From positions 1,382,469-1,446,468 of the forward strand of contig NZ_JAATIT010000001.1 of NCBI RefSeq assembly GCF_011926545.1: a stretch of DNA of 64,000 nucleotides, written 5' to 3'. Source of the DNA: Sphingopyxis italica (GTDB taxonomy: Bacteria; Pseudomonadota; Alphaproteobacteria; Sphingomonadales; Sphingomonadaceae). Below, in pieces: positions 1 to 64,000 of this stretch (within the stretch, counting starts at the first letter, position 1; every line of letters begins with the position of its first letter). The notes below the pieces were generated by a model. That model saw only the letters and a list, made by a program, of their open reading frames with translations. It searched no databases and had not been told where the DNA came from. Position numbers and translations under genes: made by a program.

Positions 1-194
1 CGCCAGGGGCGGTCACCGGCACCGCGCGCACGCACCCGTTCCAGGAACCCCAGCGTCGGTCGCGGCGCCAGCGTCAGCGCGTTGATGCGCGACAGGTCGG
101 CGAGCACGCGCGCATAGCGGCCCGGTGGCAGCGTGGCGGCATCCATTTCCTCTTCGCGCTCGATCGGCATGCGAAGGCTGGCGAAGGGGTTCAT
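1..194 (-). CDS. Methyltransferase-like protein, N-terminal fragment (runs off window)
   Basis: The first 64 codons of a minus-strand gene are visible and the rest lies outside the window. Its ATG overlaps the stop codon of the type III polyketide synthase (ATGA), so the two are translationally coupled. The N-terminus begins MNPFASLRMPIEREEEMD and continues with a leucine-rich stretch. In related bacteria a SAM-dependent methyltransferase commonly follows a type III polyketide synthase, and this N-terminus is compatible with that. No SAM-binding motif falls inside the visible part, so the function is inferred from position. Confidence 0.55.
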   Translation of the reverse strand, partial: MNPFASLRMPIEREEEMDAATLPPGRYARVLADLSRINALTLAPRPTLGFLERVRARGAGDRPW

Positions 195-1261
195 GCCCGG
201 AACCGGATCGCCTCGGCGGCCAGCCCCGGACCGAAGGCGATCGCGATGCCTTCGCCGCTCGCCCCGCGCGCCATCATGTCGGCGAGCACGAACAGGATCG
301 TCGCCGACGACATATTGCCATATCGCGCGAGCACCGACCGGCTGTCGGCGAGCGCCGCGGGCGCGACCTCCAGCGCATGTTCGACCGCGTCGAGCACCGA
401 CCGGCCGCCAGCGTGGACCGCGAGCAGCGGCGGCGGCCCGGCATCGCCGAACAGCTCGCGCTGGATGTCCGGACGGGCCAGCGTTTCGCGCAGCCGTCCG
501 GGCACTTCGCCCGACAGCGTCATCTCGAAACCCCGGTCGCCGATGTCCCAGCGGATCAGATTTTCGCTGCCCTCCAGCGCAAGGCTGCGGCCTTCGCCCA
601 GTTCGAATCCGCCCGCCGCCGCCGATACGATCCCCGCCGCGGCGCCATCGCTGAACTGAAGCATCGCCAGCAGCGGCTCGGGTTCATCGGCCAGACTGAG
701 GTGCAGCGTCGACAGCTCGACGCTCACCACCAGCACCACCGCGCCCGGTTCCGATCGCACGATATGCCGCGCGGTGCGCAGCGCGGTGACCCCGGCATAA
801 CAGCCCATGAAGCCAATCAGAACGCGCTCGACCGCCGCGCCGAGCCCCAGTCGCCGCGCGAGGATCTGGTCGATGCCGGGGGCGAGGAAGCCGGTGCAGC
901 TCGCGACGACCAGATGGGTGATGCGCGCCGGATCGAGCGCATCGTCCAGTCCCGCGATCGCCTGCATCGCCAGATCGGGCGCATGGTCCGCATAGGCGGC
1001 CATGCGGACCGATGTCGGCGGCAATCCGGGCATGTCGTAAAATCCGCCCGCCGCGACCGGCGACCCACCGGACCGTGTGGGCGGCAGCACCGACCAGCGA
1101 TGATCGATCCCCGACCGCGCCGTCATCCGCGTAAAGATCGCGCGCACCCGCTCGTCGGTCAGCCGCGGCGTCGCCCAGTCGATGAAAGCCTGATGAATAT
1201 CATGCCCCGGCGCCGCGGTGGCGAGGGCGTTCAGCCGGGGAGACGGCATGCTCTTTTTCAT
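191..1261 (-). CDS. Type III polyketide synthase (chalcone/stilbene synthase family)
   Basis: A 356-residue homodimeric-type ketosynthase that would extend an acyl-CoA starter with malonyl-CoA and cyclise the product. The catalytic triad is complete: Cys122 in VVASCTGF, His283 in LAVHAGG and Asn316 in RYGNMSS. The C-terminal FGPG loop is also present (around 343-346). The length is normal for bacterial members. It overlaps the downstream coupled gene by four bases. In Alphaproteobacteria such enzymes typically make alkylresorcinols, alkylpyrones or quinone-like lipids; the starter and product cannot be read from the sequence. A second in-frame ATG at 1249 follows a purine-rich stretch and is an alternative start. 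Confidence 0.9.
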   Translation of the reverse strand: MKKSMPSPRLNALATAAPGHDIHQAFIDWATPRLTDERVRAIFTRMTARSGIDHRWSVLPPTRSGGSPVAAGGFYDMPGLPPTSVRMAAYADHAPDLAMQAIAGLDDALDPARITHLVVASCTGFLAPGIDQILARRLGLGAAVERVLIGFMGCYAGVTALRTARHIVRSEPGAVVLVVSVELSTLHLSLADEPEPLLAMLQFSDGAAAGIVSAAAGGFELGEGRSLALEGSENLIRWDIGDRGFEMTLSGEVPGRLRETLARPDIQRELFGDAGPPPLLAVHAGGRSVLDAVEHALEVAPAALADSRSVLARYGNMSSATILFVLADMMARGASGEGIAIAFGPGLAAEAIRFRA

Positions 1262-1392
1262 CGCGCGGGTTTGGCCGAAAAGCGCCGCGCTGGCCAGCGG
1301 ATTAAGAGATGCACGATGACGGCCTTCCGGCGCGCGTGAGCACCGATTTTACGCGGAATTAACCGTAACGCGGTTATCGCGAAGGGGTGAAA

Positions 1393-1899
1393 ATGCGCCC
1401 GCTTCTTGCCCTTGGACTATTGTTCGCCTCGGCCCCCGCGGTGCAGGCGCGGTGCCTGCTTTGCGCGCGGGACGGGGCGGCGGGCGGCGCGGCGCGCCAA
1501 GCCGGGATACCGCTTCGCGTCGAAGTCGAAACGCGACTCGATATGGGCCGCGTCGCCGTCGGTGCGATGGGCGGCGAGGTGGAAGTCGATCCGGTGTCGG
1601 GCGCGCGGCGCGTGCGCGGCGATGTCGTCGATCTGGGCGGCTTCGCGCTGACCGGCGTCGTGACCGTGCGCGGCGAACCGGGCGCCGAGGTGCGCGTGAT
1701 CCTGCCCGCGAGCGTCGATCTCGAGAGCGGCCACGGCCGCACCGCGCGCGTCACGGGTCTTGTCACCGATCTCTCGGCGGCGCCGCGTCTCGGCGCCGAC
1801 GGCCGGCTTCAGTTCCGCTTCGGCGGCCGGTTGCGGATCGCTGCGCTCGACGACGGGGATTATCGCGGGCGGATTCCGGTGACGGTCGAGTATCAATAA
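1393..1899 (+). CDS. DUF4402 domain-containing secreted protein
   Basis: A 168-residue protein with an N-terminal signal peptide (hydrophobic stretch LLALGLLFASAPAVQA, cleavage likely before RCLLC). The rest is rich in Gly, Val and Arg in a beta-strand pattern and ends in VTVEYQ, the usual end of DUF4402 proteins. These are small exported proteins, often related to pilus or adhesin surfaces, with no proven role. The ATG at 1393 was chosen because GAAGGGG lies five bases upstream. An in-frame GTG at 1387 overlaps that ribosome-binding site. It is divergent from the polyketide synthase gene with about 130 bp between them. Confidence 0.75.
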   Translation: MRPLLALGLLFASAPAVQARCLLCARDGAAGGAARQAGIPLRVEVETRLDMGRVAVGAMGGEVEVDPVSGARRVRGDVVDLGGFALTGVVTVRGEPGAEVRVILPASVDLESGHGRTARVTGLVTDLSAAPRLGADGRLQFRFGGRLRIAALDDGDYRGRIPVTVEYQ

Positions 1900-1910
1900 G
1901 CAAAGGGCTG

Positions 1911-1930
1911 CTTTGGGGTGGTTAGCGGGC
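1911..1930 (+). repeat. Copy 1 of a dispersed GGGGTGGTGAGC-type motif
   Basis: The sequence ctttggggtggttagcgggc lies just after the DUF4402 stop codon. Closely similar 20-mers occur at 12731-12750, 20150-20169 and, on the other strand, 14001-14020, all in intergenic DNA. Confidence 0.6.
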
Positions 1931-1940
1931 ACACCCAATA

Positions 1941-2023
1941 TTCGTCATTCCCGCGAAAGCGGGAACCCAGTCTGGGATCAGCCTATGCACGCTCTGGGTC
2001 CCCGCTTTCGCGGGGATGACGAA
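1941..2023. repeat. REP-like inverted repeat (GTCATTCCCGCGAAAGCGGGAA family)
   Basis: Two arms, 1941-1970 and 1992-2023, are near-perfect reverse complements. Each contains its own small palindrome (cccgcgaaagcggg and cccgctttcgcgggg). A short spacer separates them, and the element lies between two convergent genes. This type of motif is a common extragenic repeat in Proteobacteria. It could also act as a bidirectional stop for transcription from the two flanking genes. Confidence 0.75.
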
Positions 2024-2062
2024 GGAAAAGGCGGGCGACAGCTTTCGGCCGCTAGCGGACTC

Positions 2063-2725
2063 TCAACCCCGCGCGCCGAACAAGGCCGTCCCGACACGCA
2101 CATGCGTCGCGCCCAGCATCACCGCGGTCTCGTAATCACCGCTCATCCCCATCGAGCGGAGCGGCAGACCGTGGCGTTCGGCCAGCTCGTCGAGCAGGGC
2201 GAAAAAGGGCGCGGGCTCGACGTCGGCTGGCGGGATCGCCATCAGTCCGGCGATTTCCAGACCAGCCGCCTTGGCTTCGGCAAGCAGCGCGGGGAGATCG
2301 GCGACAGCGCAGCCGCCCTTCTGCTCCTCGTCGCCGATATTGACCTGCACGAACAGCTGCGGCCGCCGGCCCGCTTTGGCGCAAACCTTGGCGAGCGCCT
2401 GTACCAGCGACGAGCGGTCGACCGAGTGGATCGCGTCGAACAGCGCGACGGCTTCTTCGGCCTTGTTCGATTGCAGCTGGCCGATCAGGTGCAGCACGAT
2501 GTCGGGGGTCTCGGCGCGCAGTTCCGGCCATTTGGCCGCGGCCTCCTGCACACGATTCTCACCGAAATGGCGCTGGCCCGCCGCGATCAGCGGACGGATC
2601 GCCGGCGCGTCGTGCGTCTTCGACACCGCGATCAGGCAGATTTCGCCGACCTCGCGCTGCGCGCGCTGCGCCGCGTCGGCGATAAGTCCCTGCACTTCGG
2701 CCAGCCGCTCTGCTGCTTCGCTCAT
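2063..2725 (-). CDS. YggS family pyridoxal phosphate-binding protein
   Basis: A 220-residue cytoplasmic TIM-barrel protein of the YggS/PLPBP family, which keeps free pyridoxal 5'-phosphate in balance and has no known enzymatic reaction. The PLP-binding lysine is Lys36 in LIAVSKTH. The family signatures HFGENRVQEA (53-62), HLIGQLQSNK (79-88) and the phosphate-binding SMGMSGDYE (191-199) are all present. The start at 2725 gives the usual family N-terminus (MSEAAERL). It is divergent from the ThiE/TenI-like gene, and only 57 bp separate the two start codons. Confidence 0.93.
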   Translation of the reverse strand: MSEAAERLAEVQGLIADAAQRAQREVGEICLIAVSKTHDAPAIRPLIAAGQRHFGENRVQEAAAKWPELRAETPDIVLHLIGQLQSNKAEEAVALFDAIHSVDRSSLVQALAKVCAKAGRRPQLFVQVNIGDEEQKGGCAVADLPALLAEAKAAGLEIAGLMAIPPADVEPAPFFALLDELAERHGLPLRSMGMSGDYETAVMLGATHVRVGTALFGARG

Positions 2726-2782
2726 CGTCCCGCTTTCATCCCGCGCGTTGCGCGCGCTCGCGACGCGCCTATAGAAAGCGCG

Positions 2783-3409
2783 ATGCGCCCGCGCCACCCC
2801 CTGCCCTCCAAATTGCCGAAACTCTGGCTGGTCAGCGACGAGCGGGCGGCGACCGGTCTTGCCGAACTCGCCGCGCTGCTGCCGCCCGGCGGCGGTATCA
2901 TTTTCCGGCACGACGGGCTGGCGCCGGAGCCGCGCTGGCGCCTGCTCCGGCGGTTGATGCGCACCGCGCGGGCGCGGGGGCTCGTCGTCGTGCTTGCGGG
3001 ATCTCCCGATATGGCGTGGCGCTGGGGCGCCGACGGCGTCCATCTGCGTCAGCGCGATGCCGACCGGGCGCGACAGGCCCACGAGCTCGGCCTGCTGGTA
3101 ACGATGCCCGTCCACGATGCCCGCGAAGCGCGCCAAGCGCGCCGCGCGGGAGCCGACGCGGTCTTCATCTCGCCGCTTCATCCGACGCGTTCGCATCCCG
3201 GAGCGCCCGCGCTGAGCCGGGCGGCGTGGCTGCGGCTCGCGCGCCTTTCGGGAGCGACACCGATCGCGCTCGGCGGGATGACCGCGCCGCGCGCACGCGC
3301 GCTAAATCGCACAAGCGACAGGACGAACGGCTGGGCCGCGATCGATGCGTGGGATGAAAAGGCGGCGAAGCGCCGGGCGCGTCAGAAGCGGAACGCCGTC
3401 CCGATATAG
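2783..3409 (+). CDS. Thiamine phosphate synthase / TenI-like protein
   Basis: A 208-residue protein resembling the ThiE/TenI fold. Visible landmarks are WGADGVHLRQRD (76-87) and ADAVFISPLHPTRSHPG (122-138), both typical of the phosphate-binding face, and IALGGM near the C-terminus. ThiE joins the thiazole and pyrimidine parts of thiamine; TenI-like relatives only aromatise the thiazole or have unknown roles, and the motifs here do not settle which it is. The ATG at 2783 is the first that gives a sensible N-terminus. The last 28 bp overlap the convergent gene at 3382-4095. Confidence 0.75.
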   Translation: MRPRHPLPSKLPKLWLVSDERAATGLAELAALLPPGGGIIFRHDGLAPEPRWRLLRRLMRTARARGLVVVLAGSPDMAWRWGADGVHLRQRDADRARQAHELGLLVTMPVHDAREARQARRAGADAVFISPLHPTRSHPGAPALSRAAWLRLARLSGATPIALGGMTAPRARALNRTSDRTNGWAAIDAWDEKAAKRRARQKRNAVPI

Positions 3410-4095
3410 ACCGCCTGGCTGTCGCGCCGCGAATCGGTGAGCGGCTCGACGCGGTCGTCGCTCCTGTACCGCACGCCCGCGGTGACATCGATATTCTTGG
3501 TCAGTCGATAGCTGCTGACGACATCGACGGCGGACGCCTCGCCGGGAGCGGTGACGCGATCGGTGGCTCCGCTCGGGTCGCTTGGGCGGTTCACCATACG
3601 CGTGGCGAAGCGTGACTTTTTCTCTTCCTGTTCGGGCGCCTTGGCGACCGGCAGGTTGCGCAGGTCGGTGCCGCGCGGCAGCGACGGCGTGACGAATTTT
3701 TCGAAGCCGACCGACGCGCCGAGATTATATTTGACGGGGGCGATCGCGACCGGCGCAGTGCGGCCCGCCGCCAGCGCCGAGGTGCGCGCGGCACTCGACG
3801 CATCGTCGCGGGCGCGAATCACGACGGTGATCGCGCGGTTCTGACGGGTCCTGTCGGTCAGGGCGGGCGTGAAGCTGAAGTTGCCGCGCTGTTCGGCCGA
3901 CATCTTGTTGTAGCGCGCGATCAGCCTTTCGTCGCCCGACGCCGGAGTGAACTGGCCCAGCAGGGTTTCCGAAAGCGTGGTGTCGCGAATTCGGTCGGCG
4001 TTCGACATCGCGGCAAGGGCCGGCGGCAACGCAAGCGAAACCACCGCCAAAGCGGTGAGACCTGCTTTCCAAAAATGTCGCGACGTCCGCGCCAT
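3382..4095 (-). CDS. Putative outer membrane protein, conserved in sphingomonads
   Basis: A 237-residue protein with a clear signal peptide (LTALAVVSLALPPALAA). The mature part contains SFTPA and charged regions. The last 70 residues alternate in a beta pattern and end in VYIGTAFRF, a terminal phenylalanine typical of outer-membrane beta-barrel proteins. I do not recognise a named domain. About 60 C-terminal residues could form only a few strands, so it is either a small barrel-like domain or an oligomerising one. The 3' end overlaps the convergent ThiE/TenI-like gene by 28 bp. Confidence 0.7.
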   Translation of the reverse strand: MARTSRHFWKAGLTALAVVSLALPPALAAMSNADRIRDTTLSETLLGQFTPASGDERLIARYNKMSAEQRGNFSFTPALTDRTRQNRAITVVIRARDDASSAARTSALAAGRTAPVAIAPVKYNLGASVGFEKFVTPSLPRGTDLRNLPVAKAPEQEEKKSRFATRMVNRPSDPSGATDRVTAPGEASAVDVVSSYRLTKNIDVTAGVRYRSDDRVEPLTDSRRDSQAVYIGTAFRF

Positions 4096-4377
4096 TGCCT
4101 TGCGACTCCAACCCCAATCGACTCGTCAAATAGGACCGCTAGCCCGATAATGCCAGTGAATCCCGCCAAATTGTTGCAACGATTCCGCTTTTTGCCGAAA
4201 TTGTTGCGGGATCGTCACAGTGCGGATTAAATCTGACCAGAATCTGAATGGTGCCGCGGCCGAAATTGCCGCGCTTGCAGGGTGGCGGCAAGGGCGATAG
4301 AGACGCTGGCAATTCCGTTATGCGCGGCCGATTTTTTACCATTCGGACGGGCTCCAAAGAGATAAGGTGTTATCGGC
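4096..4377. other. Divergent intergenic region with direct repeats
   Basis: A 282-bp AT-richer gap between two divergent genes, so it must hold both promoters. The 10-mer aaattgttgc occurs at 4168-4177 and again at 4198-4207, exactly 30 bp apart (about three helical turns), and the first copy extends into the palindrome gttgcaac. No gene or RNA was recognised. Confidence 0.4.
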
Positions 4378-4839
4378 ATGTCCCAGCTTTCTGTCCTTGC
4401 CACGATCGGTCGCCGCCCGGCCACGCTCGCGCTGCTCGGACTTGCGGCGCTCGGTCTTTCGGCGTGCGCGAACAAGGACCGGCCGCGCGCCGACCTCGCC
4501 CCCAGCCAGGTGACGACGATCGGCGTGAACAGCTATCTGTGGCGCGCTTCGCTCGACGCGCTGTCGTTCATGCCGCTGCTCCAAGCCGACAGTGCGGGCG
4601 GCGTCGTGATCACCGACTGGTATGCGAATCCGTCGAATCCCGGCGAGCGGATGAAGGTCACGGTGTCGATCCTCGATCAGGATCTGCGCGCCGACGCGCT
4701 GCGCGTCGCGGCGTCGCGGCAGGTGTCGCAGGGCGGCACCTGGGTCGACGCGCCGGTGCAGGCGGCCACCGTGCAGAAGCTCGAGGAAGTCATCCTCACC
4801 CGCGCCCGCGACCTGCGCCGCAGCGCCATCAGCGACTAA
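4378..4839 (+). CDS. DUF3576 family lipoprotein
   Basis: A 153-residue protein with a lipoprotein signal: hydrophobic segment LALLGLAALG followed by lipobox LSAC, with Cys30 as the lipidated residue. The mature part matches DUF3576, an alphaproteobacterial family of unknown function (GVNSYLWRASLDALSFMPL near residues 55-75). The gene stands directly upstream of leuS, lptE and holA, an order common in Alphaproteobacteria. Since lptE encodes an envelope lipoprotein, an envelope role is a reasonable guess but is not shown. Confidence 0.85.
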   Translation: MSQLSVLATIGRRPATLALLGLAALGLSACANKDRPRADLAPSQVTTIGVNSYLWRASLDALSFMPLLQADSAGGVVITDWYANPSNPGERMKVTVSILDQDLRADALRVAASRQVSQGGTWVDAPVQAATVQKLEEVILTRARDLRRSAISD

Positions 4840-4890
4840 TCCGGCGGCGCGCGCCCGCGCGCCCACACAGACTAACGGGGTAACCGACGA

Positions 4891-7461
4891 ATGACCCGCG
4901 AAACGCGCTTTGGCGCCCTCGCCGCCGACGCCCGCTGGCAAAAGGCGTGGGAGGCGGCGAACAGCTTTGCCACGACCGATACGGCGGAAAAGCCGAAAGC
5001 CTATATCCTCGAGATGTTCCCCTATCCCTCGGGGCGCATCCACATGGGGCACGTCCGCAACTATGCGATGGGCGACGTGCTCGCGCGGTTCAAGCGGATG
5101 ACCGGGCACGACGTGCTGCATCCGATGGGCTGGGACGCGTTCGGCATGCCCGCCGAAAACGCGGCGATGGAAAAGGGCGTGCATCCCGGCGGCTGGACGC
5201 GCGACAATATCGCGTCGATGCGCGGGCAGCTCAAGCGCCTCGGCCTCGCGATCGACTGGAGCCGCGAACTCGCGACGTGCGAGCCCGATTATTATGGACA
5301 GGAACAGGCGCTGTTCCTCGACCTGTTCGCCGCGGGGCTCGTCACGCGCAAGCACAGCTATGTCAATTGGGACCCGGTCGACATGACCGTGCTCGCGAAC
5401 GAGCAGGTGATCGACGGCCGCGGCTGGCGCTCGGGCGCGCTGGTCGAGAAGAAGAAACTGTCGCAGTGGTTCCTCAAGATCACCGACTTCGCCGAGGAGT
5501 TGCTCGAGGGGCTGGGCAGCCTCGACAGCTGGCCCGACAAGGTGCGGCTGATGCAGGAAAACTGGATCGGCAAGTCGCAGGGGCTGGAGTTTTCGTTCAA
5601 GCTCGCGGGCGGGGCGCCGGGCTTCGACGTCTTCACGACGCGCCCCGACACGCTCTATGGCGCGAGCTTTGCCGCGATTTCGCCCGACCATCCGCTCGCC
5701 GAGAAACTCGCCAAGGATTCGCCCGAACTCGCCGCGTTCATCGAGGAGTGCCGCCGACAGGGCACCGCCGCCGAGCAGATCGACACCGCCGAGAAGATGG
5801 GCTTCGACACCGGTATCGCCGTCGAGCACCCGCTCGACCCGAACTGGCACCTGCCCGTCTGGGTCGTGAACTATGTGCTGATGGACTATGGCACCGGCGC
5901 GATCTTCGGTTGTCCCGCGCACGACCAGCGCGACCTCGACTTCGCGCATAAATATGAACTGCCCGTCTATCGCGTGATCGCGGAGCCTGCCCTCGCGAAT
6001 GCGGGGGGCGACGAGGTCGCCCAGCATTTCACCGGCACCGAGGCCTACACCGGCCCCGGCCGCCTCGTGAACAGCCATTTCCTCGACGGGATGACGATCG
6101 ACGGAGCCAAAGCCGCCGTGATCGCGCGCGCCGAGCATGAAGGCTGGGGCAAGGGCACGACCGTGTGGCGCCTGCGCGACTGGGGCGTGTCGCGTCAGCG
6201 TTATTGGGGGACGCCGATCCCCTTCATCCATTGCCCGGCGTGCGGTATGGTGCCGGTGCCCAAGAGCCAGCTCCCCGTCATACTGCCCGAGGACGCCGAT
6301 TTCTCGGTCCCCGGCAATCCGCTCGACCGTCATCCGACGTGGAAGCATGTCGCCTGCCCGAGCTGCGGCGGCGAAGCGGTGCGCGAGACCGATACGCTCG
6401 ACACTTTCGTCGATTCGTCGTGGTATTTCCTGCGCTTCGCCTCGGCGCCCTCGGACAAGCCCTTCGATCCCGAGGTGATTCGCCGCTGGCTGCCCGTCGA
6501 CCAATATATCGGCGGCATCGAGCATGCGATCCTCCACCTGCTCTACGCGCGCTTCTGGACGCGCGCGCTGAACAAGATGGGGATGATCGATATCAAGGAG
6601 CCCTTCGCCAGCCTGTTCACGCAGGGCATGGTGACGCATGAAACCTATAGCCGCAGCCAGGGCGAAAGCTTGCCGCCGCTCTTCTTCACCCCCGACGAGG
6701 TCGAACGCGGCGCCGAAGGCGCGACGCTGACCGCCGATGGTGCGCCGGTCGAGATCGGCCGCGTGATCAAGATGTCGAAGTCGAAGAAGAATGTCGTCGA
6801 TCCCGATGCCATTCTCGACCAATATGGCGCCGACGCCGCGCGCTGGTTCATGCTCTCCGACAGCCCGCCCGAGCGCGACCTGCCGTGGAGCGAAGCGGGG
6901 ATCGAGGGCGCGTGGCGCTTCGTCCAGCGCCTGTGGCGCCTGTTCGGCGACACGGCTAACGTCGGCGATGGCGCCGAAGACAAGGCGCTCGCGCGGAAGC
7001 TGCATCAGGCGATCGCCGGGGTCGCGGCCGACATCGAATCGCTGGGCTTCAACAAGGCGGTGGCGAAAATCCATGCACTCGCGAACGAGATCGAGAAAGC
7101 ACCGCCCTCGGCGACCCGCGCCGAAGCGTGCCGCACGCTGATCCTGCTCGTCGCGCCGATGCTGCCGCATCTCGCCGAAGAAGCCTGGGCGGCATTGCCC
7201 GAGGGCCAGCGCACGACGCCGATGATCGCCGACGCGGCGTGGCCCGCCGCCGATCCGGCACTGCTCGTCGATGACGAGGTGACAATCGCGATCCAGATGG
7301 CGGGTAAGCTGCGCGATACGATGACGATCGCCAAGGGTCTCGACAAGGATTTGGTGGAAGCCGCGGCGCTCGCGCGTCCGCGCATCGTCGAGCTGCTCGC
7401 CGGTGCGACGCCGAAGAAGGTGATTGTGGTGCCCGACCGTTTGGTGAATATCGTTCCCTGA
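4891..7461 (+). CDS. leuS: Leucyl-tRNA synthetase
   Basis: An 856-residue class I aminoacyl-tRNA synthetase that charges tRNA-Leu. The HIGH signature appears as HMGH near residue 50 and KMSKS at about 627-631. The CP1 editing insertion lies between them, with [15 protein letters not shown] (about 331-345). Two CxxC pairs near 447-500 suggest a bound zinc. The length is normal. The start at 4891 follows a GGGGT ribosome-binding site. The lptE start codon comes two bases after the stop, so the genes are co-transcribed. Confidence 0.98.
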
Positions 7462-7462
7462 T

Positions 7463-8026
7463 ATGCGCGCACTCCTGACCTCCGCCCTCGTCGCCGCTTC
7501 GCTGATGCTCGGCGGTTGCGGCCTGCGTCCGCTCTACGCGAACGGCAGCAAGGGAGCGGTGGCGCAGGTGCTGGCCGACGTCGATGTCGCACCGATCGAA
7601 GGGCATGAAGGCTGGCTCGTCCGCAATGCGCTTCGCGACCGGCTCCAGGCGACGCAGGGCGGCGAGGGTGCGGGCAAGCGCCTCCGCCTCGACGTGCGGC
7701 TCGAGGATTCGATCATCGGCTTCGGCGTCCGCGCCGACGATACGGTGACGCGCGAACGCCGCACGCTGCGCGCGCGCTATCAACTCGTCGATTCGGCATC
7801 GGGCGCGGTGCTGCTCGACGCGACCGCGGCGCAGGATGCCGGGATCGACGTCGTCGGTAGCGAATATGCGACGATCGCCGCCGAATCGACCGCGCTCGAA
7901 CGGCTCGCTTCGGGCGTCGCCGACCAGATCGTCGCGCGGCTCGCGGTCTATGCGAACCGCGGCGGCGGCCAGCCGGGGGCGGTACTCGCCCCCCCCGTAT
8001 CCGTGCCCGCGCCTGCCGGGCAATGA
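7463..8026 (+). CDS. lptE: LPS-assembly lipoprotein LptE
   Basis: A 187-residue outer-membrane lipoprotein that plugs and helps fold LptD for lipopolysaccharide insertion. The signal peptide ends in the lipobox LGGC (Cys19), followed by GLRPLY, the conserved start of mature LptE. The C-terminal part is the typical amphipathic LptE fold, followed by a proline-rich tail. It sits between leuS and holA, the same placement as in E. coli, and overlaps holA by four bases (ATGA). Confidence 0.92.
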   Translation: MRALLTSALVAASLMLGGCGLRPLYANGSKGAVAQVLADVDVAPIEGHEGWLVRNALRDRLQATQGGEGAGKRLRLDVRLEDSIIGFGVRADDTVTRERRTLRARYQLVDSASGAVLLDATAAQDAGIDVVGSEYATIAAESTALERLASGVADQIVARLAVYANRGGGQPGAVLAPPVSVPAPAGQ

Positions 8027-9054
8027 AGAGCGTCAAGCCCGCCGACCTCGAACGCCAGACGCGCCTCGACCCCGCGGTTCGCTTCACCCTTTTGACCGGT
8101 CCGGACGAAGCGACGATGGAAGCCGTCGCGAGCCGTCTGATCGGTCTTGCCGGCAAGGATGCCGAACGACTCGACCTGACGGGATCGCAGCTGTCGCAGG
8201 ATCCTTCACTGCTCGCCGCCGAAGCGGCATCGATGTCGCTTTTTTCGCCGAGCCGGATCATCAAGCTCGAACTTTCGGGCAGCGGCGACGACAGCCTCGC
8301 CGCGGTCGAGGCACTGCTCGCCGCCGAAACCGCGATCAACCCGGTCGTCGCGACCGGCGCGTCGGTCACCGCCAAATCGAAGCTCGTCAAGCTGGTCGAG
8401 GGGTCGGATCATGCAGTCGCGGCGATCTGTTACCAGCCCGACCGGCGCGCGCTCGTCGGCATCGCGATGGCGGCGGCACAGGAACAGGGGCTCCGCATCG
8501 CCAACGGCGAGGCGCAATTGCTCGTCGACCTCGTCTCGGGCGATCAGGCGCTGATGCGCCGCGAGATCGAGAAGATCGCACTCTATCTCGACGCCGGTCC
8601 CGACCGCCAGCGGCAGGTCACATCCGCCGACATCGATGCACTGGGCGCCGCGACGCACGAGGAGGATGTCAGCGAGTGCATCAACGTCGCGCTCGGCGGC
8701 AAGCTGCGCGATCTGCCCGAGATGCTCGCCAAGGCGGCGGCGGTCGGCGTCGCCGAAATCCGCATCATCCGCGCCTTGGCGATCCGTGCGCTCGCGCTCG
8801 CGCGCCTGCGCGCCGAAGTCGACGGCGGCGCGCATCCTGCGACGGTCGTCTCGGCGCGATCGAGCGGCATTTTCTGGAAGGAACGCGACGCGGTGACCGC
8901 GCAGCTTCATATCTGGGATTCGGTGCGCATCGCACGGCTGATGAGCCGCCTGCTCGACTGCGAACGCGCGCTCAAGGCATCGGGCACCGCGGGCGGCGCG
9001 CTGTTCCGCAAGCTGATGACCGATATCGCGCACCAGGCGGCGCGGGCGCGTTAG
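8023..9054 (+). CDS. holA: DNA polymerase III subunit delta
   Basis: A 343-residue clamp-loader subunit, the 'wrench' that opens the beta sliding clamp. The N-terminal AAA-like fold lacks a working P-loop, as expected for delta. The family segment ALMRREIEKIALYL (about 175-188) and the C-terminal helical collar region (about 220-340) are visible. It is translationally coupled to lptE, completing the conserved leuS-lptE-holA operon. Confidence 0.93.
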   Translation: MKSVKPADLERQTRLDPAVRFTLLTGPDEATMEAVASRLIGLAGKDAERLDLTGSQLSQDPSLLAAEAASMSLFSPSRIIKLELSGSGDDSLAAVEALLAAETAINPVVATGASVTAKSKLVKLVEGSDHAVAAICYQPDRRALVGIAMAAAQEQGLRIANGEAQLLVDLVSGDQALMRREIEKIALYLDAGPDRQRQVTSADIDALGAATHEEDVSECINVALGGKLRDLPEMLAKAAAVGVAEIRIIRALAIRALALARLRAEVDGGAHPATVVSARSSGIFWKERDAVTAQLHIWDSVRIARLMSRLLDCERALKASGTAGGALFRKLMTDIAHQAARAR

Positions 9055-9213
9055 GGTCGGGCTCGAAAGGCCGCCTTTCCGCCAACGGGCTTGACCCGCG
9101 CGGCGGCTTCGGTGCAAGCGGCGGACGACGGACGCGCGGGCACCCGCCTATCCACCTATTCAGGAAAACATGATACCGGCAGCGGCAACGCCGCCGGAAC
9201 AGGACGAATGACG

Positions 9214-10314
9214 ATGAGCGATATCGAAGCCATCCAGGCCCAGCTGCTGGGCGACATCGAAGCGGCCGCCGATGCCAATGCGGTCGAGGCGCTGCGCGTC
9301 GCCGCGCTCGGCAAGACGGGCAGCATCACCGCGCTGCTTAAGACGCTGGGCGGTATGAGCCCCGAGGAACGGCAGGCGCAGGGCCCCGCGATCCATGGGC
9401 TGCGCGAAGCCGTCACCGCCGCGCTCGCCGCGCGCAAGGCGGTGCTCGACACGGCGGCGCTCGACGTCAAACTCGCTGCCGAAGCGATCGACATGACGCT
9501 TCCCGCCGACGCAGCCCCGCGCGGCAGCGTCCATCCGGTGAGCCAGGTGATGGACGAGCTCGCCGAAATCTTCGCCGACATGGGCTTTGCGGTCGCGACG
9601 GGTCCCGAGATCGAGGACGATTGGCGCAACTTCACCGCGCTCAACATCCCCGAGACGCATCCCGCGCGCGCGATGCACGACACCTTCTATTTCCCGCCGC
9701 AGATGAACGATACCGAGGGCCGCGCGATGCTGCTGCGCACGCATACGTCGCCGGTGCAGATCCGCACGATGATGAGCGAGGAACCGCCGATTCGCATCAT
9801 CGCGCCCGGCCGCGTCTATCGCAGCGACAGCGACGCGACGCACACGCCGATGTTCCATCAGGTCGAAGGTCTCGTCATCGATCGCGGAATCCATATGGGT
9901 CACCTCAAATGGACGCTCGAAACCTTCCTCAAGGCCTATTTCGAGCGCGAGGACATCGTCCTGCGCCTCCGCCCCAGCTATTTCCCCTTCACCGAGCCCT
10001 CGGCCGAGGTCGATGTCGGCTATAAACAGGAAAAGGGCCGCCGCATCGTCGGCGGCAATGGCGACGACGACGGCCATGCGTGGATGGAGCTGCTCGGCAG
10101 CGGCATGGTCAACCGCCGCGTGATCGCGAATTGCGGGCTCGATCCCGACGAATGGCAGGGCTTCGCCTTCGGAGTCGGCGTCGACCGCCTCGCCATGCTC
10201 AAATATGGCATGGACGATTTGCGCGCCTTCTTCGATGGCGACCTCCGCTGGCTGTCGCATTACGGGTTTGGCGCACTATCGGTGCCCACGCTGAGCGGGG
10301 GAGTTTCGGCATGA
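9214..10314 (+). CDS. pheS: Phenylalanyl-tRNA synthetase alpha subunit
   Basis: The 366-residue catalytic subunit of the alpha2-beta2 enzyme. The N-terminal coiled coil (1-90) is followed by the class II core, with motif 2 around [20 protein letters not shown] and motif 3 around [16 protein letters not shown]. The ATG at 9214 was chosen because AGGA at 9201-9204 lies nine bases upstream. Another ATG at 9208 sits too close to it. It overlaps pheT by four bases. The 159 bp upstream show no tandem Phe-codon leader peptide of the E. coli attenuator type. Confidence 0.97.
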
Positions 10315-12698
10315 AGATCACCCTCGATTGGCTGCGCGAGCATCTCGAAGGCGACTATTCGGTCGCCGAAGTCGTCGCGACATTGAACCGCATCGGCCAC
10401 GAGGTCGAAGGCGTCGAGAATCCGGCCGAGAAGCTCGCGGGTTTCCGCGTCGCCAAGGTGCTGACCGCCGAGAAACATCCGCAGGCCGACAAGCTGCAGG
10501 TGCTGACCGTCGACACGGGTGACGGCGACGCGCCGCTGACCGTCGTGTGCGGCGCGCCCAATGCGCGCGCCGGCCTGATCGGCGTGCTCGGCCTGCCCGG
10601 CGCGGTGGTGCCCGCAAACGGCATGGAGTTGAAGGTCGCCGCCGTGCGCGGCGTCGAATCGAACGGCATGATGTGCTCGACGCGCGAACTCGAACTCGGC
10701 GACGACCATGACGGGATCATCGAGCTGCCCGAAGACGCACCGGTCGGCACGCCCTTTGCCGACTACAGCGGAGCGAACGATCCGGTGATCGACATTTCGA
10801 TCACCCCGAACCGGCAGGATTGCATGGGCGTGCGCGGCATCGCGCGCGATCTTGCCGCCGCCGGGCTCGGCGCGCTGAAGCCGCTCGACGTCCCGACGAT
10901 CACCGGCGAGGGCGCGCCCGCGACCGAAATCCGGACCGACGATCCCGAGGGCTGCCCCGCCTTCTTCGGCCGCACGATCGGTGGCGTCACCAACGGCACC
11001 GCGCCCGAATGGATGCGCCGCCGGCTGGAAGCGGTCGGGCAGCGCTCGATCTCGGCGCTCGTCGACATCAGCAATTATGTGATGTTCGACCTCGGCCGCC
11101 CGAGCCATATCTATGACCGCGCCAAGCTGACCGGCGCGCTCGTCGCGCGGCGTGCGAACGCCGGCGAGACCGTCACCGCCCTCAACGGCAAGAACTATAG
11201 CCTCGCCGACACGATGACTGTGATCGCCGACAACAGCGGCGTCCACGACATCGCGGGCATCATGGGCGGCGAGCATAGCGGGTGCAGCGAGACGACGACC
11301 GACGTGCTGATCGAAGTCGCCTATTTCACCCCCGAACGCATCGCGCTGACCGGACAGGCGCTCAGCCTGACCAGCGACGCGCGCAGCCGTTTCGAGCGCG
11401 GGGTCGATCCGGCGTTCCTCGACGACGCCACCGCGATCGTCACCGCGCATGTGCTTGCCATCTGCGGCGGCACGCCCTCGGCCGTGACGCGCGCGGGCAC
11501 CCCGCCCGCCGACGTGAAGACGGTCGATTACGACCCGGCGCTGTCGGCGACGCTCGGCGGCATCGCGATCGCGCCCGAACGGCAGCAGGAGATTCTGGCC
11601 GCGCTCGGTTTTTCGGTGATCGAACAGGGCGGCCGCTGGCAGGTCGCGGTGCCGAGCTGGCGCCGCGATGTCGACGGCGCCCCGGATCTGGTCGAGGAAG
11701 TCACACGGATCACCGGCTTCGACGCGATCGCGTCGGTGCCGCTGCCGCGCGCCGATGGCGTCGCGAAACCGACCGCGACCGCCGAGCAGCTCACCGAACG
11801 CCGGCTCCGCCGCGCGGCCGCCGCCGCGGGTTTCGACGAGGCGGTGACCTGGTCGTTCATCAGCGAGGCCGAGGCCGCACCCTTCGGCGGCGGCGTCTGG
11901 AGCCTCGCCAACCCGATCAGCGAAGATTTGAAGGTCATGCGCCCGTCGCTGCTCCCCGGCCTGCTCGCCGCGGCGCAGCGCAACCAGAATCGCGGCGCGG
12001 GCAGCATCCGCTTGTTCGAGATCGGCCGGCGCTATCTGGCCGACGCCGAGCATCCGACGCTCGCGCTGCTGATGGCGGGCGACAAAAGCGCGCGCGGCTG
12101 GCAGGCGGGCAAGGCCGCGCCCTTCGACGCCTTCGACGCCAAGGCCGCGGCGCTGTCCTTGCTCGAGGCCGCCGGCGCGCCCGCCGACCGGCTGCAGGTG
12201 ATGGAGGCCGTCACCTCCGGCAATATCTGGCACCCCGGCCAGTCGGCGACGCTGCGGCTTGGCCCCAAGGCGGTGCTCGCCGAATTCGGCGCGCTCCACC
12301 CCGCGCTTACGCGGGCTTTCGACGTCGACGGCCCGGTGATGGCGGTGCAGATCTTCCTCGATGCGTTTCCGGCGAAGCGCGCGAGCGGCCCCGCCCGCGC
12401 CGCGTTCGCGCCCCCGGCATTGCAACCGGTGCGCCGCGACTTCGCCTTCCTCGCAGCCACGAGCCTGACCGCCGCCGACCTCGTCCGGGCGATCCGCGGC
12501 GCCGACAAGGCGGCGATCGTCGATGCGCGGCTGTTCGATCGCTTCGCCGGCCAGGGCGTGCCCGAGGGTCAGGTGAGCCTGGCGGTCGAGGTCGAGCTGC
12601 AGCCCGCCGAGAAAAGCTTCACCGATGCCGAACTGAAGGCGATCGCCGACAAGGTGGTGGCGGCGGCCGCGAAGGTCGGAGCGACGCTGCGCGGATAA
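10311..12698 (+). CDS. pheT: Phenylalanyl-tRNA synthetase beta subunit
   Basis: A 795-residue structural and editing subunit. Domains in order: an EMAP-type tRNA-binding OB fold (about 40-150, with [12 protein letters not shown]), the B3/B4 editing domain (about 210-390), the B5 DNA-binding-like domain (about 400-475), a class II-like core (about 480-690) and a C-terminal anticodon-binding FDX-ACB domain (about 700-795). The length and order are standard. It is coupled to pheS through an ATGA overlap. Confidence 0.97.
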
Positions 12699-12730
12699 GT
12701 GGATAAAATCCCGTCTGGCGGGAAGGCCGT

Positions 12731-12775
12731 CTTGGGGTGGTGAGCGGGCCGATCCTCCCCCCTTGGGGGAGGATC
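12731..12775. repeat. Dispersed GGGGTGGTGAGC motif copy 2 plus GATCCTCCC hairpin
   Basis: The 20-mer cttggggtggtgagcgggcc (12731-12750) is directly followed by the palindrome gatcctcccc...gggaggatc (12751-12775). The spacer lies downstream of pheT. The hairpin could help end pheST transcription, although no T-run follows. The GATCCTCCC arm also flanks the element at 46625-46736. Confidence 0.55.
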
Positions 12776-12883
12776 CGCAGCTATCGGCCGTCTTTCGACA
12801 TCCGGAACATGTCCATACAGGCTGGAGCATGAAGCGATTTCGTGCAATTTGATCCGGCAACGGATTCCGGGGAGGAACGCGCC

Positions 12884-13843
12884 ATGGACACCCGCCACCT
12901 TGTCGATCGCGAGATCGCGCCGATCATCGACCTGTTCCCGCGGGTCGATCTCGACGCCGCGCCGATCGCGCAGATTCGCGCGAAGGCGGCGGAGACCTAT
13001 GCGATCCTGCCGCCGCCGGTGATCGTGCCCGAAGAGATTTTCATCCCGTCGATCCACGACGGCCCCGACATCGCCGTCTATCTTTTCCGCCCCGAGGCGA
13101 TCCGCGCCGATGCCGGCGCGATCCTGCACATCCACGGCGGCGGGATGGTGCTGGGATCGGTGAAGCTGATGCAGGCGGGGCCCGCCGCGCTCGCCGCCGC
13201 CGCCGGGGTGCCCGTCGTCTCGGTCGAATATCGGCTCGCGCCCGAACATCCCTTTCCCGCGCCGCAGGAGGATTGCCACTCGGCGCTGAGCTGGCTCGCG
13301 GGACAGGCCGAGGTGCTGGGGTTCGACGCCGGCCGGATTGTCGTCGCGGGCGAGAGCGCCGGCGGCGGGCTGGCGGCGGCGCTCGCGATCATGGCGCGCG
13401 ACCTGGGCGGGCCGGCAATCGCGGGTCAGCTCCTCACCTATCCGATGCTCGACCATCGGACGGGCGGCGATACCTGTCCCTATGCCAATCCCGCGACCGG
13501 CGAGTTCATCTGGACGCGCGCGAGCAACCGCTTCGGCTGGCGCGCGCTGCAGGGCGATTACCAGGCCGACGACGAACGGCGCGGCTGGTTTTCGCCGAGC
13601 CTGGCGGAGGATCTGACAGGCCTGCCGCCCGCCTATATCGCGACGGGCAGCCTCGATCTCTTCTTCGACGAAAATCTCGACTATGCACGCCGGCTCGTCG
13701 CGGCGGGGGTGCCCGTCGACCTCCACAGCTATGCGGGGGCGATCCATGCCTTCAACGCGATTCCCGATGCCGCGCTGTCGCAGCGTTTCAACGGCGGGCT
13801 GCTCGTCGCGGCGGCGGCGATGGCGGGGCCGGCGAGCGGTTGA
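12884..13843 (+). CDS. Alpha/beta hydrolase, hormone-sensitive-lipase-type esterase
   Basis: A 319-residue carboxylesterase-like enzyme. It has the HGGG oxyanion motif (IHGGGM near residue 84), the nucleophile elbow GESAGGG (about residues 154-160), Asp in TGSLDLFFDE and His in GAIHAFN, a complete Ser-Asp-His triad in the HSL (family IV) arrangement. The start at 12884 follows GGAGG with eight bases spacing. No signal peptide is seen, so it should be cytoplasmic. It is a single-gene unit followed by a REP-like repeat. The substrate is unknown. Confidence 0.88.
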   Translation: MDTRHLVDREIAPIIDLFPRVDLDAAPIAQIRAKAAETYAILPPPVIVPEEIFIPSIHDGPDIAVYLFRPEAIRADAGAILHIHGGGMVLGSVKLMQAGPAALAAAAGVPVVSVEYRLAPEHPFPAPQEDCHSALSWLAGQAEVLGFDAGRIVVAGESAGGGLAAALAIMARDLGGPAIAGQLLTYPMLDHRTGGDTCPYANPATGEFIWTRASNRFGWRALQGDYQADDERRGWFSPSLAEDLTGLPPAYIATGSLDLFFDENLDYARRLVAAGVPVDLHSYAGAIHAFNAIPDAALSQRFNGGLLVAAAAMAGPASG

Positions 13844-13888
13844 CGGCGCCTGCGGGTCGGCTGGCGACCGGAACACGAGATTTTTATC

Positions 13889-13993
13889 TCGTCACCCTGA
13901 ACTTGTTTCAGAGTCCATGGCCCGCCGTTTCCTTCAGCGCCGCGTCCTATTCGAGCCCCGGCCATGGATGCTGAAACAAGTTCAGCATGACGA
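13889..13993. repeat. Long inverted repeat (CTGAACTTGTTTCAG family)
   Basis: Two arms of about 32 bp, containing cctgaacttgtttcag and ctgaaacaagttcagca, are near-perfect reverse complements around a loop of about 40 bp. Both arms also contain CCATGG. The element fills the gap between the esterase and mutS genes. It resembles a known extragenic palindrome of alphaproteobacterial genomes and has no open frame that looks coding. Confidence 0.75.
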
Positions 13994-14000
13994 AGATCGA

Positions 14001-14020
14001 AGGGCAGCTCACCACCCCAT
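14001..14020 (-). repeat. Dispersed GGGGTGGTGAGC motif, copy 3 (minus strand)
   Basis: Read on the minus strand it is atggggtggtgagctgccct, sharing the core with copies at 1911, 12731 and 20150. It touches the long inverted repeat at 13889-13993. Confidence 0.55.
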
Positions 14021-14079
14021 AGCCGCCATTGGCATCGCCCAACCTTGCCATGCCGCCCTCAATGACTAAGCAGGGGCGG

Positions 14080-16761
14080 ATGGCCGCCACCGCTCCCCGA
14101 CCCGCCAACAGCAACGCCGCCGCGCGCGCCCTCCCCGTGGCCGCGACGCCGATGATGGCGCAATATTGGTCGCTGAAGGACAAGGCGGGCGAATGCCTGC
14201 TTTTCTATCGCATGGGCGATTTCTTCGAGCTGTTTTTCGACGACGCCAAGGCCGCGGCTTCGACGCTCGATATCGCGCTGACCTCGCGCGGCGAGCATGA
14301 CGGGCAGCCGGTGGCGATGTGCGGCGTGCCGGTCCATGCCGCCGAATCCTATCTGGCGCGGTTGATCCGCGCCGGGCACCGCGTCGCGATCGCCGAGCAG
14401 ATCGAGACTCCGGCCGAGGCGAAAGCGCGCGGCGGGTCGAAGGCGCTTGTCGCGCGCGACATCGTGCGTTTCGTCACCGCGGGCACGCTCACCGAGGAAA
14501 GCCTGCTCGAAGGACGCAGCGCGAACCGGCTCGCCGCGCTGGCGCAGGTCGGCGACGAGGTCGCGATTGCCGCGGCCGATATTTCGACGGGGCGCTTCGA
14601 GGTCGTCGCGGTTCCGGCGGCGGCGGTCGACGCCGAACTCGCGCGGCTCGCACCCTCGGAGCTGCTGCTGAGCGAGAGTGCGGAGGAGCTGCCGATCAGC
14701 TCGGCGCGGCAGATCGTGCGCCGGCCTTCGTCGGACTTTTCCAGCACGAGCGCGCAAAAGCGGCTCGAAACCTTCTTCGGCGTCCAGACGCTCGACGGCT
14801 TCGGCCAGTTCGGGCGCGGCGAAATCGCCGCGATGGGGGCGCTCGTCGCCTATCTCGACCATGTCGGCACCGGCGGGCCGACCTTCCTCCAGCCGCCGCT
14901 GCGCCACCTCGCATCGGGCCGGATGGCGATCGACGCCGCGACGCGCGAGAGTCTCGAACTCGTCCGCACCATGATAGGGGCGGGGGCGGGCGCACGCGAG
15001 GGCAGCCTGCTCGGAACGATCGACCGGACGGTGACCGCTGCCGGCGCGCGCCTGCTCGCCGACGATCTCGCCAGCCCGCTGACCGACAAGGGCGCGATCC
15101 TCGACCGACTCGACCTTGTCGATGGCCTCGCGCGCGATGCCCTGTGGCGCGGCGAACTGCGCGCGGCGCTGCGCGCCTTGCCCGACGCCGCCCGGGCGCT
15201 CGGCCGCCTCGTCGCGGGGCGCGGGGGACCGCGCGATCTGGCGCAGCTCCGCGATGCGCTCGGCGGCGCAAGGCTTCTGCGCGAACATCTCGCGCGGCGC
15301 GCCGACCTGCCGCCATTGCTCGCGCACCTGCTGCCGGGGCTCGACGGCCATGGCGCGCTCGTCGACGAGTTGGCGCGCGCGCTCATCGAAACCCCGCCGG
15401 TCGACGCCGCGCAGGGTGGCTATGTCGCCGAGGGCTATGATCATGCGCTCGACGCGCTGCGCGAAACCGCGCGCGACGGGCGGAAGGCGATAGCATCGCT
15501 CGAAGCGCAATATCGCGACCGCACCGGCATCGCGTCGCTCAAAATCCGCCACAACGGCGTGCTCGGCTATCATGTCGAAGTGCCCGCGAAGCATGCCGAC
15601 GCGCTGATGGCACCCGAATCGGGCTTCACCCATCGCCAGACGCTCGCGGGGGTCGTGCGTTTCAACTCGTCGGACCTCCACGAGGCCGCGAGCCGCGTCA
15701 CCCAGGCGGGCGTCCACGCGATCGCCGCCGAAGCCGCGCATCTCGAGGCCCTCACCGACGCCGCGATCGGCCGCCGCGCGGAAATTGCCGCGTCGTGCGA
15801 CGTGCTCGCGCGAATCGACGTCGCCGCCGCGCTCGCCGACCATGCGATGAGCCACAATTGGTGCCGCCCCGACCTTGCCGACGAGCCGTGCCTCGAGGTC
15901 ACCGGCGGGCGGCATCCGGTGGTCGAGGCGGCGCTCGCGAAATCGGGCGAGCGCTTCGTCCCCAACGATGTGTCGCTGTCGGAAGCCGACCGGCTCTGGC
16001 TCGTCACCGGCCCGAACATGGGCGGTAAATCGACCTTCCTTCGGCAAAACGCGCTGATCGTCGTGCTCGCGCAGGCGGGCGGCTTCGTCCCCGCCGCGAC
16101 TGCGAAGCTCGGGCTCGTCGACCGCCTCTTCAGCCGCGTCGGCGCGAGCGACAATCTCGCGCGCGGGCGCTCGACCTTCATGGTCGAGATGGTCGAAACC
16201 GCCGCGATCCTCGCGCAGGCGACCCCGCAAAGCTTCGTGATTCTCGACGAGGTCGGGCGCGGCACCTCGACCTATGACGGGCTCGCGCTCGCCTGGTCGG
16301 TGGTCGAGGCGGTGCACGAGGTCAACAAATGCCGCTGCCTATTCGCCACCCATTATCACGAGCTGACGCGGCTCGCCGAAACGCTCGACGCGCTCTCGCT
16401 CCACCACGTCCGCGCGCGCGAGTGGCAGGGCGATCTGGTGTTGCTTCACGAGCTTGCCGAGGGCCCCGCCGACCGCAGCTACGGCCTTGCGGTCGCGCGC
16501 CTTGCCGGCGTGCCCGCGGGCGTGGTCAAGCGCGCCGAGGCGGTGCTCGCCAAGCTCGAGGCCGGGCGCGAGAAGACCGGCGGGCTCGCCGCGGGGCTCG
16601 ACGACCTGCCGCTGTTCGCCGCAACGCTCGCCGCCGCGCCCGAAGCGGCGAAGGACGCGCTGCGCGAAGCTCTCGGCGCCATCGACCCCGACGCGCTCGC
16701 CCCGCGCGAGGCGCTCGATGCGCTCTACACGCTCAAACACCTGCTGGCGGACGAGGCATGA
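14080..16761 (+). CDS. mutS: DNA mismatch repair protein MutS
   Basis: An 893-residue mismatch-recognition ATPase. The N-terminal mismatch-binding motif is around FYRMGDFFELF (residues 40-50), and the lever and clamp helices follow. The ABC-type ATPase has Walker A GPNMGGKST (about 643-651), Walker B VILDEVGRGTSTYDG and the FATHYHEL switch. The ATG at 14080 follows AGGGG at a good distance. In-frame ATGs at 14050 and 14062 would add 10 or 6 residues but lack a ribosome-binding site. The stop overlaps the start of glnD, so the two genes are coupled. Confidence 0.97.
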   Translation: MAATAPRPANSNAAARALPVAATPMMAQYWSLKDKAGECLLFYRMGDFFELFFDDAKAAASTLDIALTSRGEHDGQPVAMCGVPVHAAESYLARLIRAGHRVAIAEQIETPAEAKARGGSKALVARDIVRFVTAGTLTEESLLEGRSANRLAALAQVGDEVAIAAADISTGRFEVVAVPAAAVDAELARLAPSELLLSESAEELPISSARQIVRRPSSDFSSTSAQKRLETFFGVQTLDGFGQFGRGEIAAMGALVAYLDHVGTGGPTFLQPPLRHLASGRMAIDAATRESLELVRTMIGAGAGAREGSLLGTIDRTVTAAGARLLADDLASPLTDKGAILDRLDLVDGLARDALWRGELRAALRALPDAARALGRLVAGRGGPRDLAQLRDALGGARLLREHLARRADLPPLLAHLLPGLDGHGALVDELARALIETPPVDAAQGGYVAEGYDHALDALRETARDGRKAIASLEAQYRDRTGIASLKIRHNGVLGYHVEVPAKHADALMAPESGFTHRQTLAGVVRFNSSDLHEAASRVTQAGVHAIAAEAAHLEALTDAAIGRRAEIAASCDVLARIDVAAALADHAMSHNWCRPDLADEPCLEVTGGRHPVVEAALAKSGERFVPNDVSLSEADRLWLVTGPNMGGKSTFLRQNALIVVLAQAGGFVPAATAKLGLVDRLFSRVGASDNLARGRSTFMVEMVETAAILAQATPQSFVILDEVGRGTSTYDGLALAWSVVEAVHEVNKCRCLFATHYHELTRLAETLDALSLHHVRAREWQGDLVLLHELAEGPADRSYGLAVARLAGVPAGVVKRAEAVLAKLEAGREKTGGLAAGLDDLPLFAATLAAAPEAAKDALREALGAIDPDALAPREALDALYTLKHLLADEA

Positions 16762-19517
16762 GCGGCCTGTTCGACAATCTCGACCAGCGCCGCGCGATCA
16801 TCGACCGCCGCGCGATGGCGGGCCGGCTCGACGAGATTGCCGCCGAAAGCAGCGATTCGGGCGCCCGTCGCCGCGCGATGGTCGCGCTCCTCAAAGCGGC
16901 GCTCGACGCCGGACGCGCCGAGATCGAGCGCCGCTTGCTCGAACGGCCCTCGTCGGGGCGCGTCGCGGCGAATGCGACCGCCTTCCTCATCGATCAGCTC
17001 ATCCGTCTCAGCCATGATTTCACCACCGGCCATCTCTATCCCTCGGCGAACCGCTCGGCGGGCGAGCGCATCACGCTGATCGCGGTCGGCGGTTATGGCC
17101 GCGGCGAGATGGCGCCGCACAGCGACATCGACATCGGCTTCCTCACCCCGTTCAAGCAGACGAGCTGGACCGAGCAGGTGATCGAGGCGCAGCTTTATAC
17201 GCTGTGGGACCTCGGGCTGAAGGTCGGGCATTCGTCGCGCTCGCTCGACGAGATGGTGCGCGCGGCGAAGGAGGATCTCACCGTCCGCACCGCGCTGCTC
17301 GAAGGGCGCTTCGTCTGGGGCGACCGCGACCTTTACGACCAGGCGTCGGCGCGCTTCGATGCCGAGGTCGTCGCGGGCAACGCCCGTTCTTTCGTGGCCG
17401 AAAAGCTCGCCGAACGCGACGAGCGGCACAAGCGCATGGGCGATTCGCGCTATGTCGTCGAACCCAATGTGAAGGAAGGGAAGGGCGGACTGCGCGACCT
17501 CCACGCGCTCTTCTGGATCGGCAAGTTCATCCACCGCGTGCGCACCGTGCCCGAACTCGTCGACGCCGGGCTGATGTCGGCGCGCGAGCTTCGCCAGTTC
17601 GAACGCGCCGAAAATTTCCTGCTCGCGGTGCGCTGCCACCTCCACATCCTCGCGGGGCGCGCCGAGGACCGGCTGACCTTCGATTTCCAGCGCGAGATCG
17701 CGAGCCGGATGAAATTCGCCGACCGCCCGGGCAAGAGCGCGGTCGAACGTTTCATGCAGCTCTATTTCCTCCATGCCAAAAGCGTCGGCGACGTCACCGG
17801 CACTTTCCTCGCGCACCTCGACGACCAGATGGCGGCGCGCGGGCGGCGCTTCCTGCCGACGATCCGGCGGCGCCCGGGCAAGCTCCACGGCTTCGTGCTC
17901 GACCGCGGGCGGCTCGCGCTGCCGGCGGACGATTTCTTTCAAAAGGACCCGGTGCGGCTCATCGAGATTTTTGCGCTGGCCGACAAGCACGGCCTTGAAA
18001 TCCATCCGCAGGCGATGCGGCAGACGCGCCACGACGCCAAGCTGATCGAGACGCAGGGGGTGCGCCGCGACCCGCGCGCGAATGAGCTGTTCCTCGACGT
18101 GCTGACGTCCCCACGCGATCCCGAAACGGTGCTGCGCTGGATGAACGAGGCGGGGGTGTTCGGCCGCTTCGTTCCTGATTTCGGCCGCGTCGTCGCGCAG
18201 ATGCAGTTCGACATGTATCATCATTATACCGTCGACGAGCATACGATCCGCGCGATCGGGCTGCTCGCCGACATCGAGCAGGACCGGCTGAAGGACGATC
18301 ACCCGCTGTCGACGGTGATCATGGACCAGATACACTCGCGGCGTGTCATCTATTGCGCGGTGCTGCTCCACGACATCGCCAAGGGGCGCGGCGGCGACCA
18401 TAGCGTGCTCGGCGCCGAACTGGCGCTGCGCGTCTGTCCGCGGCTGGGGCTCAGCGAGGCCGAGACCGAGACGGTGTCGTGGCTCGTGCGCTATCACCTC
18501 CTGATGTCGGCGACCGCGTTCAAGCGCGACCTCGCCGACTTCAAGACGATCCTCGATTTCGCGCAGGTCGTGCAGAGCGCCGAACGCCTCCGTCTGCTCC
18601 TCGTGCTCACCGTCGTCGATATTCGCGCGGTTGGGCCGGGCGTGTGGAACGGCTGGAAGCGCCAATTGCTTACCGAACTCTTCGACGCCGCCGAGGAAGT
18701 GCTGCGCCTCGGCCACAAGCAGAAAGGGCGCGAGGCGCGGATCGAAAGCAAGAAGGAGGCGGTGGCCGCCCAGTTCGGCTTCGATGCCGGGACCTTTGAA
18801 AAGCTCGCGAGGCGGCTTCCCGAAAGCTACTGGATTGCCGAGCCGGTCGAAGTGATCGCGGCGAATATGGTCCATATCCGCCAGGCGGGCGACGCGCCGC
18901 TTCATATCGCCGCGGTGCCCGACGACGATCGCGGTGCGACGCTGGTGATGGTGCTCGCCGCCGACCACCCCGGTCTCTTCTATCGCATCGCCGGCGGCAT
19001 CCACCTTGCCGGCGGCAATATCATCGACGCGCGCATCCACACGACGCGCGACGGGCTCGCGCTCGACAATTTCCTCGTCCAGGACCCGCTCGGCCGGCCG
19101 TTCGACGAGGCGGGCCAGATCGGCCGGCTGACCCGCGCGATCGAGGACGCGCTCGCCAACCGCCAGAAACTGCTGCCGAAACTCGAGGCGCGCGCGCTGC
19201 CGCGCACCCGCGCCGAGGCCTTCCGCATCGCCCCCAGCGTCTTCGTCGATAACAAGGCCTCGAATCGCTTCACGGTGATCGAGGTCAATGCGCAGGATCG
19301 CCCCGCGCTCCTCAACCAGCTCGCCCATGCGCTGTTCCAGTCGAAGGTCACGGTGCACAGCGCGCATGTCGCGACCTATGGCGAGCGCGCGGTCGACACC
19401 TTCTATGTCACCGACCTGATCGGCGACAAGATCGACAGCGCCGCACGCGTGAAGAGCCTTGAAAAGCGTCTGCTCGAAGCCGCAGCGAGCCGCAGCGAGG
19501 AAGCTGTGGCCGCCTAA
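16758..19517 (+). CDS. glnD: Bifunctional [protein-PII] uridylyltransferase / uridylyl-removing enzyme
   Basis: A 919-residue nitrogen sensor that adds or removes UMP on PII proteins in response to glutamine. The nucleotidyltransferase domain carries GGYGRGEMAPHSDIDIGF near residue 110. The HD domain, responsible for UMP removal, carries LLHDIAKGRGGDHS near 535. Two ACT glutamine-sensing domains lie at about 725-800 and 835-910. All key motifs are intact. The mutS-glnD coupling brings nitrogen control into the same transcript as mismatch repair. The stop codon overlaps that of the convergent gene at 19514. Confidence 0.96.
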   Translation: MSGLFDNLDQRRAIIDRRAMAGRLDEIAAESSDSGARRRAMVALLKAALDAGRAEIERRLLERPSSGRVAANATAFLIDQLIRLSHDFTTGHLYPSANRSAGERITLIAVGGYGRGEMAPHSDIDIGFLTPFKQTSWTEQVIEAQLYTLWDLGLKVGHSSRSLDEMVRAAKEDLTVRTALLEGRFVWGDRDLYDQASARFDAEVVAGNARSFVAEKLAERDERHKRMGDSRYVVEPNVKEGKGGLRDLHALFWIGKFIHRVRTVPELVDAGLMSARELRQFERAENFLLAVRCHLHILAGRAEDRLTFDFQREIASRMKFADRPGKSAVERFMQLYFLHAKSVGDVTGTFLAHLDDQMAARGRRFLPTIRRRPGKLHGFVLDRGRLALPADDFFQKDPVRLIEIFALADKHGLEIHPQAMRQTRHDAKLIETQGVRRDPRANELFLDVLTSPRDPETVLRWMNEAGVFGRFVPDFGRVVAQMQFDMYHHYTVDEHTIRAIGLLADIEQDRLKDDHPLSTVIMDQIHSRRVIYCAVLLHDIAKGRGGDHSVLGAELALRVCPRLGLSEAETETVSWLVRYHLLMSATAFKRDLADFKTILDFAQVVQSAERLRLLLVLTVVDIRAVGPGVWNGWKRQLLTELFDAAEEVLRLGHKQKGREARIESKKEAVAAQFGFDAGTFEKLARRLPESYWIAEPVEVIAANMVHIRQAGDAPLHIAAVPDDDRGATLVMVLAADHPGLFYRIAGGIHLAGGNIIDARIHTTRDGLALDNFLVQDPLGRPFDEAGQIGRLTRAIEDALANRQKLLPKLEARALPRTRAEAFRIAPSVFVDNKASNRFTVIEVNAQDRPALLNQLAHALFQSKVTVHSAHVATYGERAVDTFYVTDLIGDKIDSAARVKSLEKRLLEAAASRSEEAVAA

Positions 19518-20065
19518 AAGTCGAACCTCCGTTGCGCTGGACCGGTCGCCACGCCTTCGAGTTCGAGCATGCGCGCCTTCGATTGCGAGCCGCCCGGCGC
19601 GGAGAAGCCGCCGATCGCCCCGCCCGCCGCCAGGACCCGGTGGCAGGGGATGATCAGCGGAACGGGATTCGTCGCCATCGCCTGCCCGACGGCGCGGGCA
19701 TGTTCGGGCCTGGCGTCGAGAGCGCGAGCGACCGCGCCATAGGTCGTCGTCTCGCCCCAGCCGAGCGTGCGCACATGATCGTAGACTTGCGCGAAGAAGG
19801 GCGGCGGCTCGCCGAGTGCGACCGGCGCCTCGAAAAACTCGACCCGCTCGCCTTCGAAATAGCGGATCGCGGCGGCGATCACCGCCGCGATCGTGGCCGG
19901 CGGCTCGGCGCGCTTCGCACCGGGAAAGTGGCTCAAAATGGCGCGTTCGGTTTCGGGCGTGGCCGGCGCGGGCAGACGAAAGCGCGTTATGTCGCCGCCC
20001 GTCCAGCCGATCGCCGCGATCCCCGCCGCGGTTTCGAAAAGCTGATACTGGCTTTGATCGGCCAT
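19514..20065 (-). CDS. Methylated-DNA-[protein]-cysteine S-methyltransferase
   Basis: A 183-residue suicide repair enzyme that moves alkyl groups from O6-alkylguanine to its own cysteine. The active site is Cys141 in IIPCHRV, and the recognition-helix segment TTTYGAVARAL (106-116) precedes it. The N-terminal ribonuclease-like domain is present, so it is a full Ogt/AGT type rather than a short ATL protein. The ATG at 20065 gives MADQSQYQLF. It is convergent with glnD; the stop codons share CTAA. Confidence 0.92.
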   Translation of the reverse strand: MADQSQYQLFETAAGIAAIGWTGGDITRFRLPAPATPETERAILSHFPGAKRAEPPATIAAVIAAAIRYFEGERVEFFEAPVALGEPPPFFAQVYDHVRTLGWGETTTYGAVARALDARPEHARAVGQAMATNPVPLIIPCHRVLAAGGAIGGFSAPGGSQSKARMLELEGVATGPAQRRFDF

Positions 20066-20149
20066 GCGCGAATCTCCGTCCTTGTCCGAGATATAGGGCG
20101 TCATTTTTTCTGAACCATATCGTCGGCGCGAAGGCCAAGGGCCTGACCG

Positions 20150-20169
20150 CTTTGGGGTGGTGAGCTGCC
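20150..20169 (+). repeat. Dispersed GGGGTGGTGAGC motif, copy 4
   Basis: The sequence ctttggggtggtgagctgcc lies in the divergent spacer between the methyltransferase and malic enzyme genes. Its last eight bases match copy 3 (gagctgcc). Confidence 0.55.
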
Positions 20170-20294
20170 GATCCCCATAACCGTCGCCCCCGCTTCCTGG
20201 CCACCGGCGCAACATTGCCGGTTACATTTTGGCGAGGCGGCGCTAGGGGAAATATTCGGGCGCGCATCTTGTGGAAATTTCGAGAGGATACAGA

Positions 20295-22559
20295 ATGGAC
20301 AGCGGCAGCAAGGTGCAATTTTCAGACCGCGAGGCCCTGCTTTACCACGAATATGGCCGGCCCGGAAAAATCGAGATCGTCGCGTCGAAACCGATGGCGA
20401 CGCAGCGCGACCTCAGCCTCGCCTATTCACCTGGTGTCGCGGTTCCGGTCAACGCGATCGCCGAAGACCCCGCCAAGGCCTATGATTATACGATCAAGGG
20501 CAATCTGGTCGCGGTGATCTCGAACGGCACCGCGATCCTCGGGCTCGGCAATCTCGGCGCGCTCGCGTCGAAGCCGGTGATGGAAGGCAAGGCGGTGCTG
20601 TTCAAGCGTTTCGCCGATGTCGATTCGATCGATCTCGAGGTCGATACCGAAGATCCGCAGCGTTTCATCGAGGCCGTCGAACTGCTCGCGCCGAGCTTTG
20701 GCGGCATCAACCTGGAAGATATCGCCGCGCCCGACTGCTTCATCATCGAAGCGGCGCTGAAGGAACGCATGAACATCCCGGTGTTCCATGACGACCAGCA
20801 TGGCACCGCGATCATCACCGCCGCCGGGCTGATCAACGCCTGCTACCTGACCGGGCGCGACCTTTCGACGGTGAAGATCGTCGTCAACGGCGCCGGCGCC
20901 GCCGCGATCGCATGCACCGCGCTGATCAAGGCGATGGGCGTACGGCACGAAAATGTCATCATGTGCGACCGCAAGGGCACGATCTATCAGGGCCGCACCG
21001 AAGGGATGGACCAGTGGAAGTCGGCGCATGCGGTGCCGACCGAAGCGCGCAACCTGACCGAGGCGCTCGTCGGTGCCGACGTGTTCCTCGGCCTGTCGGC
21101 GGCGGGCGCGCTCAAGCCCGAGATGGTCAAGGACATGGCGCCGGCGCCGATCATCTTCGCGATGGCGAACCCCGACCCCGAAATCTCGCCGCCCGACGCG
21201 CGCGCGGCAAGGCCCGACGCGATCATCGCGACCGGGCGCTCGGATTATCCGAACCAGGTCAACAATGTCCTCTGCTTCCCCTTCATCTTCCGCGGCGCGC
21301 TCGACGTCCATGCGACCGCGATCAACGAGGAGATGAAGATCGCGGCGGCCTATGCGATCGCCGACCTCGCGCGCCAGCAGGTGCCCGAAGAGGTCGCCGC
21401 CGCCTATGGCGGACGCGCGTCGAGCTTCGGCCCCGAATATATCATCCCTTCCCCCTTCGATCCGCGGCTGATGGAAATCGTCCCCGCTGCGGTCGCCAAG
21501 GCGGCGATGGATACCGGCGTGGCGCAGCGGCCGATCGAAAATCTCGACGAATATCGCACCCGGCTGCGCGCGCGGCTCAACCCTACGACCTCGGTTCTGA
21601 CGCTCGCCTATGAAGCCGCGCGCAACAATCCGAAGCGCGTGGTCTTTGCCGAAGGCGAAGAGGAGGTCGTGCTGCGCGCCGCGATCCAGTTCCGCGACGG
21701 CGGATACGGCATTCCGGTGCTCGTCGGCCGCGAGGGGCTGCACGACAAGCTGCGCGCGATGGGCGTCGCCGACGCGGAGAGCTTCGAGGTCCACAACAGC
21801 GTCAATTCGCCGCATGTGCCGCAGATGGTCGACATGCTCTATGAGCGGCTGCAGCGGCGCGGATACCTCCGCCGCGACGTCGAGCGCATGGTCAATCGCG
21901 ACCGCAACATCTTCGGCTCGCTGCTGCTCAAGATGGGGCTCGGCGATGCGATGATCACCGGCACGACGCGCACCTATTCGCAGACGATGCGCGAGATAAG
22001 GCGCGTGATCGACCATGCCGAGGGCAAGACGCCGTTCGGCATCCACGTCCTCGTCGACCAGCATCACACCATCTTCATGGCCGACACGACCGTCAACGAA
22101 CGGCCGACCGCCGAAATGCTCGCCGACATCGCCGAACGCACCGCGCAGGTCGCACGGCGCATGGGGCACGAGCCGCGCGTCGCCTTCCTCTCCTATTCGA
22201 CCTTCGGCAACCCCGAGGGAAGCTGGCTCGAGAGTATCCGCGAAGCGGTGTCGATCCTCGACCAGCGCAAGCCGGCCTTCGAATATGAGGGTGAAATGGC
22301 GCCCGACGTCGCACTCAACGAGAAGGTGATGAAAAACTATCCCTTCTGCCGCCTGTCGGGCCCGGCGAATGTGCTGATCATGCCGGGGCTGCAGTCGGCG
22401 AACCTGTCGGCGAAGCTGCTGCGCGAACTCGGCGGCGGCGCGGTGATCGGCCCGATGCTCGTCGGCATGGAGCATCCGGTGCAGGTCGCGACGATGGCTT
22501 CGAGCGCGTCAGATCTCGTCACGCTCGCGGTGCTCGCGGCGGGGGGAATCGCGCAGTAA
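20295..22559 (+). CDS. maeB: NADP-dependent malic enzyme with phosphotransacetylase-like domain
   Basis: A 754-residue enzyme converting malate to pyruvate, CO2 and NADPH. Residues 1-420 form the malic enzyme part: [12 protein letters not shown] near 44-55, HDDQHGTA, and the dinucleotide-binding [12 protein letters not shown] near 200. Residues 430-754 form a phosphate-acetyltransferase-like domain, which in this family has a regulatory role (acetyl-CoA response) rather than catalysis. The ATG at 20295 follows GAGAGGA. It is a single-gene unit. Confidence 0.95.
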
Positions 22560-22577
22560 TATAGAAATTTCGTCGCT

Positions 22578-23063
22578 TTACCGCCCGCCGGGCGCGCCCG
22601 CACCCGGCGCGCCGACCGCGCCGATATTGCCGAAAATATCCTCGAAGAAGCTGCGTTCGCGGCCGAGCGTCGGCGTCTTGTCGCCTTCGGGGCTGATCTT
22701 GCTGACCAGTTCGAGCCCGGTGCGATCGACCGCGGCGACATTGCCCGCTTCATCGAAGCGGATGCGCAGCACCTGTTGATCGATCGGGCGCGGCCGCGCG
22801 AAGGCGAGCTGGCGCGTTTCGCGCGAGACATAATAATATTCGTCGGTGCCGAACTGACCGACGAAGGTCGGGCGGCCGAGCGTCTTTTCGACCGACTCGC
22901 GGTTATCGACGCCGGGGGTGATCGCCTGGGTCAGCGCCGGATCGGCGACATAGCCCTGCCGCCCCTTGAGCTGCGTGCAACCGCTGGTGGCGAGTGCAAG
23001 CGCCATCCCCGCGACGATCAGGCGCACGGGACGAACGGGAAGCTTGGGCTTATGGCTCGGCAT
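22578..23063 (-). CDS. bamE: Outer membrane protein assembly factor BamE
   Basis: A 161-residue lipoprotein of the BAM complex, which inserts beta-barrel proteins in the outer membrane. The lipobox is ATSGC in the segment ALALATSGCTQLKG. The SmpA/OmlA fold follows, with TPGVDNRESVEKTLGRPTF (about 55-75). The tail is Gly/Ala/Pro-rich. The ATG at 23063 was chosen because GGAG lies eight bases upstream on the minus strand; the ATG at 23069 is too close to it. It is divergent from the cytochrome-c-chaperone gene, the usual alphaproteobacterial arrangement. Confidence 0.9.
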   Translation of the reverse strand: MPSHKPKLPVRPVRLIVAGMALALATSGCTQLKGRQGYVADPALTQAITPGVDNRESVEKTLGRPTFVGQFGTDEYYYVSRETRQLAFARPRPIDQQVLRIRFDEAGNVAAVDRTGLELVSKISPEGDKTPTLGRERSFFEDIFGNIGAVGAPGAGAPGGR

Positions 23064-23222
23064 TGACATATCTCCGTTGCACCATTTCCATCCGGTGCTG
23101 GCAATCGCGCCTCTTAACCGCAAGCGGACGGCGCGCACAAGCGGCTTATGCCGCGGCAAAGCTTGCGCCAAGCTGACTCAGGCCCCTTTTCCGCCGACAT
23201 GATTCGGCCTAAGCGAATCGCC

Positions 23223-23756
23223 ATGTTTTCATCGCTCCGCAAACTCTTCAAATCCGAACCCGACCCGCGCGAGGCGCGCCGTCCGCTGTGGAACGCCGTC
23301 GTCGCCACCGCGCGCGCGCCGCACTGGTATGCCGAGGGCGGCGTTCCCGACACGCTCGACGGCCGCTTCGACATGGTCAGCCTCATACTCGCGCTCGTGC
23401 TCCACCGGATCGATGAAGACGCCGGGCGGGGACTCGCCGGCGTCCAGCTCACCGAATTGTTCGTGAACGACATGGATGGGCAAATGCGCCAGATCGGTTT
23501 CGGCGACATGGTCGTCGGCAAGCAGGTCGGGCGGATGATGAGCGCGCTCGGCGGCCGGCTGGGTGCCTACCGCGCCGCCGACGGGTCGGGCGAATTGCGC
23601 GAGGCGCTGATCCGCAACCTGTGGCGTGGCAAGGAGCCCGCCGAAGCGGGGCTGGCGCATGTGATGGCCGAAGTCGCGGCGCTCCGCGCGGCGCTCGCGG
23701 CGACGCCGGTCTCCGAGCTGGTCATCGCCGATCGGCTGGGTGGCGTCCGGGAATGA
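23223..23756 (+). CDS. Ubiquinol-cytochrome c chaperone family protein
   Basis: A 177-residue homologue of mitochondrial CBP3/UQCC1, which assists assembly of cytochrome b in the bc1 complex. The family landmarks PHWYAEGGVPDTLDGRFDMVSL (near 34-55) and ELFVNDMDGQMRQIGFGDM (near 80-98) are visible. It has no signal peptide. An ATG at 23199 would add eight residues; neither start has a strong ribosome-binding site. It overlaps the following DUF177 gene by four bases, a pairing that recurs in this bacterial class. Confidence 0.88.
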   Translation: MFSSLRKLFKSEPDPREARRPLWNAVVATARAPHWYAEGGVPDTLDGRFDMVSLILALVLHRIDEDAGRGLAGVQLTELFVNDMDGQMRQIGFGDMVVGKQVGRMMSALGGRLGAYRAADGSGELREALIRNLWRGKEPAEAGLAHVMAEVAALRAALAATPVSELVIADRLGGVRE

Positions 23757-24277
23757 CTGCCGAGTTTCCGCTGATCGTGACGCTCGCCGATGCCGCGCAC
23801 GGCCGAACGATCACGGTCGAAGCCGACGCCGGTACGCGCGAGGCGATCGCCCGGCGGCTCGGCTTGCTTGCGCTCGACCGCTTTTCCCTTGTGGCCGAAA
23901 TCCGTGCGATCGCGGGCGGGATCGGCGCCAGGGGCGAAGTGAGCGCCGATGTCGTGCAGGCGTGCGCCGCGACCGACCTGCCCGTCCCCGCGACGATCGC
24001 CGAGCCGTTCGACCTGCGCTTCCTGCGCGACGTCGATGCCCCGGTCGGCGAAGAGGATGAGATCGAGATCGGCAGCGACGACCTCGACCTGCTGCCGCTC
24101 GAAGGCGACCGGATCGATTTGGGCGAAGCGGCGGTGCAGACGCTCTCGCTCGCGCTCGATCCCTTCCCGCGCCATCCCGACGCCGACCGCGTCCTCGCCG
24201 AAAAGGGCGTGCTCAGCGAAGAGGCGACGGGACCGTTCGCCGCGCTGGCGAAGCTGCGCGGCAAGCCCGGCGCCTAA
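23753..24277 (+). CDS. YceD / DUF177 family protein
   Basis: A 174-residue protein of the DUF177 family, linked to 23S rRNA metabolism in other bacteria and plants. The acidic middle part (VGEEDEIEIGSDDLDLLPLEGD, roughly 95-118, then IDLGEAAVQTLSLALDPFPRHP) is the family signature. In many bacteria this gene precedes rpmF, but here it is followed by a convergent gene instead. It is coupled to the upstream chaperone gene through ATGA, and its stop overlaps that of the SRPBCC gene. Confidence 0.85.
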   Translation: MTAEFPLIVTLADAAHGRTITVEADAGTREAIARRLGLLALDRFSLVAEIRAIAGGIGARGEVSADVVQACAATDLPVPATIAEPFDLRFLRDVDAPVGEEDEIEIGSDDLDLLPLEGDRIDLGEAAVQTLSLALDPFPRHPDADRVLAEKGVLSEEATGPFAALAKLRGKPGA

Positions 24278-24957
24278 CGGCCTTCGTCGGGGGCGGGCTT
24301 CGCTTCCTCCTCGACCAGATCGGCGACCGCGGCGTCGAGTCCGGGCTCCTCTTTCGCGTCCGGGGTTTCGGCCGCGGGTTCCTCGGCCGCCTTTTCGTCG
24401 CGCGTCGGCGGCAGCGCCCCGCCGAGCGCATTGGCAAGGCCGACCAATTGTTCGCCGATCACCTTGTCGACCGCGGGCGCGATGTCGGCGGTCTTGAAGC
24501 GCATATAGCCGCCGACGACATAGTCGAAGCGCAGCGCGCTGCCCGTCGGGGTTTCCTTGATCTGGATCGTCAGCGTGCCGGTGAGCGCCTCGCCCTGCAG
24601 CGGGCCGAAGGCGCCCGACAGGCGGAGCATCTCGTTCGGTTTCGCAAAGACGATGCGCGCGTGCTGGACGCTGCCGACGCCCGATCCGGTATCGGGCAGT
24701 TTTTCGCAGAAGCAGCCGCCCGCCTGCGAATCGAGCCAGAAGTTCGCGGCATCGCCCGACCAGCTATGCTCCTTCGACCACCAGCTTTGCGGCATGCGGA
24801 GCATTTTCCACACATCGGAGGGCGTCGCGGCGACTTGCGCCGTGTGCGCGACCGTAAAGCCGGCATCGCTCTGGTCGATAATCCTGGCGCTTGCCGCCGG
24901 TGCGAAAGCGAGCGCGGCGACGAACGCAGCGCCGGTCAAATATTCCGAAATCATCAT
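24274..24957 (-). CDS. Secreted SRPBCC (START-like) family protein
   Basis: A 227-residue protein with a signal peptide (TGAAFVAALAFAPAASA). An SRPBCC/polyketide-cyclase-type ligand-binding domain follows (about 30-175), with the typical VAATPSDVWKMLRMPQSWW start. The last 45 residues are a low-complexity acidic tail rich in Glu, Ala and Pro. The ATG at 24957 is served by GGGGA about eight bases upstream. It follows adk in the same direction after about 50 bp, the place where the alpha ribosomal operon stands in many relatives. The ligand is unknown. Confidence 0.8.
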   Translation of the reverse strand: MMISEYLTGAAFVAALAFAPAASARIIDQSDAGFTVAHTAQVAATPSDVWKMLRMPQSWWSKEHSWSGDAANFWLDSQAGGCFCEKLPDTGSGVGSVQHARIVFAKPNEMLRLSGAFGPLQGEALTGTLTIQIKETPTGSALRFDYVVGGYMRFKTADIAPAVDKVIGEQLVGLANALGGALPPTRDEKAAEEPAAETPDAKEEPGLDAAVADLVEEEAKPAPDEGR

Positions 24958-25009
24958 CAGCCATTCCCCCTGGCGCCTGAATAACCGGCGCCGGGGAAAC
25001 TGGCTAGCC

Positions 25010-25663
25010 TCAGCCCGCGAGGATCGTTTCGAGCGCGTCGTTGACCTGATCGATCGGCGCCATGCCGTCGACGTGGGTGACGATACCGCGCGCTTCGTAG
25101 ATCGGCAGGATCGGCGCGGTCTTGGCGCGATATTCGGCCATGCGCGTACGCACCGTTTCCTCATTATCGTCGGGGCGGCGCTTGAATTCGCCCGAGCCGC
25201 AAACGTCGCAGACATTCTCCATCTTGGGGAGCTTGTAACGATCGTGGTAACCCGCACCGCAGTTGGCGCAGCTGAAGCGGCCGGTGATGCGGTCGACGAG
25301 CGCGTCCTCCTCGACTCGCAGCTCGATCACATGGTCGAGCTTGCGGCCGCGCGTCGACAGGATCGTGTCGAGCGCGTCGGCCTGCGCGGCGGTGCGCGGA
25401 TAGCCGTCGAAGATCACCGAAACGTCGCCGCCAAGCTCGTCGAGCCGCTCGCCGATCAGCCCCGAGACGATGGCGTCGGAGACGAGTTCGCCGGCGTCCA
25501 TCACCGCTTTGGCCTGGAGGCCGATCGGCGTTCCCGCCTTGACCGCGGCGCGCAGCATGTCGCCCGTCGAGAGCTGGACCATGCCATGCTCGTCCTCGAG
25601 GCGCGACGCCTGCGTTCCCTTACCCGCCCCCGGCGGGCCCAGCAAAATGATGTTCAGCGTCAT
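25010..25663 (-). CDS. adk: Adenylate kinase
   Basis: A 217-residue nucleoside monophosphate kinase balancing ATP, ADP and AMP. The P-loop GPPGAGKGT lies at residues 9-17. The long LID domain carries four cysteines in two CxxC pairs (CANC near 130, CDVC about 20 residues later), so it binds zinc, as in Gram-positive and many alphaproteobacterial enzymes but unlike E. coli. It follows secY in the same transcript. Confidence 0.97.
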   Translation of the reverse strand: MTLNIILLGPPGAGKGTQASRLEDEHGMVQLSTGDMLRAAVKAGTPIGLQAKAVMDAGELVSDAIVSGLIGERLDELGGDVSVIFDGYPRTAAQADALDTILSTRGRKLDHVIELRVEEDALVDRITGRFSCANCGAGYHDRYKLPKMENVCDVCGSGEFKRRPDDNEETVRTRMAEYRAKTAPILPIYEARGIVTHVDGMAPIDQVNDALETILAG

Positions 25664-25711
25664 GGGGACCCCTGTTTGCCCTACCGTGTCGCAAAGGCCG
25701 TAGCGAGGCGA

Positions 25712-27085
<1,374 letters not shown>

Positions 27086-27317
27086 GGGTGTTTTCCTCGG
27101 ATATTCCGGACCGCGCCCCCCGCGACCCGGCGCCTATGTGCGTTCGGCGGTGACGAAGCGCAAGGGGAAAGGCCTATTTTAGCCCCTCTTTGGAGGAGGG
27201 CTTGAGTGGGATCCGCCCGCCTCGCGCAAGGCCCCATCACCCTCCCCGCTGCGACTAGCGAGCAAGCTCGCAAGTCTCGCTGCCCCTCCCGCAAGCGGGA
27301 GGGGAGCAATTTTCTGT
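27086..27317 (-). repeat. REP-like palindromes in the rplO-secY spacer
   Basis: Within the 232-bp gap are a perfect 10-bp stem cccctcccgc/gcgggagggg (27283-27304), a 5-bp stem gcgag/ctcgc (27258-27271) and an imperfect palindrome agcccctctttggaggaggg (about 27180-27200). The block resembles dispersed extragenic repeats rather than an operon spacer. No coding sequence was recognised. The hairpins would lie in the transcript between the L15 and SecY cistrons. Confidence 0.65.
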
Positions 27318-27839
27318 TTAGTCGGCCTTGGCTTTGGCGCGGCGCTGGGCCTTCTTGCCGTCGCCTTCCGGCTTGGCTTCGGGCAGTTCGACCTTGCCGC
27401 CGGCCTTTTCGACCGCTTCGATCGCGCCCTTCGACGCGCCGGCAACGGCGAAGTTCAGCTTCGCGGTCAGTTCACCCTTGGCGAGGAGGCGGACGCCGTC
27501 CTTGCCGCCGCGGGCGACGCCAGCGGCCTTGAGCGCGGCGTGATCGATCGTTGCCTTCGCGTCGAGCTTCTTCGCGTCGATCAGCTTCTGGACCATGCCC
27601 AGATTGACGATCGCGAAGTCCTTGCCGAAGATGTTGTTGAAGCCGCGCTTCGGGATGCGCATGTGGAGCGGCATCTGGCCGCCCTCGAAGCCGTTGATCG
27701 CGACGCCGCTGCGGGCCTTCTGACCCTTCTGGCCGCGGCCGGCGGTCTTGCCCTTGCCCGAGCCGATGCCGCGTCCGACGCGCATGCGGCCCTTGCGGGC
27801 GCCGTTGTTGTCACGAAGTTCGTTAAGCTTGATAGTCAT
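27318..27839 (-). CDS. rplO: 50S ribosomal protein L15
   Basis: A 173-residue large-subunit protein that binds 23S rRNA late in assembly. The glycine- and lysine-rich N-terminus ([17 protein letters not shown] near 22-38) and [18 protein letters not shown] are diagnostic. A 25-residue C-terminal extension rich in Lys, Ala and Glu goes beyond the E. coli protein. The DUF1737 gene separates it from rpmD. Confidence 0.97.
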
Positions 27840-27884
27840 GGTTGCACTCGCTTTCGCTGTGTTCGCGCTAAGGACCGAAAGGCT

Positions 27885-28091
27885 TCAGTCCGGTTCGATT
27901 TCACTCGACGGCTGAAAGCCGGGATAGGGCCCGGCTTTCTCCATCACGATGGCCTGGGCGACATAGCCGCGGCCATCGACACTGGTGATCGAGGGGCTAC
28001 CGTGAAGCTGCCATCCCCGGTTGAGCAGCCCTTCGACGCGCGCGCAGAAGGCGGCGTCATCGGGACCGGTCAACAGGCGATAAAGCTTCAC
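27885..28091 (-). CDS. DUF1737 domain-containing small protein
   Basis: A 68-residue protein starting with GTG, six bases after the rpmD stop codon and 45 bp before rplO, inside the ribosomal operon. MKLYRLLTGPDDAAFCARVE, LLNRGWQLHGSPSI and GRGYVAQAIV match the DUF1737 pattern, a small alpha/beta fold of unknown function. No good ribosome-binding site is seen, so translation may rely on coupling to rpmD. The conserved frame argues for a real gene. Its position suggests co-expression with ribosomal proteins, but no ribosomal role is shown. Confidence 0.75.
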   Translation of the reverse strand: MKLYRLLTGPDDAAFCARVEGLLNRGWQLHGSPSITSVDGRGYVAQAIVMEKAGPYPGFQPSSEIEPD

Positions 28092-28097
28092 TGGCGT

Positions 28098-28283
28098 TTA
28101 GCCCTCGACGACTTCCACCATGTGCGGAAGCTTGCGGATCATGCCGCGCACTTCCGGGGTGTCGACCAGTTCGACCTCGCGGTGCATCTTGCCCAGGCCG
28201 AGGCCGGTCAGGATCGCACGCTGGCTCTTGGGACGACGGATCGGCGAGCCGATCTGGCGGATCTTGATCTTCTTGTCGGCCAT
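28098..28283 (-). CDS. rpmD: 50S ribosomal protein L30
   Basis: A 61-residue protein with the bacterial L30 pattern: [19 protein letters not shown], then [23 protein letters not shown]. The length is normal. It lies four bases from rpsE, in the standard S5-L30 order; the next gene is DUF1737 instead of rplO. Confidence 0.97.
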
Positions 28284-28287
28284 GGTC

Positions 28288-28998
28288 TTACTCCGTCACC
28301 GCCGCGGCTTCGGCCTCGGCTGCGCGGTCGGACGCACCGCCACGCTTGATCAGGTCCGAAACCTTCTTGCCGCGACGCTGCGCGACCGACTTCGGGCTGG
28401 TCTGTTCGCCGAGCGCCTCGAAGGTCGCACGGATCATGTTATAGGGGTTCGAGGTGCCGACCGACTTGGTCACCACGTCGGCAACGCCCAGCGATTCGAA
28501 CACGGCGCGCATCGGGCCGCCGGCGATGATGCCGGTTCCGGCGGGTGCCGAGCGCAGCGTCACGTTGCCGGCACCGAAATGGCCGCGGCCGTCATGGTGC
28601 AGCGTACGGCCATCGCGCAGCGGAACGCGAATCATCGCCTTCTTCGCGGCGGCGGTCGCCTTCGAAATGGCTTCGGGCACTTCGCGCGCCTTGCCATGAC
28701 CGAAACCGGCGCGGCCCTTGCCGTCGCCGACGACGACGAGCGCGGCGAAACCGAAGCGCTTGCCGCCCTTCACGGTCTTTGAAACGCGGTTGATGTGGAC
28801 GAGCTTTTCAATGAGCTCTTCGCCGCCGTCATCGTCGCGCGGGCGACGATCGTCGCGGCGGCCACGGCCACCGTCACGGCCGCCACGGCCACCATCGCGA
28901 CCACCGCCGCCGCCACGGCCGCGGCGCGGAGCCTGGCCTTCGGTGGGGGTGGGGGCCGCTTCGGGAGCGCCTTCGACCTTCTGTACTTCGTCTGCCAT
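28288..28998 (-). CDS. rpsE: 30S ribosomal protein S5 with Gly/Arg-rich N-terminal extension
   Basis: A 236-residue S5, about 70 longer than the E. coli protein. The conserved body starts near residue 58 ([20 protein letters not shown]) with the double-stranded RNA-binding fold and the C-terminal S5 fold ([20 protein letters not shown]). Residues 1-57 are an acidic/proline stretch, then repeats of GGRD and GRRD ending in RRPRDDD, resembling RGG-type RNA-binding tails. S5 acts in decoding accuracy and mRNA unwinding. The role of the extension is not known. Confidence 0.96.
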
Positions 28999-29000
28999 AA

Positions 29001-29354
29001 TCAGAACTCCAATCCGCCTTCGCGTGCCGCGTCGGCCAGCGCCTTGATGCGCCCGTGGAACAGGAAGCCGCCGCGGTCGAACACGACCTGCGTCACGCCC
29101 GCCTTCTTGGCGGCAGCGGCGAGGCGCTTGCCGACATCGGCGGCAGCAGCCGTCGTCGCGCCGGTCTTGCCGCGGACATCCTTGTCGAGCGTCGAAGCCG
29201 AAGCCAGCGTAGCACCGGCGGCATCATCGATGAGCTGCGCATAGATGTGACGGCCCGAACGGTGCACCGAAAGGCGCGGACGCCCGGCGGCGCGCTGACG
29301 GAGCGCGGTACGGACGCGCTGGCGGCGTTTTTGGAAAGTGGTAAGATGTGCCAT
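29001..29354 (-). CDS. rplR: 50S ribosomal protein L18
   Basis: A 117-residue 5S-rRNA-binding protein of the central protuberance. The N-terminal [25 protein letters not shown] pattern (positions 11-35) and the C-terminal [24 protein letters not shown] are standard. It stands between rplF and rpsE with spacers of two to three bases. Confidence 0.97.
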
Positions 29355-29357
29355 GGC

Positions 29358-29891
29358 TTACTTCTTCTTGCCTTCTTTGCGGAAGATGTACTCGCCGCGA
29401 TATTTGATGCCCTTGCCCTTATAGGGTTCGGGCTTACGCCAACGGCGGATTTCCGCCGCGACTTGGCCGACCTGCTGCTTGTCGATGCCGTTGATCTCGA
29501 TCGTCGTGTTGTCCGGCGTCTTGATCTCGATGCCTTCGGGCACCGCGAAATCGACATCGTGGCTGTAGCCGAGCTGCAGCTTCAGATTCTTGCCCTGCGC
29601 GTTGGCACGATAGCCGACACCGGTGATTTCGAGCACCTTGGTGAAGCCTTCGGTCACACCGGTGATCAGATTCTGGACCAGCGTGCGCTGCATGCCCCAG
29701 AACGCCCGAGCTTCGCGGCTGTCGTTCGCGGGCTGAACCGAAATGCTGCCTTCGCCGACTTCATATTTGATGTTGTCGGAAAGCGGCATCGCGAGCGTGC
29801 CCTTCGGACCCTTGACCGACAGCTGGCCGCCGTCGATCGCGGCGGTGACGCCGCCCGGGATCGCTACTGCCTTTTTACCAATGCGCGACAT
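29358..29891 (-). CDS. rplF: 50S ribosomal protein L6
   Basis: A 177-residue protein near the factor-binding site of the 50S subunit. Both repeated alpha/beta domains are visible. The C-terminal signature [11 protein letters not shown] is followed by [13 protein letters not shown]. Its ATG shares one base with the rpsH stop codon (TGATG). Confidence 0.97.
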
Positions 29892-30295
29892 CAGAACACC
29901 TCCGCCAGCACTTCGCCGCCGACATTATGCTCGCGGGCTTCGGCGTCCGAGAGAACGCCGCGCGGGGTCGACACGATGGTGATGCCAAGGCCGTTGCGCA
30001 CGATCGGCAGCTCTTTCGAGCCCGAATAGATGCGGCGGCCCGGCTTCGAGACGCGGGCCACGTGGCGGATCGCCGGCTGGCCTTCGAAATATTTGAGCTC
30101 GATGCGGATGCCCTTGTGCTGGCCCTTGGCACCCAGCGCTTCTTCGCTGTAGCCGCGGATATAGCCTTCGCGCTGGAGAACATCGAGAACGCGGACGCGC
30201 AGCGTCGAAGCCGGCGTCAGGACGCTGTCCTTCTTCGCCGTCTGGCCGTTGCGGATGCGGGTGAGCATATCACCCAGGGGATCGGTCATTGCCAT
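29891..30295 (-). CDS. rpsH: 30S ribosomal protein S8
   Basis: A 134-residue 16S-rRNA-binding protein. [16 protein letters not shown] opens the family pattern, and the C-terminal [22 protein letters not shown] is typical. In E. coli S8 represses the spc operon by binding mRNA near rplE; whether that holds here is not visible. The ATG at 30295 has GGGA eight bases upstream, while the second ATG at 30289 does not. Confidence 0.97.
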
Positions 30296-30307
30296 CTTGT
30301 CAGTCCC

Positions 30308-30613
30308 TTACCAGCTCGACTTCACAACACCGGGGATCAGGCCCTTGTTGGCCAGATCGCGGAGCTGGATACGGCACAGCCGGAATTTGCGATAATAAGC
30401 GCGCGGGCGGCCGGTCAGCTCGCACCGGTTACGGATGCGGGTCGGGTTGCCGTTGCGCGGAATTTCCGCCATCTTGAGGCGCGCGATCAGACGCTCGCCA
30501 TCGTCGAGCGACGTGTCCGCCGCAATCGCCTTCAGCTTCGCGTAGCGGCCGGCGTATTTCTTCACCAGCTGCTTGCGACGCTCGTTCTTGTTTACCGAAC
30601 TCAGTTTCGCCAT
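30308..30613 (-). CDS. rpsN: 30S ribosomal protein S14 (zinc-free type)
   Basis: A 101-residue S14 of the long, zinc-independent form: the segment [21 protein letters not shown] has single cysteines rather than two CxxC pairs. It contacts 16S rRNA in the head of the 30S subunit. It stands between rplE and rpsH as usual. Confidence 0.97.
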
Positions 30614-30662
30614 GACTTAAGTTCTCTTTCCTTCTTGAAAGAGCCTGCCTGGTCCCGAAGGA

Positions 30663-31241
30663 TCAGGCGGCTTCCTTTTCCTGCGCATCGATCGGGAAGG
30701 GGAAGCCGAACAGCTTGAGCAGTTCGCGGGCTTCTTCGTCCGTACGGGCGGTGGTGGTGACGATCACGTCCATGCCGCGCACCTGGTCGATGCGGTCATA
30801 GTTGATCTCGGGGAAGATGATCTGCTCTTTCAGGCCCATGGCATAGTTGCCACGGCCGTCGAAGCTGGTCGCCGACACGCCGCGAAAGTCGCGGATGCGC
30901 GGCATGGCGATCGTGATCAGACGGTCGAGGAATTCATACATGCGTTCGCGGCGCAGGGTCACCTTGCAGCCGATCGGCATGCCTTCGCGCAGCTTGAACT
31001 GTGCGATCGACTTCTTCGCCTTGGTCACGACGGGCTTCTGGCCGGCGATGAGTTCCATCTCGGCAGCGGCCGATTCGACCTTCTTCTTGTCCTGCGTGGC
31101 TTCGCCGACGCCCATGTTGAGCACGATCTTGTCGATCTTCGGCACTTCCATCACATTCTTGTAACCGAATTTCTCGGTCATCGCCTTGACGATCACATCG
31201 TCGTAGCGGGTGCGCATGCGCGGGGTGTAGTTATCAGCCAT
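30663..31241 (-). CDS. rplE: 50S ribosomal protein L5
   Basis: A 192-residue 5S-rRNA-binding protein at the subunit interface. [11 protein letters not shown] and the C-terminal [20 protein letters not shown] identify it. It overlaps the end of rplX by eight bases, so it is probably coupled to it. Confidence 0.97.
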
Positions 31242-31554
31242 TGATCGTCTCCCCGGACTTCACGGCCACGCGGACCTTCTTGCCGTCCTTGGTTTCAAAA
31301 CGAACGCGCGTCGGCTTGCCGGTCTTGGGATCGGCGAGCGCAACCTTGCTTGCGAACAGCGGCGCTTCCTTGCGTTCCAGACCGCCCTGCGGGTTGGTCT
31401 GGCTCGGCTTGCGGTGGCGCGTGATGACATTGACGCCCGCGACGACGACCTTGCCGTCCTTCGGCAGGCTCTGCGTCACTTCGCCGGTCTTGCCCTTGTC
31501 CTTGCCAGACAGGATGACAACCGTGTCGCCCTTCTTGATCTTTGCCATACCCAT
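31234..31554 (-). CDS. rplX: 50S ribosomal protein L24
   Basis: A 106-residue assembly-initiator protein with a KOW motif ([21 protein letters not shown], near residues 5-25). The ATG at 31554 follows GGAGG at ten bases; a second ATG at 31548 is also possible. It overlaps rplE. Confidence 0.96.
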
Positions 31555-31556
31555 GG

Positions 31557-31925
31557 TCAGAGAACCTCCGGTGCCAGGCTGATGATCTTCATATAGCCGC
31601 GGCCGCGCAGTTCGCGGACGACGGGGCCGAAGATACGGGTGCCGATGGGCTCTTCGTTCTTGTTGACGAGCACGGCGGCGTTGCTGTCGAAACGGATCAC
31701 CGAGCCATCGGCGCGGCGCACGTCCTTGGCGGTGCGAACGATGACGGCGCGATGCACGTCACCCTTCTTCACCTTGCCACGCGGCTGGGCTTCCTTGATC
31801 GACACGACGATCACGTCGCCGACGCCGGCGGTACGACGCTTCGACCCGCCCAGCACCTTGATGCACTGGACGCGCTTCGCGCCGCTGTTGTCGGCGACTT
31901 CCAATTGTGACTGCATCTGGATCAT
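31557..31925 (-). CDS. rplN: 50S ribosomal protein L14
   Basis: A 122-residue protein matching bacterial L14 over its full length: [18 protein letters not shown] at the start and [13 protein letters not shown] near the C-terminus. It binds near the 30S contact and is the docking site for the RsfS silencing factor in other bacteria. The 59-bp gap to rpsQ is a little wider than the neighbouring gaps. Confidence 0.97.
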
Positions 31926-31984
31926 CGATGCACTTCCTTCTTGTTTGGCCTACCGGGTAATCCCGGCGGTTCCGTGAATCTGCG

Positions 31985-32266
31985 TCAGCCTTCGGCCGGA
32001 GCTGCGGCGGGGGTCGCCGGCTTGCTGTGAGTGTCGACCTTGTCGAGCACCTTCCAGGTCTTCAGCTTCGAAATCGGCTTCGTTTCCTCGATACGGACGG
32101 TTTCGCCAGCCTTGATGGCGTTGTCCTCATCGTGGGCGTGATATTTCTTCGAGCGGCGGATGATCTTGCCGTACAGAGGGTGCTTCACCTTCCGTTCGAC
32201 CTTCACCACGACGGTCTTGTCGCCCTTGTCGGACACCACCGTGCCGGTCAGAATGCGCTTCGGCAT
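31985..32266 (-). CDS. rpsQ: 30S ribosomal protein S17
   Basis: A 93-residue OB-fold protein binding the 5' domain of 16S r[23 protein letters not shown] and [19 protein letters not shown] are diagnostic. The C-terminal tail is rich in Ala and Pro. Confidence 0.97.
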
Positions 32267-32277
32267 CGATAGTCTCC

Positions 32278-32481
32278 TTACTTCGCGGCCGAGCGCGAAC
32301 GCTCGGTCTGCTGCGTCTTGATGCGGGCGATCGAGCGCCGCACTTCCTTGACGCGCGAGGCCTTTTCAAGCTGGCCGGTGGCCGCCTGGAAGCGGAGGTT
32401 GAACGCCTCGCGCTTCAGTTCGCCAAGCTGTTCGGCGAGCTGGTCGTCGGTCTTGGCCTTGAAATCTTCGGTCTTGGCCAT
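32278..32481 (-). CDS. rpmC: 50S ribosomal protein L29
   Basis: A 67-residue, two-helix protein at the polypeptide exit. [29 protein letters not shown] and the [11 protein letters not shown]-terminus are typical. It lies four bases after rplP. Confidence 0.97.
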
Positions 32482-32485
32482 GTCC

Positions 32486-32917
32486 TTAACCCTCCAGGTG
32501 CGAGGTGTCGCCGAGGCGGGCGATCACCTTCGTCTTGATCGGCAGCTTCATCGCGGCGCGTTCGAACGCCAGCGCGGCCACGGGGCCGGGAACGCCGTCG
32601 AGTTCGAACAGGATGCGACCCGGCTTCACGCGCGCGGCCCAGAATTCCGGCGAACCCTTGCCCTTACCCATACGGACTTCGGCAGGCTTCGACGACACGG
32701 GGACGTCGGGGAAGATGCGGATCCACAAACGGCCCTGACGCTTGATCGCGCGGCTGATCGCACGGCGCGCCGCTTCGATCTGGCGCGCGGTGATGCGCTC
32801 GGGTTCCATCGCCTTCAGCCCGTAGGAGCCGAAGTTCAGGCTGGTGCCGCCCTTGGCATTGCCATGGATGCGGCCCTTGAAGGCCTTGCGGAACTTGGTT
32901 TTTTTCGGTTGCAGCAT
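32486..32917 (-). CDS. rplP: 50S ribosomal protein L16
   Basis: A 143-residue protein close to the peptidyl-transferase centre and A-site tRNA. The N-terminus [23 protein letters not shown] and the middle [30 protein letters not shown] are standard. The residue hydroxylated in E. coli L16 cannot be judged as modified from DNA. Confidence 0.97.
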
Positions 32918-32928
32918 GTCAGCAGTCC

Positions 32929-33636
32929 TTAGCGGCGATCTTCACGAGCCGGACGGACGCCGGTCGTCTGCGCATCGAGCATCAGACGGTCGGTCGCCAT
33001 CGGGTCGTGGCCGAGAATCTCGCCCTTGAAGATCCACACCTTGATCCCGCACACGCCATAGGCGGTGTGCGCGGTCGATTCGGCATAGTCGACGTTGGCG
33101 CGCAGCGTGTGCAGCGGCACCCGGCCCTCGCGATACCATTCGGTACGCGCGATTTCCGCGCCGCCGAGACGGCCAGCGCAGTTGATGCGGATGCCTTCGG
33201 CGCCGAGACGCATCGCCGACTGAACCGCGCGCTTCATGGCGCGGCGGAACGCGACGCGGCGTTCGAGCTGGTCGGCAATGCCCTGGCCGACAAGCTTGGC
33301 GTCGACTTCGGGCTTGCGGATTTCGACGATGTTCAGCGACACGTCGCTGTTCGTCAGTTCACCGAGCTTCTTGCGCAGCTTTTCGATGTCCGCGCCCTTC
33401 TTGCCGATGATGACACCCGGACGGGCGGCATAGATCGACACGCGGCACAGCTTGGCCGGGCGCTCGATCACGACCTTCGAGATCGCTGCCTGCGGCAGGG
33501 TCTTGAACACATATTGGCGGATCTTCAGATCCTCGACCAGCATGCGGCCATAGTCCTGACCTTCGGCGAACCAGCGGCTGTCCCAGGTGCGGTTGACCTG
33601 CAGGCGCAGGCCGATCGGATTGCTCTTCTGGCCCAT
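32929..33636 (-). CDS. rpsC: 30S ribosomal protein S3
   Basis: A 235-residue protein at the mRNA entry channel. [12 protein letters not shown] opens the family, and the KH domain lies around [19 protein letters not shown]. The start at 33636 gives this N-terminus; the frame stays open upstream into rplV but without the family pattern. It lies two bases from rplV. Confidence 0.97.
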
Positions 33637-33637
33637 C

Positions 33638-34018
33638 TTACGCCTCTTCTTCCTGTTCGCGGACGACGATGCGGATGCGGCTGAACGGCTTGACGATCCG
33701 GGTCGACTTGCCGCGGCCACGAGCGTGCCAGCGCTTCATCGAGATCGACTTGCCGACGCTGGCTTCCTGGATGACCAGGGCATCAACATCGAGGTTGTGG
33801 TTGTTTTCCGCGTTGGCGACGGCGCTGGCGAGAACCTTGCGCACGTCGACGGCCATCGCCTTCTTCGAGAAGGTGAGGATGTTCATCGCGTCTTCGACCT
33901 TGCGGCCACGGATCAGCGCGGCAACGAGGTTCAGCTTCTGGGCCGAGCCGCGGATCTGCGTGCCGACCGAGAGCGCCTCATTGTCCGCAACGCGGCGGGG
34001 GGACTTTTCCTTGCCCAT
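33638..34018 (-). CDS. rplV: 50S ribosomal protein L22
   Basis: A 126-residue protein lining the exit tunnel. Its long beta-hairpin is visible around [23 protein letters not shown]. Its start shares one base with the rpsS stop codon (TAATG). Confidence 0.97.
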
Positions 34019-34293
34019 TAGCGTTTGCCCTTCTTGTCAGCCGCGTGGCCGGGGAAGAAGCGCGTCGGCGCGAATTCACCCAGCTTCATGCCGACCATGT
34101 CTTCATTGACCGACACCGGCACGAACTTGCGGCCGTTGTAGACGTTGAAGGTCAGCCCGACGAACTGCGGCAGGATGGTGGACCGGCGCGACCAGGTTTT
34201 GATAGGCGCAGAGCTGCTGCCTTCCTGGGCCGTTTCGGCTTTCTTGAGGAGATGGAGGTCCACGAAAGGACCCTTCCAGACCGAGCGAGCCAT
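34018..34293 (-). CDS. rpsS: 30S ribosomal protein S19
   Basis: A 91-residue protein of the 30S head. [18 protein letters not shown] and the C-terminal GHKLGEF-like segment [26 protein letters not shown] match the family. Confidence 0.97.
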
Positions 34294-34296
34294 GGC

Positions 34297-35133
34297 TTAC
34301 CTCTTCTTCTTCGCGTGACGCGACCGGATGATCATCTTGTCGGTCGATTTGTTGTGACGGGTACGAGCACCCTTGGTCGGCTTGCCCCACGGAGTAACCG
34401 GATGACGGCCACCCGAGGTGCGGCCTTCACCACCACCGTGCGGGTGATCGACCGGGTTCTTCGCGACGCCGCGCGTCAGCGGACGCTTGCCGAGCCAGCG
34501 GTTGCGGCCGGCCTTGCCCAGGTTGGTGTTCTGGTTGTCGGGGTTCGACACCGCACCGACCGTGCCCATGCACTCGCCGCGGATATAACGCTGTTCGCCC
34601 GAACCGAGACGCACGATGACGAGACCGCGGTCACGACCGACGACCTGCGCATAGGTGCCGGCCGAACGGGCGATCTGGCCGCCCTTGCCCGGCTTCATCT
34701 CGATATTGTGGACGATCGTGCCGACCGGCATCTGCGACAATTCCATCGCATTGCCCGGCTTCACGTCGGTCTTCTTGCCGGCAACGACGGTGTCGCCCAC
34801 GGCCAGACGCTGCGGCGCCAGAATGTAGGTCTGCTCACCGTCTTCATACTTGACGAGCGCGATGAAGGCCGTGCGGTTGGGGTCATATTCCAGACGCTCG
34901 ACGGTAGCCGGCATGTCCCACTTGCGACGCTTGAAGTCGATGAAGCGGTACTTCTGCTTGTGGCCGCCGGCGATGCCGCGCGAGGTCACATGACCCTTGT
35001 TGTTGCGGCCACCGGTCTTGCGCTTGCCTTCGGTCAGCGCCTTGACGGGCTTGCCCTTCCACAGCGACGATTTGTCGACGAGGATCAGGCCGCGCTGCGC
35101 GGGGCTGGTCGGATTATAGGATTTAAGTGCCAT
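34297..35133 (-). CDS. rplB: 50S ribosomal protein L2
   Basis: A 278-residue protein essential for subunit association and peptidyl transfer. The N-terminal [38 protein letters not shown] and the C-terminal [23 protein letters not shown], which contains the conserved His region, are all present. It lies two to three bases from its neighbours. Confidence 0.98.
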
Positions 35134-35135
35134 GG

Positions 35136-35447
35136 TCAGCGCACTCCTTCGGTGATGTCGATCGACTGGCCTTCGGCCAGACGAACGATCGCCTTCTTCA
35201 CGTCGCTGCGGGTGTAGGGCTTGCCCTTCCAGCGCTTGGTCTTGCCCTTGGTGATCAGCGTGTTGACGCTCAATACCTTGACATCGAACAGCGCCTCGAC
35301 GGCGGCCTTGATGGCGGGCTTGGTCGCGTCGTTCGCGACCTTGAACACCACCGCGTCATTTTCGCTGAGCAGCGTCGACTTTTCGGTGATCACCGGAGCG
35401 AGGATCACGTCATAGTGACGCGCGTCGATGGTTTTTGCCTTAGCCAT
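35136..35447 (-). CDS. rplW: 50S ribosomal protein L23
   Basis: A 103-residue exit-site protein that docks trigger factor and [25 protein letters not shown] and [27 protein letters not shown] are typical. It overlaps the end of rplD by eight bases. Confidence 0.97.
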
Positions 35448-36066
35448 TGCAGCGGGCCTCCAGCTGTTCGACCGCCGCGCGGGTCAGGACCAGCGTGTCG
35501 GCACGGATGATGTCATAGACATTGGCACCGATGGCGGGCAGCGCGTCGACACCGATGAGGTTGGCCGAAGCCATTGCGAAGCTTTCGTGCACCGCGTCAC
35601 CGTCGATGAAGAGGGCGCGATTGCCGAGTTCGAGCTTGCCGAGCTTGCCGGCCAGCGCCTTGGTCTTCGCGTCCTTGAGCTCGAGCGTGTCGATGACGAC
35701 GAGCTTGCCGCCCTTCGCCTTGTCGCTCAAGGCCATCTTCAGGCCGAGGGTGCGGATCTTCTTGTTCAGCGAGTGGCCGAAGGTGCGGGCACGGGGGCCA
35801 TGCGCCTTACCACCACCGATGAAGATCGGCGCCTTGCGATCGCCGTGACGTGCGGTACCGCCGCCCTTCTGACGACCGAACTTCTTGCCGGTGCGCGACA
35901 CGTCGCTGCGTTCGCGGGCGGCACGAGCCGGACCACGGCGCTTTTCGAGCTGCCAGGCCACGACGCGATGCAGGATGTCGGCGCGGGCGTCGACACCGAA
36001 GACGTCGTCGTTGAGATCGATGTCGGTGCCGGCTTTGCCGTCGAGGGTCTGAACCTTGACCTTCAT
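35440..36066 (-). CDS. rplD: 50S ribosomal protein L4
   Basis: A 208-residue exit-tunnel protein. The tunnel loop around [23 protein letters not shown] is intact. In E. coli L4 also represses its own (S10) operon by binding the leader RNA; here the only large structured leader precedes rplC, two genes upstream. It overlaps rplW. Confidence 0.97.
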
Positions 36067-36068
36067 GA

Positions 36069-36842
36069 TCAGGACTCCTGTGCGCCGTCGGTGGCCGCGG
36101 TGTCGACGACGGTTTCTTCGACCGGCGTTTCGACCGGCGCGTCAGCCGGGGCATCGTTGGTGTTGGCCGCGCTCTTGACGCCCGCCGGATAGGGGGCCTC
36201 CGGGTGGCGGGGCAGCTTCACCGCATCGCGGACGAGCAACCAGCCGCCCTTCGAACCAGGGACCGAGCCCTTGACGAAGAGAAGGCCGCGCTCGACGTCG
36301 GTGCGGACGATTTCGAGATTCTGCTGGGTGCGGTTGCGCGCGCCCATGTGGCCGGCCATCTTCTTGTTCTTGAAGACGCGGCCCGGATCCTGGCGGTTAC
36401 CGGTCGAACCATGCGCACGGTGGCTGATCGAAACACCGTGGGTCGCGCGCATGCCGCCGAAACCCCAGCGCTTCATCGCACCGGCAAAGCCCTTACCCTG
36501 GGTCACGCCCTGGATGTCGACGATCTGGCCGGCGACGAAGTGGTCGGCCGACAGTTCGGCGCCGACGTCGAGCGCCGCGTCGTCGGCGACGCGGAATTCG
36601 ACGAGCTTCGCCTTGGGCTCGACTTCGGCCTTGCCATAGGCGCCGCGCTGCGGCTTGGCGACGTTCTTCGCCTTGGCCGAACCGGCACCGAGTTGAACGG
36701 CCACATAGCCGTCACGTTCTTTATCGCGCACGGAGACGACCTGGCAGCCTTCGAGGCTCAGGACGGTGACGGGCACGTGGCGGCCGTCGTCCTGAAACAG
36801 GCGGGTCATCCCCATTTTCTTCGCGATCACGCCAGTACGCAT
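36069..36842 (-). CDS. rplC: 50S ribosomal protein L3 with C-terminal extension
   Basis: A 257-residue early-assembly protein of the 50S subunit. The start is [41 protein letters not shown] near residues 127-151 is the conserved core facing the peptidyl-transferase centre. Residues from about 217 onward form an acidic Pro/Ala/Val/Thr tail ending in DGAQES, absent in E. coli. The ATG at 36842 follows GAGGAG seven bases upstream. It is preceded by a 299-nt structured spacer. Confidence 0.97.
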
Positions 36843-37141
36843 GATCATACTCCTCAACAGAGGCCGGGCGGACCATTCCGCACGGCTTGCGGGACCCATC
36901 AAGGCGTTGCCCCAATGGAACCCTCCCAGCCCAAAATTTCGATACATCGCCCCGTCCGGGCTGAGGTGCCGCCATCCCGAAGGAGAAGCGGCGAGACGGG
37001 GGACGCAGCCCGGTCGTAATGGCTTCCGGAGAAACCGACCGGCGGTATCCACCCTATCGTCGGTCCGGATCGCTCCGGACGATGCAGGCGGCGAACCGCC
37101 TGCCGATAGAGACCCCGGTTTTCACCGGGGCTTCGCTGGCC
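36843..37141 (-). promoter_or_regulatory. Structured RNA in the rpsJ-rplC spacer (candidate r-protein leader)
   Basis: On the transcribed (minus) strand the gap folds as follows. The rpsJ stop codon sits in the loop of a 7-bp hairpin (37135-37151). A 7-bp stem with GAAA loop is at 37113-37130. A closing helix ctatcg/cgatag (37104-37109 with 37054-37059) encloses two hairpins: caggcgg-TTCG-ccgcctg (37085-37102) and gtccgga-GCGA-tccggac (37063-37080). A further helix ccccgtc/gacgggg (36950-36956 with 36995-37001) encloses a gccgc/gcggc stem. No T-run follows any stem, so this is not a plain terminator. Pairing was read by eye. Confidence 0.6.
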
Positions 37142-37453
37142 TTAGGCCAGCTTGATCTCAACGTTCACGCCCGCGGCGAGATCGAGCTTCATCAGCGCGT
37201 CGACCGTCTGCGGGGTGGGCTGCACGATGTCGAGCAGCCGCTTGTGGGTGCGCACCTCGAACTGCTCGCGCGACTTTTTGTCGACATGCGGGCCGCGGTT
37301 CACGGTGAATTTTTCAATACGCGTCGGAAGCGGGATCGGGCCGCGAATAAGCGCTCCGGTACGACGTGCCGTATCGGCAATGTCGGTGGTGGCCTGATCG
37401 AGCACGCGGTGATCAAAGGCCTTCAGGCGAATGCGAATATTCTGCGTTTCCAT
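37142..37453 (-). CDS. rpsJ: 30S ribosomal protein S10
   Basis: A 103-residue protein that also serves as NusE in antitermination. [31 protein letters not shown] and [29 protein letters not shown] match the family. It starts the S10 group but is separated from tuf by 148 bp with a strong hairpin, and from rplC by a 299-bp structured region. Confidence 0.98.
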
Positions 37454-37555
37454 GACTATTCCAGTCGAATCCCGTCTAACGATGCGAAAGAGCCGAAATG
37501 GCCTGCTCCGATTTCCGCGTGGAAACCGGATCGGCCATCAAAATTCTTTAAGCTA

Positions 37556-37591
37556 CGAGCCGCGCGAATCAGTTCCGAATCGCGCGGCTCG
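37556..37591 (-). terminator. Strong hairpin after tuf
   Basis: A perfect 12-bp stem, cgagccgcgcga/tcgcgcggctcg, with a 12-nt loop starts about ten bases after the tuf stop. On the minus strand it is followed by the AT-rich stretch tagcttaaagaattttg. It probably ends or attenuates str-operon transcription before rpsJ. Confidence 0.6.
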
Positions 37592-37601
37592 CGGCCCTAT
37601 A

Positions 37602-38795
37602 TTACTTTGTGACGGTTGCCACAACCCCTGCGCCGACCGTGCGGCCACCTTCGCGAATTGCGAAGCGGAGACCCGGGTCCATGGCGATCGGAGCGATCAG
37701 CTTGACCGACAGCTGGACGTTGTCGCCCGGCATGACCATCTCGGTGCCCTCGGGGAGGATGACCTCACCGGTGACGTCGGTGGTGCGGAAGTAGAACTGC
37801 GGACGATAGTTCGCGAAGAACGGCGTGTGACGGCCGCCTTCGTCCTTCGACAGGACGTACACTTCCGAGGTGAACTCGGTGTGCGGCGTGATCGAGCCGG
37901 GCTTCGCCAGAACCTGGCCACGCTCGACTTCTTCACGGCCGACGCCGCGGATCAGCGCACCGACGTTGTCGCCAGCCTGACCCTGGTCGAGCAGCTTGCG
38001 GAACATTTCGACGCCGGTGACGACGGTCTTCTTGGTGTCCTTGATGCCGACGATTTCGACTTCTTCACCCACCTTGACGACGCCGGTTTCGATACGGCCG
38101 GTCACGACGGTACCGCGACCCGAGATCGAGAACACGTCTTCGATCGGCATCAGGAAGGGCTTGTCGAGCGGACGTTCCGGCTGCGGGATCCACGCATCGA
38201 CGGCCGCCATCAGCTTCAGGATCGCGTCCTTGCCGATGTTGTCGTCGCGACCTTCGAGGGCGGCGAGAGCCGAACCCGGAATGATCGGGATATTGTCGCC
38301 GTCGAAGTCGCGCTTCGAAAGTTCTTCGCGGATTTCGAGCTCGACGAGTTCGAGCAGTTCGGGATCGTCGAGCTGGTCGACCTTGTTGAGGAAGACGACC
38401 ATCGTCGGAACGCCGACCTGCTTCGCGAGCAGGATGTGCTCCTTCGTCTGCGGCATCGGGCCGTCAGCGGCCGACACGACGAGGATCGCGCCGTCCATCT
38501 GGGCGGCACCGGTGATCATGTTCTTCACATAGTCGGCGTGGCCCGGGCAATCGACATGCGCATAGTGGCGGCCGTCGGTTTCATATTCGACGTGGGCGGT
38601 CGAAATGGTGATGCCGCGCTCGCGCTCTTCGGGCGCCTTGTCGATGTTCGCGAAGTCGACGGCCGCGTTACCCGCGACGTTTTCCGCGAGGATCTTGGTG
38701 ATCGCTGCGGTCAGCGAGGTCTTGCCATGGTCGACGTGACCGATGGTGCCGATGTTGCAGTGCGGCTTCGTCCGCTCAAATTTAGCCTTGGCCAT
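37602..38795 (-). CDS. tuf: Elongation factor Tu
   Basis: A 397-residue GTPase that delivers aminoacyl-tRNA. The G1 motif GHVDHGKTS (19-27), G3 DCPGHAD, G4 NKVD near 136 and G5 SAL are all present. It follows fusA with a 152-bp spacer holding two related hairpins. It is the only tuf copy in the window. Confidence 0.98.
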
Positions 38796-38878
38796 GATGT
38801 ATAACCTTCTTGTTCAATGTTTGCGTTGATCAGTCCTGGACGAGCCTGCTGAATCAGGCGCCGCCATTAGTAGGTCTT

Positions 38879-38938
38879 GTCGCGCGGTGCAAGTCCGCGC
38901 TTATTCGGGTCTCGCCGCGCGGTGCAAGCCCGCGCGGC
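38879..38938 (-). promoter_or_regulatory. Tandem related hairpins in the fusA-tuf spacer
   Basis: Two copies of a 22-bp unit, 38879-38900 and 38914-38935, start 35 bp apart. The fusA-proximal copy forms a perfect 9-bp stem gccgcgcgg/ccgcgcggc (38914-38938); the other forms a 6-bp stem gcgcgg/ccgcgc (38882-38900). On the transcript both loops contain CTTGCA. They lie between the fusA stop and the tuf start and may adjust tuf expression relative to fusA. Confidence 0.55.
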
Positions 38939-38947
38939 TTTGACCCA

Positions 38948-41041
<2,094 letters not shown>

Positions 41042-41060
41042 GAGAGATTCCTTAAGGCTG

Positions 41061-41085
41061 GGGGGAGGCGGTGACCGCCTCCCCC
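41061..41085 (-). promoter_or_regulatory. Hairpin upstream of fusA
   Basis: A perfect 11-bp GC-rich stem, gggggaggcgg/ccgcctccccc, with a 3-nt loop ends about 20 nt before the fusA ATG, just upstream of its AAGGA ribosome-binding site, in the 60-nt rpsG-fusA spacer. The position would allow control of fusA translation or mRNA processing. Confidence 0.5.
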
Positions 41086-41101
41086 AATATAGGAAGTGAA
41101 A

Positions 41102-41572
41102 TTACCAGCGGTAGTGCGAGAAAGCGCGGTTCGCTTCGGCCATCCGGTGCGTGTCTTCGCGCTTCTTCACCGCGTTGCCGCGGTTGTTCGACGCGTCGAG
41201 TAATTCGCCCGACAGGCGCGCGGCCATCGTGGTTTCGCTGCGGTTGCGCGCGGCGGTGATCAGCCAGCGAATCGCGAGCGCCTGCGCACGTTCGGGACGG
41301 ACTTCGACCGGAACCTGATAGGTCGCACCGCCGACGCGGCGGCTGCGGACTTCGATGTTCGGGCGGATGTTCGCCAGCGCTTCGTGGAACACTCCGATGG
41401 GTTCCTTCTTGGCGCGGGCTTCGACCGACTCGAGCGCACCGTATACGATGCTTTCGGCGACGGACTTCTTCCCGTCCAGCATGACGCTGTTCATGAATTT
41501 CGACAGCACCGTATCACCGAAACGGGGATCGGGCAGGATTTCGCGGCGTTCAGGACGACGACGACGAGCCAT
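41102..41572 (-). CDS. rpsG: 30S ribosomal protein S7
   Basis: A 156-residue primary assembly protein of the 30S head. [20 protein letters not shown] and [24 protein letters not shown] are typical. In E. coli S7 represses the str operon by binding the rpsL-rpsG spacer; here a hairpin also exists in that spacer. Confidence 0.97.
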
Positions 41573-41592
41573 AGGGTATTCCTTTACAACAG

Positions 41593-41620
41593 CATCCCGG
41601 CGCAGCGCGCTCGCGGGATG
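41593..41620 (-). promoter_or_regulatory. Hairpin in the rpsL-rpsG spacer
   Basis: A 7-bp stem catcccg/cgggatg encloses a short GC-rich inner stem (gcgc/gcgc). It lies between the rpsL stop and the rpsG start, the same location as the S7 target in E. coli. No sequence similarity to the E. coli site was judged. Confidence 0.45.
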
Positions 41621-41644
41621 ATCAAATAGCCGAAAAAGCGGTCC

Positions 41645-42016
41645 TTACTTCGGACGCTTCGCACCGTATTTCGAACGGCTCTGCTTGCGGTCCTTCACAC
41701 CCTGCGTATCGAGCACGCCGCGCAGGACGTGGTAACGCACACCGGGAAGATCGCGGACACGACCGCCGCGGATCAGCACGACGCTGTGTTCCTGGAGGTT
41801 GTGGCCTTCGCCCGGGATGTAGGTGATGACTTCGCGCTGGTTGGTCAGGCGGACCTTCGCAACCTTGCGGAGCGCCGAGTTCGGCTTTTTCGGGGTCGTC
41901 GTGTAGACACGGGTGCAAACGCCGCGCTTTTGCGGGTTTGCGTCCATCGCCGGGACCTTGGACTTCACCTTCTGGGGAGTCCGGCCCTTGCGGACCAGCT
42001 GGTTGATCGTGGGCAT
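41645..42016 (-). CDS. rpsL: 30S ribosomal protein S12
   Basis: A 123-residue decoding-centre protein. [27 protein letters not shown] and [19 protein letters not shown] mark the family. Lys43, the first streptomycin hot spot, is kept. Position 88, lysine in E. coli and most bacteria, is arginine here (codon CGC at 41753-41755, minus strand). The start at 42016 gives the normal N-terminus. Confidence 0.98.
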
Positions 42017-42334
42017 GAATGCTTCACCTTTAAATGTCCGCCCATCAAAGCGAACGGTTACTGTACCGCGGTGGATGAAGCTCCGGCCGCTAACCCGCCA
42101 AAAATGGCGAAAAACGGCCGACCTGATAACAGCAAAAGACCCCGGCGGATCGCTAAGATCTTCCGGAGGCTCCATCCGCGCCAGCAATGTTCAAGCGCTG
42201 TTGCAACTGAAAGAGGCGGCAAACCGCCCTTTTCGGTCGAGCGCGCCCCTAGACCCGATTCCCCTTGTGGTCAAGAGGGGCGGGTCGAGGGCAGGCAATA
42301 TTGTTGCGCCGGGCCGGACGGGCTATCGGGAGCC
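42017..42334 (-). promoter_or_regulatory. rpsL promoter and leader region
   Basis: A 318-bp gap with no gene. On the minus strand a candidate promoter has TTGACC (42269-42274), a 15-bp spacer and TCTAGG (42248-42253), followed by GGCGCG. Downstream are the hairpin ggcgg/ccgcc (42215-42228) and a two-part hairpin with outer stem cggccg/cggccg (42084-42120) around cgcc/ggcg and U-rich loops. The leader would be about 225 nt long. The region must also hold the promoter of the divergent glycosylase gene. Confidence 0.45.
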
Positions 42335-42829
42335 ATGCCCGCCGTCCGCCACGCCAGTTTCGCGCCGCACGTCGCGCCTGATACGCGGCTGCTGATCCTC
42401 GGCAGCCTGCCCGGGGTCCGCTCGCTCGCCGAACGGCAATATTATGCCCATCCGACGAACCAGTTCTGGCGGCTCGTGGGCGAGGTGGTCGAGCGGCGCC
42501 TCGTGGACATGCCCTATGAAGAAAGGCTCACCGTGCTGCGCGAGGCGAAGGTCGGGTTGTGGGATGTGATTCGCAGCGCCGAGCGGCACACGAGCAGCGA
42601 CTCGCTGATCCGCGAAGCCGAAGCGCACGACCTCGCGGCGCTGGTCGCCGACCTACCCGATTTGCGCGCGATCGCCTTCAACGGCGGCAAGGCCGCGGCG
42701 ATCGGGCGAAGGCAATTGCCGCCACTCGAAGGTATCGCTGTGGTCGACCTGCCTTCGAGCAGCGCGGCGCATACGATCGGCTTCGCCGCGAAGCTGGAGC
42801 GGTGGCGGGCGCTGCGCGACGCGCTCTGA
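42335..42829 (+). CDS. DNA-deoxyinosine glycosylase (uracil-DNA glycosylase superfamily)
   Basis: A 164-residue base-excision repair enzyme of the hypoxanthine-DNA glycosylase branch. LLILGSLPGVRSLAERQYYAHPTNQFW (about 19-45) is the diagnostic motif I region with the catalytic Asn, and LPSSSAAH near 140 is motif II. It removes deaminated adenine, and some members also remove other damaged bases. The ATG at 42335 follows GGGA. It stands divergent to rpsL, and its stop codon abuts that of the convergent amidohydrolase gene. Confidence 0.88.
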   Translation: MPAVRHASFAPHVAPDTRLLILGSLPGVRSLAERQYYAHPTNQFWRLVGEVVERRLVDMPYEERLTVLREAKVGLWDVIRSAERHTSSDSLIREAEAHDLAALVADLPDLRAIAFNGGKAAAIGRRQLPPLEGIAVVDLPSSSAAHTIGFAAKLERWRALRDAL

Positions 42830-44131
42830 TCAGTCGACGACACTCCCCCGCGCCATCACGAAATCGACCTTCTTGAGCACGCGCACGTCGGCGAGGGGGT
42901 CGCTGGCGACCGCGATGATATCGGCGCTCTTGCCGGGCGCGATCGTGCCGATCTCATTGCCCAAGCCGAGCAGGTCGGCGGCGTTGACCGTCGCGGCCTT
43001 GAGCGCCTCGACCGGGGTCATGCCGTGTTGGACCATCAGTTCGAACTCGTCGCCGTTGCGGCCGTGTTTCGAGACGCCGGCGTCGGTGCCGAAGGCGATG
43101 CGCACGCCGCGCGGGACGAGCGTTTGGAGGCTTTTGCCGGTGATCGAGATGCGCCATTTGATCTTCGCCAGCACGTCGGGTTCATAAGCGTCGGGATTCG
43201 CGGCGAGGCGTTCCTTGTAACCGTTCACCGTCGAGAGGGTCGGGACGTAATAGGTCTTCGACTTCGCCCACGCTGCGATCGTCGGTTCGTCGAGGATCGT
43301 GCCATGTTCGATCGAGTCGGCGCCGGCGTCGATCGCAAGGCGAATGCCGTCAGCGCCGTGCGCGTGCACCGCCACCTTCTTGCCGAACATATGCGCGGTC
43401 TCGACGATCGCCCGCGCCTCGTCGTCGAACATCTGCTTGCCGAGGCCCGCTCCTATCCGGCTGTTGACCCCGCCGGTCGAGGCGAATTTGATCACGTCGG
43501 CGCCGCGGCCGATCTGAAGCCGCACCGCACGGCGGCAATCGTCGGCGCCGTTGCAGGTGTTGCCCGCGCCCGCGAAGAAGGGGCGGAGTTCATCGCGATA
43601 ACCGAGCGAGCCGTCCATATGTCCCGCGCTGCCCGAAATGCTGGCGCCGGCATCGACGATGCGCGGCCCCAGCACCTTGCCCGCGGCGATCGCGTCGCGG
43701 AGCGCCAGCGTCGCCCCGTCGCCGTCGCCGAGGTTGCGCACGGTGGTGAAGCCCGCGCGCAGCGTCTTCATCCCGTTCGCCTCGGCATTGAAGGCCTGTG
43801 CGGCGGGGCTGAGCGTGATTTCCTCGAGCTGGCCGGCGATGCCGCCCGAGTCACTCGTCAGATGGACATGGCTGTCGATAAGGCCGGGGAGGACATATTT
43901 GTCCTTGAGGTCGATCAGCGTCGCGCCGGGATCGGCCGCCTGATAGCCGTCGGCGATGCTCACGATCTTGCCGCCCTCGACGATGATCGTCGAGGCGCCG
44001 CGCGCGGGCTTGCCGGGTTCGGCGAGCAATTGACCAGCGTGGATGATGGTGCGCGCGGGCGCCTGCGCGGCGAGCGGCATGGCGAGCGTCGCGCCGAACA
44101 GCGCCAGCGGAAGGAGGTAAAGCGGCTTCAT
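42830..44131 (-). CDS. Exported metal-dependent amidohydrolase (imidazolonepropionase/prolidase-like)
   Basis: A 433-residue protein with a signal peptide (LLPLALFGATLAMPLAAQA). Its metal site is complete: HVH in GLIDSHVHLTSD, the carbamylated-lysine region DVIKFASTGGV, His in VAVHAHGADGI, EHGT, and Asp in FGTDAGV. This pattern matches binuclear-zinc Xaa-Pro and aminoacyl-arginine/lysine carboxypeptidases of the amidohydrolase superfamily. The periplasmic location fits dipeptide use. The substrate is not determinable. It lies just downstream of the subtilase gene on the same strand. Confidence 0.9.
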   Translation of the reverse strand: MKPLYLLPLALFGATLAMPLAAQAPARTIIHAGQLLAEPGKPARGASTIIVEGGKIVSIADGYQAADPGATLIDLKDKYVLPGLIDSHVHLTSDSGGIAGQLEEITLSPAAQAFNAEANGMKTLRAGFTTVRNLGDGDGATLALRDAIAAGKVLGPRIVDAGASISGSAGHMDGSLGYRDELRPFFAGAGNTCNGADDCRRAVRLQIGRGADVIKFASTGGVNSRIGAGLGKQMFDDEARAIVETAHMFGKKVAVHAHGADGIRLAIDAGADSIEHGTILDEPTIAAWAKSKTYYVPTLSTVNGYKERLAANPDAYEPDVLAKIKWRISITGKSLQTLVPRGVRIAFGTDAGVSKHGRNGDEFELMVQHGMTPVEALKAATVNAADLLGLGNEIGTIAPGKSADIIAVASDPLADVRVLKKVDFVMARGSVVD

Positions 44132-44171
44132 TTCGGCATCCCCTGTTTTGATTGGGGAGCGTTAAAGCCGA

Positions 44172-46541
44172 TCAGAAGCCTCTCGTAAAGCGGAGCGCGG
44201 CGCCGCGGTCGTCGGGCATCGCGGCGATGTGGCCGGGGTCGCGGCGCCACCATGTGTTGGCGACGAGTTCGCCGTCGAACAGCGACAGCGCATAGCTCGC
44301 CTCGACCACCAGCTCGCGCCCCGTCGGCGCGAGATTGTAGGTGCGTCGGCCGAAATCGGTGCGGCCGCTGGCATAGTCGTGCGCGACGGGGAGCATCAGG
44401 TCGATACCGCCGCGCGTGACGCGCAGGGGCTGCGCGAAGCGGAGCGCGGCGCGGTCGCCGCTTTGCAGCAGACCCGCCTTGGCGATGTCGAACGAGAAGG
44501 CGGCCGAGCGGAGCGCGCCGCCCGCGACGAGGCCGCGCGCGTCGGGGCGGGTCCACATCTGGCGCCAGGCGGCGGCAATTTGCCAATCTTCGCGCATATC
44601 GAGCGTGAAGCTCATATCGCCGACGAGGCTGGTCGCGCCGCCGGCGGCGAAGACGGGGCCGAGGCGGGCGCCGAGAAGGCTGTCCGATTCGCGCAGCCAG
44701 CTGGCGCCGAGCGCGGCGCGGATCGGACCGAAGCGGCCGTCCCATGCGGCGCCGAGCCGCTGGTAGCGGCTGTCGCGGCGCGAGCGGTAGCGGAGGAGGG
44801 GGTCGTCCTGCCAGCGCGAGCCCGAGACCCAGCCATTTTCCGCAATGATATTAACATATTGATTATAAAGGATATTATGTCGGATTATCGTTCCGACGCC
44901 GGGGCTCGCGGCAAAGCCCAGCCCCTCGTGCGCGGCGTCGCCGATCAGCATCGCATGGCCGCTTTCGCCGCGCTCGCCCGCGAGTAGACCGCCGGTGCCG
45001 CGCCCCGCCGCGAAGCCGATGCGCGTGCGCGCGTCGAGGCGCGTCATCACCGAGGCGGCGAGGGTGCGCGCGCGTTGCGCGTCGTGAAAGGACAGCCCGG
45101 CGAGCGCATCGGTGCCGCCCGCGCCGGGCGCGGTGACGAGCGAAAGCGCGAGCGACGGGCCGGCGGCGCTTTGCTGGCGGACGAGGCCGCCGATCGCGCC
45201 CGACAGTTTGAAATCGGGGGGCCGTAGGCCAAGCGATCCCCCGAAGTCGACGGTGAAGGCGCGGCCGAAACCGTCGGTGACGAGACCCACCGTACCGGCG
45301 CCGCCCGCATCGCCCATCGGCCCGCCGAGGACGCCGAGCGGGGTGTCCAGCGCGATGGCGGTCGATGTTCCGGCGAGTGCGGTCGCGCCCATCGGCTGGA
45401 AGGCGCGCGCGATGTCGAGGACGCCCTGACCATAGACGGTGTCGGCGCCCGCCGCGCCCGCATCGCGCGCCGACTGGTAGAGAAGCGAGACGATCTGCTG
45501 GCTGGTGAGGTTCGGGAAAGCCTGCGCGATCAGCGCGACCGCGCCCGCGATCTGCGGCGCGGCGAAGCTGGTGCCGTTGAGGACGAAGACGAAATCGCCC
45601 TCGGTCTTGAGGGCGCCATTTTCATAGGCGCAGCACACGCCCTCGCCGAGCGCGGTAAGATAGGAACCCGCATAGCCGCCCGCGCGATTGCTGAACGGCG
45701 AGATCGCGCCGCCGCCATCGACCGACCCGGCGATGACGACGAGCCCGCCGCCGGCATCGCGCAGCCCCTGCGCGAAACGATCGGGGTTGTCCGGATCGTT
45801 GCCGTTCGCGGTCGTGTCGCCGTCGTTGCCCGCCGCGACGATGACGATGATACCCGCCGCGGTCGCGCGCGACACCGCCGCGCGAAGCGTCGCGCCCGGC
45901 GGATCCTCACCGCCGAGCGAGAGGTTGACGACGCGCGCGCCGGCGCTCACCGCGCGGTCGAGCCCCGCCGCGATCGCGGTTTCGGGATAGCGGCAGCCGC
46001 TTTCGTCGTTCGACGGATCCTCGGTCGCGCAGCTGCCCGGCCGGTCGGCGCGCAGCACGAGCAGGCCGGCGTCGAAGGCGATGCCGAAGGTGCCGGCGTC
46101 GTTTTTCGCGCCGAGCAGCACCTGCGCGACATTGGTGCCATGCGTCCCTTCGCCGTTGATGCCGCGCGATCCCGCGAGGTCGGCCGACTGCGGCGAGATG
46201 CGGCCGGCGAATTCGGGGCTGTCCTGGTCGATGCCGTCGTCGATGACGCCCGCCAATATGCCCTGCCCGGTTGCGCCCGCCCGATAAGCGGTGATCGCGC
46301 CGTGGAAATTGACCCCGTCGGACATGCGCGTTTCGGCGGTGTCGAAATTGCCGGTCGGCGGTGGGGGCGTGGGCGTGGGGGTCGGCGTCGGAGCGGGCGG
46401 TGGAGCCGGAGTCGGCGAGGGGCGGGCACCGCCGCCACCTCCACCGCACGCCGCAAGCGAGAGCGCGGCGATGCCAAACAAAAGAGGTAAAGACCGCCCA
46501 GCCATCCGGTGGATGCGGCTGCGTCGGTTCGCGTCGGCCAT
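44172..46541 (-). CDS. Subtilisin-like (S8) serine protease, probable autotransporter lipoprotein
   Basis: A 789-residue secreted protease. The lipoprotein signal ends in LAAC (Cys32), followed by a Gly run and a Pro/Thr-rich linker (40-63). The S8 domain has the Asp101 region GVIDDGID, His134 in GTHGTN and Ser325 in NGTSFAAP, all intact. The C-terminal half is beta-rich and ends in RFTRGF, a terminal Phe typical of an outer-membrane barrel. This layout recalls NalP of Neisseria, a lipidated subtilase autotransporter; that comparison is inference. Residues about 551-570 are encoded by an unusually AT-rich patch. The ATG at 46541 follows GGGGAA. Confidence 0.85.
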   Translation of the reverse strand: MADANRRSRIHRMAGRSLPLLFGIAALSLAACGGGGGGARPSPTPAPPPAPTPTPTPTPPPPTGNFDTAETRMSDGVNFHGAITAYRAGATGQGILAGVIDDGIDQDSPEFAGRISPQSADLAGSRGINGEGTHGTNVAQVLLGAKNDAGTFGIAFDAGLLVLRADRPGSCATEDPSNDESGCRYPETAIAAGLDRAVSAGARVVNLSLGGEDPPGATLRAAVSRATAAGIIVIVAAGNDGDTTANGNDPDNPDRFAQGLRDAGGGLVVIAGSVDGGGAISPFSNRAGGYAGSYLTALGEGVCCAYENGALKTEGDFVFVLNGTSFAAPQIAGAVALIAQAFPNLTSQQIVSLLYQSARDAGAAGADTVYGQGVLDIARAFQPMGATALAGTSTAIALDTPLGVLGGPMGDAGGAGTVGLVTDGFGRAFTVDFGGSLGLRPPDFKLSGAIGGLVRQQSAAGPSLALSLVTAPGAGGTDALAGLSFHDAQRARTLAASVMTRLDARTRIGFAAGRGTGGLLAGERGESGHAMLIGDAAHEGLGFAASPGVGTIIRHNILYNQYVNIIAENGWVSGSRWQDDPLLRYRSRRDSRYQRLGAAWDGRFGPIRAALGASWLRESDSLLGARLGPVFAAGGATSLVGDMSFTLDMREDWQIAAAWRQMWTRPDARGLVAGGALRSAAFSFDIAKAGLLQSGDRAALRFAQPLRVTRGGIDLMLPVAHDYASGRTDFGRRTYNLAPTGRELVVEASYALSLFDGELVANTWWRRDPGHIAAMPDDRGAALRFTRGF

Positions 46542-46624
46542 CGCCGTTCCCCTTTGCCCTGATGCCCGCCTTTTAACGCGACGGAGAGGGAAGGGGTAGC
46601 AGAATGCGGTTAATTGCGGGTTCC

Positions 46625-46736
46625 GATCCTCCCTGCCGCGAAGCGGATGGTGGAGGAGCCGAGACGACGCGCTATCGCCCCTCCGTCAGCGGCTGCGCCG
46701 CTGCCACCTCCCCATGGCTTCGCCACAGGGAGGATC
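46625..46736. repeat. REP-like element with GATCCTCCCT / AGGGAGGATC ends
   Basis: Ten-bp inverted ends at 46625-46634 and 46727-46736 enclose about 90 bp with internal small palindromes (gcggctgcgccgc, tggcttcgcca). It fills the divergent spacer between the subtilase and HAD genes. The GATCCTCCC end matches the hairpin at 12751. Confidence 0.6.
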
Positions 46737-46783
46737 TTTCGAGCGCCTTGCCGCTGCCCACCGCAGCCTTTATGCGCCGCATC

Positions 46784-47461
46784 ATGCCCCCCGCGCTCGA
46801 CCATATCGACAGCTGGATCTTCGATCTCGACAACACGCTCTATGCGCCGTCGGCGAAGCTGTTCGACCTGATCGACGCGCGCATGGGAGCCTTCATCATG
46901 CGGCTGCTGAACGTCGACGCGGTCGAGGCGCGGCGCGTGCAGAAGCGATATTTCCACGACCATGGCACGACGATGGCGGGGCTGATGCGCCATCACGGCG
47001 TCCACCCCGAGGATTTCCTGGTCGACGTCCATGATATCGCACTCGACCGGCTGACCGTCGACACGCGGCTGCGCGCCGGGCTCGGGCGGCTGCCGGGACG
47101 CAAGCTGGTCTTCACCAACGCCGATGCCGATTATGCGGCGCGCGTGCTCGAAGCGCGCGGGATCGCCGACCTGTTCGACGGCATCTGCGATATCAGGGTC
47201 ACGCGCTATACGCCGAAGCCCGACGCGGCCGCCTATGAGATGATGGTCGCGCACCTCGGCGTCGATCCGGCGAAGAGCCTGTTCGTCGAGGATATGGCGC
47301 GCAATCTGACCCCCGCGAAAGCCCTCGGCATGACGACCGTCTGGCTGGACAATGGCAGCGAAAGCGGTCATCGGGGCCACCTGCCCGACCATGTCGATTT
47401 CCACGCGATCGACATCGCCGACTGGCTCGATAGCTTACCTTCACCTTGGGGAATTTCATGA
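46784..47461 (+). CDS. HAD-family pyrimidine 5'-nucleotidase-like hydrolase
   Basis: A 225-residue haloacid-dehalogenase phosphatase. Motif I FDLDNTLY is near residue 13, motif II VFTNAD follows, then the motif III lysine in [10 protein letters not shown] and motif [10 protein letters not shown]. The pattern is that of the SDT1/pyrimidine 5'-nucleotidase group; the substrate is unproven. Two starts (46772 and 46784) lack a clear ribosome-binding site; the second gives the common family N-terminus. Its stop overlaps the dapD start. Confidence 0.88.
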
Positions 47462-48300
47462 CGACCGACCTGCAATCGACGATCGAAGCCGCATGGGATG
47501 ACCGCGACACGCTGGGGCTGACGACGACCGGCGCGGTGCGCGAGGCGGTCGAGAATGCGCTCGCGGGACTCGACGACGGCAGCTTTCGCGTCGCGGAGCG
47601 CGACGCCGGTGGCACCTGGCAGGTCAACCAGTGGCTGAAGAAGGCGGTGCTGCTGTCCTTCCGCCTCAACGACATGGAGATCATCGAGGGCGGCGCCGGC
47701 GGCGCGACCTGGTGGGACAAGGTGCCGTCGAAATTCGCCGGCTGGGGCGAGAACCGCTTTAAGGGCGCGGGTTTCCGCGCCGTCCCCGGTTCAATCGTCC
47801 GCCGCGGCGCTTTTATCAGCAAGGGCGCGGTGCTGATGCCGAGCTTCGTCAATATCGGCGCCTATGTCGGCGAAGGGTCGATGGTCGACGCCTGGGCCAC
47901 CGTAGGAAGCTGCGCGCAGATCGGCGCGAACGTCCATCTGTCGGGCGGCGCCGGGATCGGCGGCGTGCTCGAACCCTTGCAGGCGGGGCCGGTGGTGATC
48001 GAGGACGGCGCCTTCATCGGCGCGCGCGCCGAGGTCGCCGAGGGCGTGATCGTGCGCGAGGGCGCGGTGCTGTCGATGGGCGTCTATCTCGGCGCGTCGA
48101 CCAAGATTATCGACCGTGCGACGGGCGAAATCTTCATCGGCGAAGTTCCCGCCTATTCGGTCGTCGTGCCGGGTTCGCTGCCGGGCAAGCCACTCCCCGA
48201 CGGGACGCCGGGGCCGTCGCTTTATTGCGCGGTGATCGTCAAGCGCGTCGACGCCAAGACACGCGCCAAGACCGGGATCAACGAGCTGCTGCGCGACTGA
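47458..48300 (+). CDS. dapD: 2,3,4,5-tetrahydropyridine-2,6-dicarboxylate N-succinyltransferase
   Basis: A 280-residue acyltransferase of the succinylase branch of lysine/diaminopimelate synthesis, using succinyl-CoA. The N-terminal helical domain is followed by a left-handed beta-helix with hexapeptide repeats ([24 protein letters not shown] near 117-140) and the conserved [15 protein letters not shown]. The start at 47458 follows GGGGA. It is coupled to the HAD gene by ATGA. Confidence 0.96.
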
Positions 48301-48305
48301 TCATG

Positions 48306-48345
48306 CCACCTTCGCCCTCGCGAAGGTGGGGGCAAGATGTTGCCC
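48306..48345. terminator. Two tandem perfect hairpins between dapD and gpmA
   Basis: Stem 1 is ccaccttcgc/gcgaaggtgg (10 bp, 4-nt loop, 48306-48329). Stem 2 is gggcaa/ttgccc (6 bp, 4-nt loop, 48330-48345) and follows without a gap. They lie between convergent genes, so they probably act in both directions, although no T-run is seen. Confidence 0.55.
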
Positions 48346-48352
48346 GTTGCGG

Positions 48353-49039
48353 TCAGCGTTCGCTGAGATAATAGCGTTCGCGCGCGGTCAGGTCGTCGGC
48401 GAGGTCGTAGATGATCGGCTGGCCGGTCGGGATTTCGAGCCCGGTGATGTCGGCGTCCGAAATACCCGAGAGATGCTTGACGAGCGCGCGCAGACTGTTG
48501 CCGTGCGCCGAGATCAGCACCGTCTTGCCCGCCGCGAGTTCGGGGACGATCGCGCTTTCATAATAGGGGAGCACGCGCTCGATCGTGTCCTTGAGGCTTT
48601 CGGCCGACGGGATGTCGATGCCGGCGTAGCGCGGGTCGCTCGACAGGTCCCACGGCGAGCCGGCTTCGAGCGGCGGCGGCGGGATGTCGAAGCTGCGGCG
48701 CCAGATCTTGACCTGATCGTCGCCATGCTTCGCCGCGGTCTCAGCCTTGTCGAGCCCGGTGAGCCCGCCATAGTGGCGTTCGTTGAGGCGCCAGTCCTTG
48801 GTGACGGGGAGCCACAGGCGGCCCATCGCCTCGAGCGCGAGGTTGAGCGTCTTGATCGCGCGCGACTGCACCGAGGTGAAGCAGGTGTCGGGGGCGATGC
48901 CCTTCGCCTTCATCAGCTCGCCCGCAGCGATGGCCTCCGCTACGCCCTTTTCGGTGACATCGACATCCCACCAGCCGGTGAAGCGGTTTTCGAGATTCCA
49001 CTGCGACTGGCCGTGACGGATGAGGATGAGCTGGGGCAT
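48353..49039 (-). CDS. gpmA: 2,3-bisphosphoglycerate-dependent phosphoglycerate mutase
   Basis: A 228-residue glycolytic enzyme. The phosphohistidine motif [10 protein letters not shown] (6-15), the family signature [15 protein letters not shown] near 85-99 and the second His in [17 protein letters not shown] near 173 are intact. The length matches the cofactor-dependent type. The start at 49039 gives [10 protein letters not shown]. Confidence 0.96.
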
Positions 49040-49182
49040 TTGGGATCCTTGCGCTGGAGAGATGTCCCGCCCTTTAGCGCGGCTTTTCGCCGAACGCCAA
49101 GCGCGCTCTTGAAATGGTTTCGGCGGCAGCCGATCCGGCCGACGGGGTGCTTTGTGGCTTCGTGGCTTTGTGCGAGTTCTCT

Positions 49183-49650
49183 TTACAATTTTCGCGTCAT
49201 GAAGCGGCTGAAGGGATCGGGTTTGTAGTCGGCGAAGGGATCGCAATCCTCGAAACCATGACGCCGATAGAGCGCGAGCGCGGCTTCAAAAGCGGGTCCC
49301 GATCCGGTTTCGAGGCTGAGCCGCTCGAGGCCGCGGCTACGTGCTTCGGCGACGATATGGACGAGCATGTGCGCGGCGACGCCTTGGCGCAGGAAGGCTT
49401 CGGCGGTGCGCATCGACTTGATCTCGCCGTGCGCGCCATCGAGCATCTTCAAGGCGCCGCAACCCGCGAGATCCTCGCCCTTGTGGATCGACCAGAAGGT
49501 CACGTCGCCCGCTCGCAGGCCATCGAAATCGAGGAAGTGGCAGCTACCCGCCGGTGAGTTGGCGAGCATGCCGGCGAAATGCTGCTCGAGCAGCGCGCGG
49601 ATCGCGGCGCCCGACAGATCGTCCTCGACGATCCGCCAGGCGTCGCTCAC
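49183..49650 (-). CDS. GNAT family N-acetyltransferase
   Basis: A 155-residue acetyltransferase. The acetyl-CoA-binding motif is around [16 protein letters not shown] (84-99), and the C-terminal [16 protein letters not shown] is typical of the fold. The ATGA overlap with the upstream M14 peptidase gene shows coupling. The substrate is unknown. Confidence 0.87.
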
Positions 49651-50756
49651 AGTAGCTGGTCCAGCGTCCGAAGGCAGGCGTGCGCGAGCAGCTTCGAGCG
49701 TTCGGGCGACCAGCCCTGCACCGGATCGGGGAGGTCGCGATTGTCCTTGAACGGCATTTCGAGCGTCATCGACACCGCGCCGAAACGTTCGGCGAGCTGC
49801 GTCGTCGACATCGAGAGATTCGCCTGCCCCGGCGCCGATTGTTCGTAGCCGAGATCGACCTGAAAATCGGGGGTGTTCGTCGCAAGCGCGGCCTCGAACG
49901 CCTTATATTTTTCGCTCTGTTCGGGTTTCAGCGACGGGATGCCTTCGAAGCCCGCGAGGAAGACCGCGGGGATCGCTTCGTCGCCATGGATGTCCATCGC
50001 CCAGTCGACACCGCTTTCGTCCATCGCACCCCGGACGGCGAGCACTTCGGGGCTGCGTTCGGCGGTCGGATTGTCCCATTCGCGGTTGAGGTTCACGCCC
50101 GCATAGTTGGTGCGCAGATGGCCGCGGCGCGAGCCGTCGGGATTCATGTTCGGGACGATGTGAAAACGGCATTTGCCGAGCAGCGAGCGCGTGTGCGGGT
50201 CGGCCGGGTCGGTGAGCTTTTCGAGCGCGCCTTCCATCCACCATTCGGCCATCGATTCGCCCGGATGCTGGCGCGCATAGAGCCAGACCTGCCTGTCGCC
50301 GGTGCCCATTTCGAGGCAGTCGATCGGCTGGCCTTCGAGGCTGGTGCCGAGGCAGCGATAGGTGACGCCTTCGCATTCGGCGACCGAGGCGATCAGGTCG
50401 TGGTGGCGTTCCATCGAGTAAGGCGCGAAATAGGCGATATAGAGGATCGGGCTTTCGGCGGTGTGCTGGATCGTCAGCGTGCCGGCATCATAGCTGGTGT
50501 CGAGACGGAACCAGGTTTCGCGATCGGTGCTCGCGCAGGCGGCGTAGCCCGGCCAGCCGTCGGGATAGGCCGATTCCGCCAGCCCGGTGATCGCGAGGTC
50601 GAGCGCGTCGCCGACCGCGCACGACACGCGGAAGTGGAACCACTGGAAAAAATCCGACTCGCGGTCCTTGCGAATCGAAAGGCGCGCCGACGTGCCGTCG
50701 ACATTTTCCACGACGATATTGCCGCTGTCGAAAGCGGCGTTGATGCTGATGGTCAT
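49647..50756 (-). CDS. M14-type cytosolic zinc carboxypeptidase
   Basis: A 369-residue metallopeptidase. An N-terminal beta-sandwich domain (1-115) precedes the catalytic domain with zinc ligands His164 and Glu167 in [12 protein letters not shown] and His257 in DIHGDE. The catalytic Glu is probably Glu333 in SMTLEMPF. The layout matches cytosolic carboxypeptidases related to the eukaryotic deglutamylases. No signal peptide. It is coupled upstream to the DUF4136 lipoprotein and downstream to the acetyltransferase, suggesting one operon. Confidence 0.9.
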
Positions 50757-51385
50757 TTGACGCTGATAGTGCGTCCCGATTCGCCGGGGAAGTCCTTGAA
50801 TAGGGCTTCGGCCAATTTCGCCGCGGCGAGACTCGGTTGATTGGCGGGCGCCTTGACCGGAACCGCGGTCAACGCGCGGCCTTCCCACAGCGCCTGCCCG
50901 GATGCGGCATCGTCGATGCGGACGAACAGCTGGAGATCAGCCATCCGCTTCGGACCGCCGCCGAGATTGATCCCGATGCCGAGCCCGACCCCCGAGCCGT
51001 AGCTGCCCGTCGAACCGCCGACGCCGACCGACACGGGCGAGCGGCGCCCCTCGGGCAGCTGTTCGGCGCGGTCGAAGGATATGCGGACGAGGAGCGGCGC
51101 GCGTTCGCCCGATCCGGCGGGGACCAACCCCTGGCGCTGGAGCTGCTGATCGACCGCGGTGCGGTAGCTGTTCCATTCGAGCGATGGCATCGCCGCCGCA
51201 CCCGGGACTTCCGTTCCGGGGCCGTCCAGCGGCGCGGTCGCAATGGCGTAGCGCGTGCCCGGCGCCCAGCCGGCGACCGCATTGGTGTGGAAACGGGTGA
51301 CTTCGACCGGCGGGACCGCCGTCGCGCAGCCGCCGAGTGCAAGCGCCGCTGCGAAAGGCAGGGCGACGGAGATAGGACGCGTCAT
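50753..51385 (-). CDS. DUF4136 family lipoprotein
   Basis: A 210-residue protein with lipobox LGGC in the segment [17 protein letters not shown]. The mature region has the DUF4136 pattern and a Gly/Ser-rich loop ([20 protein letters not shown] near 120-140). Role unknown, probably at the envelope. The ATG at 51385 directly abuts a perfect inverted repeat (51386-51402); an ATG at 51406 would place that repeat inside the gene. It is the first gene of a three-gene overlapping operon. Confidence 0.8.
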
Positions 51386-51402
51386 TGGCGCATCATGCGC
51401 CA
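51386..51402. promoter_or_regulatory. Palindrome TGGCGCA-TCA-TGCGCCA at a start codon
   Basis: A perfect 7-bp inverted repeat with a 3-bp centre touches the ATG of the DUF4136 gene. It could be an operator or a translation-masking hairpin. No ribosome-binding site is visible there. Confidence 0.35.
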
Positions 51403-51451
51403 GCATTTATGGCTTGGCAATGAACGGGATGCTGTGCACCCCGCCCGAAGA

Positions 51452-52117
51452 TCAGCGATAGAAGATATGGTTGTCGATCTGCGCGATGCGCGTCTTGCGC
51501 CAGCCGGGCGAGACGTAGCGCGCGTGGAAGAAAAGCGCGCCGGGGGCGTGATTCTTCCACGTGCCGTCGCGCGCGATCTGAGCGATCGCAACGGCCTTGT
51601 TCCACAGCGCCGTGTTGCGCACCGCTGGCATCCGGCCGCCGCGCACGAAGCTGAATTGGCTCTTCTGAAGCACGACACCGCACAGGCTCTTGGGGAAGCG
51701 GCCCGACTGGGCGCGGTTGATCACGACATGCGCGACCGCGAGCTGGCCGGGCAGCGATTCGCCGCGCGATTCGAAATAGACCGCGCCGGCGAGGCAGCGC
51801 AGTTCGGGGTCGATTTCGGCGGGCCGCGGCGTCGCGGCGACGAGTTCGGCGAGCGAAGCGGCGGTGACCGGCGCCGGTGTCGGCGCGGAATCGGCTTCGG
51901 TTTCGATTTCAGTGCTGTCTTCGACCGGCGTTTCGGCTTCGGCCCGAAGATCCCCCTTTTCCTCGACCGCCGGCGCGTCGGCACCCGGGAGGATGATGGC
52001 GGGGAGATTGGCGTCGGCGGCAAGATCGCTTGCGAAGCCCGGTTCCGCCAGAAGCAGCATGGAGGCGGCAGTCATGCCCACGGCAGCCATGCCGGCTACG
52101 TTCAAAATGCGACTCAT
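51452..52117 (-). CDS. SleB-like cell wall hydrolase
   Basis: A 221-residue exported protein. The hydrophobic N-terminus (VAGMAAVGMTAASMLLLAEPGFAS) is a signal or anchor, then a low-complexity acidic Ala/Glu/Pro/Thr linker (35-95). The hydrolase-2 domain follows, with CLAGAVYFESRGE (catalytic Glu region) and VVLQKSQFSF near its centre. It should cut peptidoglycan as a lytic transglycosylase or amidase. An upstream in-frame TTG exists, but the ATG at 52117 is preferred. Confidence 0.88.
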   Translation of the reverse strand: MSRILNVAGMAAVGMTAASMLLLAEPGFASDLAADANLPAIILPGADAPAVEEKGDLRAEAETPVEDSTEIETEADSAPTPAPVTAASLAELVAATPRPAEIDPELRCLAGAVYFESRGESLPGQLAVAHVVINRAQSGRFPKSLCGVVLQKSQFSFVRGGRMPAVRNTALWNKAVAIAQIARDGTWKNHAPGALFFHARYVSPGWRKTRIAQIDNHIFYR

Positions 52118-52318
52118 AGTGTCCGTCAAAAGTGCGGCCGATGAACCGAACCTCTCAAACCAGGCGGGGGACTATGGTCCAGTATCGCCGCCTGCGGTCA
52201 TCGTCCGACTGCGTGTCCAATCCGCTTTGCCGGGTGCGCCGTAAAAAAAATCAGTGCAACCCGCGGATCGACCTACGCGTTATCGAATGGGCGCCAATTA
52301 TGTTGCGCCGCAACAGAG

Positions 52319-52657
52319 TCAAGTTAACGCGGCCCACTCCGCGACGAGTCGTGGCGCATCTGCGATATCCAGTTCGACGATCCACAAATCGGGATCGACC
52401 TTTCGCCGCCGGTCCTGATAGTTTGCGCGCGATTCACCATCTTTTGGGTCGGCCGGGCCAACCTCCTCCCAGATATAGTGGCCATCGAGGCCGAAGCGCC
52501 GCTCGAGAAGCGGCCCGGATTCACCGCGATCGCTGCACTGGACGAGAATGATGCCCGATATGTCGTCGCCCTTGGCGAGAATCGTGGCGAAGCCGCCGGC
52601 CGCCTCGGTGCGTCGGAGCAGCAGGTCGACAAGGAAACGGCTTTTGAGGCGGGTCAT
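52319..52657 (-). CDS. DUF1491 family protein
   Basis: A 112-residue protein matching DUF1491, a small alphaproteobacterial family of unknown function: LKSRFLVDLLLRRTEAAGGFATILAKGDD at the start and RRRKVDPDLWIVELDIADAPRLV near the C-terminus. It has no signal peptide. It lies alone between ptsN and the cell-wall hydrolase, with about 200 bp on its downstream side in which nothing is recognised. Confidence 0.85.
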   Translation of the reverse strand: MTRLKSRFLVDLLLRRTEAAGGFATILAKGDDISGIILVQCSDRGESGPLLERRFGLDGHYIWEEVGPADPKDGESRANYQDRRRKVDPDLWIVELDIADAPRLVAEWAALT

Positions 52658-52747
52658 CTCAGCTTGTGCCCCAGCGAAGGCAGCGGCCCATCACCGAACC
52701 TGCCGGCCTGAGGCGGAGGAAACTGAAATCGCGACGGGGGGTGATGG

Positions 52748-52767
52748 GCCCCTGCCTTCGCAGGGGC
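52748..52767 (-). terminator. Hairpin downstream of ptsN
   Basis: A perfect 8-bp stem gcccctgc/gcaggggc with a 4-nt loop lies 15 bp after the ptsN stop on the minus strand. No T-run follows. Confidence 0.4.
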
Positions 52768-52782
52768 GCGGCTGATCTTTTG

Positions 52783-53247
52783 TCAGGCCGCGTCACGCGT
52801 TTCGGTGTCGGCGAGCAGCGCGTAGAGGGCTTCGTCGTTCTTCGCGCCGCGCAACCGGTCGGCGATCGCCTCGTTGCGCAGCATCCGCGACACGCCCGCG
52901 AGCGCCTTCAGATGGTCGGCGCCGGCGTCGAGCGGTGAGAGCAGGACGAAGAGCAGGTCGACCGGCAGGCCGTCGACCGCGTTGAAATCGATCGGCCTCG
53001 CCAGTTGCAGAAACAGGCCGCGCACCCCGCCGAGGTCGGCCATCTTGGCGTGCGGCAGCGCGATGCCGCGGCCGAATCCGGTCGAACCCAGACGTTCGCG
53101 TTCGAGCAGCGCCTCGCTGACTTCGCCGGCGTCGAGCCCGAGCGAACGCGCCGCAAGATCGCCGACGAAGGGGAAAAGCGCCTTTTTCGAATCGAGCTGA
53201 ACATGCGCGCGCACGGTCGCCGGATAGAGAAGGGAAGAAAGATTCAT
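52783..53247 (-). CDS. ptsN: Nitrogen-related PTS enzyme IIA (EIIA-Ntr)
   Basis: A 154-residue regulatory phosphocarrier. The phosphorylated His lies in GRGIALPHAKM. The fold pattern (VDLLFVLLSPLDAGADHLKALAGVSRML) is standard. EIIA-Ntr links nitrogen and potassium balance in other bacteria. It follows hpf, as in E. coli, but no rpoN gene is adjacent in this window. The ATG at 53247 is preferred over an upstream TTG. Confidence 0.93.
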   Translation of the reverse strand: MNLSSLLYPATVRAHVQLDSKKALFPFVGDLAARSLGLDAGEVSEALLERERLGSTGFGRGIALPHAKMADLGGVRGLFLQLARPIDFNAVDGLPVDLLFVLLSPLDAGADHLKALAGVSRMLRNEAIADRLRGAKNDEALYALLADTETRDAA

Positions 53248-53331
53248 TGCTCTGGTCAAATCTTGTTAAACGCCGGCCACCGCCAGGAACATCTGCTGGC
53301 AAGCGGTTGCGGATCTGTCGTGGCAGGCCCC

Positions 53332-53384
53332 CCGCCATCCCGGCTTCGGGCATCGTTGGGCGCGGCCCTTAAGCCGGATGGCGG
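53332..53384. repeat. Imperfect inverted repeat in the hpf-ptsN spacer
   Basis: Arms ccgccatcccggctt and aagccggatggcgg differ by one extra base and flank a GC-rich loop of about 24 nt. The whole 150-bp spacer lacks a gene. Confidence 0.45.
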
Positions 53385-53397
53385 AGAAAATCCAGCC

Positions 53398-53970
53398 CTA
53401 TCGTGGTTCGACCCAGCCGATCGTCCCGTCGTCGCGACGATAGACCATATTGTGCGTGCCGGTCTTGCTGTTGACGAAGAGCAAAGCGTTGGTGTTGCGA
53501 AGGTCGAGCATCATCACCGCGTCGGACACGCTGCTGCTCGGGACATCGACGCGCGTTTCGGCGATGATCGCGGGTGCGTCGCCCGCATCCTCGTCATTGC
53601 CGGCGTCGAAGACGGTGTAGCCCGCATTATCCTCGATCTCGTCGACGGTCGGCGACGGCGCCGCCACGCCATTATTATGATCCTTCAACCGCCGCATATA
53701 GCGCCTGAGCTGTTTTTCGATGCGTTCGGCCGCGCCCTCGAACGCGACATGCGCATCCTGCGCCTGGCCGTGGCCCTTGAGCACGAGGCCCTGCATCACA
53801 TGCGCGACGATGTCGCACTGGAAACTGTCGTGCGGACCTTTCCCGAAGGTCGCGTGCGCTCCGATCGCGCGCGAGAAATATTTGTCGGCAATCGCGTTCA
53901 TCCGGTCCGACACATGCGCCTGAAGCGCTTCGCCGGTTTCGATCTGGTGTCCAGAGACGCGGATTTCCAT
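53398..53970 (-). CDS. hpf: Ribosome hibernation-promoting factor (long form)
   Basis: A 190-residue protein. The N-terminal HPF/RaiA domain (1-100, MEIRVSGHQIETGEALQAHV) binds the decoding groove. After a linker, the C-terminal domain (about 135-190, with MMLDLRNTNALLFVNSKTG and NMVYRRDDGTIGWVEP) is the dimerising part that makes 100S ribosomes. The length identifies the long type. Confidence 0.93.
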   Translation of the reverse strand: MEIRVSGHQIETGEALQAHVSDRMNAIADKYFSRAIGAHATFGKGPHDSFQCDIVAHVMQGLVLKGHGQAQDAHVAFEGAAERIEKQLRRYMRRLKDHNNGVAAPSPTVDEIEDNAGYTVFDAGNDEDAGDAPAIIAETRVDVPSSSVSDAVMMLDLRNTNALLFVNSKTGTHNMVYRRDDGTIGWVEPR

Positions 53971-54014
53971 TTTTCTTCTCCTTCTTGGCCGGTGCGACGA
54001 CAATGGGAGAGTCG

Positions 54015-54716
54015 TTACACCGTATCGAGCCACAGCGGCTGGTTCAGCCCTGCGACAAATTCGGCGTGTCGCGCGCGTTCGGCGGCCGACGCCATATGGG
54101 GACGGGGTTCGCGAAAGGGGCGGTCGGGCTCGCGCGACGCGGCGGGCGTCGCGACATCGATCGACACCGATACGGAAGCGGCGGCCGCGAGGCCGAGGCC
54201 GATCTGCCGCCCGCCGGTCATTTCGATATAGAGATGCGCGAGCAGTTCGGCGTCGAGCAGCGCGCCATGTTTGACTCGGTGGCTGCGGTCGATGCCGTAG
54301 CGCGTGCAGAGCGCGTCGAGGCTGTGCTTGGCGCCCGGATGGAGCTTGCGCGCCATTTGCACCGTGCAGCACATGCGCGCCATGTCGAGCGCGGGCCGGC
54401 CGGCCCGCGCGAATTCGGCGTTGACGAAGCCGAAGTCGAAGGCGGCGTTATGCGCGACGAGCGGCGCGTCGCCGAGGAATTCGATCAACTCGTCGACGCG
54501 CGTCGCGAACAGCGGCTTGTCCGACAGGAACTGGATCGACAGGCCGTGCACCGCTTCGGCGGCGGCGGGCATGTCGCGTTCGGGATTGAAATAGGCGTGA
54601 AAGGTAACGCCGGTTTCGCGGCGGTCGATCAACTCGACACATCCGATTTCGACCAGCCTGTCCCCGTTCCTGGGATCGAAACCCGTGGTTTCGGTATCGA
54701 AAATAATCTCGCGCAT
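54015..54716 (-). CDS. dnaQ: DNA polymerase III subunit epsilon (3'-5' exonuclease)
   Basis: A 233-residue proofreading subunit. Exo I motif FDTETTGFDP (6-15), Exo II VAHNAAFDFGFV and Exo III HGALLDAELLA are complete. The C-terminal tail includes a PHMASAAERARHAEF segment that may contact the polymerase. It lies in the origin-proximal gene string ppsR-maf-aroE-coaE-dnaQ, common in Alphaproteobacteria. Confidence 0.95.
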   Translation of the reverse strand: MREIIFDTETTGFDPRNGDRLVEIGCVELIDRRETGVTFHAYFNPERDMPAAAEAVHGLSIQFLSDKPLFATRVDELIEFLGDAPLVAHNAAFDFGFVNAEFARAGRPALDMARMCCTVQMARKLHPGAKHSLDALCTRYGIDRSHRVKHGALLDAELLAHLYIEMTGGRQIGLGLAAAASVSVSIDVATPAASREPDRPFREPRPHMASAAERARHAEFVAGLNQPLWLDTV

Positions 54717-54735
54717 CGAAGCCTTAATCTGGACC

Positions 54736-55359
54736 CTATCGGGCGTGGAAACAAGAGGCGATGAAGCGAATTTGACGGTGCGTCTCGCTTTTGGGCCGGC
54801 CCGTTTCGATGATGAAATCGGCGCGCGACCGCTTGACGCGGTCGGGGACCTGCAGGCGGCGGATCGCCTTCAGCTTCGCCGCGGTCATGCCGGGGCGGCG
54901 CATCACGCGCCGCCGCTGCATCCACGCGGGCGCCGAGACGACGGCGATCGCGCCGACCCGCCGCCAGCCGCCCTTTTCAAAGAGCAGGGGGATATCGAGC
55001 ACGACGACGTCGCGCGCGCGGTGGCGCGCGAGGAAGCGTTTTTGCGCCTTGCCGACCGCGGGGTGGACGATCGCTTCCAGCGCCGCGAGTTCGTGGGTGT
55101 TGCCGAGCACGCGCGCGCCGAGTTTCTGCCGGTCGACGCCGCTCGGGCCGGTGGTGCCGGGAAAGCGCGCCTCGATCGCCGCGACGAGCGCGCCGCCGGG
55201 GCCTTGCAATCGGTGCACCTCGGCATCGGCGTCGAAGACGGGGACGCCTTCACGCTCGAACATCGCCGCCGCGGTCGATTTGCCCATCCCGATCGAGCCG
55301 GTGAGCCCGAGAATGAAGGGCCGGCGGAGCGGCGAGCCGGGGCGCTTGCGGTGCGTCAT
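54736..55359 (-). CDS. coaE: Dephospho-CoA kinase
   Basis: A 207-residue enzyme of the last step of coenzyme A synthesis. The P-loop GLTGSIGMGKST is near 18-29, the CoA-domain motif DADAEVH near 43, and DIPLLFEKGG near 122. It overlaps aroE by four bases. Confidence 0.95.
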   Translation of the reverse strand: MTHRKRPGSPLRRPFILGLTGSIGMGKSTAAAMFEREGVPVFDADAEVHRLQGPGGALVAAIEARFPGTTGPSGVDRQKLGARVLGNTHELAALEAIVHPAVGKAQKRFLARHRARDVVVLDIPLLFEKGGWRRVGAIAVVSAPAWMQRRRVMRRPGMTAAKLKAIRRLQVPDRVKRSRADFIIETGRPKSETHRQIRFIASCFHAR

Positions 55360-56180
55360 GCCGTTAGGAGAGCGCGCAATTCCTCGTCGCGGCCCTCGGG
55401 CGGCGACGCGCCGAAGAAGAGTTCGAAAGCGAGCGCGGCCTGGCCGATCAGCATGTCGAGCCCGTCGACAATGTCGAGCCCGCGCGCTTCGGCGGCCTTG
55501 AGCAGCCCCGTTTGAAGCGGCGAATAGACGAGGTCGTAGACGATCGCATCCTCGGGGAGCGGCGACAGGTCGAGATCGAGCGGCGGATTTCCGGTCATGC
55601 CGAGACTGCTCGAATTGACGAGCAGCGATACGGGCGGAAGCTGCGCGTCGAGCGCGACGACGTCGCCCTTGAGGCCGAAGGTCGCGAGCAGGCCCATCGC
55701 CTTCAGCGGGCTTCGGTTGAGGATCGTCACCTTGCCGACGTTGGCGCGCGCGAGCGCGAACAGCACCGCGCGCGCCGCGCCGCCGGCGCCGACGACCGCA
55801 ACGGGCGCGCCTTCCAGGTCGAGTTCGGCGAGCGGGGCATAAAAGCCCGCGGCATCGGTATTGGTGCCGATCAACGCGCCGTCGGGCTGGCGCACCACGG
55901 TGTTCATCGCGCCGATCGTGCCGCGAATGTCGCCCGGGTCGTCGACGAGATCCATCACCGCGCCCTTGTGTGGCATGGTGACGTTGCAGCCGCGCCAGTC
56001 GGGATCGGCGCGGCGTTCTTCAATATAGCCGGCAAGCTCATCGGGCGTCACATGCGCGCGCCGGTAATCGCCCGCGATTCCCAGCGCGTCGAGCCAGAAG
56101 CCGTGGATCAGCGGCGATTTCGACTGCGCGATCGGGTCGCCGATCACCTCGGCGTAAGGAGGGGCATAGGGCGTATTCAT
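55356..56180 (-). CDS. aroE: Shikimate dehydrogenase
   Basis: A 274-residue NADPH-dependent enzyme of aromatic amino acid synthesis. The substrate site SKSPLIHGFW (17-26), NVTMPHKGAV with the catalytic Lys, NTDAAGF and the Rossmann loop [13 protein letters not shown] near 127 are intact. The start at 56180 overlaps the maf stop. Confidence 0.95.
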   Translation of the reverse strand: MNTPYAPPYAEVIGDPIAQSKSPLIHGFWLDALGIAGDYRRAHVTPDELAGYIEERRADPDWRGCNVTMPHKGAVMDLVDDPGDIRGTIGAMNTVVRQPDGALIGTNTDAAGFYAPLAELDLEGAPVAVVGAGGAARAVLFALARANVGKVTILNRSPLKAMGLLATFGLKGDVVALDAQLPPVSLLVNSSSLGMTGNPPLDLDLSPLPEDAIVYDLVYSPLQTGLLKAAEARGLDIVDGLDMLIGQAALAFELFFGASPPEGRDEELRALLTA

Positions 56181-56773
56181 TGCGGGGCCAATCCGGTGGC
56201 GCGGAGCCACGAAAGCAGGGGGAGCATCGGCATGCCGATGATGGTCCAGGGGTCGCCCTCGACCCGGTCGAACAATTGCACGCCCGCTCCTTCGATTTCG
56301 TAACAGCCGACGGTCCAGCGGATGCTGTCCCAGTTTTGCGCGACATAGTCGGCGATGAAGGCGTCCGACAAGGGGCGCATCCAGAGCTTCGCTTCGCCGA
56401 TCGCGCGCCAGACGGGCGCGCCGTCGCGCGCGGCGACCGCGGCGCTGAACAGGCGGTGGCGGGTTCCGGCCATGCGGCGGAGATGATCGGCGGCCTCGTC
56501 GGGGCTTTCGGGTTTCGACAGCATCGCGCCGTCGTCGAGCGCGAGCGTCGAATCGGCGCCGAGCACCGTGACGCCGGGAAGCCGCGACGAGATTTTGACG
56601 GCCTTCGCCTCGGCGAGCGCGTCGGCGATATTGCGCGGGGTCTGCCCGGCGGCGAGCAAGGAAGCGGTGAGGGCTTCCTCATCGACATGCGCGGCGCTGG
56701 TTTCGAAACTCAGCCCGGCGGCGCGGAGCATCGCGGCGCGGCCGCTGCTTTGCGAGGCGAGCAGCAACGTCAT
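56177..56773 (-). CDS. maf: Maf-like nucleotide pyrophosphatase
   Basis: A 198-residue house-cleaning NTP pyrophosphatase. LLLASQSSGRAAMLRAAGL (3-21), VLGADSTLALDDG near 71 and VGCYEIEGAGVQLF near 158 are the family motifs. It sits between aroE and ppsR with overlaps on both sides. Confidence 0.93.
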   Translation of the reverse strand: MTLLLASQSSGRAAMLRAAGLSFETSAAHVDEEALTASLLAAGQTPRNIADALAEAKAVKISSRLPGVTVLGADSTLALDDGAMLSKPESPDEAADHLRRMAGTRHRLFSAAVAARDGAPVWRAIGEAKLWMRPLSDAFIADYVAQNWDSIRWTVGCYEIEGAGVQLFDRVEGDPWTIIGMPMLPLLSWLRATGLAPQ

Positions 56774-57582
56774 GCGCCGGTCCGGTCTTCGACGAGCTTG
56801 ATCACCGCGGCGGCGGTTTCCTCGATCGAGCGGCGCGTCACGTCGATCACCGGCCAGCCATTGTCGGCGAACATGCGGCGCGCATAAGCGAGTTCGGCCT
56901 TCACGCGCTCGTCGTCGACATAGGCGGTTTCGGGCGCCTGGTTCAGCGAGAGCAGCCGGTTGCGGCGCACCTGGACGAGCCGATCAAGCCCGGTGGTGAG
57001 CCCGACGATCATCGGACGCTTGAGCGTGAACAGCGCGCCGGGCGGCGGCGATTCGGGAACGATCGGGATATTCGCGGTCTTGAAGCCGCGGTTCGCGAGA
57101 TAGATGCTCGTCGGGGTCTTCGAGGTGCGCGAGACGCCGGCAAGCACGATGTCGGCCTGTTCCCAATTTTCCCAGCCGATGCCGTCGTCGTGCGCGACGG
57201 TGAATTGTATGGCCTCGACGCGCGCGAAATAGGCGGCGTCGAGGACATGCTGGCGGCCGGGGCGCGCCTTCGCTTCCTGTCCGAGCATCCTCGACAATGC
57301 GTCGGTCACCGCATCGAGCGCGGCGACGGTGGGGAGATTGAGGGCGCTCGCGCGGCGTTCGAGGCTGACGCGCAGCTCGCCGTTGACCAGCGTGAAGAGG
57401 ATCATGCCCGGGCTGGCCTGCACTTCGGCCATGATGCGGTCGAGATGCGATTCCGATCGCACCATCGGCCAGAAATGGCGCACCACTTCGACATCGTCGA
57501 ACTGCGCGATCGCCGCCTTGGCGATATTTTCGAGCGTCTCGCCCGTGGAATCGGATATGAGGTGAAGGTGAAGCCGGCCCAT
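56770..57582 (-). CDS. ppsR: Pyruvate, water dikinase regulatory protein (bifunctional kinase/phosphorylase)
   Basis: A 270-residue DUF299 protein that switches PEP synthase or pyruvate phosphate dikinase by ADP-dependent phosphorylation and phosphate-dependent dephosphorylation. LHLISDSTGETLENIAKA (5-22) and the P-loop-like GVSRTSKTPTSIYLAN near 148 are diagnostic. It is the first gene leftwards of the candidate replication origin. Confidence 0.94.
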   Translation of the reverse strand: MGRLHLHLISDSTGETLENIAKAAIAQFDDVEVVRHFWPMVRSESHLDRIMAEVQASPGMILFTLVNGELRVSLERRASALNLPTVAALDAVTDALSRMLGQEAKARPGRQHVLDAAYFARVEAIQFTVAHDDGIGWENWEQADIVLAGVSRTSKTPTSIYLANRGFKTANIPIVPESPPPGALFTLKRPMIVGLTTGLDRLVQVRRNRLLSLNQAPETAYVDDERVKAELAYARRMFADNGWPVIDVTRRSIEETAAAVIKLVEDRTGA

Positions 57583-57930
57583 CGCGCCACCATGTCGGGA
57601 ATCCGCGAAAAAAGGCAATGCCGGATCGCGCCCGCGATGACGAAAAACCCCTTGTGGATAAGTTTGGCAAAAGCACGGGTATGAATTCGGCACGCAGGAT
57701 TCATCCCCCGCCGCGCCGATTCCGCTCCCTCGCTTATCCACAAAGGATGAATCTTATCCACAGGCTGTGAATTAGGGGCAAAGCCGCTCACGACTCCGTG
57801 ACACGTCCGGCGACACAAGGAGTCAAGCTGTTGGCAAAAAGGACGCCCCGGCCTAAAGCCGCTTTGTCCGCCGACCAACAAACCACCACAATCATATTTA
57901 AAACTATATGAAGAGAGAAAGAGGGGCCGC
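57583..57930. other. Candidate chromosomal replication origin (oriC)
   Basis: A 348-bp gap between divergent ppsR and hemE. Three perfect DnaA boxes TTATCCACA lie at 57653-57661 (minus), 57734-57742 (plus) and 57754-57762 (plus), the last two 20 bp apart. The 9-mers gattcatcc (57698-57706) and ggatgaatc (57745-57753) form an inverted repeat between them. An AT-rich stretch at 57889-57912 could be the unwinding element. A candidate hemE promoter TTGGCA-17 bp-TAAAGC spans 57831-57859. The origin of Caulobacter and other Alphaproteobacteria also lies beside hemE. No paired CtrA half-sites (TTAA-7-TTAA) were seen. Confidence 0.75.
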
Positions 57931-58959
57931 GTGAAGGCGTCACCGAAGACACTGCTCGCGACGCTGCGCGGGGTGCGGCAGGAACGCCCACCGCTCTGGC
58001 TGATGCGTCAGGCCGGACGCTATCTGCCCGAATATCGTGCCTTGCGCGAGACCAAGGGCGGTTTCCTCGAGCTGTGCTATGATCCCGAGGCCGCGGCCGA
58101 AGTGACCTTGCAGCCGATCCGCCGCTTCGGTTTCGATGGGTCGATCCTCTTTTCGGACATTCTCGTCATCCCGCACGCGCTCGGCCAGCATCTGTGGTTC
58201 GAGGCGGGGGAGGGGCCGCGGTTGGCGCCGCCGCTCGTCGATGGCGCCCTGGCGTCGCTCGAGGCGGCACCGCAGCGGCTTGACCCCATCTATGCGACCG
58301 TGGCGCGCGTTGCCGCATCGCTACCGCCCGAGACGACCTTCCTCGGCTTCGCAGGAAGCCCGTGGACGGTCGCGACCTATATGGTGGCGGGGCAGGGGTC
58401 GAAGGATCAGGCGGCAGCCCGGCGGCTCGCGTTCGGCGATCCAGCGGCCTTCCAGGCGATCATCGATGCGATCGTCGATCTGACCGTCACCTATCTCGCG
58501 GGCCAGATCGAAAATGGCGTCGAGGCCGTGCAATTGTTCGACAGCTGGGCGGGCAGCCTCAGCCCCGCGCAATATGAGCAATGGGTGATCGCGCCCAATG
58601 CCGAGATCGTGCGGCGATTGAAGGCGCTCCATCCCGATACGCCGGTCATCGGCTTTCCGAAAGGGGCCGGCGGCAAGCTTCGCGCCTATGCCGACGAGAC
58701 CGGGGTCGATGCGATCGGGCTCGACGAGACGGTCGATCCCGTGTGGGCCGACGCCGCCTTGCCGGCGCATTTTCCCGTGCAGGGCAATCTTGACCCGCTC
58801 GCGCTCGTCGCGGGCGGCGCCGCGCTCGATGCGGCGATCGATCGCATCCTTGCGGCGTTCCCCGATCGTCCCCATATCTTCAATCTCGGCCATGGCATCG
58901 TGCCCGACACGCCGATCGCGCATGTCGAACATCTGATCAAACGCGTTCGCGGCGGATAA
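57931..58959 (+). CDS. hemE: Uroporphyrinogen decarboxylase
   Basis: A 342-residue haem-pathway enzyme that decarboxylates uroporphyrinogen III. The signature WLMRQAGRYLPEYR (20-33) and the GFAGSPWTVATYMVAG region near 138 are intact. The GTG start at 57931 follows GAGGGG by five bases. Its position next to the DnaA boxes matches the hemE-origin arrangement of the class. Confidence 0.96.
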   Translation: MKASPKTLLATLRGVRQERPPLWLMRQAGRYLPEYRALRETKGGFLELCYDPEAAAEVTLQPIRRFGFDGSILFSDILVIPHALGQHLWFEAGEGPRLAPPLVDGALASLEAAPQRLDPIYATVARVAASLPPETTFLGFAGSPWTVATYMVAGQGSKDQAAARRLAFGDPAAFQAIIDAIVDLTVTYLAGQIENGVEAVQLFDSWAGSLSPAQYEQWVIAPNAEIVRRLKALHPDTPVIGFPKGAGGKLRAYADETGVDAIGLDETVDPVWADAALPAHFPVQGNLDPLALVAGGAALDAAIDRILAAFPDRPHIFNLGHGIVPDTPIAHVEHLIKRVRGG

Positions 58960-58962
58960 TCT

Positions 58963-59409
58963 ATGGAACTGGCAGGTTTTTTGGGGGCGACGATGCTTTG
59001 GATCAAAGCCGCGCATATCATTTTCGTGATTTTCCTGATGGCCGGCCTGTTCATGATGCCGCGCTTCTTCGTCTATCACCAGCAAGCGCCCGTCGGGTCC
59101 GACGAGGACAGAAAGTGGATCGAGCGCGAGGACCGGCTGCGGCGGATCATCTTGAATCCGTCGCTGACCATCGTCTGGGTTTTTGGGCTGATGCTCGCCT
59201 TCAACGGCGATTATTGGCGCGAGGGCTGGTTCATCGCCAAATTGCTGCTCGTGGTCGCGCTGTCGGGTTATCACGGCTGGCTGATCGGCTATTTCAAGAA
59301 GCTGCAGAAGGGCGAGCGTCCGCTGAGCGAAAAGCGGCTGCGGATGCTCAACGAGGTGCCCGGAATCGCCGCGGCGATCATCGTCATCCTCGTCGTGGTG
59401 CGGCCCTGA
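58963..59409 (+). CDS. hemJ: Protoporphyrinogen IX oxidase HemJ
   Basis: A 148-residue membrane protein with four helices. The N-terminal KAAHIIFVIFLMAGLFMMPRFFVYH contains the conserved His, and GYHGWLIGYFKK carries a second conserved His and Lys. The last helix (AAIIVILVVV) ends the protein. HemJ is the haem-dependent protoporphyrinogen oxidase of many Alphaproteobacteria. Three bases separate it from hemE, so the two haem genes share a transcript. Confidence 0.9.
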   Translation: MELAGFLGATMLWIKAAHIIFVIFLMAGLFMMPRFFVYHQQAPVGSDEDRKWIEREDRLRRIILNPSLTIVWVFGLMLAFNGDYWREGWFIAKLLLVVALSGYHGWLIGYFKKLQKGERPLSEKRLRMLNEVPGIAAAIIVILVVVRP

Positions 59410-59434
59410 CCCCGTTCATCCCGGCGCAGCCCGA

Positions 59435-59461
59435 TTGACTTGATCCCGAGCCGGTTATAGG
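59435..59461 (+). promoter_or_regulatory. Candidate rho promoter
   Basis: TTGACT, a 15-bp spacer and TATAGG, followed by GGCG, lie about 140 bp before rho. The rpsL candidate promoter has the same spacing and ending. The leader between it and rho holds the small hairpin gcacc/ggtgc (59541-59555), as expected for an autoregulated rho leader. Confidence 0.4.
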
Positions 59462-59603
59462 GGCGATCCAACCCCGTTCCACACGGGCGGCGCGTCCCCC
59501 GCGCCGATGCTATCGAAACGGTCGTCCCCCGGCCGGATAGGCACCCCTTCGGTGCAACAAAATTACGTCTATCTCTCCCGATTATCTATCTGGAATCCAT
59601 CCC

Positions 59604-60860
59604 ATGCACCTTAAAGAACTCAAGACCAAAGCGCCCGCCCAGCTCGTCGAAATGGCGGAAGAACTGGGCGTCGAGGGCGCGTCGACGCTGCGCAAGCAGG
59701 ACCTGATGTTCTCGATCCTGAAGGAACTCGCCGAAGAGGGCGAGGAAATCATCGGATCGGGCACGATCGAGGTTCTCCCGGACTCGTTCGGTTTCCTGCG
59801 CTCGTCCGAAGCCAATTATCTGGCGGGTCCCGACGACATCTATGTCTCGCCGAACCAGGTCCGCAAATATGGCCTGCGCACCGGCGATACCGTCGAGGGC
59901 GAGATTCGCGCCCCGCGCGACGGCGAACGCTATTTCGCGCTCACCAAGCTGATCAAGGTCAATTTCGACGATCCCGAGGCGGTGCGTCACCGCGTCAATT
60001 TCGACAATTTGACGCCGCTCTATCCGAACCAGAAGCTCTCGCTCGATACCGTCGATCCGACCGTCAAGGACAAGTCGGCGCGCGTGATCGACCTCGTCAG
60101 CCCGCAGGGCAAGGGCCAGCGCGCGCTGATCGTCGCGCCGCCGCGCACCGGCAAGACGGTGCTGCTGCAGAATATCGCCAAGGCGATCACCGACAACCAT
60201 CCCGAGGTCTATCTCATCGTCCTCCTCGTCGACGAGCGTCCCGAGGAAGTCACCGACATGCAGCGCAGCGTGAAGGGCGAAGTCGTCTCCTCGACCTTCG
60301 ACGAGCCCGCGACGCGCCACGTCCAGGTCGCCGAAATGGTGATCGAAAAGGCCAAGCGCCTCGTCGAGCACAAGAAGGATGTCGTCATCCTGCTCGACTC
60401 GATCACGCGCCTCGGCCGCGCCTACAACACCGTCGTCCCGAGCTCGGGCAAGGTGCTGACCGGCGGTGTCGACGCGAACGCGCTCCAGCGTCCGAAGCGT
60501 TTCTTTGGCGCCGCGCGTAACATCGAGGAAGGCGGTTCGCTGTCGATCATCGCGACCGCGCTGATCGATACCGGCAGCCGCATGGACGAGGTCATCTTCG
60601 AAGAATTCAAGGGCACGGGTAACTCCGAAATCGTGCTCGACCGCAAGGTCGCCGACAAGCGCATCTTCCCGAGCCTCGACGTCGGCAAGTCGGGTACGCG
60701 CAAGGAAGAATTGCTCGTCGAGAAGGACAAGCTGTCGAAAATGTGGGTGCTGCGCCGCATCCTCATGCAGATGGGCACGATCGACGCGATGGAATTCCTG
60801 CTCGACAAGATCAAGGATTCGAAGACCAACGAGGATTTCTTCGACAGCATGAACCAGTAA
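59604..60860 (+). CDS. rho: Transcription termination factor Rho
   Basis: A 418-residue hexameric RNA helicase. The N-terminal helix bundle and cold-shock-like RNA-binding domain (about 50-120, GFGFLRS-type segment [14 protein letters not shown]) precede the motor with Walker A APPRTGKT near 174 and Walker [18 protein letters not shown] near 257. The Q-loop and R-loop region [20 protein letters not shown] is intact. The length is normal. Confidence 0.98.
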
Positions 60861-60869
60861 GCCGGCATC

Positions 60870-61163
60870 ATGGCCGTTCTCGAACATGCCTTGCTTTCGG
60901 TTCGTGCTGGAAGCGAGGTCGCGTTCGAGGCGGCGATTTCCGAGGCCCGTCCGGTGATCGAGACATCGCCGGGATTCATTTCGCTCGAAATTCGCCGCCC
61001 GACGGCAACCGGACGGGCCTATCTGCTTTTAGTGAAGTGGAGGTCGATTGCGGATCACCGCGACGGCTTCCGGCAATCGGACCGTTATCAGCAGTGGCGG
61101 ACGTTGCTGCATCCCTTTTATGACCCCATGCCCGAGGTCAGCTATTTCGGAGAGCCGCTGTGA
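60870..61163 (+). CDS. Antibiotic biosynthesis monooxygenase (ABM) domain protein
   Basis: A 97-residue ferredoxin-like fold protein of the ABM superfamily: the SPGFISLEIRRP and YLLLVKWRSIADHRDGFRQSDRYQQW pattern. Such small proteins are dimeric and include haem-degrading and quinol monooxygenases; the substrate is unknown. It overlaps the TerC-like gene by four bases. Confidence 0.82.
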   Translation: MAVLEHALLSVRAGSEVAFEAAISEARPVIETSPGFISLEIRRPTATGRAYLLLVKWRSIADHRDGFRQSDRYQQWRTLLHPFYDPMPEVSYFGEPL

Positions 61164-61885
61164 TTTTGGAATTTTTGGTGCAAGCCGGTGCGGCTACCGA
61201 AGGATTTGGCGGGCCTGCCGGCATGTGGGCAGCGATCGTCAAGGATTTCTCGAACATCACTGAACCCGCGGCCTTGGCGGCCTTCCTTCAGGTGCTGATG
61301 ATCGACCTCGTTCTCGCGGGCGACAACGCGATCGTCGTCGGCGCGCTGGCGGCGGGGCTTCCCGCCGATCAGCGCAAGAAGGTCATCCTGATCGGCGTGC
61401 TCGCCGCGTTGGTGTTGCGGATCGCGTTCGCGCTTGTCGTGCAGCAATTGATGGGGATCGTCGGTCTGATTTTCATTGGCGGCCTGTTGCTCGTCTGGGT
61501 GGCATGGAAAATGTGGCGCGAGCTGCGTCACACTGGCCAGTCGCACGGTTCGCCCGAAATTGAAGGCGACGAGCATTCGGGCCTGAAGCCTGCCAAGAGC
61601 TTTGCCGGCGCTGCCTGGGCGGTCGCCGTTGCCGACGTGTCGATGAGTCTCGACAATGTGCTCGCGGTCGCTGGCGCGGCGCGCGAGCATCCGGGCATCA
61701 TGATCGTCGGTTTGATCTTTGCCGTCGCCCTGATGGGCCTCGCGGCGAACATCATCGCCAAATATATCGAGCGGTATCGCTGGATCGCTTACCTCGGGCT
61801 CGCCGTGATCGTCTATGTGGCGGTCAAGATGATCTACGAAGGCTGGGTCGACCCGGGTGTCGGGGTGGGGACGCTCTTCGGCTGA
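61160..61885 (+). CDS. TerC / YjbE family integral membrane protein
   Basis: A 241-residue protein with about seven membrane helices. The family motifs LVLAGDNAIVVG (51-62) and VADVSMSLDNVLAVAG near 160 carry the conserved acidic and Asn residues thought to bind metal. Relatives take part in manganese export or tellurite resistance. The start is GTG, in coupling overlap with the ABM gene. A clear intrinsic terminator follows. Confidence 0.88.
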   Translation: MILEFLVQAGAATEGFGGPAGMWAAIVKDFSNITEPAALAAFLQVLMIDLVLAGDNAIVVGALAAGLPADQRKKVILIGVLAALVLRIAFALVVQQLMGIVGLIFIGGLLLVWVAWKMWRELRHTGQSHGSPEIEGDEHSGLKPAKSFAGAAWAVAVADVSMSLDNVLAVAGAAREHPGIMIVGLIFAVALMGLAANIIAKYIERYRWIAYLGLAVIVYVAVKMIYEGWVDPGVGVGTLFG

Positions 61886-61912
61886 CCGGTTTTTCAGCGT
61901 GAAAACGAAAGG

Positions 61913-61939
61913 GCCAGCTCCGCGAGGGGCTGGCTTTTT
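61913..61939 (+). terminator. Intrinsic terminator after the TerC-family gene
   Basis: A 9-bp stem gccagctcc/ggggctggc (one G-T pair), loop gcga, then TTTTT. It begins 28 bp after the stop codon. It is the best canonical Rho-independent terminator seen in the window. Confidence 0.88.
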
Positions 61940-61964
61940 CGTACCGGCTTCCCATCTCGCCACC

Positions 61965-62366
61965 ATGCTCCAACTCCACATGACTCGCGTTGCCGTCGGC
62001 TGCGCCGATTATCCGGCGCTGCAAGCGCGGATCGCCAACTATGCGCAAGGCGGCGAAATCCGGTTCACGACGCGGTTCAAGCCCAAGCGTGCCGACGAGC
62101 TGATCGGCGGCAAGCTGCATTTCATCGTCAAACACACGCTGGTTGGGCGCGTCGAGATTTTGCGCTTCGAGGATCGCAGCGACGGGCGCATCGATATCGT
62201 GTGTGTGTCACAGCTTGAGCGCATTCATCCGCAGCCGAAACGCGCGCACCAAGGGTGGCGTTATCTGGCCGGCAGCGATGCGCCGAAAGGAATCGACGAG
62301 AGCGACGGACTTGCCGATTTGCCGCCTGAACTTTACCGCGAGCTTGCCGAACTCAGCCTGATCTAG
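61965..62366 (+). CDS. DUF1489 family protein
   Basis: A 133-residue alphaproteobacterial protein of unknown function. The start MTRVAVGCADYPAL, TTRFKPKRADELIGGKLHFIVKH and the C-terminal AHQGWRYLAGSDAP match the family. An ATG at 61965 or 61980 may start it. Its stop codon overlaps that of the convergent glutamate-synthase-like gene (CTAG). Confidence 0.85.
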   Translation: MLQLHMTRVAVGCADYPALQARIANYAQGGEIRFTTRFKPKRADELIGGKLHFIVKHTLVGRVEILRFEDRSDGRIDIVCVSQLERIHPQPKRAHQGWRYLAGSDAPKGIDESDGLADLPPELYRELAELSLI

Positions 62367-63940
62367 ACAGCGGCCCGGAAACTGTTAGCGCTTGCCATCG
62401 CCCAGTAGCGGGCACTTGCCACCGATCCCGGATCTGCCAGCAGGACGCCGCGCTCGTAGAATGTATAGATGCGGTCGATCGAGTCCGAGCGCGCCGAATT
62501 GAGGCGTTCGTGCAAATGATGCGGCCGAATCGCCCACGGATCATCGAGGCCCATCGCGCAGCTGATATCCCACAAGGCCGAAACGGTCGCGGCCTGAAAG
62601 CGGCGCACGCGCTCGGCCTTGTCCTCGACGACGAGGCCGCTCTGGCGGCCGGGATCCTGCGTTGCGACGCCGGTCGGGCACATGTCGGTATGGCATTTGA
62701 GCGACTGGATGCAGCCCAGCGAGAACATGAAGGCGCGCGCGGCGTTCGACCAGTCGGCCCCGAGCGCGCAATTGACCGCGAGGCCCGCGCCCGAATGAAC
62801 CTTGCCCGACGCGGCGAGGCGAATTTCTTCCTTGAGGCCGCACCCGACGAGTGCGTTGCGCACGAAGATGAGACCCTCGCGCAAAGGCATGCCAACGCGG
62901 TTCGAAAATTCGACCGGAGCGGCGCCCGTGCCGCCCTCGGCGCCGTCGACGATGATATAGTCGAGGCGGATGCCGGTCTCGATCATCGCCTTCATGACGG
63001 CATAGATCTCGTGCGGCTGCCCGACGCAGAGTTTGATCCCGACGGGCTTGCCCCCCGACAGCTCGCGCAATTTCGCCGCCCATTCGACCATCTCGATCGG
63101 GGTCGCGAAGGCCGAGTGCGCGGCGGGGGAGATGCAGTCCTCTCCTTCGGGAATGCCGCGCGTCGCGGCGATCTCGGCGCTGACCTTGGGGCCGGGGAGC
63201 ACTCCGCCATGCCCCGGCTTGGCGCCCTGGCTGAGCTTGATCTCGATCATCTTGATCTGCTCGTCCTGCGCGCGGTCGCGGAAGCGTTCGGGGTCGAAGC
63301 GGCCGCCTGCATCGCGGCAGCCGAAATAGCCGCTGCCCAACTCCCAAACGATGTCGCCGCCGTGGGTGCGATGATAGGGGCTGAAGCCGCCTTCGCCGGT
63401 GTCGTGGTAGAAATTGCCCAGCCGCGCGCCGAGATTGAGCGCCTCGATCGCCCGCGCGCCGAGCGAGCCGAAGCTCATCGCCGAGATATTGAGCAGCGCC
63501 GCCTCATAGGGACGCGCGCATTGTGCGGTGCCGATCTTGACCCGCCGCGTCCGGTCGTGGCCGATCTCTGGCGCGATGCTGTGGCTCATCCATTCATATT
63601 CGTCCGAATAGACGTCGAGTTCGGTTCCGAACGGGTGCGCGTCGAGATCGCCCTTGGCGCGGGCATAGACAATATCGCGCTCGGCACGGGTGAAGGGGCG
63701 GCCGTCGAACGGGCTTTCGACGATATAGGAATAGAGGAAGGGCCGCAGATCCTCGAACAGCCAGCGGGTGCGCGCGATCAGCGGATAGTTGCGGCGGAGC
63801 GTGTGGCGCCGCTGGAGCGCATCGTAGAGCGCGACAAGCAGTAGCGGCACCCACAGCAGCAACGTCCAGCGCGCCGGCGTCCACCAGATCGCGAACGCCG
63901 CGAGCAGCAGCAGAACCGGAAAGACGAGCCAGCGGCGCAT
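62363..63940 (-). CDS. FMN-binding glutamate synthase family protein
   Basis: A 525-residue protein containing only the central FMN/iron-sulfur part of glutamate synthase. Two N-terminal hydrophobic segments (PVLLLLAAFAIWW and TLLLWVPLLLVALY) suggest membrane attachment. The FMN-domain motifs are GAKPGHGGVLPGPKVS, DYIIVDGAEGGTGAAP and GLAVNCALGADW. The 3Fe-4S cysteines lie in LGCIQSLKCHTDMCPTG (C-x5-C-x4-C). The glutaminase domain of GltB is missing, so it is not a normal glutamate synthase. The reaction is unknown. Confidence 0.9.
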   Translation of the reverse strand: MRRWLVFPVLLLLAAFAIWWTPARWTLLLWVPLLLVALYDALQRRHTLRRNYPLIARTRWLFEDLRPFLYSYIVESPFDGRPFTRAERDIVYARAKGDLDAHPFGTELDVYSDEYEWMSHSIAPEIGHDRTRRVKIGTAQCARPYEAALLNISAMSFGSLGARAIEALNLGARLGNFYHDTGEGGFSPYHRTHGGDIVWELGSGYFGCRDAGGRFDPERFRDRAQDEQIKMIEIKLSQGAKPGHGGVLPGPKVSAEIAATRGIPEGEDCISPAAHSAFATPIEMVEWAAKLRELSGGKPVGIKLCVGQPHEIYAVMKAMIETGIRLDYIIVDGAEGGTGAAPVEFSNRVGMPLREGLIFVRNALVGCGLKEEIRLAASGKVHSGAGLAVNCALGADWSNAARAFMFSLGCIQSLKCHTDMCPTGVATQDPGRQSGLVVEDKAERVRRFQAATVSALWDISCAMGLDDPWAIRPHHLHERLNSARSDSIDRIYTFYERGVLLADPGSVASARYWAMASANSFRAAV

Positions 63941-63947
63941 CGGCGGC

Positions 63948-64000
63948 CTAGCTCGCTTGTGCCGTGAGCATCGCCGCCATCTTCTCCCAGACCTTGTTGA
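63948..64000 (-). CDS. C-terminal end of an unidentified gene (runs off window)
   Basis: The last 17 codons of a minus-strand frame end in KVWEKMAAMLTAQAS and a TAG stop, seven bases before the start of the glutamate-synthase-like gene. Too short to identify. The tight spacing suggests an operon. Confidence 0.4.
   Translation of the reverse strand, partial: NKVWEKMAAMLTAQAS

Follow-up and report, generated by a model that had tools for sequence, protein, structure and literature searches.

A doubly pseudoknotted RNA between rpsJ and rplC in Sphingomonadaceae, probably a leader of the downstream ribosomal protein genes

The DNA analysed here (the window) is a 64,000-nucleotide stretch of the genome of Sphingopyxis italica (RefSeq assembly GCF_011926545.1, contig NZ_JAATIT010000001.1, positions 1,382,469 to 1,446,468 of the forward strand), and coordinates are counted from its first letter. 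Its minus strand carries the gene row tuf, rpsJ, rplC, rplD, rplW, rplB. Few bacterial gene arrangements are as conserved as the str-S10 cluster; its control, to our knowledge, is poorly known outside E. coli and a few other organisms. A preliminary description of this DNA had pointed to a gap of 299 nt between rpsJ and rplC and had proposed that it holds an undescribed structured RNA. The gap (36843-37141) is indeed there, with rpsJ ending at 37142 and rplC starting at 36842 on the minus strand. The genes and ribosome-binding signal around it are as follows.

37142..37453, minus strand: rpsJ, encoding ribosomal protein S10 (NusE), the gene 5' of the gap (open reading frame and translation)
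36850..36854, minus strand: Shine-Dalgarno sequence AGGAG of rplC (sequence)
36069..36842, minus strand: rplC, encoding ribosomal protein L3, the first gene 3' of the gap (open reading frame; ATG at 36840-36842)
35440-36066, minus strand: rplD, encoding L4, next after rplC (open reading frame)

The rpsJ-rplC gap spans 275-323 nt in 30 Sphingopyxis loci and 50-383 nt in 80 loci representing one genus each of Sphingomonadaceae, being at least 160 nt long in 71 of them and short in nine (the start codon of one locus, L059, was wrongly set, and its true gap is shorter). GTDB's Sphingomonadaceae, the family meant throughout, takes in the erythrobacters. One further genus, L144, has a gap of 37 nt, and 28 loci from seven other families of the order have gaps of 2-27 nt. 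The enlarged gap is thus a family trait: within the fused str-S10 cluster, it is found only in Sphingomonadaceae among the loci compared. A search with rpsJ retrieved S10 homologues from 156 of 159 family genomes. A scan of 36500-37700, of little power, showed no sigma-70-like promoter (0.3 expected by chance).

An alignment of 30 sequences from 30 genera (A2) was turned into a covariance model of 156 positions (R1), which placed the element at 36840-37053 of the window with 94.5 bits in cmsearch and matched all 81 core-sized family spacers submitted, with E-values from 1e-43 to 1e-6 after a shortened calibration. Ten short spacers were kept out of that run; of the nine scored separately, L035 gave E 1.6e-4 and L073 E 0.009, and seven had no match at E<=0.1. 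The conserved core is composed of the following parts.

36927..37051, minus strand: conserved core (R1, cmsearch, and covariation on 81 sequences)
37048-37044, minus strand: invariant AUACC box (core alignment)
37051-37048/37003-37000, minus strand: helix P1, its outermost pair a U-C mismatch in the window
37042-37038/37014-37010, minus strand: hairpin P1a
37007-37004/36946-36943, minus strand: helix P5, outside the R1 model
36999-36995/36956-36952, minus strand: helix P2 (covariation)
36992-36987/36973-36968, minus strand: hairpin P2a
36963-36958/36932-36927, minus strand: helix P3, outside the R1 model

Along the RNA, the first half consists of the 5' strand of P1 with the box (G[A/G][A/G]AUACC), P1a, the 5' strand of P5 (UGCGU type) and the 3' strand of P1 (UCCC type); the second half runs from the 5' strand of P2 (CCGUC) through P2a and the 5' strand of P3 (CAGCCC) to the 3' strands of P2 (GACGG), P5 (ACGCA) and P3 (GGGCUG). 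P1 therefore crosses P5, and P3 crosses both P2 and P5, giving two pseudoknots. AUACC is present in all 81 aligned core sequences. The helices named in the preliminary description can all be read in the letters, and its ccccgtc/gacgggg helix was correctly seen and corresponds to P2; the pseudoknots and the conserved 3' hairpin had been overlooked.

Seven helices, including the two pseudoknots, are backed by covariation. Across the 81-row alignment, 93.8% of cells are paired, against 78.4% in shuffled alignments and 33-49% when strands are slid; both partners have changed in 427 cells, compared with 113.7 in shuffled alignments. The alignment was fitted to P1, P1a, P2, P2a and P4, so the pairing figures of these helices lean towards the structure. 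P3, absent from the model, is paired in 98.7% of cells (94.8% at its outer pair), and three of its pairs have changed on both sides. P5, likewise absent, is less regular: it is paired in 84.2% of cells in fixed columns, its first pair is unformed in 25 of 74 cells, and its mean duplex energy is -4.46 kcal/mol against -3.57 with partners permuted (sd 0.14; 79 rows). In P1, pairs 4-34 and 5-33 switch between G-C and A-U at least six and at least four separate times, respectively, on the protein tree, with 76 of 76 rows paired at each; the outermost pair is unformed in 12 of 69 cells, the window included, and formed in 56 of 64 tree rows. L064 and L053, misaligned by the model, were excluded from the P5 permutation and from the P1 switch counts, as were rows outside the tree from the latter. 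Mean identity to the window over 29 Sphingopyxis loci is 0.874 in the core against 0.850 at fourfold rplC sites, with the core ahead in 21 of the 29, and 0.767 in the domain 5' of the core; since the core barely exceeds the fourfold sites, sequence conservation is not the main argument.

Folding energy by itself proves little, since both strands fold unusually low. Folded alone, the spacer reaches -156 kcal/mol on the transcribed strand, where shuffled sequences average -133.4 (z -4.18), and the opposite strand has z -3.29, with 0 of 200 shuffles as low in either case. Minimum-energy folds were rejected as the structure because they do not reproduce the covarying helices, as was an alternative helix, ccgggcug (37013-37006) with cagcccgg (36963-36956), which by eye is lost in genera with other letters there.

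Between the core and rplC lie two further elements.

36891..36923, minus strand: hairpin without a U-run at the place where relatives have a terminator (sequence)
36858..36890, minus strand: P4 module, CANGC - variable stem - GCCUCUG (motif counts)

P4 adjoins the rplC Shine-Dalgarno sequence throughout the family, basal members without a core included, and occurs in 80 of 80 one-per-genus family loci. A loose form of the pattern is found in 88 of 88 family rows, all ten short rows among them. In 75 of 80 genera the exact GCCTCTG is found near the rplC start; the other five are L059, with its wrong start, and four that are one letter off. Of 82 rows examined, 81 contain CCTCT, and 80 of these have it 19-25 nt ahead of the start codon. 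None of the 28 outgroup spacers, whose length leaves no room for a hairpin, contains CCTCTG. L061, a short row with a 99-nt spacer, bears two P4/GCCUCUG modules in tandem and no pseudoknot core, which suggests that P4 acts as an independent module. No second P4-regulated gene was found in the window's genome: the pattern GCCTCTGN{1,7}GGAG matches it twice, once here and once with neither rpsJ nor rplC nearby, and the reversed-pattern controls gave three matches.

Behind P3 follows P4 directly, a terminator and then P4, or another insert, which in the window is the hairpin without a U-run. In 20 of the 81 sequences with a core, P3 is followed after 0-2 nt by an intrinsic terminator; the other 61, the window included, have none there. 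The remark in the preliminary description that no T-run supports simple termination thus holds for the window, but not for these 20 relatives, which carry a terminator at the matching place. The count comes from a scan of the aligned core that returned 22 of 81, two of which, L126 and L058, were removed on inspection because their hairpin lies before the 3' strand of P3; the T-run of the L055 terminator is interrupted. A first scan (31 of 83 rows) was discarded, having picked up unrelated hairpins. By eye, P3 and the terminator touch and hardly overlap, which gives no clear sign of a mutually exclusive switch. Separately, L054, L067, L102 and L110 have a strong hairpin with a nearby T-run close behind the rpsJ stop codon, possibly a second attenuation point.

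The part of the spacer next to rpsJ is more narrowly distributed.

37054..37151, minus strand: 5' domain (alignment A4, pair counts)
37151-37135, minus strand: stop-codon hairpin, its first strand inside rpsJ
37131-37112, minus strand: GAAA-loop stem (A4)
37109-37104/37059-37054, minus strand: closing helix of a three-way junction, with arms at 37103-37084 and 37080-37063

Counted over 25 loci with the domain (24 distinct), 95.3% of cells in A4 are paired, against 28-41% in slid controls. Of the GAAA-capped stem and three-way junction proposed in the preliminary description, two stems, together with the stop-codon hairpin, gained support from compensatory changes, which occur in three stems, the closing helix and last arm (37080-37063) having none, and the domain is limited to a Sphingopyxis subclade. 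The proposed closing helix ctatcg/cgatag is present in the letters and never varies, so it yields evidence neither way; the GCGA-capped arm is also present, lacks compensatory changes and is missing in 5 of 24. The 5' three-way junction is thus specific to Sphingopyxis, and one of its arms is dispensable. Five Sphingopyxis loci (L026-L030) have an unrelated insert, perhaps a dispersed repeat, in the first ~120 nt after rpsJ, where it replaces the junction with hairpins of the tccggacttgatccgg and cctgctttcgcagg types.

Locus by locus, the rpsJ-rplC spacer contains the core in all 30 Sphingopyxis loci and in 71 of the 80 family loci that represent one genus each. BLASTN with the spacer matched 32 of 60 genomes, all of them among the 36 of the same genus (its own included), and 0 of the 24 from other families. 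In searches with R1, run for order, class and phylum with stricter filters that lose weak matches, the core was found in 129 of 136 family genomes (training genera included) and in 1 of 61 others, at E 0.003, among 197 genomes of the order, where 47 unlisted misses were taken as non-family from list order. The 129 are counts of presence, position having been read at the 30 Sphingopyxis and 80 genus loci. Searches of the class (289 genomes) gave six matches, five in the family and one at E 0.004, and of the phylum (397 genomes) 21, of which 20 are in the family and one is false. All but one of the 129 family genomes have a single match above threshold, and in the window's own genome the rpsJ-rplC spacer is the sole match. 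The three matches outside the family were judged to be chance: G447 (E 0.004) and G779 (E 1.4e-5) lie on stretches (L166 and L293) with no rpsJ, rplC or AUACC box, the score of G779 coming mostly from a hairpin with a Shine-Dalgarno sequence, and that of G231 (E 0.003) is on a contig other than its rpsJ contig. One conserved string, looked up in named genomes, occurs in at least 119 stretches; the titles of the 80 listed name sphingomonads or erythrobacters, apart from a few broad ones such as Proteobacteria or Alphaproteobacteria bacterium.

On a quick tree of S10 and L3 (116 rows by 254 columns, with 50 of its 112 inner branches open), the family is set apart from the others with 97% SH-aLRT, and the short rows with P4 only are its first branches, at forks of 86-92%. 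The history of the core takes two changes on this tree, one gain and one loss (L035, which retains an apparent degenerate remnant), and that of the terminator takes 11. The element seems to have been assembled stepwise inside one bacterial family, with the steps readable across living genera: no gap, then a hairpin at the ribosome site, then a pseudoknotted core, with terminators that come and go. It offers a natural series for how a regulatory RNA is built and for whether feedback by ribosomal proteins can shift its site.

The proposal of an undescribed structured RNA is supported by the covariation, by the phylogenetic distribution and by the lack of an Rfam match. The whole window has no match at gathering threshold in Rfam 15, and a permissive scan of 36700-37700 gave nine sub-threshold matches, the best at E 0.8. 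No description of an rpsJ-rplC element was found in a search of the main texts of open-access journal articles; none appears in the available text of PMC7247131, PMC2704228, PMC2965389, PMC11109978, PMC5725501, PMC5770649 or PMC7566282, and the terms looked up do not occur in the available portions of PMC6429828 and PMC2864571. This RNA adds a knotted family with covariation data from some seventy genera.

The E. coli S10 leader combines a hairpin at the ribosome site with a terminator hairpin. The sphingomonad element resembles this leader, the L4 leader of the S10 operon, in preceding rplC-rplD and the following genes and in having ribosome-site and terminator hairpins in some genera, and differs from it in lying 3' rather than 5' of rpsJ, in being pseudoknotted and in having been found in one family only. 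In the E. coli system, L4 binds the 5' UTR before the S10 gene, according to the accessible part of PMC2704228. The Archaeoglobi L4 and Alphaproteobacteria L2 r-leaders (Eckert and Weinberg 2020, PMC7247131) are likewise candidates from comparative genomics, before rplC and rplB; they belong to another lineage or gene and are set apart here by their descriptions in the text available. Table 1 of that paper, in the accessible version, lists no bacterial rplC leader. The rpsJ motif of Peptostreptococcaceae is also a structured RNA linked to rpsJ, but precedes that gene and belongs to Clostridia (PMC11109978, accessible text), and the rpsB motif of Alphaproteobacteria and others is also a pseudoknotted leader of a ribosomal protein gene, with another gene and architecture (PMC2704228, same part).

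We propose, with a probability of roughly 0.6, that the element is a cis-acting leader RNA, carried in the fused str-S10 transcript, through which the rplC operon is expressed at a level of its own, separate from rpsJ; it probably controls the output of the ribosomal proteins downstream. It stands consistently directly upstream of ribosomal protein genes, on the same strand, and has a secondary structure supported by covariation, two marks of an r-protein leader. In such a mechanism, rpsJ and rplC would share one transcript, and a ligand bound by the core, by P4 or by both would lower initiation at rplC by crowding the ribosome site; in genera with a terminator it would also shift read-through. 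The likeliest ligand would be a ribosomal protein of the downstream operon acting in negative feedback, L4 by precedent or L3 by adjacency, as the preliminary description had also inferred, and one of the two probably feeds back on the RNA. Applied here, the r-leader reasoning in the accessible text of PMC7247131 favours a prior ligand (L4) or the product of the closest gene (L3).

The core could instead be the aptamer of a riboswitch for a small molecule or ion, a metabolite tied to growth state, acting through the terminator or the ribosome site. An invariant box around two interlocked pseudoknots is an aptamer-like layout, and the terminators close behind P3 would suit such a device. Known riboswitches, however, usually recur before several genes, whereas this RNA occurs once in nearly every genome that has it and in one family only, and operons of ribosomal proteins are classically controlled by their own proteins; we consider a riboswitch unlikely. 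A fuller version, in which a double-pseudoknot aptamer, added once in Sphingomonadaceae to a ribosome-site hairpin that was already there, responds to a small signal of growth state, is equally doubtful; if true, a riboswitch would govern a core ribosomal operon and uncouple it from rpsJ/NusE.

An element for processing or stability, at which cleavage would part the str transcript ending in rpsJ from rplC and protect the 5' end of the rplC mRNA, fits the insertion exactly at a gene boundary in Sphingomonadaceae only, the stable hairpins, and the hairpin and T-run close behind rpsJ in some genera. Mere protection, though, needs neither conserved pseudoknots nor an invariant box, and the near-fixed distance from P4 to the start codon points to initiation, so this too seems improbable. 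Release of a trans-acting small RNA from the spacer is very unlikely: the element is conserved, compact and unique in the window's genome, yet its most widely kept part is P4, next to the rplC Shine-Dalgarno sequence, and no promoter-like site was seen in the spacer by the low-powered scan. Coding, as an N-terminal extension of L3 or a small open reading frame, is refuted as a general explanation, since, although the frame 36069-37052 is open through the core in the window, in 48 of the 72 box-bearing family rows an in-frame stop separates the box from the start codon, box-to-start distances are spread evenly over the three frames (28, 23, 21), and the changes compensate for pairing.

The spacer on the other side of rpsJ bears on the leader reading as well. 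NusE, the product of rpsJ, is a boxA-binding partner, and the tuf-rpsJ spacer (37454-37601) contains one further feature.

37486-37493, minus strand: boxA-like GCUCUUUC, shortly before rpsJ

Of 80 family genera, 70 have a boxA-like GCUCUUU in the last 130 nt ahead of rpsJ; none of the 28 outgroup loci has one there. Possibly, by analogy, it serves autoregulation by S10/NusE; putative boxA sites before rpsJ in three genera, and a proposal that genes for Nus factors regulate themselves, are found in the available part of PMC5725501. Together with a leader before rplC, the site suggests separate control of rpsJ/NusE and of the rplC operon in this family, one lineage having inserted new control in the middle of the str-S10 cluster. 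The tuf-rpsJ gap itself is also mostly longer in the family, at 82-328 nt in the 79 of 80 loci that could be resolved and 66 nt in L144, against 29-86 nt in 27 of the 28 outgroup loci, those resolved; several family loci (e.g. L041, L068, L075, L085, L109) cluster near 307-328 nt, which suggests a further insert.

Mimicry of ribosomal RNA was also considered. GATACCGCC, which we take to be a string of E. coli helix 89, suggested a link between the AUACC box and 23S rRNA, and was set aside as the 23S rRNA of the window's genome differs at the matching site. GATACC and the P4 pattern are absent from the readable part of the genome's own rRNA stretch (L168), a comparison that is incomplete rather than negative, since 5000 of its 7101 bases are N. 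CCTCTG occurs twice in the readable part, with about 0.5 expected. One copy is located ~230 nt past the matched 23S site and has the letters that are conserved in P4; presumably it is near helix 96, in the neighbourhood where L3 binds. A hexamer is too short to serve as evidence, yet it is a lead.
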